NCBI GenBank assembly: GCA_028753945.1
Contig: JAPNXP010000009.1
Location: forward strand, 2,666,001 to 2,730,000
Reading direction: 5' to 3'
DNA length: 64,000 nt
From: Hexactinellida sp. DTS-2022
Lineage: Eukaryota > Porifera > Hexactinellida
Shown: piece by piece, positions 1 to 64,000 of the stretch
Position numbering within the stretch: the stretch's first letter is position 1
Layout: every line of letters begins with the position of its first letter
Notes under the pieces: generated by a model
What the model was told of the DNA's origin: nothing
Databases searched by the model: none
What the model saw: the letters and a program-made list of their open reading frames with translations, nothing else
Program-made: the position numbers and the translations under genes

Positions 1-125
1 GGGACTCGTCAGGAGGGTGACCCTCGACCCCGTGACTGGGTGGTCACGCTTCCTTATTGCCACACTCTACAAGTGCGCTCCTGCCGGCATACACCTAGCT
101 CCACTAGGCGCCGGCCCCGATACTA
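1..125 (-). repeat. tRNA-derived SINE-like end with hammerhead-like motif
   Basis: This is a GC-rich block in otherwise AT-rich DNA. On the minus strand it holds a polymerase III box-A-like stretch (GCGCCTAGTGGA), then a box-B-like stretch (GGGGTCGAGGGTC), and it runs off the window edge with CTGACGAGTCCC (plus positions 1-12). The last motif fits the conserved CUGANGAG core of hammerhead ribozymes followed by the start of a stem II. The second half of that core (a GAAA after the stem) would lie outside the window, so the ribozyme cannot be confirmed. A tRNA-headed SINE carrying a hammerhead is known from the schistosome Sm-alpha family. A plain SINE, or a chance GC-rich block, remains possible. 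Confidence 0.4.
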
Positions 126-740
126 CAGTTTAATATTCAGGTGATATTAAAATAATATAATAAAAAAAAGATTCTGTTTCATAATACTTAAGTTTACTAA
201 TCTAAACTAAGAACACACAAAAAGCTACCTTAGTAAAATAATTATATTGACCTTACTAGATCCCTATTTAAATTTCCAAGAAATCCGCAAGTTGAATTAA
301 ATTACTGATACTTTTGAAGTCAATTTTTATATACTTGTAGTCTTTAGATATTCTGCAAACTTGAAATTGAGAACACTATGCCAATCAATGATAATAAGCA
401 AGCTGAAAATCACAAGTATACAGACCTCAATAATTGGTCTATTCCCTACCACAAGTCACTGTGTAACCGCGTGGGAAGTATTTCTGACCCGCCATCTCCT
501 GCCTCTACTTGTGTCGTTGTGTCAGATACATTTTGGTTCATATACCACCAAGAAACAAAAACTCGCCACTTTGGACAGCTCTTACTTGTTTGCACCTTTT
601 CTATCTTTGAAAATATTTAAAATCAATTTAGTTTTTGAAAAATGCTTGATGAATGTGATAAAATTTGTAGTCAAAGTGGACGTAGCTTTCTAGTATTATA
701 ATCAAATATTACATATTTTCTTTTATTTCAAAAATATAAT
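126..740. other. No gene seen
   Basis: AT-rich sequence. Two overlapping open frames (361-693 and 378-620) lie in different phases and show no recognisable domain. I treat them as chance. Confidence 0.5.
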
Positions 741-905
741 TTCTCGATAAACAGTAGTACTGTTGTATCACGGTTTACTTATCATGACAGTTCACTTACC
801 TCTATTTCTATAACCATATTTAACTAGGGATACTTTTTATCCATGACGGTTTACTTACCGTCTTTGCAATGGCTTCACACTTTACACTTCCTATTACACA
901 TCTCA
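741..905. repeat. Fragment of fold-back MITE family (see 60160-60757)
   Basis: The stretch has ACTGTTGTATCACGGTTTAC, then repeated CATGACRGTTYACTTACC motifs and a tail reading TTCCTATTACACATC. This follows the same order as the left arm of the palindromic element at 60160-60350 (ACTGTTGTATCAC, CATGACAGTTTAACTACC repeated, TTCCTATTGCATGATG). It is diverged and has only one arm, so it is an old or solo copy. Confidence 0.5.
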
Positions 906-1894
906 CTTATAAGGATTCACATCTCAAATTCTAATTATATTACTATCATAATTTGACAATGCATCAACATGACATTTAATAATTTCCATATTAGCTTAGA
1001 TTAGTGTAATATGGCCCAAAATATCCAATTACGATGTATTTTATTAGACAAATGATATTTTAATTTGCAACTAAAAGTATTTCATTAACATAAATTCCTA
1101 GATTCTGGAAAAGTACTTTTTAATAGACTTTTTTAATTGTTTTTATTGCATTTTTGGAGAGATCTCATCGAGGTGTATATTCAGCGAGGCAACTTAAAGT
1201 TTCCAATATACTAAGCTTGTTTCCAGTCAGAACGTTTCTAGTACCTCTTTGCAAGAATTCATTCAATCATTTTCATCATTGCATAGCAAAGTTTCTTCAA
1301 TGAAGTCGACCTAGAATCCTAGATCCATTCTTGAGCTCTGTATCAGATCTCTCAGCTATCGCGTGTAACTGGCTATTCAATTCATCAATACTTGGACGAA
1401 GTCAACCATGTCCTACATATGCCAGGACGTCTTAATTACCGAAATAGATTTACTAGTCGATGAACCCGATACTATCTCGGTTCCAACTATTAGAACTCTG
1501 ATCGCGGAGGTTTGAAAAATCCATCCGATCAGTCCTAGATTCGTCACTGCTTGGAATATCTTTAATTGTATAGAAAATTATTTCGAATTAAAGGTCCTTC
1601 TTGGTAAATTATTGTATATTTATATATGAATGTTTTATTTGATGCTGGAACAGGTGGTTGCTAATTATGGAGAGTGCAATGTTCATCTTGTTGTCTAAAC
1701 GGCTTACATGTCCTTCATAAGCTGTTATTCGTAGTTGGGGATTGTTTATTAGCAAATAAAGTAAAATACAATTCTATGTTAATTTTCAAAAGTGCTTAGA
1801 AGAGAAAGATTTTCATTAATTTGTGTATTCTTCTTGGTATTCTAAGTTTATATTAATTATACTTGACCTCCTATTTGTTTTGTCCTTTATATTA
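906..1894. other. No gene seen
   Basis: Low-GC sequence without a recognisable coding region or repeat boundary. Nothing could be assigned. Confidence 0.5.
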
Positions 1895-2270
1895 CCTTAT
1901 TATAGGAAATTAACGCGCCATGAAATTAACGCGAAGGAAATTAACGCGAATTGGGGCTGAACATTTTCAAATACATGAAATTAATGCGAATAAATTTTAG
2001 AAAAAAATTCAGGATTATTAATCTCCTGATTAAATACTATTTATTGTGCCCAAATAGGCTTCTAATCTACATGATAGACATCCTTTCAACTTAGTTGCAC
2101 ATCTGAAAATATGTACCTCGGATGTTTGTCCATCCATTGTATACTTTTGCTAAATAGCAGGAAATTAAGGTCATGGATATTAACACTCCAATAAATTATC
2201 GCGAAGGAAATTTACGTGATTTGGAGAAATTCGCGTTAATTTCATGGCGCGTTAATTTCCTATAATAAGG
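1895..2270. mobile_element. TIR MITE, CCTTATTATAGG family, copy 1
   Basis: A 376-bp element with terminal inverted repeats of about 40 bp. The left end reads CCTTATTATAGGAAATTAAC and the right end is its reverse complement, finishing CCTATAATAAGG. The motif GGAAATTAACGCG recurs several times inside. TA lies next to both ends, which would suit a Tc1/mariner-type target duplication, but the second copy (35224-35588) does not clearly show TA on its left side. No coding capacity is seen. Confidence 0.85.
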
Positions 2271-3085
2271 TAGGTAGAAGATTCCAAAAGATGTTATTTT
2301 CGTCTGGAAAAAACGAAAATTCGTGTATTTTAGAGTTCAATGCTGATATGTTATGTTTTAAGGGAAAGTGAAGAGCGTATAAGTACCATGTCATCTGTTA
2401 GAATATATTTAGATATAATGTATTTGTAAATTGTAATAGTATGTATGAAACTACAGATTATTATTGTAATTTACCTTTATTCTTACATTTAAATTAATTC
2501 AATCTATTGCAATTTTCTTATGTTCATTTGAGTAAGGGACCTGGAAACTGAATTATCAGTGTTATATTGGTTCTAACTTAATTAAAACACTCAAAACTTC
2601 TTACTAAATATAATTTTTTCTTCGTTCATACAGCTAACCCATTCCTGGTCCAAAATCCACAACTTACTGTTTGCCTTAATGTATAGTAGGCTAATCATTC
2701 GGTTGAGCACTACCTTTTGAAAATGCATTCGCTTGAATTTCCAAAAATATCGATAAGATCCTTTCAGTTTTCAGCCAATGTATCACAACACGCTCTGCTA
2801 TACCAGTATTTTCTGTCAATCAAATATCAGGGAAGATATAGATCTTGTAGATGTGGCGTGCTTGATGATGTGACGCATGGACTTCATATCATATATACAT
2901 AATGGTCACTGATTGCTCGGTCCAAATTTTATTTATCAAACCTATTTAACCTTTAGGGGCATCTTGAGTCGTTAATTAATTTCAGTTAAGGGGATTGTAT
3001 TATGGAAGTTTTATATTTCTTTTAGGCTGATGCAACTACGAGTGAAGTCAAGAGTATGTTTGAAATAATTAAGAGTATTTAAACC
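2271..3085. other. No gene seen
   Basis: AT-rich sequence. One short open frame (2717-2902) shows no known domain. Confidence 0.5.
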
Positions 3086-3093
3086 CTTTAGAT

Positions 3094-5432
3094 CAGGGGT
3101 GTCCAAACTTTTTTTCGAAGGGCCACAGCAAATAGAAATATGTTGTCGCGGGCCGCACACATTAACGCTGACAATAAATGTTAAATATGAGTTTGATATG
3201 TTCTATGGTAAATTTATTGTAAGTAATTATCTAATTCATGCTATACTATAAATGTAGAAAATTATTAATGCGACAATTGGCAATGTTTAGTTGACACGAG
3301 TGATTCTATATTTGGGGTAATTGAAGAACTTGCTATTCTGAGAGAACATTCAAGATTGTTGTCAGTGATTCGAGTTCTACTTTTACACTTGATATTTTTC
3401 ATTCTGGAAAACACCTGTTCGCATATATATGTGCTGCCGAAAAGAGAGGACATTAAAAGTGCGTGCTCGTATATTCCTGGATATTTCTCCTTTGATACAT
3501 ATGTTTTGTAAAAATCAAGTACACTTACTTGTTCAAATTTCTCTTTTAGATTTGAATCGCATTGATATCAATACACTCCATCTGTAGATTTTCAGTTATA
3601 GAAGCAATATTTATGGAAAACGGAGATGAAAAAGGCAGAAATCTGAACTATGTATTTTAAAATCCTGGAATCTTTCGTCGAATTCTTCTTTTAAAGTCCA
3701 GATTAATTTGACGTATTTTTCAGGTTCAGCCACTTTGTGCTTGGATAGTATTGGAAAGTGAGCATAATTTTTTACCCTGAATTGAGATTCCCATAAACGG
3801 AGCTTTATTTGAAAACATTTGATGTGATCAAACATCATAGATATAAGTTGGTCCTTTCCCTGTAGTCTCGTATTCAATTCATTTAAGTGAAAAGTAATAT
3901 CTATTAAGAATGCAAAGTCACATAACCATTCGTTGTCTTGGAATTCAGGAATTGATTGCCCTTTCTGTTGCATAAAGTTCTGAATTTCATCTTTCAGTTC
4001 GAACACTCGTTTTAACATTTTACCACGACTCAGCCATCTAATTTCAGAATAGTAAACAACGTCACCAAATTGTGAATCCAAATCATCAAGTAATTCTTGA
4101 AACTGCCTGTGATTAAGGCTTCTGGAACGAATAAAATTGACTGTTTTAACAACGACTTTCATTACGCTTTCTATTTTAAGAGATTTAGAACATAAGTTCT
4201 CTTGATGAATAATGCAGTGGTATTTCATTAATTTTGTATTCCCTGATAGCAGTGCTTCATTTTCAATCAACTTTACAAGGCCTTCTCGTTTACCTACCAT
4301 TGCTGGGGCTCCATCTGTCGTTATCCCAGAAATCTTCCCCAAGTGTAAAGAGAATCTAGATAATGTAGCTGTAACTGCCTTATAAATTTTATTCGCTGTC
4401 GTAGTATCTTTCAATGAGACTAAAGAGGCCATCTCTTCAGGATATTAAAATCTTTGTCAATACCTCGTACAAAAATTGCAACTTGAGCAGTGTCCGTAGC
4501 ATCTGTACTCTCATCAAGGGCTAATGAAAAATACTTGAAATGTGAAGCTCGTAAGATTAACTTGTCTTCAATTGAGCTAGATAACTCAACTATTCGTCTT
4601 GATACAGTCTGGTGAGATAGACTTATCTTTGAAATCTGATCTATTTTGTCTGGGCATATTATTTCAGCAACACTAGTTAAACACTTCTTAATATATTCCC
4701 CATCTGAAAATGGTTTGGATTTTTTTGCAATAATTTCAGCAATTTTACAGCTGGCTTTTACGGATGATTCAGATTGGCACCTCATATTATTAAATATCTG
4801 ATGTTGTTTGGCTATGTTATTCTTTAATTCTATAATTTTATCTTTGCGATATTCTCCTTGAAAAGTGACGTATTCACTTGCATGTTTGGTTTCATAATGA
4901 CGTTTGATATTATATTCCTTGAGAACAGATATAGACTCTTTACATATGAGACAAATAGGTTTCATGTTAAAGTTAATGAAGGAATAGAGATCAGTCCATT
5001 TTTCCTGAAATACTCTTGATTCGTCTTCTATCTTCCTTTTCTTGATACATGGGGATGCCATTAATTATTTTATCTAATCTATTGTTAAAATACTGTGAAT
5101 TTCAAAGTTACTGTAGTAAATACGATAACTATCACAATTTTTAGGAATCATGAAACCTTTGTTGTTTTGGTGATTATTAATTATGGCAGTGCGCATATTG
5201 ATGCGAATCAAAAAATTAATTAGTCAATTTACAATAGGAAAACATATTAAGGAAATGTAGGTATTCGTAATTCAAAATTACTGAAATCAATACTATGTGA
5301 AATTATTATTACCTAAAGCACAACTATTGATGGAATAGGAAATTCAAACAGTCCAGCTTTCAGAAAAAAGCTATACTCAAAGTTAATTCGCGGGCCGCAT
5401 GCGGCCCGCGGGCCTCGGGTTGGACACCCCTG
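3094..5432 (-). mobile_element. Complete hAT transposon with 8-bp TSD
   Basis: The element starts CAGGGGTGTCCAA and ends TTGGACACCCCTG, a perfect 13-bp terminal inverted repeat. The 8-bp sequence CTTTAGAT is repeated exactly on both sides (3086-3093 and 5433-5440). Subterminal GC-rich CGGGCCGC motifs lie just inside each end, as is common in hAT elements. The single gene (3265-5061, minus strand) fills most of the 2339 bp. The undamaged ends and TSDs mark a fairly recent insertion, although the gene is now frameshifted. Confidence 0.95.
3265..5061 (-). pseudogene. hAT transposase with BED finger, frameshifted
   Basis: A cut-and-paste transposase of the hAT superfamily, in a lineage related to domesticated ZBED/FAM200-like vertebrate proteins. 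The first segment (5061 down to about 4437) begins with ATG and has a BED-type finger at residues 37-60 (CLIC, then HYETKH), then LALDESTD with the first catalytic Asp. A frameshift near 4437 moves to a second frame (to about 3611) carrying TTDGAPAMVGKREG with the second Asp, and RWLSRGKMLKR. After several breaks at 3454-3610 the first frame resumes to 3265 with the C-terminal dimerisation motif STYICEQVFSRMK. The summed length, about 600 codons, is normal for the family. Two frame changes make it inactive as read, though sequencing error cannot be excluded. Confidence 0.9.
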
Positions 5433-5440
5433 CTTTAGAT

Positions 5441-6146
5441 ATTATTTGGTCCACATAAACTCCTTGCGCATTAACTTCACGTTAATTCTTGCAATCCTGA
5501 AAAATTGGAGTAAAATATTGCAATAACAAGGGGGACAATGTACCCACTATTTGATTCACAGCTGTTTCTCCGTGTTAGGTGTGAAAGAGTAAGCTTCTTT
5601 TAATTAAATCCATAATGAAGATACAGTACTTTCTATCTAATAATTAAATTTAGTAAATAATGTTTCTTTACACCACTAGTATGATATTCGCGCAGTATTC
5701 GACTGAGCTTACTTCAAATAGGAATTTTAGACTGTATGAAATTTGATAAAAATTGCATCGTTTGAAATGATAGATATGGAAGTTATACCGGCACTATTCC
5801 ACATCCTTTAGATAATTATAGTAATAATAATTTGCTATCTATAATCTAATATTCGTAGATTTATACATTTTATTTATAATTATTACTTATTTGTATATTG
5901 GCTTAGCACCTGAAAATCGTATAATATTTCCTTGGTAATTTGTATTCACTAAAAACCTAATACTTATATCCAGTTGACCGCCATTACTCTTAAACATGTA
6001 TATAATTCTAACAAATACATTTCTTACTTTATATCGTAAAATTTAATATAATTGTAAATTAATGCTGCGGAGATGTTGGACACACCATATTAATTTATCA
6101 TTATGCTTAATCATTGTCGAATAATGCCGTAATTGTTAAATTTGAC
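5441..6146. other. No gene seen
   Basis: AT-rich spacer after the hAT element. Nothing assigned. Confidence 0.5.
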
Positions 6147-6148
6147 TA

Positions 6149-6235
6149 CAGTATGTTCTCACTAATAGTCCATCTTGGACGAAAGGCCCCAGGTGCACCA
6201 TTAGAGATCATTGAAAATTTAGGAACTACTTAAGT
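6149..6235. repeat. pogo-like MITE end (CAGTATGTTCTC type)
   Basis: TA-CAGTATGTTCTCACTAATAG, followed by a short spacer and CACCATTAGAGA in inverted sense, resembles the ends at 46184 and 28620-28791 (CAGTMTRTTCTCTCTAATAG). CAGT ends next to TA are usual for pogo/Tigger-like elements. The copy looks degenerate and its right end is unclear. Confidence 0.45.
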
Positions 6236-6364
6236 AATATTATCAAAGGTAATCTACATAGTATACTAACATAAAGTATGGTTAGTACAAGCAATTATAA
6301 TCGAGTATTTGTGCAGAGTATTATGGAATATCAACTGTGCTTTACAATACGCATATCTGGTCTT

Positions 6365-6550
6365 TCTACTAGACCTCTCGGCGGGCCGTATGCGGGTCCC
6401 GCACCCGGCCCGCATCTATTGAAGATTGACCCGCCCCGCCCCACAATACCCAGTGCTCGCTCACAATAACCCTCGCCCCACGCGCACTAACTAGTATTCT
6501 CGCCAGGAGTATATAGTAAGGTGTAAACACTCGGCGCACAATTCGGGCAC
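6365..6550. repeat. CGGGTC-rich hAT-like repeat end, copy 1
   Basis: A run of GC-rich motifs (GCGGGCCGTATGCGGGTCC, CCCGCATCTATTGA, GACCCGCCCC) followed by GGTGTAAACACTCGG. The same order and spacing recur at 45352-45575, so this is a dispersed repeat. The style of the end resembles hAT termini. The open frame over it (6278-6469) is not a gene. Confidence 0.6.
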
Positions 6551-7076
6551 TAAATAATTACACTCTTCACAGGGCCGTAGGAGCTGCTGCGGCAGGTGTG
6601 GCCATGGCCGCACCAATAATTTTGGTGACCACATAAATATTCGGGGACAGATTTAAGTCACCGACAACTATAGGAGCCGCATAATGATATTGGTAAACAC
6701 AACTGCTACAGGTGTGGCATAGGTGCTGATGCAAACTGTTCGATACCATTATATTATATCTTATTTGTAACCATTATATTCTTTAGCAAGTAAAAACTCT
6801 TCAATAAAGACCGTATCAAATTTTATTAGTATTCTGTAATTTAGTATTTCCCTTAGTGTGTATAAAGTACAAAATGTGCATGTCTATTTATAATAGATAT
6901 GATGACGTCACTATGTCGCACCAATAAATGTTGGCGTGCCACGGGCCCCTTAAGGAATAAGCAAGACGGCAGTCCGTTTTTAGGCGGATATCTGCCATCT
7001 TCTGATTATATTTATCATTATATAATTTAAACACTATAGAGGGTACATTGTTACAATAGGGGGCACTTCGCAAAAC

Positions 7077-7113
7077 TCTCGCTCAGCCTCATCCCAAATG
7101 AGGCTGAGCGAGA
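7077..7113. repeat. Perfect 16-bp inverted repeat (hairpin)
   Basis: TCTCGCTCAGCCTCAT, a 5-base loop, then its exact reverse complement. It is followed by CCCGCAC-rich sequence like that at 6365-6550, so it may be part of the same repeat. Confidence 0.85.
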
Positions 7114-7293
7114 ACACTGCCGCTAACCCGCACTAACCGCACCAACCCACTTGACGAATCTATGACCCGCACCTGCCACGCAATAGAATCAGTGATCCGC
7201 ATCGGATAAGACCTACTAATTCCCATTCACAATTCAATAGAATGTATTTATTTGAATTTGCTGAATTTGGTTACCCCGTATTTGAAATTGTTT

Positions 7294-7376
7294 GTAAAAC
7301 GTGATTTGATAAAATCATTCGAGATTCATCGTTATTTATCATAAATATCGAATAATTTTATCAAATCACGTTTTAC
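7294..7376. repeat. 83-bp hairpin with about 29-bp arms
   Basis: GTAAAACGTGATTTGATAAA runs to ATTCGA and is mirrored by TCGAAT and on to CAAATCACGTTTTAC, with one unpaired base in the arm and a loop of roughly 25 bases. It is a fold-back structure with no coding capacity. Confidence 0.85.
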
Positions 7377-7406
7377 TGTGTATAATTAACTCAGGTAGTT
7401 GAGTGG

Positions 7407-7497
7407 AGTCGAAAGAGGGGTCACTCGATTGGGTAAGGACACAATTGGAGAATGGAACTTTTGACACATTCCTGATACATTCCAGCGTTGCTATGGA
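7407..7497 (+). repeat. Dispersed repeat shared with 46007-46096 (inverted)
   Basis: GGGGTCACTCGAT, ACATTCCTGATACATT and GCGTTGCTA occur here in that order, and in reverse complement at 46007-46096. The two copies differ in the segment between the first two motifs. Function unknown. Confidence 0.65.
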
Positions 7498-7864
7498 AAA
7501 AATCTTCCAAATAGGGTAATGTTATATATCAAAATATTGGAAATTTTACTTGGAAACCTAATTCAACAATAAAAAGACGATGTAACTTAATTTGAACATG
7601 TTTTATGGGAAACAATTCCGGCGAACACTATCGGACGTGTTAACTTTGACGAGCTGTCTTTGCCTCAATATCCAAAAATGTTCGCACTACATCAAAGTAC
7701 ATGTGTACAAATTTTGGTGCTTTTATCAAAAAAATGAACAATTTGTGGAAATTTATGGCTATGCCGCTGGACTATAAATAAATAAGTCTCAGACAAGTAT
7801 TTAGGTATTGTACTATATGTTAGTTTGGATTCAGAAGGTTTGGACAAGTTTCATTCGGATTATT

Positions 7865-8160
7865 GGGGTCTCATTTTATAAATGCCTATAGAAAATGTAT
7901 TACTTCACTTATCGGAGCAGAAAATTTTAATCGAAACACCCCTGTTCGGATTAGCGAGGGTGTACTGTATATGGTTTAAGTTAGTAGGTGACAACTAAAA
8001 TGATTTCATTTTTATCGTTATGTATGTTGAAGAGTTCGTATCATTGAACAAGTTAGTATTTAGACTTGTGGAATATGCATACGCATAAGACGTCTCTCGG
8101 TTAGTATGTATATTTTCTAGTTTCCCAGGGTGGTAGGTCATTAACCGAAATCTACTGTAT
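7865..8160. repeat. Pogo/Tigger-like end remnants
   Basis: The sequence ending GGATTAGCGAGGGTGTACTG-TA at 7967-7969 looks like the right terminus of a pogo/Tigger-type element (compare the complete MITE at 32954-33112). A second, weaker TCTACTGTA end lies at about 8150-8158. No matching left ends were identified. Confidence 0.35.
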
Positions 8161-9162
8161 TAAACAACTAATATATTTTGATATACTTCTGGTCCTGGGC
8201 AACCAACCACCTTCCACTTTTTTAAAGAACTTCCTATTAGTTCATTATCACCTCGAAACCCTAAGCCTCTCAGAAGGAATTTAGCGACAGCTAGAATTCT
8301 TGTTAAAACTAGTATGAAAATGCACTTTCTTTAACATTTTCTAGTTCTGCATCAATTCTACTATATTTATGATGCTGTATCCTGTTAGACACAGCACATA
8401 CTAAGCGATCCTTTCAATGCTCATGCGAGGTGCTGGATCATCATCACAAATGTCAATATCTTGTGAACAAATTCCTGATATTAATTCAGCTTCAGGTAAA
8501 GGACCAGTAGTGCCGGAACATTCAGTACCTTGCTGTTTTCGTTTCTTCTAGAATGTATTCTCTTTCCTTTCTTTTGGTATTCCTGGAATATGTTTTCTTC
8601 AGTAACCATCCGACATGTTCAGTCACAATTGATTGAGATAGTAGAAAAACTTGCATTAGTGTAAATAGTCATTTAAGAGCTAATGAAAAGTCATATTCAC
8701 GCTTGCTCAGCCATGTTCTATAACAATTTTGTAAACGTAGTATTTCGGTTAAAATAAATAGGAAATTGGTGCTATATACATAGAAGACGTCATTATGTAT
8801 TCTAAAATTCGAAACCTAGAAGCCAAAGTTCTTCCAGAGGCAATTTAAATACTAGTTATACCAAAATATATGGGTGTATAGGAACTACTATAATGCATAT
8901 GTTGGTTTAACTAAGCTAACGTGACAAAGTCAATTAGGTATATTCTGACCAATGATAATGCTGGATTCCTACCTAGGGCTTACAAAGACTTTAATCCGGC
9001 CCTACATTCAATTATAGTATTTCTATACAATGGATTAATGCTAACTAAATTAAATTTGTTTGACTGTATATATTTACTGTGGTTATTAATTTTAAATTCA
9101 TTAATAAATTAATTCAATGAAAATTTATGCCTTTTTATTAAATGTGCAATATCCTCAGACAT
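8161..9162. other. No gene seen
   Basis: AT-rich spacer. The only open frame (8921-9112) shows no domain. Confidence 0.5.
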
Positions 9163-9170
9163 GGTGCAAG

Positions 9171-9276
9171 CGGAGGCGGAGCCAGAGGGGGCTTCAGCCC
9201 CTCCTAATTTAAGGCTGCTCCCCCCCCCATGTGAGCATAAAATCCTCATATTAGTTCCCCCCTGGCTCCGCCTCTG
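9171..9276. mobile_element. 106-bp hAT MITE with 8-bp TSD
   Basis: The ends CGGAGGCGGAGCCAG and CTGGCTCCGCCTCTG are inverted repeats of each other. GGTGCAAG is duplicated exactly at 9163-9170 and 9277-9284. The body is GC-rich with runs of C. The GCGGAGCCAGG core is a common hAT terminus type (compare 27783). Confidence 0.92.
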
Positions 9277-9284
9277 GGTGCAAG

Positions 9285-10069
9285 AGCCAATTTATCAATC
9301 ATCCCTTATGGCACGTACACCTTTACAAATCAGTTTTAACACTGATGTGATACGTAATACGCTATCAATCAGTCCGTATTATATGCTAAATCTACGATCA
9401 ACCATGGATGTTTTGGAATTAAATTCAGTAGTATATGTTTATATCTTATTGTAAATCAAATTTGTACTATACAGTTTATACTAAGAGTTGATTAACAATA
9501 AAGAATAACGATTAAACCGAAAGTTCAAATACATACCATGTGCCCGATATTATAAGTAAGGTATACGATAATACGTATTACATTATTCGTATTATATTTA
9601 AACGTAATACGTACCAATAAAAGATGTATTAAACCACTAAGTTTATAACCTTTTTGTTGATATAAGTTTCGCAACCTTTAAAATATGGCTAAGGACCTCT
9701 CCTCTGGTGAACGATGTAAGATTCTAGCTATTTATGCTACTAGTAAACTATATTAGCTATCATATGAAACTCTAATCATGTTTCTAGCTACTATAGTTTT
9801 CTTATTACAGCTCTTTTTATGTAACTGGAACCAAAATCTTGCTATGAGAAATCAATACAAATAAAAATCGAAATTTGTCTATATTTTATTGTTTTTCTAT
9901 TAAATGGGTTGATGTATAGTCGATCTGAGTCTATACAATTTAAAATTTTATGCATACTAGTTCACGATACGTGACAGACTCACTTTTTGAACTCATGTTC
10001 ACTTGATTCTACTGCAGTGACTCGATGTACATTTTGGAAAATCATCATATTTAAAGCCTGGAAATATTT
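9285..10069. other. No gene seen
   Basis: AT-rich spacer with some ACGTATTAC-like simple sequence around 9540-9620. Nothing assigned. Confidence 0.5.
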
Positions 10070-11336
10070 TACTGTGCCGACTATACTATAATATAGTGGC
10101 CCAGTATTGGTCTTAGTGCTTTGGTTAGTTGATATTTTTTATCCGTAGCCTCTCCACAGAACAGAGTTTTATTTACAAAGAGCCCAAATTTTCAGGATAT
10201 GTGTGTCATGGGTTACAGATGTGCACCTGGGGTCACGATTTTTGATTACATTTTTTTGAACACATTTTTGCACCTGTTTAATATTAAAACTGGCACAATA
10301 AATAGTACCCGAATATTCAATTTATAGGCATTCGATAGAGAATTAAATTCTACACCTTTTCACAGTGCACGAATTTTCAAATTTGCCTTAGTTTGTGCCA
10401 CTATTGAGTTGCAAATTTCCTTTGTTTACTAACACTTCAGTTCAATTGAAAGTGTTAAATCTAATTCTATTGTTTCTACTGGTGATTATTATATTGATCA
10501 ACTTGTGAGATCGAGTGGGCTTCTATTTTCCAATTGAAAACCGAGATTTTACATTCCATAACAACGAAGATTATGTGATTATATTTCCTTCTGCAAGAAT
10601 ACTCTTGTACTGTTATTATCCTGACGTAATTAATTATAATTAATTCCGTCAGTATATGACTTATATAGATGCTTCCAATTTGTTTATTAGGGGTTATCGA
10701 GTGTGCGGAATTGAAATTTGATAGCCAAATTAATTAATTAATTATTTATAACAAAATAATTAAACCTAATAAATATAAGTTGTCATTGAAATTGGTGTTA
10801 AATTATAAATAATATTAATAATTATTTATACTAATTAATTAAATATCATGAATCTCAGAGATCATAGAAGATAGAATCAAACTTTCAATTTATAAATTGG
10901 TCCTTATGGCACGTGCCACCTATACAAGTGGATCTTGACACCTTGAGGTCATGATGACATCGTTAAAAAACATTTGTGTTTTACAATTTTGTGAATTCGA
11001 TATTTAAAAAGGGTTGGTTGGTGTTGGGTATTGACCCAACACTCACATAAAAAATGCTGAGTCATCAGCTATTATATTCTACTCAAACTTGAATATCTCT
11101 AAAATGAAGTGAACTAAATGGAAACTTCCACCACTCTAAGGGTCGATGCCTTCTGAAACACCATTTTGAAATAATTTAACACCTTCATAGTCATGATGAC
11201 ATGGCGAAAAAAAAATCCAAAATTGCAGCCTGTGCCGACAGCATGTACCTTTGGTGGTTCTATCAATAAACCACCACCAAAATATAGTGCCACCAAAGGA
11301 ACATGCGTCGGCACAGGCTGCAATTTTGGATTTTTT
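10070..11336 (+). mobile_element. HP family element, copy A (forward)
   Basis: The copy starts ACTGTGCCGACTATAC and carries the conserved blocks of the family in order: CTCCACAGAACAGAGTTTTA, GTGCACCTGGGGTCACGATT, CCTTATGGCACGTGCC, CTTGACACCTTGAGG, AATATCTCTAAAATGAAGTG, and then a terminal hairpin (11210-11336). The same blocks in the same order occur in reverse at 21973-23127, and partly at 23708-25175, 29667-30396, 42724-43150 and 62644-64000. No long reading frame is present, so it is non-autonomous. The family is not one I recognise by name. Confidence 0.75.
11210..11336. repeat. Long hairpin of HP family
   Basis: The left arm AAAATCCAAAATTGCAGCC then TGTGCCGACAGCATG is mirrored by CATGCGTCGGCACAGG and CTGCAATTTTGGATTTT. 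The loop region holds GGTGGTT and AACCACC in further inverted pairs, so nearly the whole 127 bp can fold. Two open frames over it (11114-11323 minus and 11193-11375 plus) read the palindrome on both strands and are not genes. Confidence 0.9.
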
Positions 11337-11939
11337 ATGGTTTTGAAGGTATCAAAATGTGTCCGATATTGTTGATCAAAAATTGTTATTCCAGGTTCAA
11401 ATTACACTCACTCTACACCTTATTACCGATTTTTAAAAACTACACTAGTTACACAAATATTCGATAATTATTTAAATTTCGTGCCAAAATTACCTTGAAT
11501 TTTAATTTCAGATTGATTGTTCAAGGGGTATCGACTTTATTGTGCCCTTACCACTTGTAGCATTTCTTGGAAATGTGTTGTATCCATATGAATTTTGAAT
11601 ATATCTATATTGTGGACGTTTACTGGAAGTAATCAATTGCAGACTTGTTTTCTATGATAATTTGCGAATTTGAATTCAAATATATGTTCAAAATTATTTT
11701 GACTGATACTTTTACTGATAATTGAGGTGGTAGATTTAGTGAGATCATTTTTTCAATACTAGGAAAATTATTACCAAAAATGTAAAATCCTAAAATATTT
11801 CAACTTTGTGCAAAACTGAGATTTGGAACATTTCAAGTAATAAATGTACTGGTAGTCTGGTACACAGATTATTTGGCCAATGGATGTTAATCAAATTCGT
11901 GTGGTGGATTCCTTTATCCGTTAACTGTATAATAAATAT
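11337..11939. other. No gene seen
   Basis: AT-rich spacer. No feature assigned. Confidence 0.5.
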
Positions 11940-12510
11940 ATTTATCACAAGTTGGAAGAATATAGTAAGATTTACAGTTGAATTATTATAATTATCTCAA
12001 GTTAACAATATAATTAGATTTCACAGTTTATTGAATCTGATCTGTGAAGAAATATAGGAGATTTGCACTCCAATCATGGCACAAACTAAGGTAATTTTGA
12101 AATATCCTGAACTGTCAAAGGTGTATAATTTCATTCTCTTTATACATGTAAATTTATTCTAGATCATATTTTTTTTTTAATGGTATGATCCATTATTGGT
12201 TTAAATAGGTGTTAAATATATTTTATCAAAATCGTAACCAGATGTGCATCTAAAGACGGTCATACCGCACCTACATGCCGAGTTTCAGCTTTCTATCTCT
12301 AAAGATGTGCCCAGGGAACCGTCTTAGGAAGAAAGATAATACAAGTAGTGATTTCAATACTGGTCCACTACGTAGTATTCGGCCCAGCAAAAAAATAAGA
12401 AATTGCAGCTGTGCCGACAGCATGTTGCTTAGACGCACAATATTTGGTGGCTGATTAATTGAAAGTACCTCAAATGAAAAATGCTGTCGGCACAGCTGCA
12501 ATTTTGGATT
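11940..12510 (-). mobile_element. HP family element, truncated reverse copy
   Basis: The reverse complement carries the HP blocks seen in copy A: GCACAAACTAAGG (12070), AGACGGTCATACCGCACC (12253), and a rearranged first unit near 12350-12388 (GATTTCAATACTGGTCCACTA). It is followed directly by an HP hairpin (12394-12510). The order differs from copy A, because the hairpin here abuts the front end, which suggests a rearranged or nested copy. Confidence 0.6.
12394..12510. repeat. HP-type hairpin
   Basis: AAATTGCAGCTGTGCCGACA and GCAT are mirrored by ATGC and TGTCGGCACAGCTGCAATTT, with a loop of about 57 bases holding further short pairs. It is the same structure as at 11210-11336. Confidence 0.9.
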
Positions 12511-12872
12511 TCTTTTCGTCATGTCCTCAACGCCTCAATGTAGTAAGATCCATTTGTCAAGTGGTCACGAGCCCCAAGGATTTCATGGAACAATTGATAA
12601 TCCAAACCAAATGGAATTTCATCCTTGAATTCTTCAGAGGAAGAAAATTTATTTCAAAATTATCAGGTCTCGATGACTCGCGAGTCACCACACGTCATCG
12701 AGTCAATTGAATCGGTAACTCGAGACATGACTCGCTAGTTTTCGATGCCTACGTAATAAGCAATTGGGAGTATATACTTGTATATTATCTTATTAATCTG
12801 ATCTGATTAGTCACGATTCAAATGACTGGGAGGCTCGAGTCAGCGAATTTTGTCAAGTGTCAGGTGATTCTT
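12511..12872. other. No gene; short palindromes
   Basis: The stretch contains GACTCGCGAGTC (a 12-bp palindrome) and repeated GACTCG motifs at 12668-12740. No gene seen. Confidence 0.4.
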
Positions 12873-13290
12873 ACCTATAATACTCGTTGAAAGTTAACTT
12901 CTAGGTTGATTTTGAATTTTCATTAATTTTTAACCTATTTGTGTAAACAACTACAACAAATATTAATAATATAAATTTATGAATGCGAAATTCGTGTTCA
13001 GCATAGTTGTTTGCCCATATTACCCGTTGAAAGCTAAATTCTAGTTTGATTTTGAATTTTCGTTAATTTGTTTACCTATTATTGTAAACAACAGCAACAA
13101 ATATCCATATTAGTAGTTATTGAATGCGAAATTCGAAATCAGCCTACATGTTTACTATACTAAAATTTTAAAGTTAGATTATATCTCAATTATAAATGCG
13201 GTTTCTATACCCCTATCACTTTAATACAATCCGGACACACAAATACACAAACAACAATCGAGTTTTAATAATAACGATATGGAATGAACC
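12873..13290 (-). mobile_element. Helentron-like non-autonomous element with tandem units
   Basis: Two tandem units of about 140 bp (about 12875 and 13016) share GTTGAAAGYTAA, TTGATTTTGAATTTTC, GTAAACAAC and GAATGCGAAATTCG. They are followed by a tail (13195-13275) that is the reverse complement of 37870-37960: TTGTTGTTTGTGTATTTG, GTCCGGATTGTATTAAAGTG. At 37868-38788 the same parts form a larger element ending in mini-hairpins. Here the hairpin end is missing, so the copy is truncated. Confidence 0.65.
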
Positions 13291-13309
13291 TACCACTTCG
13301 TGCCCACAG

Positions 13310-14174
13310 GGATGACAATACAAGTAAATTTTGTAATAAAGGTGACTTTTGTGCAGTTATTGAAATTATGCCCAGACGTGATGTTATTATGGGAACTTCT
13401 TAAGTGGAAAAAAGAAAGTGAAAAGGATTGCGCAATACATGTCAAAAAGAATCCAGATCGATTTTAATGATATAATACTAGCTGAATATATCCGATTTAA
13501 GGAAAACACACGAAGCTTGCTATTTGATGACTCCTTCTTTACTATTATGTCTGATGAAGTAATAGATCCTCATAGTAATCAATAAATTAAATCCGTGTGC
13601 TTGAGGCTAATGAGAACGAAATCAAAGAGATTTTCTTTGTAATTGTTCAATAGTCGATGCTATAATCTAATCCTAAATTATTGCAATATCGATATAACGT
13701 ATTTCCCCGAATCAGCGGCCCTCCGCTTATTGTTTTCGTGGACCAAAATTATCCCGATATATAATATTTAGGTCGGTTCTATTGGTTTCCACCACAGTAT
13801 AACTACCAAAGATGTTAAAATCAATGGAAATACATTACAGTGATCAACTAATGTATATAAATTTTATAATAGCAATGTCATTTTTATTGACCCGGCGCTT
13901 ATTCGGGGAAATACGGTAACTAAAGAAAGGGGACAGTGTTATGACGGTGCCGCGTGTATGTCATCAGAAAAAGTTGGTGTAGAAGGAGGAATTAGACAGT
14001 GTATGATATTGCATCAGTCGTGTACTCAATCTAAGCATCACCTACGCATGCAAACTGCCTGTTGTCAGGAATATGATTGATACTCTCAACGCGGTTTTCC
14101 TAATTATTTGATAATTCTCCAAAAAGCCTGCGATTTCTTGAAAGAATACTGAAGAATATGGCACCTGACACACT
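13310..14174 (+). pseudogene. hAT transposase (ZMYM1-like), N-terminal part, decayed
   Basis: Recognisable but broken coding matches to ZMYM1/THAP12-like hAT transposases read forward. They are GDFCAV (about 13341); a stretch with RSLLFDDSFFTIMSDEV (about 13512-13559), which is the region of the first catalytic Asp; and RGQCYDGAACMSSEKVGVEG (about 13930-13989), which carries the second Asp in the family motif RGQCYDGA. Stops and frame changes lie between them, and a 218-bp MITE (13698-13915) interrupts the gene. The gene continues at 14322-14400 and again at 16918. Confidence 0.8.
13698..13915. mobile_element. MITE with CGTATTTCCCCGAAT ends
   Basis: The left end CGTATTTCCCCGAATCAGCG and right end CGCTTATTCGGGGAAATACG form a nearly perfect 20-bp inverted repeat. 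It sits inside the decayed hAT coding region, so it inserted later. TSDs are not clear. Confidence 0.85.
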
Positions 14175-14321
14175 CATGGGCGGCGCGGACATTCAACAGA
14201 TCGGGTGTAACCCGAATTTAGGGTGGCGCTTCTAAATGGCGCCCCTAAAAGGTGCCCCAGCTTAGTAGGGGCGCAGTGGCGCCCCTAACTCGGTGGACTC
14301 AGGAGCGCCGCGCAGCCTCTG
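14175..14321. mobile_element. 147-bp hAT MITE with 8-bp TSD
   Basis: The ends CATGGGCGGCGCGG and CCGCGCAGCCTCTG are inverted and imperfect. GACACACT is duplicated exactly at 14167-14174 and 14322-14329. The body repeats GGCGCCCCTAA-type motifs. It splits the decayed hAT transposase. Confidence 0.88.
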
Positions 14322-14400
14322 GACACACTCAAGACAAAGCTTGTTGGACTGCAAAACAAGGTGGATGGAGCGGCCTACTTGTTTTGATACCTTCTATACT
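14322..14400 (+). pseudogene. hAT transposase, middle fragment
   Basis: A forward reading gives CKTRWMERPTCFDTFY, the conserved CRTRWVER-type motif of ZMYM1-like hAT proteins. It continues the gene begun at 13310. An insertion (14401-16917) follows directly, and the frame resumes beyond it as TMYESL. Confidence 0.8.
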
Positions 14401-14591
14401 CAGGGGCGGCGCCAGGAAATGAAGAACGCGGGGCTGGGAATGCCGAAACTCTTTTTCGAGGGGGCCAAGCGTACGCTTCAAATTAACATTTAATTATTTT
14501 GAGTAATAAGAATGCACGTAGATTTGCCAGAAAATGAGAAAGCACAGTGACATACAATAAAAACAACAGAAAAATATTAGTATATAGTCGC

Positions 14592-16431
14592 AGGGACTTC
14601 TTTAATATAGGAACTGTAAACTTCGTTTTACGGTAAAATTAGCGTAGGCCTAAAACAGAATTGTTACTCATTGATATCCCGTGTTCCGCTAATGCTAGAC
14701 ACAGGAAATGTATTATTGTCGTATAGGAAGTCATATTTTGGGAGTTCAACGGTCATATTGGTTTATCGAAAATATTTGTGGAATTTAAGTTATGCGATGT
14801 TCACACCTTTGCATATATGGTAATATTGTTAAAATCTAAATTCAGATAATAAATAATCCCATACATAATCCCATACTCTGAATTTATTTATCATGATCAT
14901 TAGGATTAGTCAGAATAAAAAGGAATATATTTGAAAGAAACTTATCAAGATTTTTTAATAAACAACATAATGACAGATATCTGATAGGTAAGAATTAGCT
15001 AAACTACAATACAGGGCCGTGGCAACCCTCCTGTGGAGAGTTCTAAAATAATAATATAGGCTAGGGGAACGCCGTAGGTAAATCAATGTGATCTACTGAG
15101 TCCCTAAATATGAATTCCCATTTCCCATTCGCCAATAATAAATTTCATATGAATAAAGTTAACTAATCTCGAGATTTTAACAATATTACCATATATGCAA
15201 AGGTGTGAACATCGCATAACTTACATTCCACAAATATTTTCGATAAACCAATATGACCGTTGGACTCCCCAAATATGATTTCCTACACGACAATGATACA
15301 TTTCATATGTATAAAGTTAACTAATCTCGAGATTTGAACAATATTACCATATATGGAAAGGTGTGAACATCGCAAACTTACATTCCACAAATATTTTCGA
15401 TAAACCAATATGACCGTTGGACTCCCAAAATATGACTTCCTTTACGACAATAATACATTTCCTACGTCTAGTATTAGCGGATTACGGGATATCAATGAGT
15501 AACAATTCTGTCTTAGGCCTACGCTAATTGTACCGTAAAATGCAGTTTACAGTCCCTATTAGGGGCGCCGAACTTTTAAAAAAGTCCAAAACTGAGAGGG
15601 TGCTCGAAACCTTTAATAAAACTTTATAGAAGTTTTAATAACAACAATGCATAAATTAATCGATGCTAAGACTAAAATTCTGCACTGTATTTTTCTTCAA
15701 ATAATAACCGGGAACATCATTGATTTTCCGAGGGTATGATCATTCATAGGATACGCTATAAATGCTAAATACTGTGAGATATAAACGCTGAAAAGTTCAT
15801 AAAATAATATATGATATACATATTAACAAATCAGCAATCTCAAGTTTTGAATTAAAAAAGTTCACAAAATGGGTAATTTGCCAATTTGTTTATTTAAAAT
15901 TCCTTAAAATTTTCCAAGGAGTTTTGGGTTAATTGTCAAAGTTAGGTATTCCTCCAGCAGGGTAACCAGATGACTACTTTAAAAGAAGGACACGTTTAAA
16001 ATTAAAGAGATCGCAGGTTGAGAAACCCAGTATAGTAGAACATTTGAGAATAAAGGCTTTTGTACAAGGACATGGGCTAGTATACTTTAATAATTCTGAG
16101 TATGGTTTAACAACAAAGTTATTTAGACAGGTAGAGGAGTGGATTATTAGACTGAACAGACTGTAAACAATTTTTTAAAAGGTACTAAAGGAGACAGTGT
16201 AAGAAAGCAGTTGCATGACTGAGAAGGACTGTCCTTCTAAAAATAGGACATTTTGGTTCTCTGCTCGTCAGGTCCTTTGGCCAAAACCCTCCACCCCCTG
16301 GCCCACCCACAAGAGCCCCCCCCCTCAAGAGCCCCCCATCGCCCCTCCGGGTTTGACACGAGGGGGGACTCGGGCCTCCCCTGCCCCCCCGGGTTCGGCG
16401 CCTATGGTCCCTATATTAAAGAAGTCCCTGA
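14592..16431. mobile_element. Nested inverted-repeat element
   Basis: CAGGGACTTCTTTAATATAG at 14592 is mirrored by CTATATTAAAGAAGTCCCTG at the right end. Inside, the block at about 14600-14830 (including GTAGGCCTAAAACAGAATTG and CGGTCATATTGGTTTATCG) recurs inverted at 15185-15555, where its distal part appears twice in tandem. The 8-bp flanks are similar but not identical. A second C-rich segment (16290-16400, ending GGTTCGGCGCCTATG) looks like another hAT end within it. Confidence 0.7.
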
Positions 16432-16669
16432 TAGTAGAATCAACATAACCACTATTATATTGAACCAGAATAAAATGCTCCCAGCAATACTAAGGAATGT
16501 TAGCTATGCGTTAGAATCTGAAAAGCAAAAGCAAATTGCAGACAAACAAACTTTAAAACATAAGTTATCGTACTCAAAATACAACCTTTTTGTCCATTTC
16601 AAAAGAATGCGCGGAGGCTTACCAAAAATTACGAGGGGGCTCTCCCAAAATTACTGGGGGGCTTAGCCC

Positions 16670-16883
16670 CAGGGTGTTATCCAGGCGTTTTGGGCGCGCC
16701 TAAAGGAGCGTAATTTGGCAGGATTTTAATCTAGGCGTACAAAAATCGAGTCCAGGCCTACAATATCAAGAGATTCTCCCATAGACTTAATACAAGATGA
16801 CTAATCTAGGCGTACAAAATGAAAACTGAACGAGATCAAACTAAATCTAGGAGCGCGGTAAATTCTTCCTAGATGAAATCCTG
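16670..16883. mobile_element. MITE, CTAGGCG family, copy 1
   Basis: Left end CAGGGTGTTATCCAGGCG, right end CCTAGATGAAATCCTG. The flanks CTTAGCCC and CTTAGCCA match 7 of 8. The body shares TCTAGGCGTAC, GATTCTCCCATAGA and ACTAAATCTAGG with the second copy at 59834-60016. Confidence 0.85.
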
Positions 16884-16917
16884 CTTAGCCACCGAATTTG
16901 GGCTGACGTCACTACTG

Positions 16918-17830
16918 TCTATACTATGTATGAGTCATTGCGTGAATGTCTATAAGCAATGCTTGATCCAAATAGTTTTCCACGAATATACGAGGATACT
17001 TGAAGTGTTACTTGTGACAAGGAAATAAAATCAAGGCACAATGCTTTTGTAAATCTGGAATCTTCAGCAACTATTATCGCATTTATTATATAATTTCACA
17101 AAGAATGCACAAGAGAACATCAGGATCATTGCTTCCAAAGCTTCAGAAAGGGACCTGGATCGAATTACTCCCCTAAGGCATGTTAATAACGATAAGTACA
17201 ACGTCTGGTATGAAGAAAATTCACACCTAGTCTCAACGCTAGGGGTTGACATCACATTTCCTAGTAGTGCTGGACCGAGATCTTCTCGACAAAAATACAG
17301 AACCAATGCCCTAAGCTTATGTCCAAAGTTATATTACTTGCGCAATCTTGCAATACCGTTGTTGACTATTTATTGACTGAATTCAACAGTAGATTCAATC
17401 CTGAGGGCCGGCCAGGTGTCGAAATCGATGCATTACTGCCTGTTGTCATTACATTGGATAGTGTTGACTTAGAGTCTGTTGTAACTAGACTAATGTTTGG
17501 GGATCAGACCTGCCATTTAGTTCTTCACTTGGATCTGAAGTGAAGGAATGGCAGCGCTATTGAAGTTCCGAAGGGCACAACCAATTATCAAATATAAACT
17601 TGCCGGAGTGGCTAAGTCATGCATATGAAGATATTTTTCCTAACATTATAACCCTGTTAAAAATTGGATGAACCCTTCCAATTGGGAGTTGTGAGTCAGG
17701 GCGCTCATTCTCATGCCTGCGCAGTCTTAAACCTACCTATGTAGCAAGATGGGACAAGAGCGGCTTTCTTGGCTAGTGCTGATGAAAGTGAATCATAGCA
17801 TGTAAATCAACATAAAATCAATTAGTATGA
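16918..17830 (+). pseudogene. hAT transposase (ZMYM1-like), C-terminal part, decayed
   Basis: This continues the gene split by the 14401-16917 insertion. Forward matches include TMYESLRECL and DPNSFP near the junction, then VVDYLLTEFNSRFNP (about 17357) and the C-terminal dimerisation region GSCESGRSFSCLRSLKP (17685-17740; canonical form CECERSFS.LRRLK), followed near 17779 by LMKVNHSM and INI. There are many stops between the blocks. The relic has both ends of the protein, so a full-length copy once lay here. Confidence 0.8.
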
Positions 17831-18119
17831 AGTTCATAGAAAAAAAAACAAGAATGTTTTCCTGTTATGTGTTACATGACTAGGTAAGTAGAAAAATTCT
17901 CATTTATATTATCGAACTATATTCATATAATTCTTCTATTTTCAGAAATTATGTCTGGAGTTTTGTTAACATTAGACTCCCTCTTTTAGCGCCCCTGATT
18001 ATCTACTCGTTCATCTTGATGTAATTCATTCTCTGCTGTTCTATTCTGGCAAACATATCAACAGCGTACTGATGAAAGAGTCTAAAACAGAGATAATACG
18101 GACTTTGCCCTTACCTCGA
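17831..18119. other. Spacer with possible hAT right end
   Basis: TTTTAGCGCCCCTG at 17985-17998 could be the right terminus of the decayed hAT. A matching left end was not found. Confidence 0.3.
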
Positions 18120-18754
18120 GCGTGATAATTTCCAGCTGCCAACCGGCCTCAACTAAAGGGAAGAGCATGACCTAATGCTGTGCATCATAAGCGCGGTGAG
18201 TCTTTGTTTACGCTGTAGACCACCTGTCCGCGTCCAACACTGTCTCTGCTGGCTACCTCCTCTCCATAGCCGCAACAGGCATGATAACAGCTACTTCAGT
18301 GGCCGTAGGCGCATTGTAACTTCGAGGGTCTAAAGCACCTGCTGCTCGGATAATCATTTTAACTTCAGCACCCACTGCTCTCGCATCAGATCTACTCCCT
18401 GTCTGAAGAAAGAGACATATGGATTTTACTCCTGCTACATAACTTGTAGGCCTCTCAACTCAGGGAGATAAGACTCTCTTAAATCCCCTGACGGTTCTCC
18501 ACTCAGCTTCAGGAGTACCATCATGAATATAGATCTGCGTAAAGGAGTGTACCTCGCCTTGTCGATTCATCAACTGCCCGATACAATAGTGTACTACTTC
18601 GTGTATAAGAAATGTGTACACCCCCTCCTTAGCATTAGCCAGATCCTTGTTTAAGTTCACTCAGAAGCTGATCTACGCGAGTCAGCAGCAGTCATGAGTT
18701 TCAGAAACATTTCAGTGCGTGAAGCTATGGAGGGTAGAACAACCGTCCCATCCC
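18120..18754 (-). pseudogene. Helitron Rep/helicase N-terminal-like relic
   Basis: Minus-strand reading frames match the Helitron-like N-terminal domain. One open frame (18660-18460) contains CIGQLMNRQGEVHSFTQIYI, corresponding to the family's RIGSLLP..G..P.FAQIYI motif. Downstream come SYNAPTATEVAVIM (about 18306) and HRAYDAQH...LFPLVEAGW (about 18140-18200), which match the hallmark HRAYDALQYPLLFP.GEDGW. Stops and frame changes show decay. The HUH catalytic motif was not found. The base composition is richer in GC than its surroundings. Confidence 0.8.
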
Positions 18755-19465
18755 CAGTGGCGTCGAACTTTTCCATTTTTCGGGAAGTCATGCCAGGGCG
18801 AGTTAAGAATTTTTAAAAATATCACCTAGTATAAAACTTGTCTCAGAAAAGTAATTTACCTAATGTTAACTTTTTTTTCAAAAAGTAGTTTTTATCTTGA
18901 TGAAAATTTACTATAAATCGCTATCTATTAAACCTTCTGACACAATACATACATTGCATTCTTGCTATAAACATGGCGGCTTTTAACGGTTCGAATTAAG
19001 TTCGGCCGAACCTATTAGTTTAGTTCTAGACGAACTAAATGTTTTCATCCGAATCATATAGGTTCTTGCAAAAAAAGGTTCAGAAACTTTTCCCCCAGGT
19101 GAATTTAATATGTCACCAATTTATGTTAACTAATTACCTATCGAGCGGAGATGATATGGATCGATTTAGAATTTAGTTCAGCCGAACCAAATTTGTTGGG
19201 TTCCACTCGAATTACCTTAGTCTAAGAATGTTCACCCGTACAAATAGGTTTGTGTGGAACTAAACGTATTAATACTTTTCCAGCGATGTTTGCAGTGTGT
19301 CCAAACTTGAATGAAATTTGCTCAAAAGAGTTCAGAATCAATAAAAAATAGCAATCCATCGTAGATCCATCCAAAGTGTCACGAAACACCACCAAATATT
19401 CACCGAATTTTGGTAGATTTATGCCGGGGCGGAACGTAGCCGCCCCGGCATGGTCGACGCCTATG
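18755..19465. mobile_element. 711-bp hAT MITE with 8-bp TSD
   Basis: The left end CAGTGGCGTCGAAC and right end GGTCGACGCCTATG are inverted repeats. CCCATCCC is duplicated exactly at 18747-18754 and 19466-19473. The body has a nested motif pair based on TTCGGCCGAAC and GTTCAGCCGAACC. The open frame at 19222-19470 lies within it and is not a gene. It inserted into the Helitron relic. Confidence 0.92.
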
Positions 19466-19473
19466 CCCATCCC

Positions 19474-20250
19474 CCAACATAACGGGAACTTATAAAGATT
19501 ACGGGGAGCTTAATCAGCTGAAAGTAAAACTGCCAACTGAATGTTCTTGTACAATACAATTTGTAACATTAAAGGCGAATTGGGATCTTGCAAAGTTTAA
19601 CCCTCTTAGCATACAACTCAGCCTGTCGCTCTTGCTGATCAGTAATCGTATTTCGCGCTCCTCATAGGTCTCGTTACTGAGCCCAGAGGCCTGTTCCTTT
19701 GGGCGTCCCGTGACCATTTTGAGTGGGGGGGTGTAACTTCTTGGTTTTACCGACGAACATGCATTGGTGCTATACTTGGAGGCAGATAGAACAGTTTACC
19801 CACATGTTTCACTAACAAGAATATCCTAAATTACTGTTAATCGATCAGTTTAACGACCAGATAGGCGAAAAGTTGGGGTGCAGCATCCCCCCATACCCCC
19901 ACATGGAACGCCCCTGCCTGTCCCTATCGCTTTTCAGTGAAGTGGACTTCCCGTTCCTCATCCGTCTTAGTACAGAGCCGAGAGGTTTGTCTCTCCTGGC
20001 GATCAAGTCAACTTGGAACTCTCTTTTTGGACTCTTAGACAGCTACCGTGAGCTCTGCCGATAAACGATCTCTCGTATCCTGGCCTTTCTCTTGTTTAGC
20101 TTCTCTTTTCGCAAGGTAATATATTACGCTTTCGCTGCTCTTGGAGACGTCCCCGTTTAGATTAGGACTTTGAACTCGCAAACGCAACAATCTTTTATCA
20201 GGAATCTGTTGCAGTTGAACGAGTCGCTCGTTATTTGTTTCATTCATCTG
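19474..20250 (-). pseudogene. Helitron N-terminal repeat region, decayed
   Basis: Minus-strand frames at 20247-20035 and 19717-19514 contain NETNNERLVQLQQI and SNETYEEREIRL. These resemble the ETxEERExRLxxxR repeats that precede the Rep-like domain in many animal Helitron proteins. Orientation and position fit the 5' part of the same relic as 18120-18754, separated by the 711-bp MITE. The start of the protein would be at about 20247, where an ATG is present. Confidence 0.65.
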
Positions 20251-20995
20251 TATTCCCCTATCTTGTCAACAGAGGTATCACCTCTGTTCACTAGTCTGGG
20301 CATATTAACTTTGACCAATTTGTAGTTAGAACTTAAAACACCAAAACAAAAAGTTAATAATTTATAGATTAATAGATAACAGTTAGGTAGCACGAGTAGG
20401 CCTATCTATATCTAAATTAAAATTCTGAAAAGTTAAGAATACTTTTGATTGTATACACGCATATTAGTGTATTTCCTCAAAGAAGAATACATATACTTTC
20501 TCTGTTAGTGCAGTCTATGTAGTACCCAAATGTAGTTAATGTGAAAATTAGACAGCTGTCATAGTAGATTTGGTTCCCTCATCTTTTTCTTCCTCGAACA
20601 TTATTTCTTAGGGAATACTGTTCCCACCAACATTATTTCCTGGGGAATACTGTATCCCTTTCAAATGCAAGGCAATTTTATTCTCCATCTCTTGGGACCT
20701 TCTGGCCGAAGCTGGGCACTTTAACCAAGGCCAAGGAAGGAAGATTCCCTAGAGGGGAACAACATTTCCTATGAAATAATCTTTGTGACACGATCTCCTC
20801 TGACACCGGATTTACCACTACAGTACATATTTACTCCATCTTACAATGCCCAAAACAAAGATTTTGACGGGATCAATTCAATATGAGACTTAGATCTCAG
20901 TGCACTCTTGGATAATCTATTTTAAGTCCATTACCCAATTTTGCGTGCTTGTTAAATGTTTATAATAACAAAATTGGGTTAATAGGCAAATGTAG
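20251..20995. other. Spacer with weak inverted repeat
   Basis: At 20600-20785, ATTATTTCTTAGGGAATACT is loosely mirrored by TTTCCTATGAAATAAT, suggesting an old MITE. CCCAATTTTG and CAAAATTGGG pair at 20935-20978. No gene seen. Confidence 0.4.
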
Positions 20996-21050
20996 AGAAT
21001 GTGGCATTTTTTATCTCTTAGACTCTAAGAGATAAAAAATGCCACATTCT
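20996..21050. repeat. Perfect 26-bp hairpin
   Basis: AGAATGTGGCATTTTTTATC and TCTTAG, then the loop ACT, then the exact reverse complement. A palindrome this perfect implies a recent origin or selection against drift. No flanking transposon end was recognised. Confidence 0.95.
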
Positions 21051-21094
21051 TAACTTAGAGGGTGCAAATTTTGTGTGGATAAGTTTATTTTCAC

Positions 21095-21205
21095 GCAGCT
21101 GAAGATGTGAGAATTACGTCATAACCTGGCGAGGTGTGAGAAATTATGAGTGGAAACCTTAAATTGTTGTCGGGGCCAAAATTTATCCCATATGCAAAAA
21201 GTCCA
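21095..21205 (-). repeat. Helentron-like family fragment
   Basis: GTGAGAATTACGTCATAACC, GTGTGAGAAATTATGAGTGG and TTGTCGGGGCCAAAATTT match, in order, the element at 49099-49602 (ACGTCATAATTTATCGAG, GTGAGAAATTTCGAGTGG, TTGTCGGGGGCCAAAGG). The ends are lost. Confidence 0.7.
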
Positions 21206-21438
21206 GGCTTGCCGTGGAGATGAAAAATCACATCCATATTAATATACATATCCAGACCATTTTATGTGTGAATATCCATGGATATCAATTGATTTTTGTG
21301 AAGCCTTATATCCATGGATTAGCAAAATATCCAAAAGATTTAGGTTGTATAATTTATGTATATTCATCACCTGAATGTTGTACTATATACTCATTTTCGT
21401 CTATTTCGCTATCAGCCTTTATTTTTAGAGTGTAACTT

Positions 21439-21824
21439 AATATACAGATTATTCGAATATTCGTTTGATATGATTGAACGAATATTCGTTCGTTTTCAAA
21501 TGAATATTCGTTTGGACGAATATTAGATAGAAACGGATATTTGTGGACTACTTTTGGACAACAAGATTACTTTTGATTATCTTTGAGAGAACGTAATTAT
21601 AAATTCTTACCTAAACTAGCTGATTAATAGCAAATTTTTATCTAATACACTTTGTAACTATTATTTAACGATTGTAACATTAACAAAACCTATTTCCCTA
21701 TGTATTTTGTCTCTTGAAATTGATTTAATGCTTAGTCATCCAAACGAACGAATATTCGAATATTCGTTCGTTTAGAAAAAGGTTCGTTCGTTACATTTCG
21801 AATATTCGTTTTACCCCTATGAAT
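21439..21824. repeat. MITE-like repeat rich in CGAATATTCG
   Basis: The palindrome CGAATATTCG and the motif GAACGAATATTCGTTC recur at both ends (21448-21530 and 21738-21815), giving long imperfect inverted repeats. The right end finishes CGTTTTACCCCTATG, a hAT-like style. TSDs were not found. Confidence 0.6.
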
Positions 21825-21972
21825 TATTTACTCGCCTTTAATCTTATTTTTTATTATTTTTAAGAAAAAATGTAAAGCTATACATACTATATAAAAAATT
21901 AAAATTACTAAAAAAATAATAACCTTGTAAATACTTTTATTAGATGGAAATAAATTAAGGCTTGTGTCAACT

Positions 21973-23127
21973 AAAATAAATAATTACAGCTGTGCCGATA
22001 ACATGTTCCTTTGAATGTACTATCCTTAGTGGTTGGTCGTTTGATAGTACGTCCAAAAGAACATGCTCTCTGCAAATCTGTAATTTTAGATTCTTTGCTT
22101 TGTCATCGTCGATATAAAGGTTCATAAAACCGTTTCAGGCAGAAATGATCCTTTGTGTGTTGGAAATTTCTTTCTAGCTGACTTCATTTCAGAGATATTC
22201 ATGTTTTGTAGAATATACATAGTATGTCTTGAATCAGCATTTTCTATATTCATGTTAGTGTTCTACCGTAGCCAACCAACACATTTCGAAATATACAATT
22301 CACAAAATTGTAAACACACTTTTTTGACGATGTCATCATCACCTCAAGGCGTCAAGACCCATTTGTACAGGTGTCACGTGGCATGATGATCAATTCCTAA
22401 TTTTTTAAAGTTTGATTATATCTTGTATCACCTCTGAGATTTGTGATATTTAGCTAACTAGTATAAATAATTATTGATATTATTTTAATAATTTAACACT
22501 AATTTCAATGTCAACTTACATTTATTAAGTTTAATTATTTGGAATAAATAGCCATTTTAAAATAAACTGGCCAAAATATACAATTTGGAAGCGTCAATAT
22601 ATTTTAAATACAAATTGAATTAATTGTAATTAAATACCTCAGTGTATTAATAGTACAAGAGTATTCTTGCAAAATGAAATATATTCAATTAATCTGTCGT
22701 TGTTATGGAATATATAATCTTAATTGTCAATTAGAAAATAGAAGCCTACTCGATCTCACAAGTTGAATCAATATAATTATCACAAGTTGAAACAATAGAA
22801 TTAGATTTAACACTTTCAATTGCACAAATGTGTATGTAAACAAAAGAAATATCCAACTCAATTGTGGCACAAACTAAGCTCAATTTGAAAATTCGTGCAC
22901 TGTGAAAAGGTGTAAAATTTAATTCTCTATCGAATGCATATAAATTGAATATTCTGGGACTATTTATTGATCCTGTTGTAACATTAAACATGTGTAAAAT
23001 TGAGTCCAAAAGATTGTAATAAAAATCGTGACCCCGTGTGCACATTTGTAACCCATGAGCCACCTATCCTGAAATTTTGGGTTCTTAGTTAATAAACTCT
23101 GTTCTGTGGAGAGGATGCAGAAGAAAA
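21973..23127 (-). mobile_element. HP family element, copy B (reverse)
   Basis: Read on the minus strand from 23127, it carries the HP blocks in the same order as 10070-11336: CTCCACAGAACAGAGTTTAT, ACGGGGTCACGATTTTTATT, TTGTGCCACAATTGAGTTGG, CGCCTTGAGGTGATGATGAC, AATATCTCTGAAATGAAGTC, and a hairpin at the far end (about 21973-22098). The first unit (ACTGTGCCGACT...) is absent, so the front end is truncated. No coding capacity is seen. Confidence 0.75.
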
Positions 23128-23256
23128 AGAAAAATCCAAAATTGCAGCTGTGCCGACACATGTTTGGGAAATGAACTGGTATCGATACCAAGTTCTGATG
23201 TATTGATGTAAACCGTGGGGTATATTTCGGCATATGTGTAGTCATCAGGTTTGCAT

Positions 23257-23619
23257 TCAGTAAATTGGGAAAATAAAGACCTTTTCGTAGTCTTTTAAAT
23301 TGAGCCAATTGTTCCTAACAGACTTAATAATATGCACGATGTTAAAGAATAAAATTAAATCTCTGATTGGATCACATGGATGTTTGACTATGGGTATCAA
23401 AGATTTTTGTTCTGCTGAAAAAAGTTTAAATAAACTGACATTTATTTGGTAGTTATCAGTGCATATTGTGTCAACATATACTATATTACATCTTTCGATA
23501 TCTGAAATAGTTTTTGTAGCAATGTTAAAAAGGTTCGTAGCAGAGCTAGAACCGAGATGGACCAGACATACAATTGTAGAACATTTTGTCATAAAACTAG
23601 ATACCATCATCGGAAACAC
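23257..23619 (-). pseudogene. P/THAP9-like transposase fragment
   Basis: A 120-codon open frame without a clear gene context. Its C-terminal half (KHPCDPIRDLILFFNIVHII, then KSVRNNWLNLKDYEK) resembles the segment of P-element/THAP9-type RNase H-like transposases in which an aromatic residue, a short gap and VHLIK precede an RNNW motif. The Asp usually found before VHLIK is replaced here (FFNIVHIIK), so a key residue appears lost. It lies between two HP copies, which makes it a candidate remnant of an element that once mobilised them; that is inference from position only. The assignment rests on motif memory and is uncertain. Confidence 0.45.
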
Positions 23620-23707
23620 AGTTGTAGGTGGCTCTTTCGGATGATCAATTGAGCCTATTATTCTATAAAAACATTGAGATAATCTCTATCTAGCCTATTA
23701 TAATTTT

Positions 23708-23890
23708 ACTGTGCCGACTATGTTATTAATATAGTATAGTGGCCCAGTTCTAATCTCACTGCCCTTAATATATATTTTACTGTGCCGAATATACTATAGT
23801 GTAGTCGCCCAGTTCTAATCTCACTGCCTTTATTACTGTGCTGACTATACTATAGTATAGTGGCCCAGTACTGATCTTACTGCCTTTATT
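23708..23890. repeat. Tandem array of HP front ends (3 units)
   Basis: Units start at 23708, 23779 and 23835, each with ACTGTGCCGA or a one-base variant, then a self-complementary CTATACTATAGTATAG-like core, GGCCCAGT and TCACTGCC or TTACTGCC. The spacings are 71 and 56 bp. A (TTA)n run follows. Confidence 0.9.
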
Positions 23891-23976
23891 ATTATTATTA
23901 TTTTCTCCGTAGACGGTGCCCTGGGCAGAGCTTTATAGTTAATGGCCTGAAACTTGGCATGTAGGTGCGTTGTTAG

Positions 23977-24321
23977 TCCAGACATGGGGTCAAGCCCTTT
24001 CAATAAGGCTTAAGTCCAAGCCCATCCCTAAACAGAAGGGCTTAAGCCCAAACCCTTTTTCTAAGCCCTTTTTGAAAAAGGGCTTAAGTCCGGACTTAAG
24101 TCTTTTACTCTAATTATTTAGAAATCCATACCGTATTTTATTGAATAAGTGCCTTGAAAAGAGCTTGAAAAAGGGCTTGAAACTCATCTATAAAGGGCTT
24201 AAGTCCAAGTCCTGACTTAAGCCCTTTTATTAAAGGAGGACTTAAGTCCGGATTTAATCCCTCTCAAAGATGGGCTTAAGTCCAAAGGGCTTAAGCACTT
24301 TGGGGGTTGGCCCCATGCCTG
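23977..24321. mobile_element. 345-bp MITE made of GGGCTTAAGTCC repeats
   Basis: The ends TCCAGACATGGGGTCAA and TTGGCCCCATGCCTG are inverted. GTTGTTAG and GTTGTTAC flank it (7 of 8), and other HP copies show the uninterrupted target. The interior is built almost wholly from AAGGGCTTAAGTCC-type units in both orientations. Confidence 0.85.
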
Positions 24322-24955
24322 GTTGTTACCGTCTAATTTGCACCTGGGGTTACGATTTTTTATTAACAAATTTTGGACACATTTTTAACACCTTTCAAAG
24401 AATTTCTGGTCCATAACTAAATAAATGTTATACTAAACCCCAATCTTTATTTCACCATTGGATTCAGCATAAAATTTTGCGTTTGATGGGAGAAGACAAA
24501 TTTTAAGAATGGGTTTAATTCATGCCATAAATGGAGGTTGAAATTTCTTTGTTTACTCACACTTCAGTTTCAGTAAAAGTGTTAAATCTAATTCTATTGT
24601 TTCAACATGTAATAATTATATTGATTTAACTTGTTTAATCTTACTTTATTGTTTCAACTTGCGATGATTATATTGATTTAACTTATGAATTCCAGCTGGC
24701 TTCTATTTAATTGTAGTATTACTGGATTAAATATAATAATATAATATAAGGAATTTGTTAACTCAACTCAACCAACAGTGGATAACATTGCTAAATAAAT
24801 AACTAATAATATAATTTATTATCAATACATAATGGATGAATGGCACTAAACTCTAGATGGTTTATGATAGAAACAAACTTCAAATTTATCTACCGTTCCT
24901 AGTGACTCGGACCAATTAACAAATGGTTTTTGACACCTTGAGGCATTGATGACTT

Positions 24956-25078
24956 GGCAAAAAAATCCAAAATTGCAGCCTGTGCCGACATCATGTTCCT
25001 TCTATCAATAAACCACCAACAAAATATAGTGCCACCAAAGGAACATGCGTCGTCACAGGCTGCAATTTTGGATTTTCT
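24956..25078. repeat. HP-type hairpin
   Basis: AAAAATCCAAAATTGCAGCC and TGTGCCGACATCATG are mirrored by CATGCGTCGTCACAGG and CTGCAATTTTGGATTTT. It is very close to the hairpin at 11210-11336, including the AATATAGTGCCACC loop segment, so the two copies are recent relatives. Confidence 0.9.
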
Positions 25079-25175
25079 TTCTCCGTAGACGGTCCTCTGG
25101 CCAATGCTTTATAGTTGATGGGCTGAAATTTGGCATGTAGGTGCGGAGTCACCGTCTTTGATGAGCAATTATTTA

Positions 25176-25834
25176 TTTCACGAATGGGAAGTCGTGCCGA
25201 CTAGCTTTACCCATGTAATGATATATATTTATCCAGATAAATTAATTCGGCTGATGACTTAAGCAAGTTTAAAAATTCTCTATAGCTTAATTCTAACTTC
25301 CGGGCATTATTATCGGCTGATTTTAGAACGCCATACCAGGATTGCTACTAAATGACAAGACTGATTACATAAATTTATTGCGATAAATTTCTAATGCCAT
25401 GTAGTTTTAGTGGCTTTTTGTTCGTTCATTGGGTTAGATTTTGAGACATTTTTATTCACCCTGACAACCATATAGCATAGAATCTTCCAGAATAATTTTG
25501 AACGACCAATTATGAACTTCCATCCATGAGCTTACCTGGGGCTGATTACTAGTCTTTGATTACGATTACAGGAAATGTTGTAATCAATTACAATCGATTA
25601 CGATTGTAATCGCAATCAACCCCAAGCCTAGGTTGGGGCTGATAACTAGTGTGTGATTACTATTACTTTTATAGGAAATGTTGTAATCGTAATCAGCCCC
25701 AAGCCTGTGATCATGAGCATTCAAAATTGGAACAAATACCTGTATTTTTCCTGTTGTTTACTTACTCTTCTTATGTAACCAGGAAATAGCTAACTGAAAT
25801 TGCACAAAAGTGTTAAATATCCTAGTTTCTGAAC
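25176..25834. repeat. Spacer with tandem GGGGCTGATTAC repeat pair
   Basis: At 25547-25623 and 25632-25707 two similar units run GGGGCTGATTACTAG to AATCAACCCCAAG and GGGGCTGATAACTAG to AATCAGCCCCAAG, each an inverted repeat in itself. They look like two MITEs side by side. No gene seen in the rest. Confidence 0.55.
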
Positions 25835-25978
25835 TGGCCTACTTCATAGTAGTCGGCACAATAAATGTTGGTATCTTTGATTTGAATCCTGAACGTCCAC
25901 AAGGCTGAGATAATGTGGATGCAGAAAGATATCTGGCACATCCTGGTTTGTAACGAAACAGATCCCTTGCGAAGTATT

Positions 25979-26220
25979 ACAGTCTGTTCTCTCTAAAGTC
26001 CACTTCTCTAATAGTCCACTTCCCTATTTGTCTGACATAATTTTGTTGTTCAATCATATTAATAATTTCTAAAGTTGTACTAATTTAATTGCACAGTTTC
26101 GTAGTATATAATATAGTTCTTCGCTGGATGTCTGCTTCTCTAATAGTCCATTCTCTAATATTCCACTTCTCTAATACTTGTCTACTTCTATATTACTTGT
26201 CTTATTGTTATTTCAGTTAA
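25979..26220. repeat. Pogo-like TIR sequence
   Basis: CAGTCTGTTCTCTCTAAAG follows TA, then TCTCTAATAGTCCACTT recurs several times to about 26180. It is the same end type as 28620-28791 and 46184. A matching right end close by was not found. Confidence 0.5.
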
Positions 26221-26814
26221 CGTCTACATGGGAACCTTTTTTTACGGACTATTGAAAGGCCAAATCTCCTTGTTACTTAAGGACAGTTCATATTCCCAAA
26301 TAGTCTGCTGTATTTTCATGTATTTTTCGGGGAATTAAACTTTATTCGCCTTATCCCTTTTTCATAATACGAGAGTCCACTGGACGTTTATTAAATTATC
26401 AACATTATTGTTTCGTGATTAAGAGCAAGACTACTTCTATATTATTTAATAGTCCATGTTTTCTAATATTCCAACTTGGGCTCTTAGCCTACTGGTGGAC
26501 ATATTATGAGAACAGATTGTAATGGAGTTTCTTGGATATTTTTTCAAAATGCCGTTTTTTCAATTGTCCAGATGGTATAGAATGAGTGCAAAATGTCTTC
26601 TGCACGGAAATATTTCTCACATACATAGGTGTTCACGTTAATTACAAAGGAATGCAGTGCTTGTAACCATTAATGTCTGAGCTTAGGTTTTTGGGTAATC
26701 TGAAGACAGTTGAATAGTCAGGGCTAAGGATTATTTATAAGGCATTAGTAATGAGATAACTTAGATTAGTAAGTATAAATAAGCATGAATATACTATAAA
26801 TCTCGAAATCTGAA
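26221..26814. other. No gene seen
   Basis: AT-rich spacer. Nothing assigned. Confidence 0.5.
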
Positions 26815-27100
26815 AGAATAAAAAAGAATTCGATTTCCCTACAACATGTTCCTTTGGAGGCAATATATTAGTTGATTGTGCCTCCAAAAGAACATGCTGT
26901 TGGCACAACTGTAATTTTGATTTTTTCTTCATGTCATCATCACTATAAAGATGTTAAACTATTTCAGAGTGTTGGAAATTTCCTTTTACCCCACTTCACT
27001 TCAGAGATATTCTAGTTCAGTATGAATTTAATTGGTGATGAGTTAGCGTTTTTTCTGTGCATGTTGGGTGTCCCAACGCCAACCAACATATTCGATTGTA
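26815..27100 (-). mobile_element. HP family fragment with hairpin (reverse)
   Basis: A hairpin (CAACATGTTCCTTTGGAGGC with GCCTCCAAAAGAACATGCTG) is followed, in reverse sense, by the HP blocks GTTGGAAATTTCC, CACTTCAGAGATATTC and GGTGTCCCAACGCCAACCAA. The rest of the element is missing. The open frame at 26735-26932 reads the hairpin and is not a gene. Confidence 0.75.
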
Positions 27101-27782
27101 AATACTAAATACACTCCTAATTTGTGGTCTGATCCAATTTTCATGCGCCTAATTCAAATTTACCAAAAATCATTTTCCAAAAAAAAGGAGTGATCGCGTT
27201 CCTGGATATTTCCTTTTAGTGGGGCGGATTAGCTCAGATTTTCATAACAATTGTGCATTAGTGATAAAAGCATCAAATTTGTTGTGCAACTAGAAAAGTA
27301 TAGATATAATGATCTAAGATCGGGAGGGACCTCGAATTCGACCTCTATGGTTCCAATTATGCCATTTTAATGCCCTTATATAGTAAATTGGTAATATGAC
27401 TAATACTCAGCTACGTAACCTTATATTGCTTCCAAATGTATTATTTATGTATAGAAAGTCGGCTATTCTGAGCATTTTATTGTTGGAAGCTAACTCTATC
27501 TGCTACAGAAATGTATTAGCCGATTTGGTTCCAATTATGCCCATATATGGTCATGCGACTAAATTCGGCTATTTACGAAATATCGTTTCCAAATGTATTA
27601 TTTAGGTATAGGGAGCATGCTATTCTGAACATTTACTGTTGGAAGCTAAACTCTATCTAGTACAGAAAATGTGTTAGCCAATTTGGTTCACTATATAAAT
27701 CTGTTTACCTCAAACAAATATTAGTAACGTTTTGTGATATATGCTTCAAACTTGGCATAATCAAGTTACATGTTTGTACCAG

Positions 27783-28080
27783 TGGCGGAGCCAAGGGGGA
27801 GCAGGGGGGGAGCATGTGCCCCCCACAAATTAGAACCTGCCCCCCCTCCCAAGTTCCCAACTGACAACATCCGTGCCAACTCAGACCTGAAGTTCAGTTC
27901 GCATACGGCACCAATTATATAACTTTAGTATTATTATAAATAGATATAACTCACTCACTATATATTATTGTATTACATTTTAAGGATTTTGACTTTTGAG
28001 ATATTTAAGATTTAGTATGTTGAAAATTTAGTTGGGAATTTGAGGAGATAGCCCCCCTGAAATAGTATTTGCCCCCCTTT
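27783..28080. repeat. hAT-type MITE, left end clear
   Basis: CAGTGGCGGAGCCAAGGGGG is a classic hAT terminus, followed by C-rich sequence. GCCCCCC-containing stretches at 28048-28080 may be its right part, but no right end or TSD was pinned down. Confidence 0.5.
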
Positions 28081-28619
28081 TGGACATTTAAACTTAGAGT
28101 GGTACCTAACATTATATCTGTATTCAAAATGCCATTACTAGGCCATAAACATTTACGCACACGACTGTCCAGTTCTAGAGTGGATGCTTCATGGAATTCA
28201 GCTGAACCACCTGGATGCCCACAGAAGAAACGCAAGTCAACACCAATTTCAGAAACGTCAAATGATCTTGATCTGGTCGCTTACAAACCCCTGCTGTATC
28301 CTTACTATCACGATAAATTTTCATATCTCTCTTTTCTGCTCTTTTCAGCATTGTCTTGTTGAATTGCAGTTTGTAAGTTTTATGCCACTTAGCATTGTTA
28401 GTTGAAAGAGTCTATTCAACACCATGACCATCATATAACCTTGCCTAACTGCAAAGTTCTTCGCAGTTCTCCTAGTTCATGAATCTGATTATATTTTCAG
28501 CCAGTGATTTGTATCCAGACAGTTTGTCAAGTTGTGTTGAATGACTGGGACATTGAAATGGTTCGTTTTTGTCATATTGACATATAACACAAAGATTCCA
28601 GTTACAGTGGAATTGCTGT

Positions 28620-28791
28620 ACACACTGTCTCTCTAACACGTAGTCCACCAGTGAGCAATTGACCCAAAGTGGACTATTAGAGAATATCGACTATTACAGA
28701 TATATAAATAGTGATTTGGACAAGTAAATAAGTGGACTATTAGAAAAGTAGACTATTAGAGAAGTGGACAATTAGAGAGAACAGACTGTAT
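28620..28791. mobile_element. Pogo-like MITE, TA-flanked
   Basis: The left end CACACTGTCTCTCTAACACG and right end TTAGAGAGAACAGACTG are inverted and flanked by TA. The inner repeats GTGGACTATTAGA recur. It is about 170 bp, with no coding capacity. Confidence 0.7.
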
Positions 28792-28889
28792 TAGCAACTT
28801 GCATTTTGCATGAAATTTGTTTGCTATTAGGCGAAGTTGCTAATAGAGGAACAGAAATAACATTAAAAGCTCGCTTGATAAACTTAATC

Positions 28890-29121
28890 AGCGGCGGCGT
28901 CGCAGGGCGCCGCCGCTTGGGATGCACCAGATGGGCAAACCTGAACCCAGGGGGGGCACACCATTTTAGAAAAAAACGCAGGAATTCATAGTTTCCGTCG
29001 AGACCCGGGCCCTCGGCCCCCCTGTGGGGCCACGTGACTTTTTATTGAAGGGTAGGGGGCCACAGGTACTGAAGGTCTCGGTAGCGGGGCCACGGACCAT
29101 TAACAGGTTGAGAACCACTGA
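28890..29121. repeat. GC-rich hAT-type ends
   Basis: GCGGCGGCGTCGCAGGGCGCCGCCGC is a short palindrome-rich block, and the segment closes with AGGTTGAGAACCACTG, the reverse complement of the widespread hAT end CAGTGGTTCTCAACCT. It probably holds one or two truncated hAT MITEs. Confidence 0.5.
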
Positions 29122-29666
29122 CCTAGCTAATGCACTAGGAAACGATGTTTCATAAAATAGCCGAATTATTAGTCACATGACCATATATGGACATAATTGG
29201 AACCAAATCGGCTGACACATTTTCTGTACTAGATAGAATTTAGCTTCCAAAATTAAATGTTCAGAATAGCCTACTTCCCATACCTAAATAATACATTTGG
29301 GAACGATATTTCGTAAAATAGCCGAATTATTAGTCACATGACCATATATGGACATAATTGGAACCAAATAGGCTACCACATTTCTGTACGAGATAGAGTT
29401 TAGCTTCCAACAATAAAATGTTCAGAATAGCCGACTTCATATACCTAAATAATACATTTGGAAGTAATATAAGGTTAAGTAGCTGAGTAATAGTCATATT
29501 ACCAATTTACCATATATGGTCATTAAAATGGCATTATTGGAACCCTAGATGTCGAATTCTAGGTGCCTCCCGATCTTAGATCATTATATATACATTTTTC
29601 TAGTTGGACAACAAATTTGATGCTTTTATCACTAAATGCACAATTGTTAAGCCATCCGCCCCACTA

Positions 29667-30396
29667 TTGGTCCATAGTATAGTGACCCAGTTCTAATCTC
29701 ACTGCATTTATTTTCTTTCTCCGTAGACGGCGCACAGGCCGGTGCTTTATACTTGATTGGTTGAAAATTCAACAAGGTGCAGTCTAATTTACATTGGGGT
29801 TACGATATTTATTAACAAATTATGGCCACATTTCTAACACCTTAAAAAAACTCTTTAATGTTAAATTAATTCAACATTTTATATTTGCCATTGGATTCAC
29901 CATAAAATTATGCTTCTTATGGGTTTATACAAATTTTAATATTGGCTTCAGTTCATGCCATAAATGGAATGTGAGCTTTGTTTGTTTACTCACACTCCAG
30001 TTTGAGTAAATTCTTTCAACTTGAGATAAATATATTGATTCTAATAGGCTTTGTTTAATTATAGTATTGTTAGACAATGGATTAAAGCTAACTAAAACTC
30101 AAGTAATTTGATTGAATTAATAAATTCACTGTGGCTATTAATTAATTTAATTTTATGAATTACTTAAATGGTTAAATCTACGAATTAAATCAATGTGAAT
30201 AGTCTCAGAGATGGTGCAAGATAAAACAAACTTCCAATGTATCAATTGATCCTTATGGCACGTAACACATAAACCTATTGCACTTAACACTTGAGGTGAT
30301 GATGACAACGTCAAAAAATGTGTTTTACAATTTTGTGATTTTGATATTATGACTGTATAATACACTGCTATAGATTATATTATAGTCGGCACAATA
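29667..30396 (+). mobile_element. HP family element, copy D (forward)
   Basis: It begins inside the first HP unit (CCATAGTATAGTGACCCAGT), followed by TTTCTCCGTAGACGGCGC, ATTGGGGTTACGATATTT, CCTTATGGCACGTAACAC and CTTGAGGTGATGATGACAAC. It ends TATAGTCGGCACAATA, the inverted form of the front end TACTGTGCCGACTATA. This is the clearest case in which both ends look like a TIR, and it has no terminal hairpin block. It directly abuts the 27219-29664 element. Confidence 0.7.
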
Positions 30397-30693
30397 TTAT
30401 CCTTAACTATATCCAAGGACAAATATAAGCGCGCAGAAATACATGATATGTGGTTATCTAATCCAAAGGAGATATGAGGGAAAATATATAGAATATTTTA
30501 TATAGATAAAATTTAATTAAGAATATTTTAAGGTTAAATTACGGCAGATTCACCCAAAAAAACACATGAATTTAGTTTTGAAGGTGGGAGTTTGAATTTC
30601 ACATATATAATGGAAGACATTATAGCTATATCGAAACTGAAAACGAAATCTAATTATCTTCTATAAATTCGAAATTATTGGGCTTGCAGTATT
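30397..30693. other. No gene seen
   Basis: AT-rich spacer. Confidence 0.5.
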
Positions 30694-31111
30694 ATGCTAA
30701 TACAAAAGTCCCATAGGGGGATTTTTTCAGACTCCACCTGATAAGTGTGTGGTTTGCAAGATCATTATTTGCTAAAGACCTGTACTGTGTGATCTATCAG
30801 ATAGATCATCGTTATGGGCGGTTGGTGAGTGGTTTAGAATTTTGATAAGATGTAAATAATAAATATTGCGACGATTTAAAACCAAAAAATGAATAAAAAG
30901 GTCATCTTTTTATGCGAAATTTGATTAAATGCTTGATAAAAATTATTCCAAGTCATAATTTAAAAATGTAAACCGTCTACCAACTCCTTACGCTTATAAT
31001 CTTTAAATATTGATTCTGATAACAAACATTGATGGCCGCATTGCCAAATTACCGCATAATATCTACCACCACTTTTGGAAATCGCCCTATGGGAGATTTG
31101 TATTAGCCAAA
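30694..31111. mobile_element. MITE with GCTAATACAAA ends
   Basis: GCTAATACAAAAGTCCCATA at the left is mirrored at the right by CTATGGGAGATTTGTATTAG. The element is about 418 bp, AT-rich and without coding capacity. TSDs are unclear. Confidence 0.75.
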
Positions 31112-31398
31112 TTTTGAAACCGACAAAAAATAAAAAGTATAATAGATAGGGACATTTTCTTTTTGGTTTATTGATTTGTATCGTATGGGTATATATTTCT
31201 CACAATTACAGATTAATACAAGAACTTTCATTCACGTGGGGTAATTTAACCTTAAGTGATGTTGCTTAAATATAATATTATGGGTTGATAAAAAATTGTC
31301 TGCCCTCTCACCCATCATTAAAACATTTAGTTAATTTCCAATCCTTGTACGTATTTATTAATCTATGGATTAACATAAATAACCATCACATCATTCAG
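31112..31398 (+). other. Probable intron upstream of USP25/28 exon
   Basis: No coding match is seen. The stretch ends in TCATTCAG just before the first recognisable USP exon, so it should be the 3' part of an intron. The exons for the N-terminal UBA-like region were not found. Confidence 0.5.
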
Positions 31399-31496
31399 GC
31401 ATCCAAGTTAACGGAAACACGATCGACCTAAGTGACAAAGATGATGATATGCAAGTTGCAATTTCAAGAAGTCTCCAAAATTCTGTTACAGATAAG
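31399..31496 (+). CDS. USP25/28-like deubiquitinase, exon with UIM
   Basis: An internal exon of a ubiquitin-specific protease (C19 cysteine peptidase) of the USP25/28 type, which removes ubiquitin from proteins. It is bounded by acceptor TCATTCAG and donor GTAATA, and opens with the last two bases of a split codon. The translation contains NTIDLSDKDDDMQVAISRSL, which matches the VIDLTHDNKDDLQAAIALSL region of vertebrate USP28. The pattern of acidic residues then A-x-x-x-S is a ubiquitin-interacting motif. The next exon follows after a 66-bp intron in phase 0. No stop or frameshift is present. The gene runs past both sides of the three exons found, so it is partial here. Confidence 0.88.
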
Positions 31497-31562
31497 GTAA
31501 TAGCTATTTTAATTATATTGAATTCTTAATTGATAATTGTAAATTCTGGTTAATACTTTTAG

Positions 31563-31606
31563 AAACAAACGGGTGATATTTCTCTAGAAGAACAGGATTT
31601 AAGTAG
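31563..31606 (+). CDS. USP25/28-like deubiquitinase, short exon
   Basis: A 44-bp exon between acceptor TTTTTAG and donor GTTAGT, coding KQTGDISLEEQDLSR, with the final Arg split across the next intron (106 bp). It links the UIM exon to the catalytic exon. Its small size and the exact phase match on both sides support a real, constrained gene. The position corresponds to the linker after the first UIM in USP25/28. Confidence 0.82.
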
Positions 31607-31712
31607 GTTAGTTTAAATACATTTATATCGTTAGAAGGTATTTGATTTGATGTATAATACATATCTTTCTATGATTAGTAATACTTCGGCATGTAACTTT
31701 ACTTAATTTTAG

Positions 31713-31887
31713 GGCTCTTGAAGCAAGTTTAGCAGAAAACAATTATTATATCAATGATTATAACGCTTTATGGACTGGGTTATCTTTTGTCGACCCAAAG
31801 AATCCATATGACAGAAAGCGAAAGGAAGGTATGCCAGTTGGTATGAAGAACATTGGAAACACCTGTTGGTTTAGTTCTGTAATTCAG
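31713..31887 (+). CDS. USP25/28-like deubiquitinase, exon with catalytic Cys box
   Basis: A 175-bp exon between acceptor TTTTAG and donor GTAAGA. The first codon completes the Arg split from the previous exon and gives RALEASLAEN, the start of a second UIM-like helix. It then reads NPYDRKRKEGMPVGMKNIGN, followed directly by TCWFSSVIQ. GxxNxGNTCWF is the Cys box of USP peptidases, and the catalytic Cys codon is at 31864-31866. Vertebrate USP28 has WPVGLKNVGNTCWFSAVIQ at the same place. The exon ends in phase 0 after Gln. The next exon (SLFQLPEF in vertebrates) was not found in the following 5 kb, so the intron is long and transposon-filled, or the gene is broken here. Confidence 0.93.
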
Positions 31888-32953
31888 GTAAGAATCAGCA
31901 AACTTCACTTTGCAATCTCTAGATCTAAATAGAAGTATTACTTTAAATGTTTACACTTCAATTACATCTATGCCGACTGATTTGTGAAATTAGTACCCGG
32001 ATTATGAATTAAAAAGTTGTGGGAAATTGTGATGCTAAAAATGTTTATAAACTAGTAAATTTTATTTACAACTTCTATTCTCCTTTATACAGTGGTATTA
32101 CGTGACGAGATTGCAGCTGAAATTACAATTGAGTTGATTAATATTCTTGTAAAGTATTCGCAACAAATTTATTATACCTTGAGTACGTATTCGAATTAAC
32201 TTTTGTTGACGGATATAATTTATGATTACTACTGTCTCTACTGTATAGGTGTTGTTCTTATTGGAGGTATTTTGAGCTTAAGGAATGTGAACACGTACCT
32301 CAATTTAAGACAAACTATTATTTATATGTGTTTTTGTAATTCATTATCAGTCAAATTCGTACTTATTATAATAAATTATGATGGCATCATTAAATTACAC
32401 TTGCACCTCATGAAAGGCCGTGAGAATATTTCAAGTATTTTCATGAATTCCTATTATATGGATATCCATAAGGGTTCGAATGGCTGTTGATATGTGTGTT
32501 ACATTCGTTTGTGTGAAATATAATTATTATATCGGCCTTCTATTTTGTGGCCTACTGGTCAGTTGTGACATATACGTCAATGTATTAAGTAGCCCTTTGA
32601 AAATTAAACATCCTAGGTTTAGCTAAAAACAAGTAATAGGAGTGCGACTAGTGCAGCGCACAGTAGGCCAGATTGACAAGCTGGCCCCACCTAGCGGAGG
32701 AGCCAGCAATTTCGCTCGCTATCAAAATAGAACCCTGCTTTTTCCAACGTTCTTTAACACATTTGTTCAATTTTAATATATTTACTGTGCCGACTACTAT
32801 GTAGTAGGGCTTTATTTTTGAAATTTAGAGTCCTAATTTCAAAAAAGTTATAAATCATAGTAATAATATCCTTATTTTATGTTTTCTTTCAATTTAAAGT
32901 CTGCAGATCTACAGTACTGTTTAACATTAGTCACGGTAATTATTAAACTGATA
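31888..32953 (+). other. Probable intron of USP25/28
   Basis: No exon of the peptidase domain was recognised. A pyrimidine-rich acceptor-like site (TTCTCCTTTATACAG, ending 32091) is followed in the required phase by a stop after 14 codons, so it was not accepted as the next exon. A solo HP front end (ACTGTGCCGACTACTATGTA) lies at 32782. Confidence 0.4.
32782..32815 (+). repeat. Solo HP front end
   Basis: ACTGTGCCGACTACTATG and TAGTAGGGC match the first unit of the HP family. No following HP block is present. Confidence 0.65.
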
Positions 32954-33112
32954 CAGTGCAACCTCGATTATGAGAACTTTGATTGACCGAATTCTTCGAT
33001 TATACAAATACTACACCTGGCTGATCCCAATATTATTTCATGAACTAGTTCAGGTTTAAATTTTCCAAACATGTTTGACTGGTCTCAACGAGTTCGGATA
33101 ATCGAGGTACTG
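32954..33112. mobile_element. 159-bp pogo/Tigger-like MITE, TA-flanked
   Basis: The ends CAGTGCAACCTCGATTATGA and TCGGATAATCGAGGTACTG are inverted with one indel. TA lies on both outer sides. It inserted in the putative USP intron. Confidence 0.85.
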
Positions 33113-33114
33113 TA

Positions 33115-35223
33115 TTTACTATCAATATTAATTAATTTAACGTTTCTTACCAAATATAAATTTAATTAAACCACCAAAAATAATTTCGCTAATTGATTAT
33201 AATGTAAAGTTACAAATGCAAAATTGGTGCAATTATTTTTATATCAATTCTACATTTTCAGAAACATTTGGCTAGTATAGTATTATGATCAACTAGTATA
33301 AATTGTATATACGTATAACTAACAAAATCAATTACACTTAGTGTGGTTCAAATTTCCAACTATCTCTAATTTTCTTTCGTCTTGAATAATTTTGAATGAT
33401 ATTTTTTGATAGAATTCACAATAAATAAGTTTTCTTTACTCATTTACACTATGCAACAAATAATTGTTGCAACGACCATGAAATAGGCGATTATTGTGCG
33501 TTTGCTTGTGCTATGCTTCAATTATACACTTTCTACAAATTGTATACTTCATACACGCATGAATGCAACCAATGCCACAAACCTTTGTTTTTGACGAATT
33601 AACCATTTCATTAGATTTGAAGATGATCATATGTTTTTGTATTTGGCTTCTTACAAATTAAGACTATAAGATAATTTGTTTATACTTCAAAACAATTAAT
33701 TAAACATAATATGGATATAATTCTTAGGAATACAACATTACATCCAGATCTAGACTACCCGACTGAGTTAAATAATTGCTGTTTACCATGGAATTTTTAT
33801 GGTTAGAGTCTTGGAAGTTTGGGACAAATCTAACTTAGTCAAGCGGAGACGAAGGATAAATTCAAATTGTGAATTTGAAGTTGATGGAAATGATAATTAT
33901 TTATTTGAGCGTACTAATTTTATTACTAAGAAGATAATATTAGACAAGATTGAGAGGATCAAGTTACTAAAATGGCAGAGGGACGAAAGGACAAATCACC
34001 TGTGACACACATATTAACTTAAAAGAATCGTTTCAACAATTATTCGAAGTCATGTGCTGTAGGTGTCAGTTAGCTGAGCGACCTTATAACGTTTGTCATG
34101 TTGAAAGGAGGATTCCTGATCTTGAAATACAAGTACTGTAATTATCAATTAGAGATTGAAAATAAATTATTGTTTCAGGTATCGAATGGAAATGACTGAG
34201 ATTTATGACAAAATGGGAAAGAGACAGCAAATTAGGGAAAATCAAGGAGTAGAGCACGAAAAGGGATATAATTGACCGTAGCAAACTTCTAAGATAACGC
34301 GTAAGATGGTTAAAAGTAGCAGAGGAGTGAAATCTACAAGATAATGATGGAGAGATAATGGGATTGTGTGTGTATCAGAACTGAACCTGAAGTAGGGTAG
34401 TAATCACATTTCTCCGAAATCATAAAGGCCAAATATTTTGCAACGGAATCATTGATGTTATTAATGAAGATGCACACTAAAGCCTCCAAAAGTATTTGAA
34501 CAACTGTAATTTTATTCCAGCCCATGACTTTAAATATCTTGAATCCTTGATATATACTTTTTTTGAAAATTTCGAGTGATGCCACAAATTTCTTTCAGTT
34601 TTCCCAGCTGTCTATAGATTTTCCACCACAATTTTTCAAAATTGCACACTAAGTCCTCCTAACGAATGGATTCTGGAGACATCCTAAATATTTCTCTGAC
34701 AGATTCGCGCAGAACAGTGAGAGAAAAATCCGTTAATTGCATCCTAAACTATCGGTATTCTAGTAACAATACTAGCGATGCACTTTTTGAGCCTAGGAAA
34801 TTCATAGTGCCAATGATAAACTTTTGAGCAGATTGTTACTGGAACCTCGTTGACATTGATACAACTATATTCAGAACCTCCATTTACTACGTTATTTAGT
34901 GACCATTGACCAAGATCTTCAATCTGCGATTGAGAAGGCGTTTTATATTCCAACCTTATACATGCCATTCTCAATCTGTAGAACCCTGAGTGAAAGAAGT
35001 AACGCAAGCGAGCCAAAATCGTTATGGCCAACAGATTCGCCATCGTTTCATTCTGAACAGAACTCTCTGTAGAGAAGAGTGTCCAGTCTTCAATATGAAG
35101 CACTTTTTATTATGGCAGACATGTAGATGAGCATGTTATGCCATATCATACTCTATAAATGCCCAGACTGTAAAAGTCCTAGGGATGAAGTAGGAAGTGG
35201 ACTTTTTATATATTTACAATAAA
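33115..35223. other. Unassigned region with two minus-strand open frames
   Basis: Open frames of 119 codons (35103-34744, minus) and 83 codons (34585-34334, minus) stand out by length. Neither shows a domain I recognise, and no flanking transposon ends were seen. They could be relics of an unknown element or chance. Otherwise AT-rich. Confidence 0.3.
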
Positions 35224-35588
35224 CCTTATTATAGGAAATTAACGCGCCATGAAATTAACGCAAATTGGAGCAGACCATTTTAAAATACTTGAAATATTAG
35301 AAAGAAAGAATTTTTTCTAAACCTAAATAAATTAAAAAAGGTCCTAAACAAATAATATGTCCTTGTAATGATCTATATTAAGGAAGTCTACTTGATTTAC
35401 GTGGTATCCTCTCAAACCAGTCACGAATAGGAAAATATGTAATTTGAGAGTATGCCCATCCATTGTATAAATTTACTAAATAGTATAATTTGCATGAATT
35501 AAGTTCATGGAAATTAACGCTCCATAAAACTCCCGGGAAGGAATTTAACGCGATTTGTGGAAATTCGCGTTAATTTCCTATAATAAGG
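35224..35588. mobile_element. TIR MITE, CCTTATTATAGG family, copy 2
   Basis: The same ends as 1895-2270 (CCTTATTATAGGAAATTAAC and GTTAATTTCCTATAATAAGG), a similar length (365 bp) and the same internal AATTAACGC motifs. AATAA lies beside both ends if the TIR is extended by one base, so the target duplication rule is undecided between TA and a longer AT-rich site. Confidence 0.85.
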
Positions 35589-35754
35589 TAATAATATTAT
35601 ATTTAAGTTGTTAGCCTTGGTTTGCGCCAGTACATCACCCTATAGACTTAACTGATTTTATTTATCCCTTATCGAGAAACTATGAGAAACTATATCCACC
35701 TATTTTAATCACCTTGCTAACACAAAATGAATAATTACAAATTAGGACACAAAC

Positions 35755-35772
35755 ACACACACACACACACAC
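35755..35772. repeat. (AC)n microsatellite
   Basis: Uninterrupted AC dinucleotide repeat of about nine units. Confidence 0.95.
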
Positions 35773-36211
35773 CAATGTAAATTGGGACAAATCCTCCCAT
35801 CTTCTCTTTAACACTTGGCTTCATTGACATTTGCATTTGACTTCAATTGGCCTGGTTTCACTTCTGAGCGGTCACTATCTAAAACAACAATAAACTTAAG
35901 ATTAGATATTCTAAACAAAATCTTAGAAAAATTCTTTGCTCATGAATTTAATAATTAGTTTTAATTTTATTTGCGATAATGCAATTTGTCGCAGTAAATA
36001 CAAGTTGGCGCACGATCTTCCACCTACAAGCATCGCAATTAACACAATTACATCTCCACATATCATCGTCGCCAATTTCTCCTATGAAGATTCATATTAG
36101 TTGTACTAGAATCTCTCTAGATGAACCTTCTATAAGTTTATTCAGGAGTTTGTCATCACTTTCAATTATAACGTACATTTTCCACATAATAAATATAAAT
36201 AATTACAACAG

Positions 36212-36386
36212 AAAAAGCCGTTCAGATGGATACTTCAGTCGACCAGGATCTGTTAACTGCCCGAGCTTAACTCCGATGGATTTTCAAGATCGAATAGAAA
36301 CTCTTTATCAAATGTCAATGTATCAAGGCAGACATGACAAGGTTGGTGATGTTTCAAGTATTTGTGAACTGCATAACCCGCGATAA
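36212..36386 (+). CDS. Possible terminal exon, unknown product
   Basis: After an acceptor-like TAATTACAACAG, one frame stays open for 58 codons to a TAA stop at 36384-36386. It reads, in part, YFSRPGSVNCPSLTPMDFQ, then RIETLYQMSMYQG. Its composition is protein-like (balanced and not AT-biased), unlike most chance frames nearby, but I do not recognise it. The whole open frame extends upstream to 35979 through sequence that looks non-coding. It could be the last exon of a host gene or a transposon relic. Confidence 0.25.
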
Positions 36387-36387
36387 T

Positions 36388-37366
36388 GGCTAAAGATTTA
36401 AGAATTTATATACTACATTCGATGAATGATAAATCGCCTATAACTTCAAGGAACGGATCTAAGATTATATAGTCATCATGATCAGGATTAATAAAATCTT
36501 GGGTAGAAAAGGAATTGAGGAATGTCTGAATGGATAAGGAAGAGTCGGATTGCTTAGAAAAAATATTCAAGACACTGGATAGCTTGAGACGACGTTCGGT
36601 TTCTAGAATTTTATGATAATATATATGGTAATTCGACCCCGACATCATACGATATAGTCCAAAATGATGTTTTTTGCGGATCTGTTTGCGAAGGAAAGAC
36701 AGAACGTATGAAAACCCACAATTTTGAATTAAATGGTTGGTGATTTTCATAATGCAATGCATGCGTGCTGAATACTTGTAAATGTTAGATTATCCTATTT
36801 CTTAGTTTCCCAGGTAGCGCTTCCCAAGCATCTAACCAAACTACTAAACGAGTCTTATAGAATAATCCTTCATCATTAATGGTGAAAGGGCTCGAGAGGA
36901 AATCGTTTAAACGGATATCTTAAACGGTGTGTTGATGTTGAATATTTTCCATATTGAAAGAGGGATACATATGAAGCCAGAAGTATTCTCAACTTTCAAC
37001 GGTAATTATCAGTTGCTATACTTGAATGCTCATTCTTAACTGCTCAAATCGAAAATGCCAGATTTTATGATAGGAAATATTTTTGCAGGAATAGATGCGC
37101 ATGGTTGCAAACGAGAAATACAGGACCACTTTTTATGAAGACTGGTACATTGACTGCGAAGACCTTCTCGTTGGATATTCAGGATTTAGGTTTGAGCCAT
37201 ATTCCTTTCACCTTTGAATGATATTTCCGATTGACATGTATCTCATCCATCCGTTCATGAGGAGTAAAGGACGAAGTAGCCTGTCTAAGATATGCACATA
37301 ATCATTCTCGAGATCAAAATAATAATTTAGCTTTTCCAATGTATGAACTTGTGGTAGAAATAGACA
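36388..37366. other. Unassigned
   Basis: A 118-codon minus-strand open frame (36762-36406) has no recognisable domain. Nothing else is seen before the hAT element. Confidence 0.35.
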
Positions 37367-37867
37367 GTCTAAACCAGTGTTTCTCAACCTTTTTCACTTC
37401 CTTCCCACATAGGCGCAAAGTTTGGGGTTTGGAGGAGGGGGGCTGGGGGTCACTGGGAGCGACCTCCCTGACCATTCGGTTGATTTAATTTTTATATGAA
37501 AGTGGTTCTTTTGATCGACCAAGGGATGATAGAGGGTGAGAATCACGTTTGTTTACTCAATATATTCCAGATTTTGTTTCTGAAGAAACAAATCTGGAAA
37601 TATTTAGTAAATCTCCCAGTGGGCCCCCTCCATCTTTGATTATATTTTCCAAAACTTGACGCCTATGCCTTCCCACTTAAAACCGTTCTCGTAATACTGA
37701 CTAAACATACTATAACAAATTTAGACCAAACATTTATTATTTTGTTTATGTATCAATTCTAATAGTAGTATATGGAGGACCAAATTCATTCACAGTTATT
37801 TTTATTTATTCTGATGTTCCTGATTATTGGGATCCCTGATATTGGTGCTCACCTGCAAGTTTACCAC

Positions 37868-38788
37868 ATCTATATTATTAAATCTCGATTGTTGTGTGTT
37901 TGTGTGTTTGTGTGTGTGTTTGTCCGGATTGTATTAAAGTGATGGGGGACTAGAAACCGCAATTAATATTGGGATATAAACTAACTTTCAAATGTTATAA
38001 TAGGTTAAAAAGTATGCCGAACACGAATTTCGCGTTTATAAATTTCTCATAATATTATTTGTTGTTGTTGTTTACACAAAATAGGTAAATAAATTAATGA
38101 AATTCAAAATCAACCTAGAAGTTAGCTTCCAACGGGTATTATAGGTAAACAAGTATGCCGAACACGAATTTCGCGTTTATAAATTTCTCATATTAATATT
38201 TGTTGTTGTTGTTTACACAAAATAGGTAAACAAATTAATGAAAATTCAAAATCAACCTAGAAGTTAGCTTCCAACGGGTACTACAGGTAAACAAGTATGC
38301 CGAACACGAATTTCGCGTTTATAAATTTCTCATATTAATATTTGTTGTTGTTGTTGTTTCACAAAATAGGTAAACAAATTAATGAAAATTCAAAATCAAC
38401 CTAGAAGTTAGCTTCCAACGGGTATTATAGGTAAACAAGTATGCCGAACACGAATTTCGCGTTTACAAATTTCTCATATTAATATTTGTTGTTGTTTTTA
38501 CAAAAATAGGTAAACAAATTGATTAAAAATAAAAATCAACCTAGAAGTTAGCTTTCAACAGGTATAATAGGTAAACAAGTGTGCTTACCACGAAATTCGC
38601 ATTTATAAATTTATATTATGAAAAAAAAGTTAAAACTATGGAAATTTTCTAAATGGATGTATATAACTCCCTTTCTGCCATTTTCCATGGTAGAAAGGGT
38701 GAGGAGTAAGGCCGCATAGCGGCCGTTAACTTGAGGTGCGTAGCACCGATCCGTCGCAAAGCGACCGAGACCGAAGGGCTCGTCTAGT
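37868..38788 (+). mobile_element. Helentron-like non-autonomous element with minisatellite
   Basis: It starts ATCTATATTATTAAATCTCG, followed by a (TG)n/TTTG run and TCCGGATTGTATTAAAG. It ends GAAGGGCTCGTCTAGT. The 3' part packs four short hairpins: GGCCGC-ATA-GCGGCC, GGTGC-GTA-GCACC, GTCGC-AAA-GCGAC and CGAG-ACCGAAGGG-CTCG. The middle is a tandem array (38000-38600). Short 3' hairpins and the lack of TSDs fit Helitron/Helentron biology. It inserted into the hAT of 37375-40918. Confidence 0.75.
38000..38600 (+). repeat. Minisatellite, about 4.5 units of 120-130 bp
   Basis: Units begin GTAAACAAGTATGCCGAACA or a close variant and contain ATTTCGCGTTTATAAATT, a (TTG)n run, AATAGGTAAACAAATT and AACCTAGAAGTTAGC. 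They start near 38005, 38137, 38279, 38420 and 38563. Adjacent units are highly similar, with differences mainly in the TTG count, so expansion is recent. Related units occur inverted at 12875-13152. Confidence 0.9.
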
Positions 38789-38803
38789 TCAAATTTAGAG
38801 GGT

Positions 38804-40410
38804 TAACATTAAACATAGATCGCCTGATTTCGTGATTTGCCATCTATTTCGCTGTTCGGTATCTTGCCTCATTACTGCGCTAAAGTCCTTCTCAACTAAG
38901 TAGGAAGTAGGGAATGCAAGGGTTAGAAGCTTCGTCCTCTGATATAATAAGGGCATACGCAAAATATTCTTCGTTTGCACCCATAAGCTCGAATATCCAA
39001 GTTGATTAAATTGTATTCGACCTTCGATATCTGCTTGTTGCTCAGCTATTTTGCTCTTGAATTTCTAACTCCACCATATGTAGGTCTGTATAAAATGAGT
39101 TCATTACCAATTTGGTGCGATCAGCGGGGTTAAATCCTTTAATCGGATTTGCATATCTTCACTCATTGATTCGAGATATGAAGCATATTCACGTTTGTGT
39201 GCATCATTATATCAGGAACTGGTTGCAGAGAAGGGATCTGGTAAAACTCTATACGACAGATATTCTGTTTATACAAATCTAGTTTGCTTATGAAAGATAC
39301 AACGACAGACTTTGTTTTGATGAAGTTGTAGATTTAGCGAATTCAACTTATCAAAAATGTCACTAAGAAAAGCTATATCATGCTTTGTTATTTTGATTTT
39401 GTCGGACAGTTCGGGATTAAAGTCATTCAGAAACCGGACTATGGTATACAATAATTCATTGACCCATTTTAAGCAGTTTCTCTTTGACCACCATCCGACT
39501 TCTGTGTGAAGAAGTCATTCGAAAGGTTCATCATTATCATGGCAAATCTATCGAAAAATACGATCTTTACTGCTCGTGTTTTGACACTGTCAATTGCAGT
39601 GATGACTACTTGTAGTGATGAATTTAGCTGATCACTAAGCTTCTTGGCTTCCATGTGTTGACGGTGTATCGCACAATGTATGGAAACACTTTGGGAACTG
39701 CTTTCTTTAATAGAGCAATAAATCCAGGATAGCAACCAATCATTGAAGGAGCACCTTCCGTTGAGCTATCGATGAAGTTCGCCAAGGGTATGTTGTGATG
39801 TTTAAAAGATGATTGAACCACTTGAAATATAGATTCTCCCCTCTTATTTAATCGGTAACTAGTGATTTCAGAATTAGTAACTCTTCTCATGCTGCTCTGT
39901 CCTTTGCTAGTAATAGTACTTCATTGTCACAGAGACTTGACTCATCTAGTTGTAGGCTAAATTCTGTAGTTTGGAGTGTGTAAATTAACTTAATTTCCAC
40001 ATCATTGGCCATCTCGTAAATTCTCCTAGCAACTGTATCATTACTCAAGGGAATGGATCTAAGAATCTCGGCGGAATTCTGGTTCATAACAGTTGAGATA
40101 ACCTAAGAAATATCAGGAAGACTGAGCGTCTCGCCAATGCTATGTGATTTCCCATCTTTTGCAATTAATTTGGAAATATTGTATGGAAATAACATTCCGT
40201 ATTTGTTCTTAGTATTTCCTTTCTTGAACATGTTAGAAAGGGTATTTCGTTTCATTATTTTATCCTTTAAATTCTCGAAAAAAGTATTGTCTTTGTTGCT
40301 ATGGTCAGGATGTTTTATCTAAAATTTTCTTTCAATCGTGACGGTTTCATTGTGTCATTGGAAAAAACTTGTTCGCAAATCATACACATAGGAAGTTCAC
40401 AATTAGATAG
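38804..40410 (-). pseudogene. hAT transposase (ZBED5/SCAND3-like), decayed
   Basis: A minus-strand relic in several frames. From the N-terminus: ELPMCMICEQVFSNDTMKPS near 40400 is the CxxC half of a BED finger; then SIPLSNDTVARRIYEMANDV and FSLQLDES (first Asp) at about 39930-40060; SSTEGAPSMIG at about 39740, where the canonical second Asp (TDGAPAM) is Glu; CAIHRQHMEAKKLS at about 39650; DIAFLSDIFDKLNSLNLQL at about 39340; and the C-terminal TSYLVEKDFSAVM with RNRWQITKSGDLCL near 38850. At least five frame changes or stops break it. Length and domain order suit the family. Inactive. Confidence 0.88.
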
Positions 40411-40926
40411 TCAAGTGATAAAGCAATAGTGCAAATAATCTACGGAATATTATCGACATTTCGATTTACCATAAGTAGCGTTTAGTTCTTTTGCAATATG
40501 ATATAGTTGGTGATATATTAAATTTGAGATATATTCGGAAATTTATAATATTCTAATATTCCTACAATCCTATATATACTAATTCGATTAGTATCAACTT
40601 CGTGTGGAGTTTTTATTTTATTTTATTATTACACTATTGATGTATTTATAATATGAATTGAATTTCTTTGTGCTTTCTTTGTGCTATTATGCTATTTGTT
40701 TATAACAGTTCACGATATTTTCAATTCGAACAAGTACCTTGGTAATAGACTGATTGGCCAATCGAAACATGAATCAGTGATTTATGATAATACTAAACTA
40801 TATCTAACCCTCTCTTGATCAAATTAGTTCTTCCATCCAAAATTATACAATAATTATGTTTAAAAATATTCTCCTTGCGCCGCACCCTTGGAACCTTGCG
40901 CCCCGTTGAGAACCCCTGGTCTCAAC

Positions 40927-41448
40927 CTTGAATATATATATATAGCTAGCAGCAAATATGATATTAGTTTTGATGGCCATTATTTGTGTAAATGCATTAT
41001 ACCATGGTCTGTTTTTGGAGGATAATTGTATTTTCTAACCGACAAATGATAAATTGAAGCTTTTGTAAATCGGAGAATTATTTCAACCGCGTCATTTTGA
41101 ATTATATCAGATGATGTGTTCTTTGGCTCGATGTATATGATATTCAGGACCATTCTTAATATACTTAGCGGTGTATTTCGAGGATTTTCGCAAATAATTG
41201 ATTAAATTTCTCGGATTTCAGTTATTGACTTGGCAGTATTATAAATATTTTGTCAATGCGCAAAAGCATTTGCCGATAGAAAACAATTAATTTCATGATA
41301 GAAGTCAACTCATATATTCCGTTCTATCAGACTAGAGAAAATAATTGTGATAAGATTATCAGGTACCATACTACCCATTATTAGCAAAAGAATGAGAGTC
41401 AACTTATCTTTATATCATGTAGACTATTGATCTTGTACTTTATGTTTC
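40927..41448. other. No gene seen
   Basis: AT-rich spacer. Confidence 0.5.
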
Positions 41449-41456
41449 CTCTGTTT

Positions 41457-41846
41457 CAGCGACGTGGCCACGGGGGGGCATCTAATAAACCACCAAATTA
41501 CAAAATGATTACTTTTACTTACCGATTAATACTCGATCAACACTGTAATTTCTCAGTAGATTTGACGAATGTCATTAATTGTTGGAATATTAAAATCAAC
41601 TTGAGTTCCATGGTGGCAACATCTGACTTGTACTGTATGGTAAATTGCAAGATAATTTTGATTTTTGTAGGTTACTTTTCATACTTCAGAAAATACTAAA
41701 CTAGAATGGTTCTTCTTAATAACTAAGTATTTGGTGAAGTCACTGTTAATTCTAACACCATTAGAATGTATGCTCCCTCTCGCAATTTATATGCCCCCCT
41801 GGAAATTACTATTCCTCCCTAGATGAAAATCCTGGCGACATTCCTG
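41457..41846. mobile_element. 390-bp hAT MITE with 8-bp TSD
   Basis: The left end CAGCGACGTGGCCACGG and right end CCTGGCGACATTCCTG are inverted. CTCTGTTT is duplicated exactly at 41449-41456 and 41847-41854. C-rich subterminal runs (GGGGGGGC and GCCCCCC) lie near each end. The open frame 41427-41699 crosses the left end and is not a gene. Confidence 0.88.
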
Positions 41847-41854
41847 CTCTGTTT

Positions 41855-42720
41855 CAGTGATATCACTCATCTGTATGGTTTTATTCCACGTCTTTATCTG
41901 GGTACTCAGCGCGCACCATAATATTTTCAATACTAATTTTGGTCCTTTTTGGTAAATGTGCTATTTTTGGTAATTTTGGGTTCTCGATTGAAAAAGCTAC
42001 ATTGTCTAGGATGCGCTGATCTCATAGTTCTCTTCGTCCCCTATTTATGGTCATTACAACAAAAAATAAAATCGAAATAATTGATGCATTTGTTTTTACA
42101 CTTTATTACGTTAATAGGAACCCTCTTTTTGAAGAAGCATTACGCGAGACCATGAAAATATCAGGAACAAGGATGATGTATTCAAGAAATGGTCCAACAT
42201 TCTTGTCAAGTATAATCCTATTGTAAGTGACAAATTGGCTTCTTCAAAAAAGACAGGCGGTTGTCACGTAGAAGCCGGATTAACGGAACTTTGTAGTGAT
42301 TATCAAGTCCATTAAGGGTAAGGAAATCTTTGAAGGGATTCCTGGAGGAATTGACCTTTCAATAGAATCGCCTATTTCACCTGTGAACGAAATCGAATAG
42401 TAATTAGCTTAGACGCCATTACGAATCCTCCACAATGTATTTAAGACTCGGGAAATTAAATCAAGCCTCCAAAGAAGTGGAAGTTTTGTCGAATGTTTGC
42501 GGGCACCCAATCTATTAGGGCGTAAAATTCTGGAAAGGGAGGTTGAGAATTTGCTTATCCTCAAGAGTATTGACTTGAAGTTTCATCGTTTGAAGGTCTA
42601 TTAGAACAGCTAGTCTTAATAGGCTACATCTGAACAATACTCCTTTCTCTATGCCACCCCACCCACTTCCCCCTTTACAAGCTTCCTCTTATGCAAACAC
42701 CAACTGGATTGTTCCATAAT
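41855..42720 (+). other. Spacer with possible decayed coding relic
   Basis: At about 42150-42310 one forward frame reads NKDDVFKKWSNILVKYNPIV, then DKLASSKKTGGCHVEAGLTE. This is vaguely like the Myb/SANT-like domain found with PIF/Harbinger elements (KKW followed by a basic loop and an aromatic or hydrophobic helix). The similarity is weak and no transposase neighbour is seen. Confidence 0.2.
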
Positions 42721-42723
42721 TTT

Positions 42724-43150
42724 CACTGTGGCACTATACTTTAGTACAGTGGCCAGTATTGAAATCACTACCTTTATTACTGTGCCGACAATACTATAGT
42801 ATAGTGGCCCAGTATTGAAATCACTGCCTTTATTATTTTTTCTATATTTTTTCTCCGTAGACGGTGCCCTGCCCAGAGCTTTATAGGATGAAACTTTTAT
42901 GGGATTAAACTTGGCATTAAGTGCGAAATGACCGTCTAATTTGCACCTGGGTCCTGGGGTAGCGATTTTTTATTAACAAATTTTTGACACCTTTCGAAAT
43001 TTGTTTGGTCCATAACTCAAAATTTTTATATTAAAGCCCCAATTTTATTTCACCAATGGATTCACCATAAAATTCTACGTCTGATTGGTTTATACAAATT
43101 TTCCTATTGTGTTTAGTTCATGTCATAAATGGGGTGTGAACTTTATTTGT
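42724..43150 (+). mobile_element. HP family element, copy E (5' part)
   Basis: Two front units (42724, variant ACTGTGGCACTATAC; and 42779, ACTGTGCCGACAATAC) are followed by TTTTTCTCCGTAGACGG, CCGTCTAATTTGCACC and ATTCACCATAAAATTCTACG. Similarity stops near 43150, where a Helentron-like 5' end begins. Confidence 0.75.
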
Positions 43151-43151
43151 T

Positions 43152-43330
43152 TTAATTATCTATCTATGTATTAAAAGCGGAATTGTTGTGTGTGTGTGTG
43201 TGTGTGTGTGTGTTTGTTTGAAAATTTGTATACAGGGGTATTTTTGTACTGCGACAACGATCTATTGGTTTTTGAAGCAAAATAACGGGATTATGACGTC
43301 ACAGTTTCGAAAAACGTTTATTTTGTACTA
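43152..43330 (+). mobile_element. Helentron-like 5' end
   Basis: ATCTATCTATGTATTAAAAG and CGGAATTG are followed by a long (TG)n run and GACGTCACAG. This matches the 5' end type of 37868 and 55795 (CTATATTAAAA or CTATATTATTAAA, then G/T-rich sequence). Its 3' partner is probably the hairpin array at 45195-45333, with the hAT MITE 44158-44983 inserted between. Confidence 0.55.
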
Positions 43331-43948
43331 GCTTCCAAATTTTGCTTCGATCTGTAGAAAATTCAAAGCATTAGACGTACACTAAATTTCTACACCAGAT
43401 AGCAGTTCACGAATTCCCATTTTTCTTCTGATTGTGACAGTTAATTAATTAGTGCCTACACTGCACTAATCAACCATAAATTGTGTATCGTACCAACACA
43501 GGTGTAGCAAAGTGCAAGTGTATGTGTGTGTGTTTCCGAAATTGCATACTTGATTAATCCAGTTTGACTTCCATGAGTTTATTTCTATTCGTGATGTATT
43601 TAACTTAAGTATGGATAATATTACTATCAATCTGATTTGTTTGGTTAACAAGAATGCGCTTAGTCTTCTAATGCATTGTTTATATATTACACCTATATTT
43701 ATTGGCTTCTATGATAAGACTATCAATGGAATTACGTGAATTCTAACCTAGGATTTCTACTAGAAATCAAATTAAGTAAAGTGATCTAGGATTTTGGTTC
43801 TGCCTAACGATGAGATTTATTATGTTAATTATTGCTATCAATTAAATTAAATAATTCACTAACCCAGCTCCTGCAAAAAGAATTGTTTATTGAGATGTAG
43901 AACTTTACTTCTATTTATAAATAAAATATTTTACAACCCTGGATGTAC
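43331..43948. other. No gene seen
   Basis: AT-rich body of the presumed Helentron-like element. A short minus-strand frame at 43466-43651 shows no domain. Confidence 0.4.
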
Positions 43949-44028
43949 CTCTCCATAATAATGGTTTAATGATGAGAATAAGACCGCGAAGCGGTCTTAT
44001 TCTCATCTTTAAACCATTATTATGGAGA
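43949..44028. repeat. 80-bp palindrome centred on GCGAAGC
   Basis: CTCTCCATAATAATGGTTTA and ATGATGAGAATAAGACC lead to CGC-GAA-GCG and then the near-perfect reverse complement (one mismatch or slip near AATGATG and CATCTTT). The three-base GAA loop closed by C-G is the same mini-hairpin core as at 45207, 45292, 56233, 56267 and 56284. Confidence 0.95.
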
Positions 44029-44157
44029 GATTACACCCAAAGTTAGTAAATTACTTTGCAATACAATTTACTGAAATAATTAATTGCGTATAATTCACCA
44101 ACTACAGGTCTCAATTTATTTGAGCTAACAAGCTGAACCTTTTAATATAGCTGAACG

Positions 44158-44983
44158 CAGGGCTTTACATAAATCATTGATTTTGATTTTAAATCAAAAT
44201 CATTCAAAAATTCGTGATGTAAAATCAATCAAAATCAAATCATTCAAAATGTGAGATTGAAAAAATCAATCATCAAATCATTTTTGATTCACCACAAAAT
44301 CATCAAAAATCAAAATCAAATCATTTCCAATTACGATGATATAATTTTTTTTGTTACTCCCGACCGAATACTAATTTACACAGAATAACACATTTTTTAT
44401 AGGTGATCTAAGAATCTTAATCAATATAATAGCTATAATAAAAATACATGTAACTATAAATTAGTAATCCTTTTCAGATGTACCTATTAAAAGGTCAAAA
44501 TAACTAATTCCGAGGAGACTAATAAGCGGAGTCGATAGTAATAGTGTAAACGTTAGTATATTTCACCCATTAAACCGGAGCAATCTAAGTATAAGGGTAT
44601 TGGGTTGTTTCTGGTCAAACTTTGGATTCGATTTAGCTGAGTGATTGTAGTTTCAAACGGGGGTGAAGTGGAACGATAAAATATACATAGACCCGCAATT
44701 GTATTTAACGTATTCATACTACTATAACCTGCTGAAGTGGAAGAACATATAACATAAATATGGGTTAGTATTACTTAGTAAAATTATTAACAGAGCAGAA
44801 AAATGATTTGATTTAAATAAAAATCAAATCATTAACTTTTCACAAATCAATCAAAATCAAATCATTCTAAAAATGAAATGGAAAAAATCAATCATCAAAT
44901 CATTGAATGTTACCCAAAGATCAATCATAAATCATTGATTTGATTTGAAAAAAAAATTATCAAATGATTTATGTAAAGCCCTG
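44158..44983. mobile_element. 826-bp hAT-type MITE with 8-bp TSD
   Basis: The ends CAGGGCTTTACATAAATCAT and ATGATTTATGTAAAGCCCTG (minus one base in the arm) are inverted. GCTGAACG is duplicated exactly at 44150-44157 and 44984-44991. Near each end it carries many copies of AAAATCAAATCATT in both orientations. No coding capacity. Confidence 0.93.
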
Positions 44984-45194
44984 GCTGAACGAGCTATCCT
45001 TAAGAATTATTGAGCTATTAATTAACTAATAAAGATAACTATTGAGCAATGAGAATAACTTACTCAACATAATTTCCCAAACAAATTACAGTAATCATAA
45101 CCCAAAAATGAATTTTAGGCACGAATTATTAAGTAATAGATGTATAATTCACTAGCCACAGGTGAACTTATTAGTAATATAATAGCTTTTTAGG

Positions 45195-45333
45195 AAGGGC
45201 AAGGCCGCGAAGCTGCCGTTAATTGTTCGCGTAGTGCCTAACACGAACGAACAAAAGTCGCAAAGCGACTTTTGTGAGAGAGTGATCAGTCGCGAAGCGA
45301 CCGAGACCGAAGGGCTCGTACTATTAAAACACA
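45195..45333 (+). mobile_element. Helentron-like 3' end with five mini-hairpins
   Basis: In order: GGCCGC-GAA-GCTGCC, a GTTCG...CGAAC pair, AAAAGTCGC-AAA-GCGACTTTT, GTCGC-GAA-GCGAC and CGAG-ACCGAAGGG-CTCG, then GTACTATTAAAAC, where another 5'-type end may begin. The last two hairpins are nearly identical to those closing the element at 38788. Confidence 0.75.
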
Positions 45334-45351
45334 AGGGTGGGTGTATATATT

Positions 45352-45575
45352 AGAGCTCTGCGCGGGTCAAATGCGGGATCCGCACCCGCCCCGCATCTAT
45401 TAGTTATTGACCCGCCCCGAAAATCCGACAATACAAACAAATCAACCCGCACCATCCCGCAACTAACTCACATTAACCCGAGCCCAACCCGCTCCAACAC
45501 TCGATGACCAGTATTTTCGCTAGGATTATATAATAGGGTGTAAACACTCGGGGCACAAAAATATTTACGTCCTTA
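45352..45575. repeat. CGGGTC-rich hAT-like repeat end, copy 2
   Basis: CTCTGCGCGGGTCAAATGCG, CCGCACCCGCCCCGCATCTA, GACCCGCCCC and GGTGTAAACACTCGGGGCAC recur from 6365-6550 in the same order. Confidence 0.65.
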
Positions 45576-45637
45576 TGGAATATAGAAGACGGCAATATGT
45601 TTTTGGTGGAAATTTGGAGATATAAATACGAGTTTAT

Positions 45638-45687
45638 TATTCAGGATTACGAAATAATTCACTATTCAGGATTACGAAATAATTCAC
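45638..45687 (+). repeat. Two 25-bp tandem units
   Basis: The unit TATTCAGGATTACGAAATAA followed by TTCAC is repeated exactly twice, head to tail. Confidence 0.95.
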
Positions 45688-46006
45688 CGTAGAATTCGTT
45701 CTATATATATATGCAAGACTTCTAGTCAGGCCGCTTAACATCGATTTCGGGAAACGCTGGACAAATCACCAGATTTTTATACGTAATCTTTCTGACCCCG
45801 GCATCAAATTTTCCATGGCCCCACGACAAACGGATAAATTTTCGATGTTATCTTGAACTTTTAAAATTGTGGCTCTCTACTAAATCGCCGGTATTACCCC
45901 GAACGGCAACTTTCCAAAATCAACTCTGGTCTCTTTTTAACGACCAGATTCGTTGTCCATATGAAATTCCCCGTCGTTTAAGGGGTCACTTGCCCATAGT
46001 TTACCC

Positions 46007-46096
46007 CTAGCAACGCAATAATGTATCAGGAATGTGACAACATTCCTTTCTCTATATTTGTCCTAAACCTATCGAGTGACCCCTTGTTCGACTCCC
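46007..46096 (-). repeat. Dispersed repeat shared with 7407-7497
   Basis: In reverse sense it contains GGGGTCACTCGATAGG, ACATTCCTGATACATTAT and GCGTTGCTA, in the order seen at 7407-7497. Confidence 0.65.
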
Positions 46097-46183
46097 AATA
46101 CCTATCTGAGTCTAGTTATAAACATAGTGACACTCTAAATCGTTATTTGATGCTGTTTACGACAATTTACTTAATTATCATTA

Positions 46184-46260
46184 CAGTATATTCTCTCTAA
46201 TAGTCCACTAGTGGGTAAAAGGACCCAGGTGGACTATTAGAGAACATGGACCATTAAAGA
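46184..46260. repeat. Pogo-like MITE, short
   Basis: TA-CAGTATATTCTCTCTAATAG and GTCCACTAGTG are followed by GTGGACTATTAGAGAACATG in inverted sense. It is the same end type as 6149, 25979 and 28620. The right boundary is uncertain. Confidence 0.55.
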
Positions 46261-46270
46261 ATTTAGCCCT

Positions 46271-48940
46271 AAGTTACAGTAAATAAATTTACTTTTCTTG
46301 TGGTAATATATTTTCCTTCCAGGATTTGTTCTTTTGCTTTCTGTCTCAAAAAGGTTATTTTCATTCACAATTCACCACAAACCACAAACTACGAGAATCA
46401 CACTTACCAGTTTCTTTGCAAATGAAACCCTCAATATTTTTGTTCTTTTGTCAAATTTATCTTATTCAACTTGCAGATGTCTCTAATCTTCAAAATATTG
46501 TTGAATCTTCAATAATATTTGATGGGATCAAAAATAACAAGATTCTGAAGATGATAATCGACATTCTTCATGAATAATATTTTTGCTTTTATTAAAGGCA
46601 TGTGTCGTATTACGAGAGTGGCCCTTCGCGCCGTGCCAACTTCCTTAGGGCCGTATAACTCTATACAAGTGTACTATTACCCTTAGTTAACCCGGACTCG
46701 GGGTAAAGTCCGGGTAGCTCCGGGTAGCTCCTCTGGGCCGTCCGGACATTTCCGGTGCCCAAGTTTTTTACGACGCCTATTATTAAAGGGGTTATGTGAG
46801 CTTTCGCGCCCATAATTTCCGTTCCAAAGAAGGGTGCTTTTACCATGTTACATCTTAAAGTAGTTTGATTATTTTTATTGGAATTCATTCAGGGAGTTCA
46901 TATTTAAAAGTAACTAGAAAATCTATGTGCTAGAGACTCGTTTCAAGTTTTATAAGATATATAATCGACAATACTACTAGATGAAATACAAGCAGTTGAA
47001 GCAATTAGCATTTTTCTTTGGCCAGGCGATATGGGAAGCCTCAAAGTACACTTCAATCTCGGGGCAGTATCCTGTTGAATATCATTTATCATAAGATTCA
47101 TCCAACTCATTAAATTCGGAATCGAATTCAGATACCGAGCTTCAATTATCGAGAACTGATAACTTCTTCGGCTATGGAATTTCTTTTCTGAAGAAATATG
47201 AAGACCCCTCTTTGGTCACCATGATAAATTGAGATTAAAGTTTTATAACAGTTTATTATAAGCACTAGGTGCTCTGAAAAATTCAAGTTATTCGGACCAC
47301 TTGTTTTGATTTATAATCCCAAGAAAATCCATTACGTCATGTGTAACCATAGAAGGTCAATTATTGAACCGATTTGAAAATATCTATCCATATGTGGAAG
47401 TATTAACGTGTTCACTGTTTGTGTAGTGTGTTGCCATATTATTATAGGGAATGACCCTATATTTATAGCTTTAACTGACAAATTTTCAAAGTTCAGCCCT
47501 TTTAACTGAAAAAAAAACTCCAAAGTAACTAAGAAATCGAAAATGGGTGTACATACTTGCTTCGTTACCCCCAGTTTGAGGTCCCCAGCGCATTGAGACT
47601 TATAAATTTAGGGACACTCCTGAGATTATGTATATATTAGCTTTGTTTCATGAGTGAACCGATTAAAATTAATTTGAATCACTTATTTTGTTCAAATGAT
47701 CCGATTTTGTTTTCAATCTGAGATTCCGCCATTACTGTGGGAGGTCTAATACTGAAATAATTAATTTGAAATACTGTTTGAATCGCATTCGATGTGCAAA
47801 ATTCAGAATTACTTAAAATATGCATTACTTACTATGCAAAGTGATTACATTCAATTCCTATTCATTATGCCTCTCTACTAGTGCAGTGATTTCCAAACTC
47901 GGGATCGCGACCCCCAATGGGGTCAATGAACAACTAAGAGGGGGTCGCCAGTGCCGTAGCTGGGATTAGAGTTTACCGGGATATACTTGGAGGCTACTTA
48001 CAAAGTACTAATGGCACATCTGGGTTCAAGGGCCGTAGCAAACTTCTGAATGATTTACCATCTGTGATTCGACTAACATTTCAAATGATCTTGACAATAT
48101 GTTCTGCATTAAGTATTTGAAACTTGTTTACATTCAATTGTCTAACTATTTAAAAGTTACCCACAGTTGTCTCTTCAGGAAGGATCCAGAAGATTTTGTA
48201 ATTTCATAGTGGAGTCATTTCTCCAGAAGGAATATGTCCGCTGGAACAACCGTCGAAAATTTAACATTATGAACACCGAACTAAATTATCCTGAATTTTT
48301 TTGAAAAATCAAGAAAAAGTTAATTCTAGTGGTTCTCGGCTACAGCAGCGATACCATACTTCCCAATATCAATGTAATTACACTCCAGTTCTCAACTGTA
48401 ACTGGGTGTAATTTTGCCATGCAAATACCATTTTTATTCACCCAGTGCTTATTAAAACCCCGACACTCACTCGAAGCAAAACAGTACTTAATAATAAATT
48501 CAAATTTGAAATCTACGGATTATTTATACTCTTAGTGCGAAATTTCGTATTTTTCTGTTTACCACTAGTGTCACAAGCAGGAACATACTCCACTTAATTA
48601 ATTTTATTAAAATTGGCTCAGTATACTTATTTTATTTATAATTCCAAACTCAAATTCGTTTATTATTCTGTTTATCCATTCGTTGAAAATGGCAAATATA
48701 TATTTTTGCTAACATAATTGTGCCTTCCCCCTCTTTGAAATCTTCTTGGTTTGTCTGAATGAAATTATCTGAGACCTGCTCCCCAAGGTGTTTGTTAAGG
48801 CCCAAGTCCTACTCAATTTTCAATCCTGTGACCTAATCCTTTGCTTTTACATGATTCGACATTTAGTTCTTTAAATCCGGCTTTGGACTGTTAAGTGTTA
48901 ACTACTTGACTCAAGTAAAATGTTATAATTTTGTATCGAT
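46271..48940. other. No gene; scattered hAT end fragments
   Basis: Mostly AT-rich, with several short open frames lacking domains (for example 46326-46577). At 47885-47960, CAGTGATTTCCAAACTCGGG with GATCGCGACCCCC resembles a hAT left end, and CAGTGCCGTAGCTGGG follows. GC-richer sequence at 46615-46760 contains a CCGGGTAGCTC pair in tandem. Confidence 0.4.
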
Positions 48941-49098
48941 CTTCCGCCCTGTAAGCTTTCGGCTTTCTGTTAAAATCTACTGGCCTTCGGCCATACCTAC
49001 AAGGCTTCAGCTCTATCCTACAGCCGCCGCAGCGGCATGAACCCCGAAAATCCATAGCGCTGGTACCTTTGAATTTCGAGTTAGAAATCTGTGAAATG

Positions 49099-49602
49099 AG
49101 CTTGCTAGATCGCTTCGCGTCAGAACACAGCCACACACAAACCGCTTCTTGGTTTGTGTGTCTGTGTGGTTATATACTTCTAAAATGATTATAAAGCGGA
49201 AATAGGCCTAAAATGATCAAATTTTACAATGTTAAAATTAAGTGATTATGTCATGTGATAATAATTAAGCATATTTGCAATCTGGTGTGAGCAACGTTCC
49301 CGCATCATTATTGTGCATGTTCTATTAAATTTTCAGATTTTTTCTATTAGAGGATCCGATGTATGTGCGATTAAGTGAATTTCCATGATTCTCGAAATGT
49401 CACAATGACGTCATAATTTATCGAGTTGTGAGAAATTTCGAGTGGAAACCTCAACTTCTTGTCGGGGGCCAAAGGTTAGCCCTATATGCCAAAAATCAGA
49501 TTTGGAAACCGTCCAGTTTCTTCAATCAACTCGGACCATACACACAAATATATATACATTGGTATATATACGTTCATACAGCTTTGTGTTTTATTAGTAT
49601 AG
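49099..49602 (-). mobile_element. Helentron-like non-autonomous element (reverse)
   Basis: The reverse complement starts ATACTAATAAAACACAAAGC and ends CGCGAAGCGATCTAGCAAGC. It matches the forward element at 55795-56298 along its whole length through GGAAACCGTCC, CCAACAAGTTGAGG-like sequence, GGTTTCCACTC, TGACGTCAT, GATCA and a TATATAACCACACA run. Just outside its 3' side (48940-49098) are further short hairpins such as GGCC-TTC-GGCC and GCCGC-CGCA-GCGGC. Confidence 0.8.
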
Positions 49603-49721
49603 ATATTCACTGCCCAAATGGCAATTTATGAAATTTATATATGTTCATTCCGTGACCTTCGTTATATGAGGCCTTACTACTACTCCGAACCATGGATTAT
49701 ATTATTGATTGGTTAATAATG

Positions 49722-49872
49722 CAGAGACGTGCTGGCCATACAACCGATGCGGGATTTCCGCTCGGGCCCCCCTTTGAAGGCCGCCATAGGGCCCACTTTT
49801 GGGACCGCAGACCCCACATTGAATCCTTTCTGAATTGAATCCCGCAATGCCCCCAACCCCAGCACGCCTCTG
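49722..49872. mobile_element. 151-bp hAT MITE
   Basis: The ends CAGAGACGTGCTGG and CCAGCACGCCTCTG are inverted. The flanks TAATAATG and TTATTATG match 6 of 8. C/G-rich interior. Confidence 0.8.
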
Positions 49873-49920
49873 TTATTATGAGTTAGAATTGCTAGGATAT
49901 AATTTTTCGCTGGTTACACC

Positions 49921-52900
49921 CAGAGGGCCACCGAGAGAAATTATTTGCCTCGGGGCAGAGTATTTCTGGGCCCCTTACTAATTGATTAGCAAAACTTTCT
50001 CTCATTTATTGATTAGATATTATCGAAAGTTACGTCATATCGAGTATATTCATTATTAAGACATGAAAAAGTAAATGGTATTAGTATATGAATTATTAAT
50101 TAATTTGATTGAGCTTGAAGAAATAACTATTATTTAGCATTGTTTTTCTTGCTTTCTGATGTGCAAATATCTTTATCACATTGCTAAAATCGATTTTTCT
50201 GGCCAATTCAGATTCAATGCTCAATCTTGCCAAGGAAACCATACGATCTTGTGACATGGTGCTCCTGAGATAATTTTTTACAAGCTTAAGTTTACTCAAA
50301 GTTTTCTCTGCTGAGGCTACTGTTACTGGGATTATGAGAAATATTCTGGGAGCTACACTGATATTTGGAAGGATATCTTCCAGTTTATACTTGTAAATTG
50401 CATTGATTAATTCATAAGGGTTCATTTGCTCTTTTCAGAAATTTGTAATTTCAATCATATTCTTAAGATCAACAATTTCTCTGCCAAATTCTTCACCATT
50501 TATGTCGTATTTGTAAATATTTGCAAGAATGTTTGACCTTTGGCATATTTCTTCCACACTCAAGCCAAAATATAGCCACCAAAATCCAAATGTCTGAAAA
50601 ATTTCATTTGCAGTATTGAATCTTCTCGTAAGACCACTGATTACATGATCAATGATGACGTTAATATACAAATTTCTGGAAATTAGCCTCCTCTTCAGTA
50701 TATTCTCCTTGTTCGAATTCTTCCAGTGTTCCTTCTTCATTTATCATTCCTTCGAAGTGCTTTCTTTTTCTTTTTCTGCGCAATTTCATTTCAACGCCAA
50801 GACTACTTGCACATGTTTCGCTTCAATTAATATATTACTTTAAACTCTAAACGTAGTTTATGCAGGTTTTCTATCAGAACCCCAATATTATTTACTTTCA
50901 CTTCAATTGTTGCACTCTTCCTTGAATAACTTTATTCCAAGTACCAATTGGTGACAATATTTTAAACCATATTGATGACATCAGGATGCATTCATAGGAT
51001 GAAAGATATTTAATAGCTCCATTTACTTGAGATCTTGTTTTTGGTGCCAAATTGATGTCCAATATATTTTCAAGTGCTTGCTTAATGCACTTTAGGTTAG
51101 CTGCAAATGGCTTGACGCTATTTATTCTTTCAGACCATCGAGTCCCTGATTCACTATGTAGTGATTGATTATGACAATGCTTAAGAAGAATTTCCCATCT
51201 TTTAGGGCTGGAAAGGAAAGTAGTATATATTAATTGAATCGTACAAAATAAGGTAATTGCTTCTGGACAGCATTCTGCAGATTCATAACCACATAGATTT
51301 AACGTGTGACAGCCGCAAGGAAATAATATGGCTAATGAATTCTTACTTATTATGTAACTTTGAGTACTTTACACTTCCCCACCATGTTTGCGGCATTATT
51401 ATACCCTTGGCCACGACATTCTGACAATGAAATTTAATTTTCTTCCAAAGTCTTCAAAATTGAATTTGCTATTTCTAATCCAGTTTTTTCAATACAATCT
51501 ACAAAGGTTATAAATCTCTCTGCTATTTCAAATTGATCATGTGATAATAATAGATACCGAATGTTGAATGTTGTTTGTTCAACATGGGAGCAGTCAGGTG
51601 TTGAGTCAACCATTATTGAATAATCTCTCGCATTAGACCTTTCAAGCAGTATATTTTAAGAACAAGTCCTGAACAAAGTGAAATTAGCTCATTCTGAGAA
51701 TCAAAAGAAAGATACTGAACTTGGAGTATTTCACCTCTTTTTTGACATTCTTCGACCTTCTTTACACGTTCTTTAAGGACGGGATCCCAGTGAGAAAGAA
51801 GTTCTTCCTAACCAAGAAAGTTTCAATTCTGTTTCCATTCTACCTATGAGATGCGATGAGCCACGAAATGCCAAACCTCTTTCTCCTAAAAACAATATTA
51901 TATCAATCAATCGCTGCAGAATATTATACCACTTAGCCCATTCAATTTCGATTTCTGCAGAGAAAATATTTGCCATCCAACGATTTGATCTCAATCTTTC
52001 CTCAAGTTCTCTCCAAGATAAGTAGTTACGCTTGTGATAAATGCTTATCTCATGTACTCGAACACGATCACATAGTTTCCTCCATTTAGCAGTTGCAGGC
52101 CATCCTAAGGAAGTTGATAATAGCGAAGCATTTACTTCTGAACCTTTACTAAACATATGGCATGGTAAGCAAAATAATGCTCTCTTTATTCTGCTCCATA
52201 CCAACCAATATATTTCTGCAACTTCTCCATTGAACTTTTTATATTTGAAAACTGAAATTGGAAAAGCTTGTCTTTGACTATCCACAGGTAATTTATGTGA
52301 TAAAGGAAGATGGCCTTGGAGTACATATTCATTTATTATTATATTTGACAAGATAGTAATCATTACGATGTCTAGGCCTATATCAAATAATGTATTATCT
52401 GTAGATAGTATCTTTTGGATTACTTCTATAACATAATCATCCTCCACACTGTTAGTTTCTCGAACTATAGATTGTTGTCCATTACTTTCTGGTAAAATTT
52501 CTGAAGAATCATCATCTAAAATTTCTGCAATTAACGATATTTCAGGGGAAACTCCGATTTGATTTAGAGCCTCCGATGAAATTGTGCTTGGACTATGTTC
52601 TAGAGTAGATGTAATGCCTATTTCGAACAATGTTGTTCTACCTTGCATTGCATTTTCTTCTCTCGCACTTTTATCTTTTCTTTTCTGAGCACCAGATTTA
52701 TGCATTTTGTCGAATTCTTTTTCAAAACAATTAGAATAATACCAATGAAGCAATGACTTTAGTATTTGTATAATTTATTTTGTGGTAAGAAGATATTAGA
52801 AAATACTAATAAAGTAGTAGTACATAATTAATTTTAGAAAAGCTATTGTATGTAATTCAATTCTACATAATTATGTTTTCATTTCTCACTACCATTTCTA

Positions 52901-53184
52901 AAATATTCAAATGAAGTTAAGAACTAGAAAGATGACAAAAGATACCCATACATTTAAATTTCGAATTTTACGGCTCTATGCTAAAAATATAGGTCTAGTC
53001 AGAAACAATAATAATTAAATACATGGACGTAGGACATTAAATGACCCAGATATTTGGCCTCCCTAGGCCACGGGCCCCATATCTAGCACTGTCCTTCTCT
53101 AGTCCTGGGCCCCCCATTTAGCCCTGGGCCCCGGGGCACCGCCATGTCTGCCCCCCCCCCCCCCCCCCCTCTCGAAAGGGTCTG
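49921..53184 (-). mobile_element. hAT transposon (TTF-finger type) with 8-bp TSD
   Basis: It begins CAGAGGGCCACCGAGAG and ends CTCTCGAAAGGGTCTG. GTTACACC is duplicated exactly at 49913-49920 and 53185-53192. The right end includes a C run of about 20 bases. The 3264-bp element carries a broken minus-strand transposase (50096-52753). Confidence 0.92.
50096..52753 (-). pseudogene. hAT transposase (ZMYM1-like, TTF finger), decayed
   Basis: The N-terminal 326-codon open frame (52753-51773) starts with Met, has an acidic linker, and then a TTF-type zinc finger near residues 182-207 (WLVWSRIKRALFCLPCHMFS), followed by LGWPATAKWRKLCDRVRVHE and a GLAFRGS segment. This is the order seen in ZMYM1-like hAT proteins. 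The middle is badly broken (51770-50740). A 101-codon frame (50740-50435) holds a stretch before the dimerisation domain. The last frame (50425-50096) has VASAEKTLSKLKLVKNYLRS, then MSQDRMVSLARLSIE, the hAT C-terminal dimerisation motif. It is inactive as read. Its element ends are intact. Confidence 0.9.
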
Positions 53185-53515
53185 GTTACACCGCGGTTAA
53201 GCTGAGTTACACCAAGGTCTCAACTAGGGCGTCTCAAAAATTTTAAATGTTCGAAAATGTCATGTCTCACCCCTCAAATAGTTTATTTATTATAATATAT
53301 TGTTGCATGTTAAGTTTTAGCTCATTTGGTCAGATTCTAGAGGTCCCCCAAGGATACGGAACTGATGAAAATAATTTCCATAATTCGGGTTTCTAACTTT
53401 TCTCAGATGTTCACATATGTAAATTATGCAAACAGTTTGATTTCTTATTTACCCATTTTGATAGTGTCTACCAATAATCTAAACTTACTCTTTTTCAATT
53501 GTATTTTAAAGCATA

Positions 53516-55707
53516 ATGGCTTCTGCTTCACAGCGTCCTAAATCGACTTCTTCCGTGGTGTCGCGAGATAGTGATTACGTCTGGCTAATAGGAAATCCCT
53601 GTGAGAAAATCTCCGGATGCCGGTTTCCTTCTGGGCGTGACGTGATGATGAACTTTATCTACTATCATCGTTCGATGAAGCATACTATTGCTCGAAGTTC
53701 ACAAGAGGTTCATGATCAGCTTGTACCATTCTTGATGAAGTCGCGAATACCAATAAAAAGTAAACACCACATCGTCAGGAAAATAAGCGATTTATTTAAT
53801 GAGCAAATTCGCTTAATGAAGCATCGGACAAGGACTAACAGAACAGAGCAGAAAAATCAAGAGAACTACAGCAAAAATTGAACTAAATGTTCGACATAAG
53901 TCATGGGAATGCCGATCAGATGTTAACGATTGAAGAAGATCAGGAGTTTCTAAATTTACAACGAGCGTCGAGGACTGGATCCATCGGGTGTGTCGATAAA
54001 AAGCTTGCTACAGTGGAGAAACGATCTGCTGAACGGCGCGAGCGATCCAATAAGCGGGTAAAAGTAGAATTTGATTGAAAAAGCATAAGGACGACTAATA
54101 GAGAAGAAGAAGACAACTTATTGCATGTGTATTCGAGCTCAAGTTCAGAAGACCTTTCGGATGATTTTATTCCTACATCGTTTAACTGCCGAAGGAAACA
54201 CATAATAACTCATAAGATTACGGCAGTGTTGGACCGAACCAACACAAGCATTCGGGGATCTACAATGATAATAGCTTCCGTTTTGAATGAAGCAGGTGCT
54301 TCAGCATCTTCCTCAGTAATTTCGAAGAGTACTGTTCATCGACAACGTCAACGTTGTCGTCGCGTAGCTGCTTATGAAATATAGGAAAAATATCTGAGAT
54401 CAAAATGTGTTGTACACTGGGATGGTAAGCTGTTGCCAGATATTGGTGGCAGCGCGATAGGTATGGTTGATCGCTTAGCTGTCTTGTTATCTTCAACGGT
54501 TGAAGGTAATACTAAGCTTCTCGGAGTACCTAAGTTAACATCTGGGACAGGTAAAGCAACAGCTTGTGCTGTTCAAGAGCTAGTGCAGTCATGGCATTGC
54601 GAATCCAACGTCATCGGCATGTGCTTCGATACAACTGCGTCAAATACTGGCCAATACAATGGCATGCACTCTTCTGGAGGAACTCATGGGAAGGCATATG
54701 CTGTGGTTAGCTTGCTGTCATCACATGTTTGAAGTGCTGTTGTCAGACGGATTTTCTGTGTGTTTTGGACCGTCAGCGGGCCCGGAAATTCTTATATTCA
54801 AAAGATTCCGAAACAATTGGAGGAGTCTTAATCATCGTGAACCAAACAAACAAAATACGCCACTAGTATTCGCATCAGAAAATTTGAAATGCTTTTTGTT
54901 TGAAGAGTTGGCAAAAGAACATCCACGAGATGACTACCTTGAGTTTCTTCAACTGGCAGCACTTATGGTTGGGCTGGACATACAATTTACCATTCGTAAG
55001 CCAGGTCGCTTCACAGAGCTCGTTGGATGGCGAAGGCTATCTACTCTCTTAAAATTGAGCTGTTGTTAGACGGGAATGAATCCGCAATCCAGGTTACGGG
55101 CCGCGAACTGCAATCTCTACAACGATTAAACCGCTTTGTTGTACTTATATACATACAATCTTGGTTTACAAGCAGATTTATTGTTGATGCACCAGTAAAT
55201 GATATATTTTAGATCCAAAGGCTGCAACAATATGATGATGAATCTTTGCGAGAAACAGGCCTTAAAATGATAAAAAGACACTCCTGGTATTTAAGTCAAG
55301 AATTGGCAACACTTGCTTTGTTTTCAAAGCAACTTTCCTCTGATGACAAAGCACAATTTATAATGAGAATGAGATCAGATCGAGGCTCACGTTTACTCAA
55401 GTTACTTCCTTGCACTATTGCTGATTTGGTTGTTTCAAGAACATTCTTCCAAACTCTTGGCATAAACGACAGTTTTCTTGATGTATCAGTTGAATCATGG
55501 TCAGAAACGAAATCATTTAAGGAAGCCACATATATCGTCAATAATATTCCATGCTTAAACGACCTAGCTGAGCGCGGGGTCTCTTTAATACAATATTTCA
55601 ATGAAACAACTAATGATGAAGAACAGAAGCAGTTCCTGCTTCAAGTCGTCGAGAAACACCGAAAAGATTTCACAAAATGTAATCGTGATGAACTTATTCG
55701 TATATAG
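53516..55707 (+). pseudogene. Transposase-like protein with CFDTTASNTG motif
   Basis: A forward gene spread over about six open segments with frame changes near 53882, 54080, 54385, 54700, 55040 and 55212. The ATG at 53516 opens a basic N-terminal part. Later come HWDGKLLPDI (54418), LTSGTGKA, then IGMCFDTTASNTGQYNG (54613), a CCHHMFEVLL-like Cys/His cluster (54714), and FGPSAGPEILIFKRF (54762). Two spaced Asp residues followed by a C-x-H-H motif suggest an RNase H-like DDE transposase, and its place between long TIRs supports that role. I have seen this motif set in unnamed proteins of cnidarians and insects, but I do not know an established name. A Sola-type assignment is possible but unproven. 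Confidence 0.7.
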
Positions 55708-55794
55708 AACATAACATTGTATTTGCCTATCTTAGTTGATAATTGTATATCGTAGTGCAGTCGAAACCAGTATTTTTCTAACTAACTATATTAA

Positions 55795-56298
55795 AACACA
55801 AGCCTGGGTGTATAAGTGGGTGTGTGTTATATATATTTGTTTGTATGTTACGAGTTGATTGAAGAAAGTGGACGGTTTCCAAATGTGATTTTTGGCATAT
55901 AGTGATAACTTTTGGCACCCGCCAACAAGTTGAGGTTTCCACTCAAAATTTCTCACACCTCGAAAAGTTATGACGTCATTGTCACAATTAGAGAACCATG
56001 AAAATTCACATAATCGCACATAATTCGCGCCCTTTAAGAGATAAAATCTGAAAATTTAATCAAACATGGACATTAATGATGCGGACACGTTGGTCACACC
56101 AGATCGCCACTATGCTAACTCATTATCGCATGATGACGTGATCACTAAAATTTCACATTGTTAAATTTGACTATTTAGGCCTATTCACGCTTTGTAATCA
56201 ATGTTAGAAGTATATAAACCCACATACCAACTGCGAAGCGGTTGGTGTGTGTGGTTGTGTTCTGCCGCGAAGCGACCTAGCAAGCGAAGCGCGCTAGT
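55795..56298 (+). mobile_element. 504-bp Helentron-like element with GCGAAGC hairpins
   Basis: It starts ACTATATTAAAACACAAGCC and ends AAGCGAAGCGCGCTAGT, so the outermost bases are ACTA...TAGT. The last 75 bp contain three GAA-loop mini-hairpins: CCAACTGC-GAA-GCGGTTGG, GCCGC-GAA-GCGAC and AGC-GAA-GC. It matches 49099-49602 inverted. It inserted into the CTAG-flanked transposon. No clear TSD, as expected for rolling-circle elements. Confidence 0.82.
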
Positions 56299-56642
56299 TT
56301 AATCTAAATGTGTCAGAAATTCCAATTTTTATTTGGTTTATTCTAACTATCGGATTTTCTTACTCTATTTCCGTGGAAATAAAATGTCAGAAATAACCCG
56401 TTTTGACTGTAATATTATTTTAAGGGATAAGAATTAATTCGTTTTAAAAATTTTGTGAATTTGTAGAATTTACTATAATTTATATTTAATGTCTTGCGAA
56501 CATTGTGAAGCCCTTTGGGGGACCTCTAGAATCTTCCCAAATAAGCTAAGATTTGACATTCAACGATATATTAGAAAAAAGAAACTATTCTAGGTGTGAG
56601 ACATGACATTTTCGAACTTTCTAAATTTTTGGGACGCCCTAG

Positions 56643-56862
56643 GACTCTCTACCTTAAAAAAAACTGTTTAAATGTAACTGTGGCATACAGCTATGATACA
56701 TATCTGAATCACTAGCCAACCAATATACGTAATAGTCAGAGGGATCTCAAATACTGATGTAACCTTATTGACCTACTAAGTAAAACGGATCAAAGTGTTC
56801 AGAACCTACATGGTGGTCTATGCGATGTACACTATCCCCAATTTTTTGACTATTGTAGGTTG
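56643..56862. other. No gene seen
   Basis: Short spacer before the Helitron relic. Confidence 0.5.
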
Positions 56863-57345
56863 AATCATATACTATTGGACTTGTTAGTTGACCAATACAC
56901 AGGGTCTAGTCCCCAGTTATTACAATCACTTTCGGTTGCAATAATAGAGACGACTTCTATACCAGCTAAAGCTTCAAGCATCTTTTGTTGAACGTCAGTA
57001 CCCCATTGCAGTAGGAGCGGAAATACGCTGTACATGCTCATCCAATTCCTGCTCAGAGAACAAACCCGATTTCTCCATAACATTAGGGAAGTGTTCTGGA
57101 CTCGACATGAATCTACCAATCAGATTATGCTTAAGAGTTTCAAATTTCGATTAAATACCAAATATAATATGGGATAATTCTCGATACAAACAATTACCAT
57201 CGGCAAATACTGGTACCAAAGAAATATTCATGTGAAATGTATTTGCCGATCTATTTTCCTGTGAACAGTAGTGCATCAAATTATTAATAAGAGGGCGATG
57301 TAATGATTCTCTAGTCATTAAAATTGGTTCGATATCCATCCCAAT
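56863..57345 (-). pseudogene. OTU-like cysteine protease domain of a Helitron, decayed
   Basis: The minus-strand frame 57339-57151 reads FADGNCLYRELSHIIFG, matching the DGNCLFR...L catalytic Cys motif of OTU proteases (the Cys is present). After a frame change, 57119-56865 includes LLQWGTDVQQKMLEALAGIE, the family's WGTD segment. OTU domains are known in Helentron/Helitron2 proteins. It lies downstream of the helicase relic on the same strand, separated by a 349-bp MITE. The catalytic His was not identified. Confidence 0.75.
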
Positions 57346-57367
57346 ACTAGACTACTGGCAATCCTCA

Positions 57368-57716
57368 GGAGTGCCGCCAGCACACCCCCATTGGGGGGGG
57401 GGGGCGAAAGGGGGGCGGACCAATGCACTGGAGGGGCAAACCCAATAGTTGTAAACATTCCAAAATTCACATTCAAACCAAAATCGATATTTTTAATGAC
57501 AAACTTAGTTAAATAATCTGTCCTATAATAGTATACGGTGGGGTATCTCAGCAAAACAGCTAATTATTAACTCCCTGTCCAGGGCATTTAGCATTTCCGC
57601 ATTAACATTAAGTACTATAGCAGACAAGCGAGTTCCCGCCCCCCCCCTACAGAGGGGGTGGATCAAAATCCCGGGGGGGCGGCCGCCCCCCCGCGCCCCC
57701 CCTCGCGCCGCCACTG
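57368..57716. mobile_element. 349-bp hAT-type MITE in Helitron relic
   Basis: It starts GGAGTGCCGCCAGCA and ends GCGCCGCCACTG. The flanks AATCCTCA and AATCCTCT match 7 of 8. Very G/C-rich near both ends. The left end lacks the expected first CA, so one end has drifted. Confidence 0.75.
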
Positions 57717-57724
57717 AATCCTCT

Positions 57725-58129
57725 TTTGCATATGGAGAGTCAAGTTATTAACGGAATAATTGAGCAAATCAATATCCATGGTATACACCGGGCCTGTGAT
57801 AACACCATAAAACATCAAATCAGGCAAAACAGTACTAATGGGAATCTGAATAGATTGGGAATCCAGTAAAGGACTGAGGATATTATCACTGAATTCATTT
57901 AGCTTAGGACTTGGGTATCTTACTGATTAGTGGCTCAGAATCATTTGCTACAAACAGGACTAAATACTGGGTTTTCGGAATCAGACTGCCAAAGAGTTGC
58001 ATCCATGGTATATGTATTTTGAGTGGAATGCACTGCATTATCAAATTATTCTGGAATACCTACGATGTACTACATTCTTAACCCAGGGTCCGCCGGTTCA
58101 GGAGGGGGTGCCGCCACAAGCCATAATTA
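57725..58129 (-). pseudogene. Helitron relic, linker segment
   Basis: Minus-strand reading gives MDIDLLNYSVNNLTLHMQKR next to the MITE insertion point, and IPISTVLPDLMFYGV upstream of it. I do not recognise the domain, but strand and position link the helicase and OTU parts. Confidence 0.4.
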
Positions 58130-59430
58130 TAAAGCCGGAAGGGTTATAAACTCGGCTTAATACAATATACGTACTTATAGTAGGCTATGGTGAAAATAGC
58201 ATTCGGAGATGTTAGGAATATGCCCACATTTTCTAAACGCTGTCCTTGACCGTTTGTTAATGGTAATACAAAAGGCAGGACGAATTGGAAACTGCCTCCT
58301 TCTGAGTACAAACGGAAAGTCTGAGTCAGATGGAGTAATGGGAACGCGGGAAATAAAACTCGCTACCCTTATGAACACCTATAGCAATTTCAGCGTCAAT
58401 GATGCGATTCAGGAATACATTTACAGTTAACCGAGTTCCGTTACACATTCCTTGAGTCGGATCAAGACTGACAATAAAATAATAAACGCGTATACCTTAA
58501 GGTACAGTCGATGAGGAGGCAAACCATTAGATGTAATATAATTTAAGAATTCAGTGAGGTACATAGCCGCATGCTCCTCACCTACCGAATCTGCGCTTAT
58601 TAACGTACTCGCTTCCCCAGGTTTCAGCTTCATAACGCATTGATTTATACAATCATTCTTAGGACACATAAAACTACGGCGAGAAATATAATCTGGATTA
58701 TTGTAGTTCACTTTAATATCGCCGTAAGTAGCAGCAACCAAGTCAGAAACTGACTCACCTGCTACTACGAATTTGTGGTCCACTTGAATCATATGATTCT
58801 CATCCTCCGGATCCGCACCTTCTCCATCTCTCAAAATGAATTTGGAGTAGTCTCTAACTTGGGATGCATTACCTGAAGATAAATTACAGAGTCGCATGTT
58901 TATAGTGAGTTTAAGAACCTTAACATGACTCCAGAGAGGCGATCTATTCAGACAGGCTGACACACATCAGCTTCGGTATCATGTCTGATTACAGGAAGAA
59001 TTTGACGGAAATCACTTCCAAACACAATAACTTTGCCACCGAATGGAATATCGCATGAACAGAGATCTCTAATGCACGGTCGATCCACTCTGCAGCATGT
59101 CTATGTGTCATAAGAGCCTCATCCCAAACAAAGTCTGGTGCGCTGAATTAATAAACCTGCTAAGGCGCTATGTTTGGAAATACTGCAGACAGAGATTTCA
59201 TTCAATTGCATAGGGACCTTCATCCTAAACAGTCCTACCACAATATAGGAGCAGTGCTGCTATACCGGATGAAGCCATTGCTGATGCTATATTGCCCTGT
59301 TAAAGACCTTGGTTAACAGCGTGATTATAAAGGAACTTTTTACTGTTCCTTCCGGTCCAACGATAAAGAATGCATTTTGGTACGAATTATTATCGTTAAC
59401 AGCTCCTATTAATTACACCTACCTTGGCTT
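58130..59430 (-). pseudogene. Helitron Pif1-like helicase, decayed
   Basis: A rolling-circle transposon helicase read on the minus strand from about 59400. AFFIVGPEGTVKSSFI is the Walker A region (canonical GPGGTGKT, here degraded). VIVFGSDFRQILPVI-type sequence follows at about 59030-58980. The 178-codon open frame (58963-58427) has LISADSVGEEHAAMYLTEFL and GLPPHRLYLK, matching SADSV...PTEFLNSL..SGLPPHRL.LK. VPITPSDSDFPFVLRRRQFP, then IRPAFCITINK, at 58340-58250 is the terminal motif before the SQGQT helicase box. Several stops break the gene. The Rep domain is not present upstream, so the copy is 5'-truncated or shuffled. Confidence 0.88.
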
Positions 59431-59833
59431 CCATATAACAACATTTTGAATTGATCAAGGATATATGCAAGTTGTCGAATATCACTCAAAATTACTTGAG
59501 AAACAGAAAACATTTCACCTTTCAAATAAGCTTTTACAGAAAAATCAAATTATTATGACAAGTACGTATCAACTTCTATTTACGATTATGAAAACCAGGT
59601 GTACCATAAGGACCACGTTTTATGTAGAGAGACAAAGGTATCCTTAGAAAATGTATCCCTAGAAAATTTTAAATCTTTCATTTTCTTCAGCTTCTGACTT
59701 GAGACTAAGTGTCACCGCTTGAGGCCTCGGATCCCCTGGCTCAGAAGGACTTTCGCTAGTTAGTTTAACCCCAAATGCCCTTATATATTAGCTATTCATC
59801 AAAGCAAAGTTTAACTCTCTAATTCATATACAT
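59431..59833. other. No gene seen
   Basis: AT-rich spacer. One 60-codon frame (59465-59647) without a domain. Confidence 0.5.
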
Positions 59834-60016
59834 CAGGGTTTCATCTAGGCGTATGGAACGCGCCTGGAGGCGGGTAAATTTGGAAGGAAATTTTCTAGGC
59901 GCGCCAAAATCGTGAGATGCTCCCATAGAATTAATACAAAATGAGTTATTTAGGCGCGTCTGAGCGAGCTCAAACTAAATCTAGGTGCGCGAGAAATTAG
60001 TCTGGATGAAAGCCAG
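59834..60016. mobile_element. MITE, CTAGGCG family, copy 2, with 8-bp TSD
   Basis: CAGGGTTTCATCTAGGCG at the left and TCTGGATGAAAGCCAG at the right are inverted. ATATACAT is duplicated exactly at 59826-59833 and 60017-60024. The body matches 16670-16883 (GATGCTCCCATAGAATTAAT, AACTAAATCTAGGTGCGC). Confidence 0.92.
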
Positions 60017-60159
60017 ATATACATCCCAAGTTTTCAGTCAAAAATTTGAATCTGGAACTAAAATGCTGTTATGAGTATTTAACATTAATTGAAAATTCAG
60101 TATATACAAATGTATCCCAGAGAATGGGTAGTTTTCAAAGCGTTGTTAATTCCTATAAA

Positions 60160-60757
60160 GTTAGCACTGTTGTATCACAGTTTAACTACCATGACAGTTT
60201 AACTACCTTGTATTATTATAACCATGGATATTCCAGCCATGACAGTTTAACTACCAATGACAATTCTACAACTTCTTTGTATGACTTCCTCAACTTTAGT
60301 TCCTATTGCATGATGACGCATTCTTTATAATAGTATTCTTTCAATCAACGCTATACCTCATAATACCATAGGCGCAAACTTTTGACCTGTGGCCAAAAGT
60401 GCCAGTGGTGCACCTCAATACAAAGTACAGGTGGACCTAGCACCACCTTGCACCACCAGCACTTCTATCGCTGAGTGCCGGTGGTGCACTTGCACCACCT
60501 GCTCCACCGTACTTTGCGCCTATGCATAATACATACTGTAAATCGCTGAGAAACAAATGATAATGTAACTAACACAATCATAAGACCTATTAAACTTTAT
60601 ACTCTATGTTAAAATAATGCTTCATCATGCAATAGAAACTACAAGTTGAGGAAATCATACAAAGAAGTTGTAGAATTGACATGGTAGTTAAATTGTCATG
60701 GCTGGAATATCCATGGTTACAATAATACAAGGTAGTTAAACTGTCATAGAACAGTAC
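60160..60757. mobile_element. Fold-back MITE with about 180-bp arms
   Basis: The left arm (60165-60345) and right arm (60590-60750) are inverted copies: ACTGTTGTATCACAGTTTAA against TTAAACTGTCATAGAACAGT, CCATGGATATTCCAGCC against GGCTGGAATATCCATGG, and CTACAACTTCTTTGTATGAC against its complement. CATGACAGTTTAACTACC repeats inside each arm. A second MITE (60367-60524) sits in the loop. A diverged relative is at 741-905. Confidence 0.9.
60367..60524. mobile_element. 158-bp hAT-type MITE with 8-bp TSD
   Basis: The ends CATAGGCGCAAAC and TTTGCGCCTATG are inverted. CATAATAC is duplicated exactly at 60359-60366 and 60525-60532. The interior is built from GGTGCACC and CACCACC motifs. It is nested in the fold-back element. 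Confidence 0.93.
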
Positions 60758-61117
60758 TAACTAGTAGTTTGGGGGGAAGCACGACAGTTCGCATCACGAC
60801 AACTCGCAACAGACAATTCGCAACTAATCTGATTGGTCAATACTATTTCATTTTTTTAGATCATAACCACAGGTTTATTCTTCCTTTTCTTAAGAAAACC
60901 ATACAATAAATAGTAAAAGAAAATAACGTTATAGGAACAATTGAGAATAGATGTGTTTATTATACACCTCTATTGATTCAATAGTGTAATTCGTTGTATA
61001 TTTGCTATTTGCTTTCAACACTTCAAGTGACCTCTTATAAACAAGTGGGTCATCGTATAAATATATGTTGGTACAAATTATTCGTATTACTTGTATTAAT
61101 CGCAGTTACTTTGCATC
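60758..61117 (+). promoter_or_regulatory. 5' end region of the MULE element
   Basis: GGGGGGAAGCACGACAGTTC, then GACAACTCGCAAC and GACAATTCGCAAC at 60774-60820 form a repeated ACRAYTCGCAAC motif of the kind found at MULE ends. The rest is AT-rich up to the ATG at 61118. A matching inverted end downstream of the gene was not found, so the boundary is tentative. Confidence 0.4.
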
Positions 61118-62547
61118 ATGGCAGAATTTCCTCAATCATTCACTCTGATCAGGTCTCAGAGAGGATTTTATAAATTAGTTGAAGGAGGTTACATGTATGG
61201 AAAGCAAAGGAGAATAGGAGATGTAACCCATTGGCTCTGTGAACAAAGAGGGTTATGTAAAGCAATAATACATACCCAAGGAGGAGAGATAATTAAGCGA
61301 ACAAATATCCATCTCCATGCACCAGATGCACAAGCTGTTAATTGTTGCGAAGTGAAAGCAGGAATGAAGAGAAAAGCAATGCACTCGCAAGATACTTCAC
61401 ACCAAATAGTAGGTGAAGAACTCCAGATGGTGTCGGAAGCACAGCTGCTAAGTTGCCCAAGCTTGATAGCCTTAAACGTACCATACAGCGTGAGAGAGTG
61501 CGCCACCTCGCAGCTCCAGTACAACCCACTACACTGGAACAGCTCAATTTACCAGAAGAATATACACGAACATTCAAAGGTGAACAGTTCCTCTTATATG
61601 ATTCAGGTCCAGAGACACAGATAATCCTGATTTTCGGGACACAGCGTAACCTGGAAATGTTGGAGTTGTCTAGAATCTGGTTGGCCGATGGCACGTTCAA
61701 GACGGCTCCCTTACTATTTACACAGGTATACGTTATACATGCATTGCGAGGAGGTCCGGACCTGACGAAGGATGGTCATTTATTACAAAGTCTTTTCGTG
61801 CTACTACCGAACAAAACGGAAGCAACTTATACGAAGATGTGGGAACAAGTCCGGCTTCTTTGTCCACTGGCCAATCCCGAAGAGATTCTGATGGATTTTG
61901 AGAAGGCTGCAATCAACAGTTTTAAGCAAACATGGCCTGCTTCTGTGGTGAAAGGATGTTTCTTTCACCTCACACAAAATCTATGGCGCAAGGTGCAGGC
62001 TGCAGGATTACAAGTTGTGTACTCCCAGGACCAAGAACTTGCTATCCGTATCCGTATGATTCCAGCTCTTGCGTTTGCTGCTCCCTTCGAGGTACCTAAC
62101 CTATTTAATGAAGTGGCTGCGCATCTTCCTACGCCAGAAGCAGACGATATAATACAGTATTTTGAGAGGACATATATTGGGCGTACACTCCCAGGTGGTG
62201 CATACCAACAGGCACTGTTCCCCATCAGCATGTGGAACTACCATTTTGACACAGCTTTCGGATTACCACGTACAACGAATGCAGTTGAAGCATGGCATCG
62301 TAGTTTCAATGCTACAGTCGGGTGTCATCATCCTAACGTATGGAAATTTCTATCTGCACTAAAGCGCGAACAGGGTCTAATAGAATTAAGGCAGGCCAAA
62401 TATATTGCTGGGAATAAGCCATCCAAGAGGAAGAAAGTCCAAGCTAATGAAAAAGCTCTAAGGGACCTAGTTGGGAGTTACCTACACCGTCCCAGATTAG
62501 AATTTTTAAGAGGTGTAGCACATCATTTCAACATAGGAACAGACTGA
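61118..62547 (+). pseudogene. MULE transposase with FLYWCH finger, one frameshift
   Basis: A Mutator-like transposase that cuts and pastes its own element. The ATG at 61118 opens a frame with a FLYWCH zinc finger at residues 10-66 (GFYKL, WLCEQRGLCKA, then NIHLHAP). Near 61435-61450 the frame must shift to join the second segment, open to the stop ending at 62547. That segment has WLADGTFKTAP (first Asp), ILMDFEKAAINSF (second Asp), GCFFHLTQNLW (the C-x-x-H of MULEs) and TNAVEAWHRSF (a likely catalytic Glu). About 475 residues in all, a normal family length, with one frame change and no internal stop. It is the best preserved transposase here. The frameshift could be real, a sequencing error or a missed small intron. 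Confidence 0.9.
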
Positions 62548-62643
62548 TAACACACTATTATTTTATCGTAGTTATTATATACAAGTAATACAACATTCAT
62601 TTATATTTTTGGTTAAGTATAATTAAACGGTTAAATCTCTTAT
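62548..62643. other. 3' flank of MULE gene
   Basis: AT-rich; no terminal inverted repeat found before the HP array begins. Confidence 0.4.
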
Positions 62644-62942
62644 TACTGTGCCGACTATACTATAGTATAGTGGGCCAGTTCTAATCTTACTGCCTTGGTT
62701 ATTATTATTACTGTGCCGACTATACTATAGTATAGTGGCCCAGTTCTAATCTTACTGCCTTGGTTAGTTATTACTGTGCCGACTATACTATAGTATAGTG
62801 GCCCAGTTCTAATCTTACTGCCTTTAATATTTTTACTGTGCCGACTATACTATAGTATAGTGGCCCTGTATTGGAATCACTGCCTTTTTACTGTGCCGAC
62901 TATACTATAGTATAGTGGCCCAGTATTGGAATCACTGCCTTT
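62644..62942. repeat. Tandem array of HP front ends (5 units)
   Basis: Units start at 62644, 62710, 62773, 62835 and 62890 (spacings 66, 63, 62 and 55). Each has ACTGTGCCGACTATAC, the palindromic core CTATACTATAGTATAG, then GGCCCAGT (GGGCCAGT in the first unit, GGCCCTGT in the fourth). The units are almost identical, so the array expanded recently. Confidence 0.95.
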
Positions 62943-64000
62943 ATTTATATTATTATTATTATTATTATTTTTTCTCCGTAGACGGTGCCCTGGCCTGAGC
63001 TTTATAGTTGATGGGCTGAAACTTGGCATGTAGGTGCGTATGGACCGTCTAATTTGCACCTGGGGTTACGATTTTTGATTAACGAATTTTTGACACATCT
63101 TTAACACCTTTCAAAATTTGTCTGGTCCATAACTCAAAATATGTTTTACTAAACCCCCAAATTTTATTTCACATTTGGATTCACCATAAAATTCTGCGTC
63201 TGATGGGAGAGGAATATTTTCAAAAATATGTTTAATTTCTGCCATAAATGGGGTTTGAAATTTCTTTGTTTACTCGCACTTCAATTTCAGTAAAAGTGTT
63301 AAATCTAATTCTATTGTTTCAACTTGTAATAATTATATTGATTTAACTTGTTAAATCTTACTCTATTGTTTCAACTTGAGATAAATATATTGATTCAACT
63401 TAAAAATTCCAGCTGGCTTCTATTTAATTGTAGTATTACTATACAATGGATTAAATTAAATATAATGATATAAGGAATTTGTTGACTAAACTCAAATCAC
63501 CGTGGATAACATAGCTAAAATAAATAACTAATAATTTAATTTATTATCAATAAATAATGAATGAATGGCATTAAACTAAAGATGGTTTATGATAGAACCG
63601 TTAAGATTTTACATACCACAACAACGACAGATAAAGTGATTATATTTATTTCGCGAGAATATTCTTGCACAATTAATGTACTGACGTAATTTATTATAAT
63701 TAATTCCTTTTGTATTTAACTTATAGACGGTTCCAATTGGATTATTGGGGTTATCGAGTGCGCTGAATTCAAATATGATAGTGAAATTCGATTTAAATTA
63801 ATAATAAGTGCAAATAATTGAACTTTATTTATTTTGCTGTACATAATAATGATGTTAAATTATTAATTTAGTAATTAAATATTTATACTAATTAGCTAAA
63901 TTTCATTAATCTCAGAGATGATACAAGATAGAAACAAACTTTCAATTTATCAATTGGTCCTTATGCCACGTACCACCTATACAAGTGAGTCTTGACACCC
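62943..64000 (+). mobile_element. HP family element, copy F, runs off window
   Basis: After the array and a (TTA)n run come TTTTTTCTCCGTAGACGG, TGCACCTGGGGTTACG, TTCACCATAAAATTCTGCG, CAACTTGTAATAATTATATT, TTCTATTTAATTGTAG, GGTTATCGAGTGCGCTG, ATGCCACGTACCACC and CTTGACACC at the window end. This is the longest uninterrupted front part of the family. The hairpin end would lie past 64000. The open frame 62877-63059 (minus) is not a gene. Confidence 0.8.

Follow-up and report, generated by a model that had tools for sequence, protein, structure and literature searches.

The window analysed here is a stretch of 64,000 nucleotides (C18:2666001-2730000 of a 112-Mb assembly; about 0.3 Mb in all was read). 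It contains several copies of a repeat built in a constant order: a front P, made up of an imperfect palindrome of 35 nt and a short spacer, then an AT-rich linker, a body B (with several length classes), and, at the 3′ end, a hairpin H of ~115 nt. Front units are mostly 55-77 bp apart and form rows of 1 to 10, the longest array among the fetched loci being that of L028 with 10 units. One base from the 5′ end is CTGTGCCGAC, which recurs in opposite orientation within the outer hairpin arm; this inverted repeat, GTCGGCACAG, is ~20 nt from the 3′ end, and the outer arm runs GTCGGCACAGGCTGCAATTTTGGATTTTT into the flanking DNA. The ordered blocks proposed by an earlier, sequence-only reading do form a real repeat: ACTGTGCCGACTATAC has 11 matches with at most two mismatches in the window (mean of 0.03 in shuffles) and 6254 exact matches genome-wide (112 Mb, 18 contigs; 0 for the reversed control). 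The same anatomy is present beyond the window edge, where the window copy continues, and in 19 further 10-kb stretches. The 19 loci L010-L028 come from the start of the pattern-match list and hence all from the first 2.36 Mb of C1, and L033-L035 were chosen for large or regular arrays.

On the plus strand of the window, a single complete copy occupies 10071-11336, with one P, a body, a hairpin at 11215-11331 and the 3′ end GGATTTTTT. Next to it, at 11341-12509 on the minus strand, lies a degenerate remnant, with a hairpin (12395-12509) followed on that strand by body fragments. The back end of another minus-strand copy is at 21976-22892 (hairpin 21976-22091, then body); it had been taken, from 21973, for a copy with a front unit, which it is not. 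At 23708-25157 (plus strand), three P (23708-23869) precede an interrupted body and a hairpin (24965-25073), after which a second body begins; a foreign stretch rich in AAGGGCTTAAGTCC-like repeats splits the first of these bodies at about 23971-24327. A hairpin and body end survive as a remnant at 26845-27069 (minus strand). The copy at 29656-30348 (plus strand) is degenerate, with a partial P, body pieces and no hairpin detected; it is followed, as the sequence-only reading had stated, by an inverted front-like 16-mer (30380-30395, two mismatches). Lastly, at 42725-43152 (plus strand), two P (42725/42779) precede only the first part of a body. The single-, two- and three-unit arrays of fronts at 10071, 42725/42779 and 23708-23869, and the five-unit array described below, are all found where that reading had placed them.

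At the right edge of the window, five front units form an array at 62645-62924 (plus strand), recognized by sequence matches, repeat analysis and the folds of two units. The AT-rich linker between the last front unit and the body (62940-62973) is like the linkers at other P-B and H-B junctions and is the proposed landing site for more copies. The body of the first unit (62974-64000) extends to a hairpin at window-equivalent 64273-64387, the first of this copy, beyond which the continuation (L009) adds another three body and hairpin units, to about window-equivalent 68642. For the copy announced from 62644, the front array thus holds and the copy end does not, since the window edge cuts the copy and all its hairpins lie outside.

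The cluster is lodged in a FLYWCH-MULE (plus strand, 60775-64000 and on) bounded by inverted repeats that start at 60775 and end at window-equivalent 68853, each of ~150-210 bp with short tandem subrepeats inside, and provided with a 9-bp duplication, AGTTTGGGG. Its FLYWCH and MULE domains, in different, overlapping frames at 61100-62547, end only ~100 bp upstream of the array, a proximity that would fit a front array representing the tandem terminal inverted repeat of this neighbouring MULE. However, the inverted repeats and the 9-bp duplication of the MULE lie outside the cluster, and two paralogues of the MULE 3′ part are devoid of the cluster. With its ends and duplication elsewhere and with empty sites available, a MULE with tandem terminal repeats was rejected, and we give that reading practically no weight; with ends and a 9-bp duplication to itself, the MULE is the host only.

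These two paralogues, 97% identical, display the empty site CTTATTTTCTTTTAC, compared with CTTATT-cluster-T-run-CTTTTAC in the filled site (both read directly from the sequences). Five fronts and four body and hairpin units therefore fill one T-rich site. At L014, a single-copy insertion, two paralogues without the element are 98% identical to the joined flanks; the empty site is CTCCCATTTTTTCATTCG and the filled one CTCCCATTTTT-element-CATTCG, the element ending in a T-run. In both insertions tested, the entry point is a T-run and no duplication of the target can be discerned (one within the T-run itself would be indistinguishable), and 28 of 31 array fronts are preceded by at least two T. 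The whole stretch from P to H is missing from the empty sites at both insertions, in agreement with the earlier proposal that the repeat is mobile, has its front multiplied and ends in a giant hairpin. Among what would speak against it, that proposal had named beforehand that array and hairpin belong to unrelated repeats; the two are lost together at both empty sites and both flank the autonomous copy described below.

A stretch of 131 nt around the first hairpin of the window copy folds as DNA with -46.8 kcal/mol (z -13.6) and contains TGTGCCGAC in its stem, so that the large back-end hairpin reusing front sequence is confirmed. The front units fold too, with z about -4.3 for two units of the 62645-62924 array. 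In H, the arm lengths co-vary: where the conserved blocks are separated by 3 or 4 bases on both sides, as in 67 hairpins, the two spacings are equal in 57 (Fisher p 7e-5), and between these blocks the arms are exactly complementary in 45 of the 68 hairpins parsed for this analysis (the comparison of neighbours below had 88). The hairpin motif has 5050 genome matches, which can fall on both arms of one hairpin and therefore do not amount to a hairpin count. Such a ~115-nt 3′ hairpin may act as a strong replication terminator.

At least 151 matches to the PF14214 profile occur and were split into two groups by score and frame length. At the C13 locus, of the second group, the order is H, P2, body, H, P3, body, open reading frames of 437, 292 and 1700 aa, body pieces, H, body; a Rep and helicase partner, as is characteristic of Helentrons, is here inside an element with the same ends. 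The 1700-aa frame contains Rep, PIF1 helicase and endonuclease domains above the Pfam cut-offs. In this protein, the one examined, the endonuclease is at the C-terminus (PF03372, 27.4 bits for a cut-off of 24.5; PF14529, 28.2 for 27.4), and an OTU protease is below cut-off (E 0.082). The 292-aa frame is a DUF6570, upstream of the Rep-helicase frame (L029:6991-7866, minus strand). At the predicted fronts of further intact frames, family DNA is present in six of six cases (read in 800-bp stretches placed from the C13 copy), with three P each at L043 and L045 and a hairpin running into a body at L042, L044, L046 and L047. The predicted back ends have H in two of three cases (L048, L050) and only body at L049.

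The other Rep group, represented by one copy with a 1930-aa frame (L030, C1:13279500-13289499), was rejected as partner: no P or H occurs in its 10 kb, and the comparison of these 10 kb with B gives only two chance matches of 15-16 bases. It constitutes a second Helitron-like group, with Rep, PIF1 and OTU domains and no endonuclease called in that frame, and several copies of this type have long open frames. In the window itself, a PIF1-like helicase fragment at 58427-58966 (minus strand) is perhaps a Helitron remnant.

We interpret the repeat as a non-autonomous Helentron (HINE), a rolling-circle transposon for which full-length relatives in the same genome encode the Rep-helicase-endonuclease; the probability, a joint figure that includes self-nesting in the linker (see below), is about 0.8. 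The structure, which the sequence-only reading could not name, has the features of Helentrons and HINEs, in a group with described multi-5′-terminus elements (PMC4067079, PMC3627910, PMC5148889; here and below, comparisons are with the accessible parts of the cited papers). The name is given on these matching features, and a named family with identical ends could already exist. Shared with Helentrons, HINEs and DINE-1-like elements (PMC4067079) are the Rep-helicase-endonuclease partner, insertion at T-T without a discernible target duplication, a T-rich site with T-runs at the edges, an inverted repeat near both ends, a palindrome near the 3′ end and a very high copy number. The palindrome is far larger here, however, with ~115 nt and the inverted repeat contained in it, whereas mite HINEs have stems of 5-10 bp; and the rows of up to 10 fronts and the trains of bodies are unlike the HINEs described there.

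In FoHeli of Fusarium oxysporum (PMC5148889), several 5′ termini with one 3′ terminus and asymmetric terminal inverted repeats are likewise found, and the multiple 5′ termini are attributed to self-insertion. There, short duplicated fronts occur in some copies, whereas here clusters with several fronts and several bodies are common in the loci read; also, FoHelis are without the endonuclease domain, unlike this family. Helitron2 (PMC3627910) is similar in its 5′-terminal hairpin that includes the 5′ inverted repeat, in its 3′ repeat ~20 nt from the end, and in its insertion after a T-run without duplication. But its 3′ inverted repeat is upstream of a separate hairpin, while here it is within the outer hairpin arm, and the endonuclease, absent from Helitron2 by description (PMC4067079), is present in the 1700-aa protein. 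A strict Helitron2 is rejected on these two points, the 5′ hairpin being in accord with it. A canonical Helitron (Helitron1) is rejected as well, with neither 5′-TC, nor CTRR-3′, nor insertion between A and T. The oyster Cg_HINE (PMC7492417) is alike in that HINEs carry tandem repeats and spread them genome-wide, but its array is internal, whereas in the present family it is the very 5′ end that is repeated. Arrays of plant Helitrons (Xiong et al. 2016, as summarised in PMC12628747) also have many 5′ ends and one 3′ end and are attributed to rolling-circle amplification of truncated copies; here, on the contrary, there are many body and hairpin units, mostly diverged. In the same source, site preference is named as a cause of dimers. 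The kind of element is thus already known, and the novelty lies in the scale, in a 3′ hairpin of very large size and in clusters built like brackets. No report of such a bracket-like architecture was found among the titles and abstracts that the literature searches listed, for some of them a part of the hits, and no paper containing the 16-mer in that literature, most subscription papers being outside its coverage.

Concerning the growth of the clusters, read-through of the circle predicts H-to-P junctions, and self-insertion into the linker predicts H-to-B junctions. The exact junctions in the genome are 3700 P-P, 1067 H-to-B without P and 384 H-to-P (the two H patterns were each restricted to a single hairpin variant without mismatches, and a P end demands more of a match than a B end, 11 fixed bases vs. 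7). Classes of P and body were compared in 25 clusters, with 137 P and 90 bodies and with '?' classes excluded from concordance; five of the 30 P-containing groups, in which no body start was detected, were set aside (L013+, L015-, L023-, and one per strand of L18_20). Adjacent P and body classes agree in 43 of 43 pairs. For non-adjacent P and bodies paired as brackets, agreement is 34 of 38 (25.4 on average after shuffling, p 0.00015), with the discordant pairs in four clusters. Bodies outrun fronts by 2 units, vs. 8.5 in shuffles (p 0.006), and in 2 clusters vs. 5.3 (p 0.024); one of these two clusters (L017) probably has a false body start, and in L18_20 an R-class body has a front only if an older element, 2.2 kb upstream, is included. 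The clusters tend to a single class. When the order is tested inside clusters, the nesting value of 34 of 38 compares with 82% at random and is not significant (p 0.11; 31 of 39 for the opposite order; 17 of the 25 clusters, the other 8 having no countable non-adjacent pair), and the nesting order is therefore suggestive only.

Neighbouring hairpin regions are mostly diverged, with only one of 51 usable pairs at least 98% alike (among 52 pairs, one, at L023, compares overlapping windows). The similarity of neighbours nevertheless exceeds that of elements taken from separate loci (medians of 0.87 and 0.76, p 0.0003), an excess that read-through or local copying would give too. A true tandem of recent origin stands at L035 (C1:5469000-5474999), where near-identical P-P-B-H units recur every 1567 bp and the hairpin regions are 95.6% and 99.8% similar.

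From these data, accretion by self-insertion is rather probably the main process, with replication or exchange adding tandems. By analogy with the Helitron literature, the enzyme would start at P and stop at H, and the junction counts suggest the AT-rich linker behind P as a favoured target. An element entering that linker would convert P-B-H into P-P-B-H-B-H, and further rounds of insertion would yield rows of fronts and then trains of body and hairpin units. If copying ran from the outermost P as far as the first H, the products would have several fronts and one hairpin, and would therefore account for the excess of fronts. More tentatively, and with less than even chances, the element may carry its own landing pad: the linker would attract copies of the same family, the clusters would grow from within like nested brackets that record the order of insertion, and the extra outer fronts would offer several start sites to the innermost element and favour its spread.

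The main competitor is rolling-circle read-through, or loss of the terminator, with concatemers formed in one event and fronts and bodies multiplied during replication. The near-identical units 1567 bp apart at L035, the 384 exact H-to-P junctions and the closer likeness of neighbours all point that way, and such a mechanism has been proposed for the plant Helitron arrays mentioned above, in which many 5′ ends share one 3′ end (PMC12628747). We hold it to be unlikely as the general process, given that H-to-B junctions without P are 2.8 times as frequent as H-to-P (though the P-end pattern is the stricter), that near-identity is confined to a single usable neighbour pair, and that differing body classes occur side by side. 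Still less likely is a multiplication of P after insertion, independent of the bodies, by unequal crossing-over or slippage; the shortness and close spacing of the P units and the abundance of P-P junctions would suit it, but arrays mix P spacer classes (for example L028 and L11_12), and the numbers of fronts and bodies are not independent. With self-insertion as the preferred reading, the earlier idea of a repeat that multiplies its own terminus in tandem is better expressed as the arrival of new elements immediately behind an existing terminus, although the tandem of L035 is homogeneous.

Multiple 5′ ends of the Helitron type have been explained both ways, by self-insertion and by replication errors. 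Here, the junctions number in the thousands, front and body classes are linked and the partner frames are long and open, and the two models can therefore be separated by counting. The genome shows a route from a transposon to a satellite-like array.

Elsewhere in the window, two overlapping frames at 3611-5064 (minus strand), one of them with a Spin-doc zinc finger (PF18658), perhaps belong to a transposase-type gene. Tandem arrays are present at 37996-38612 (period of 144 bp), 12877-13143 (141 bp), 15133-15461 (157 bp) and 29141-29461 (161 bp).
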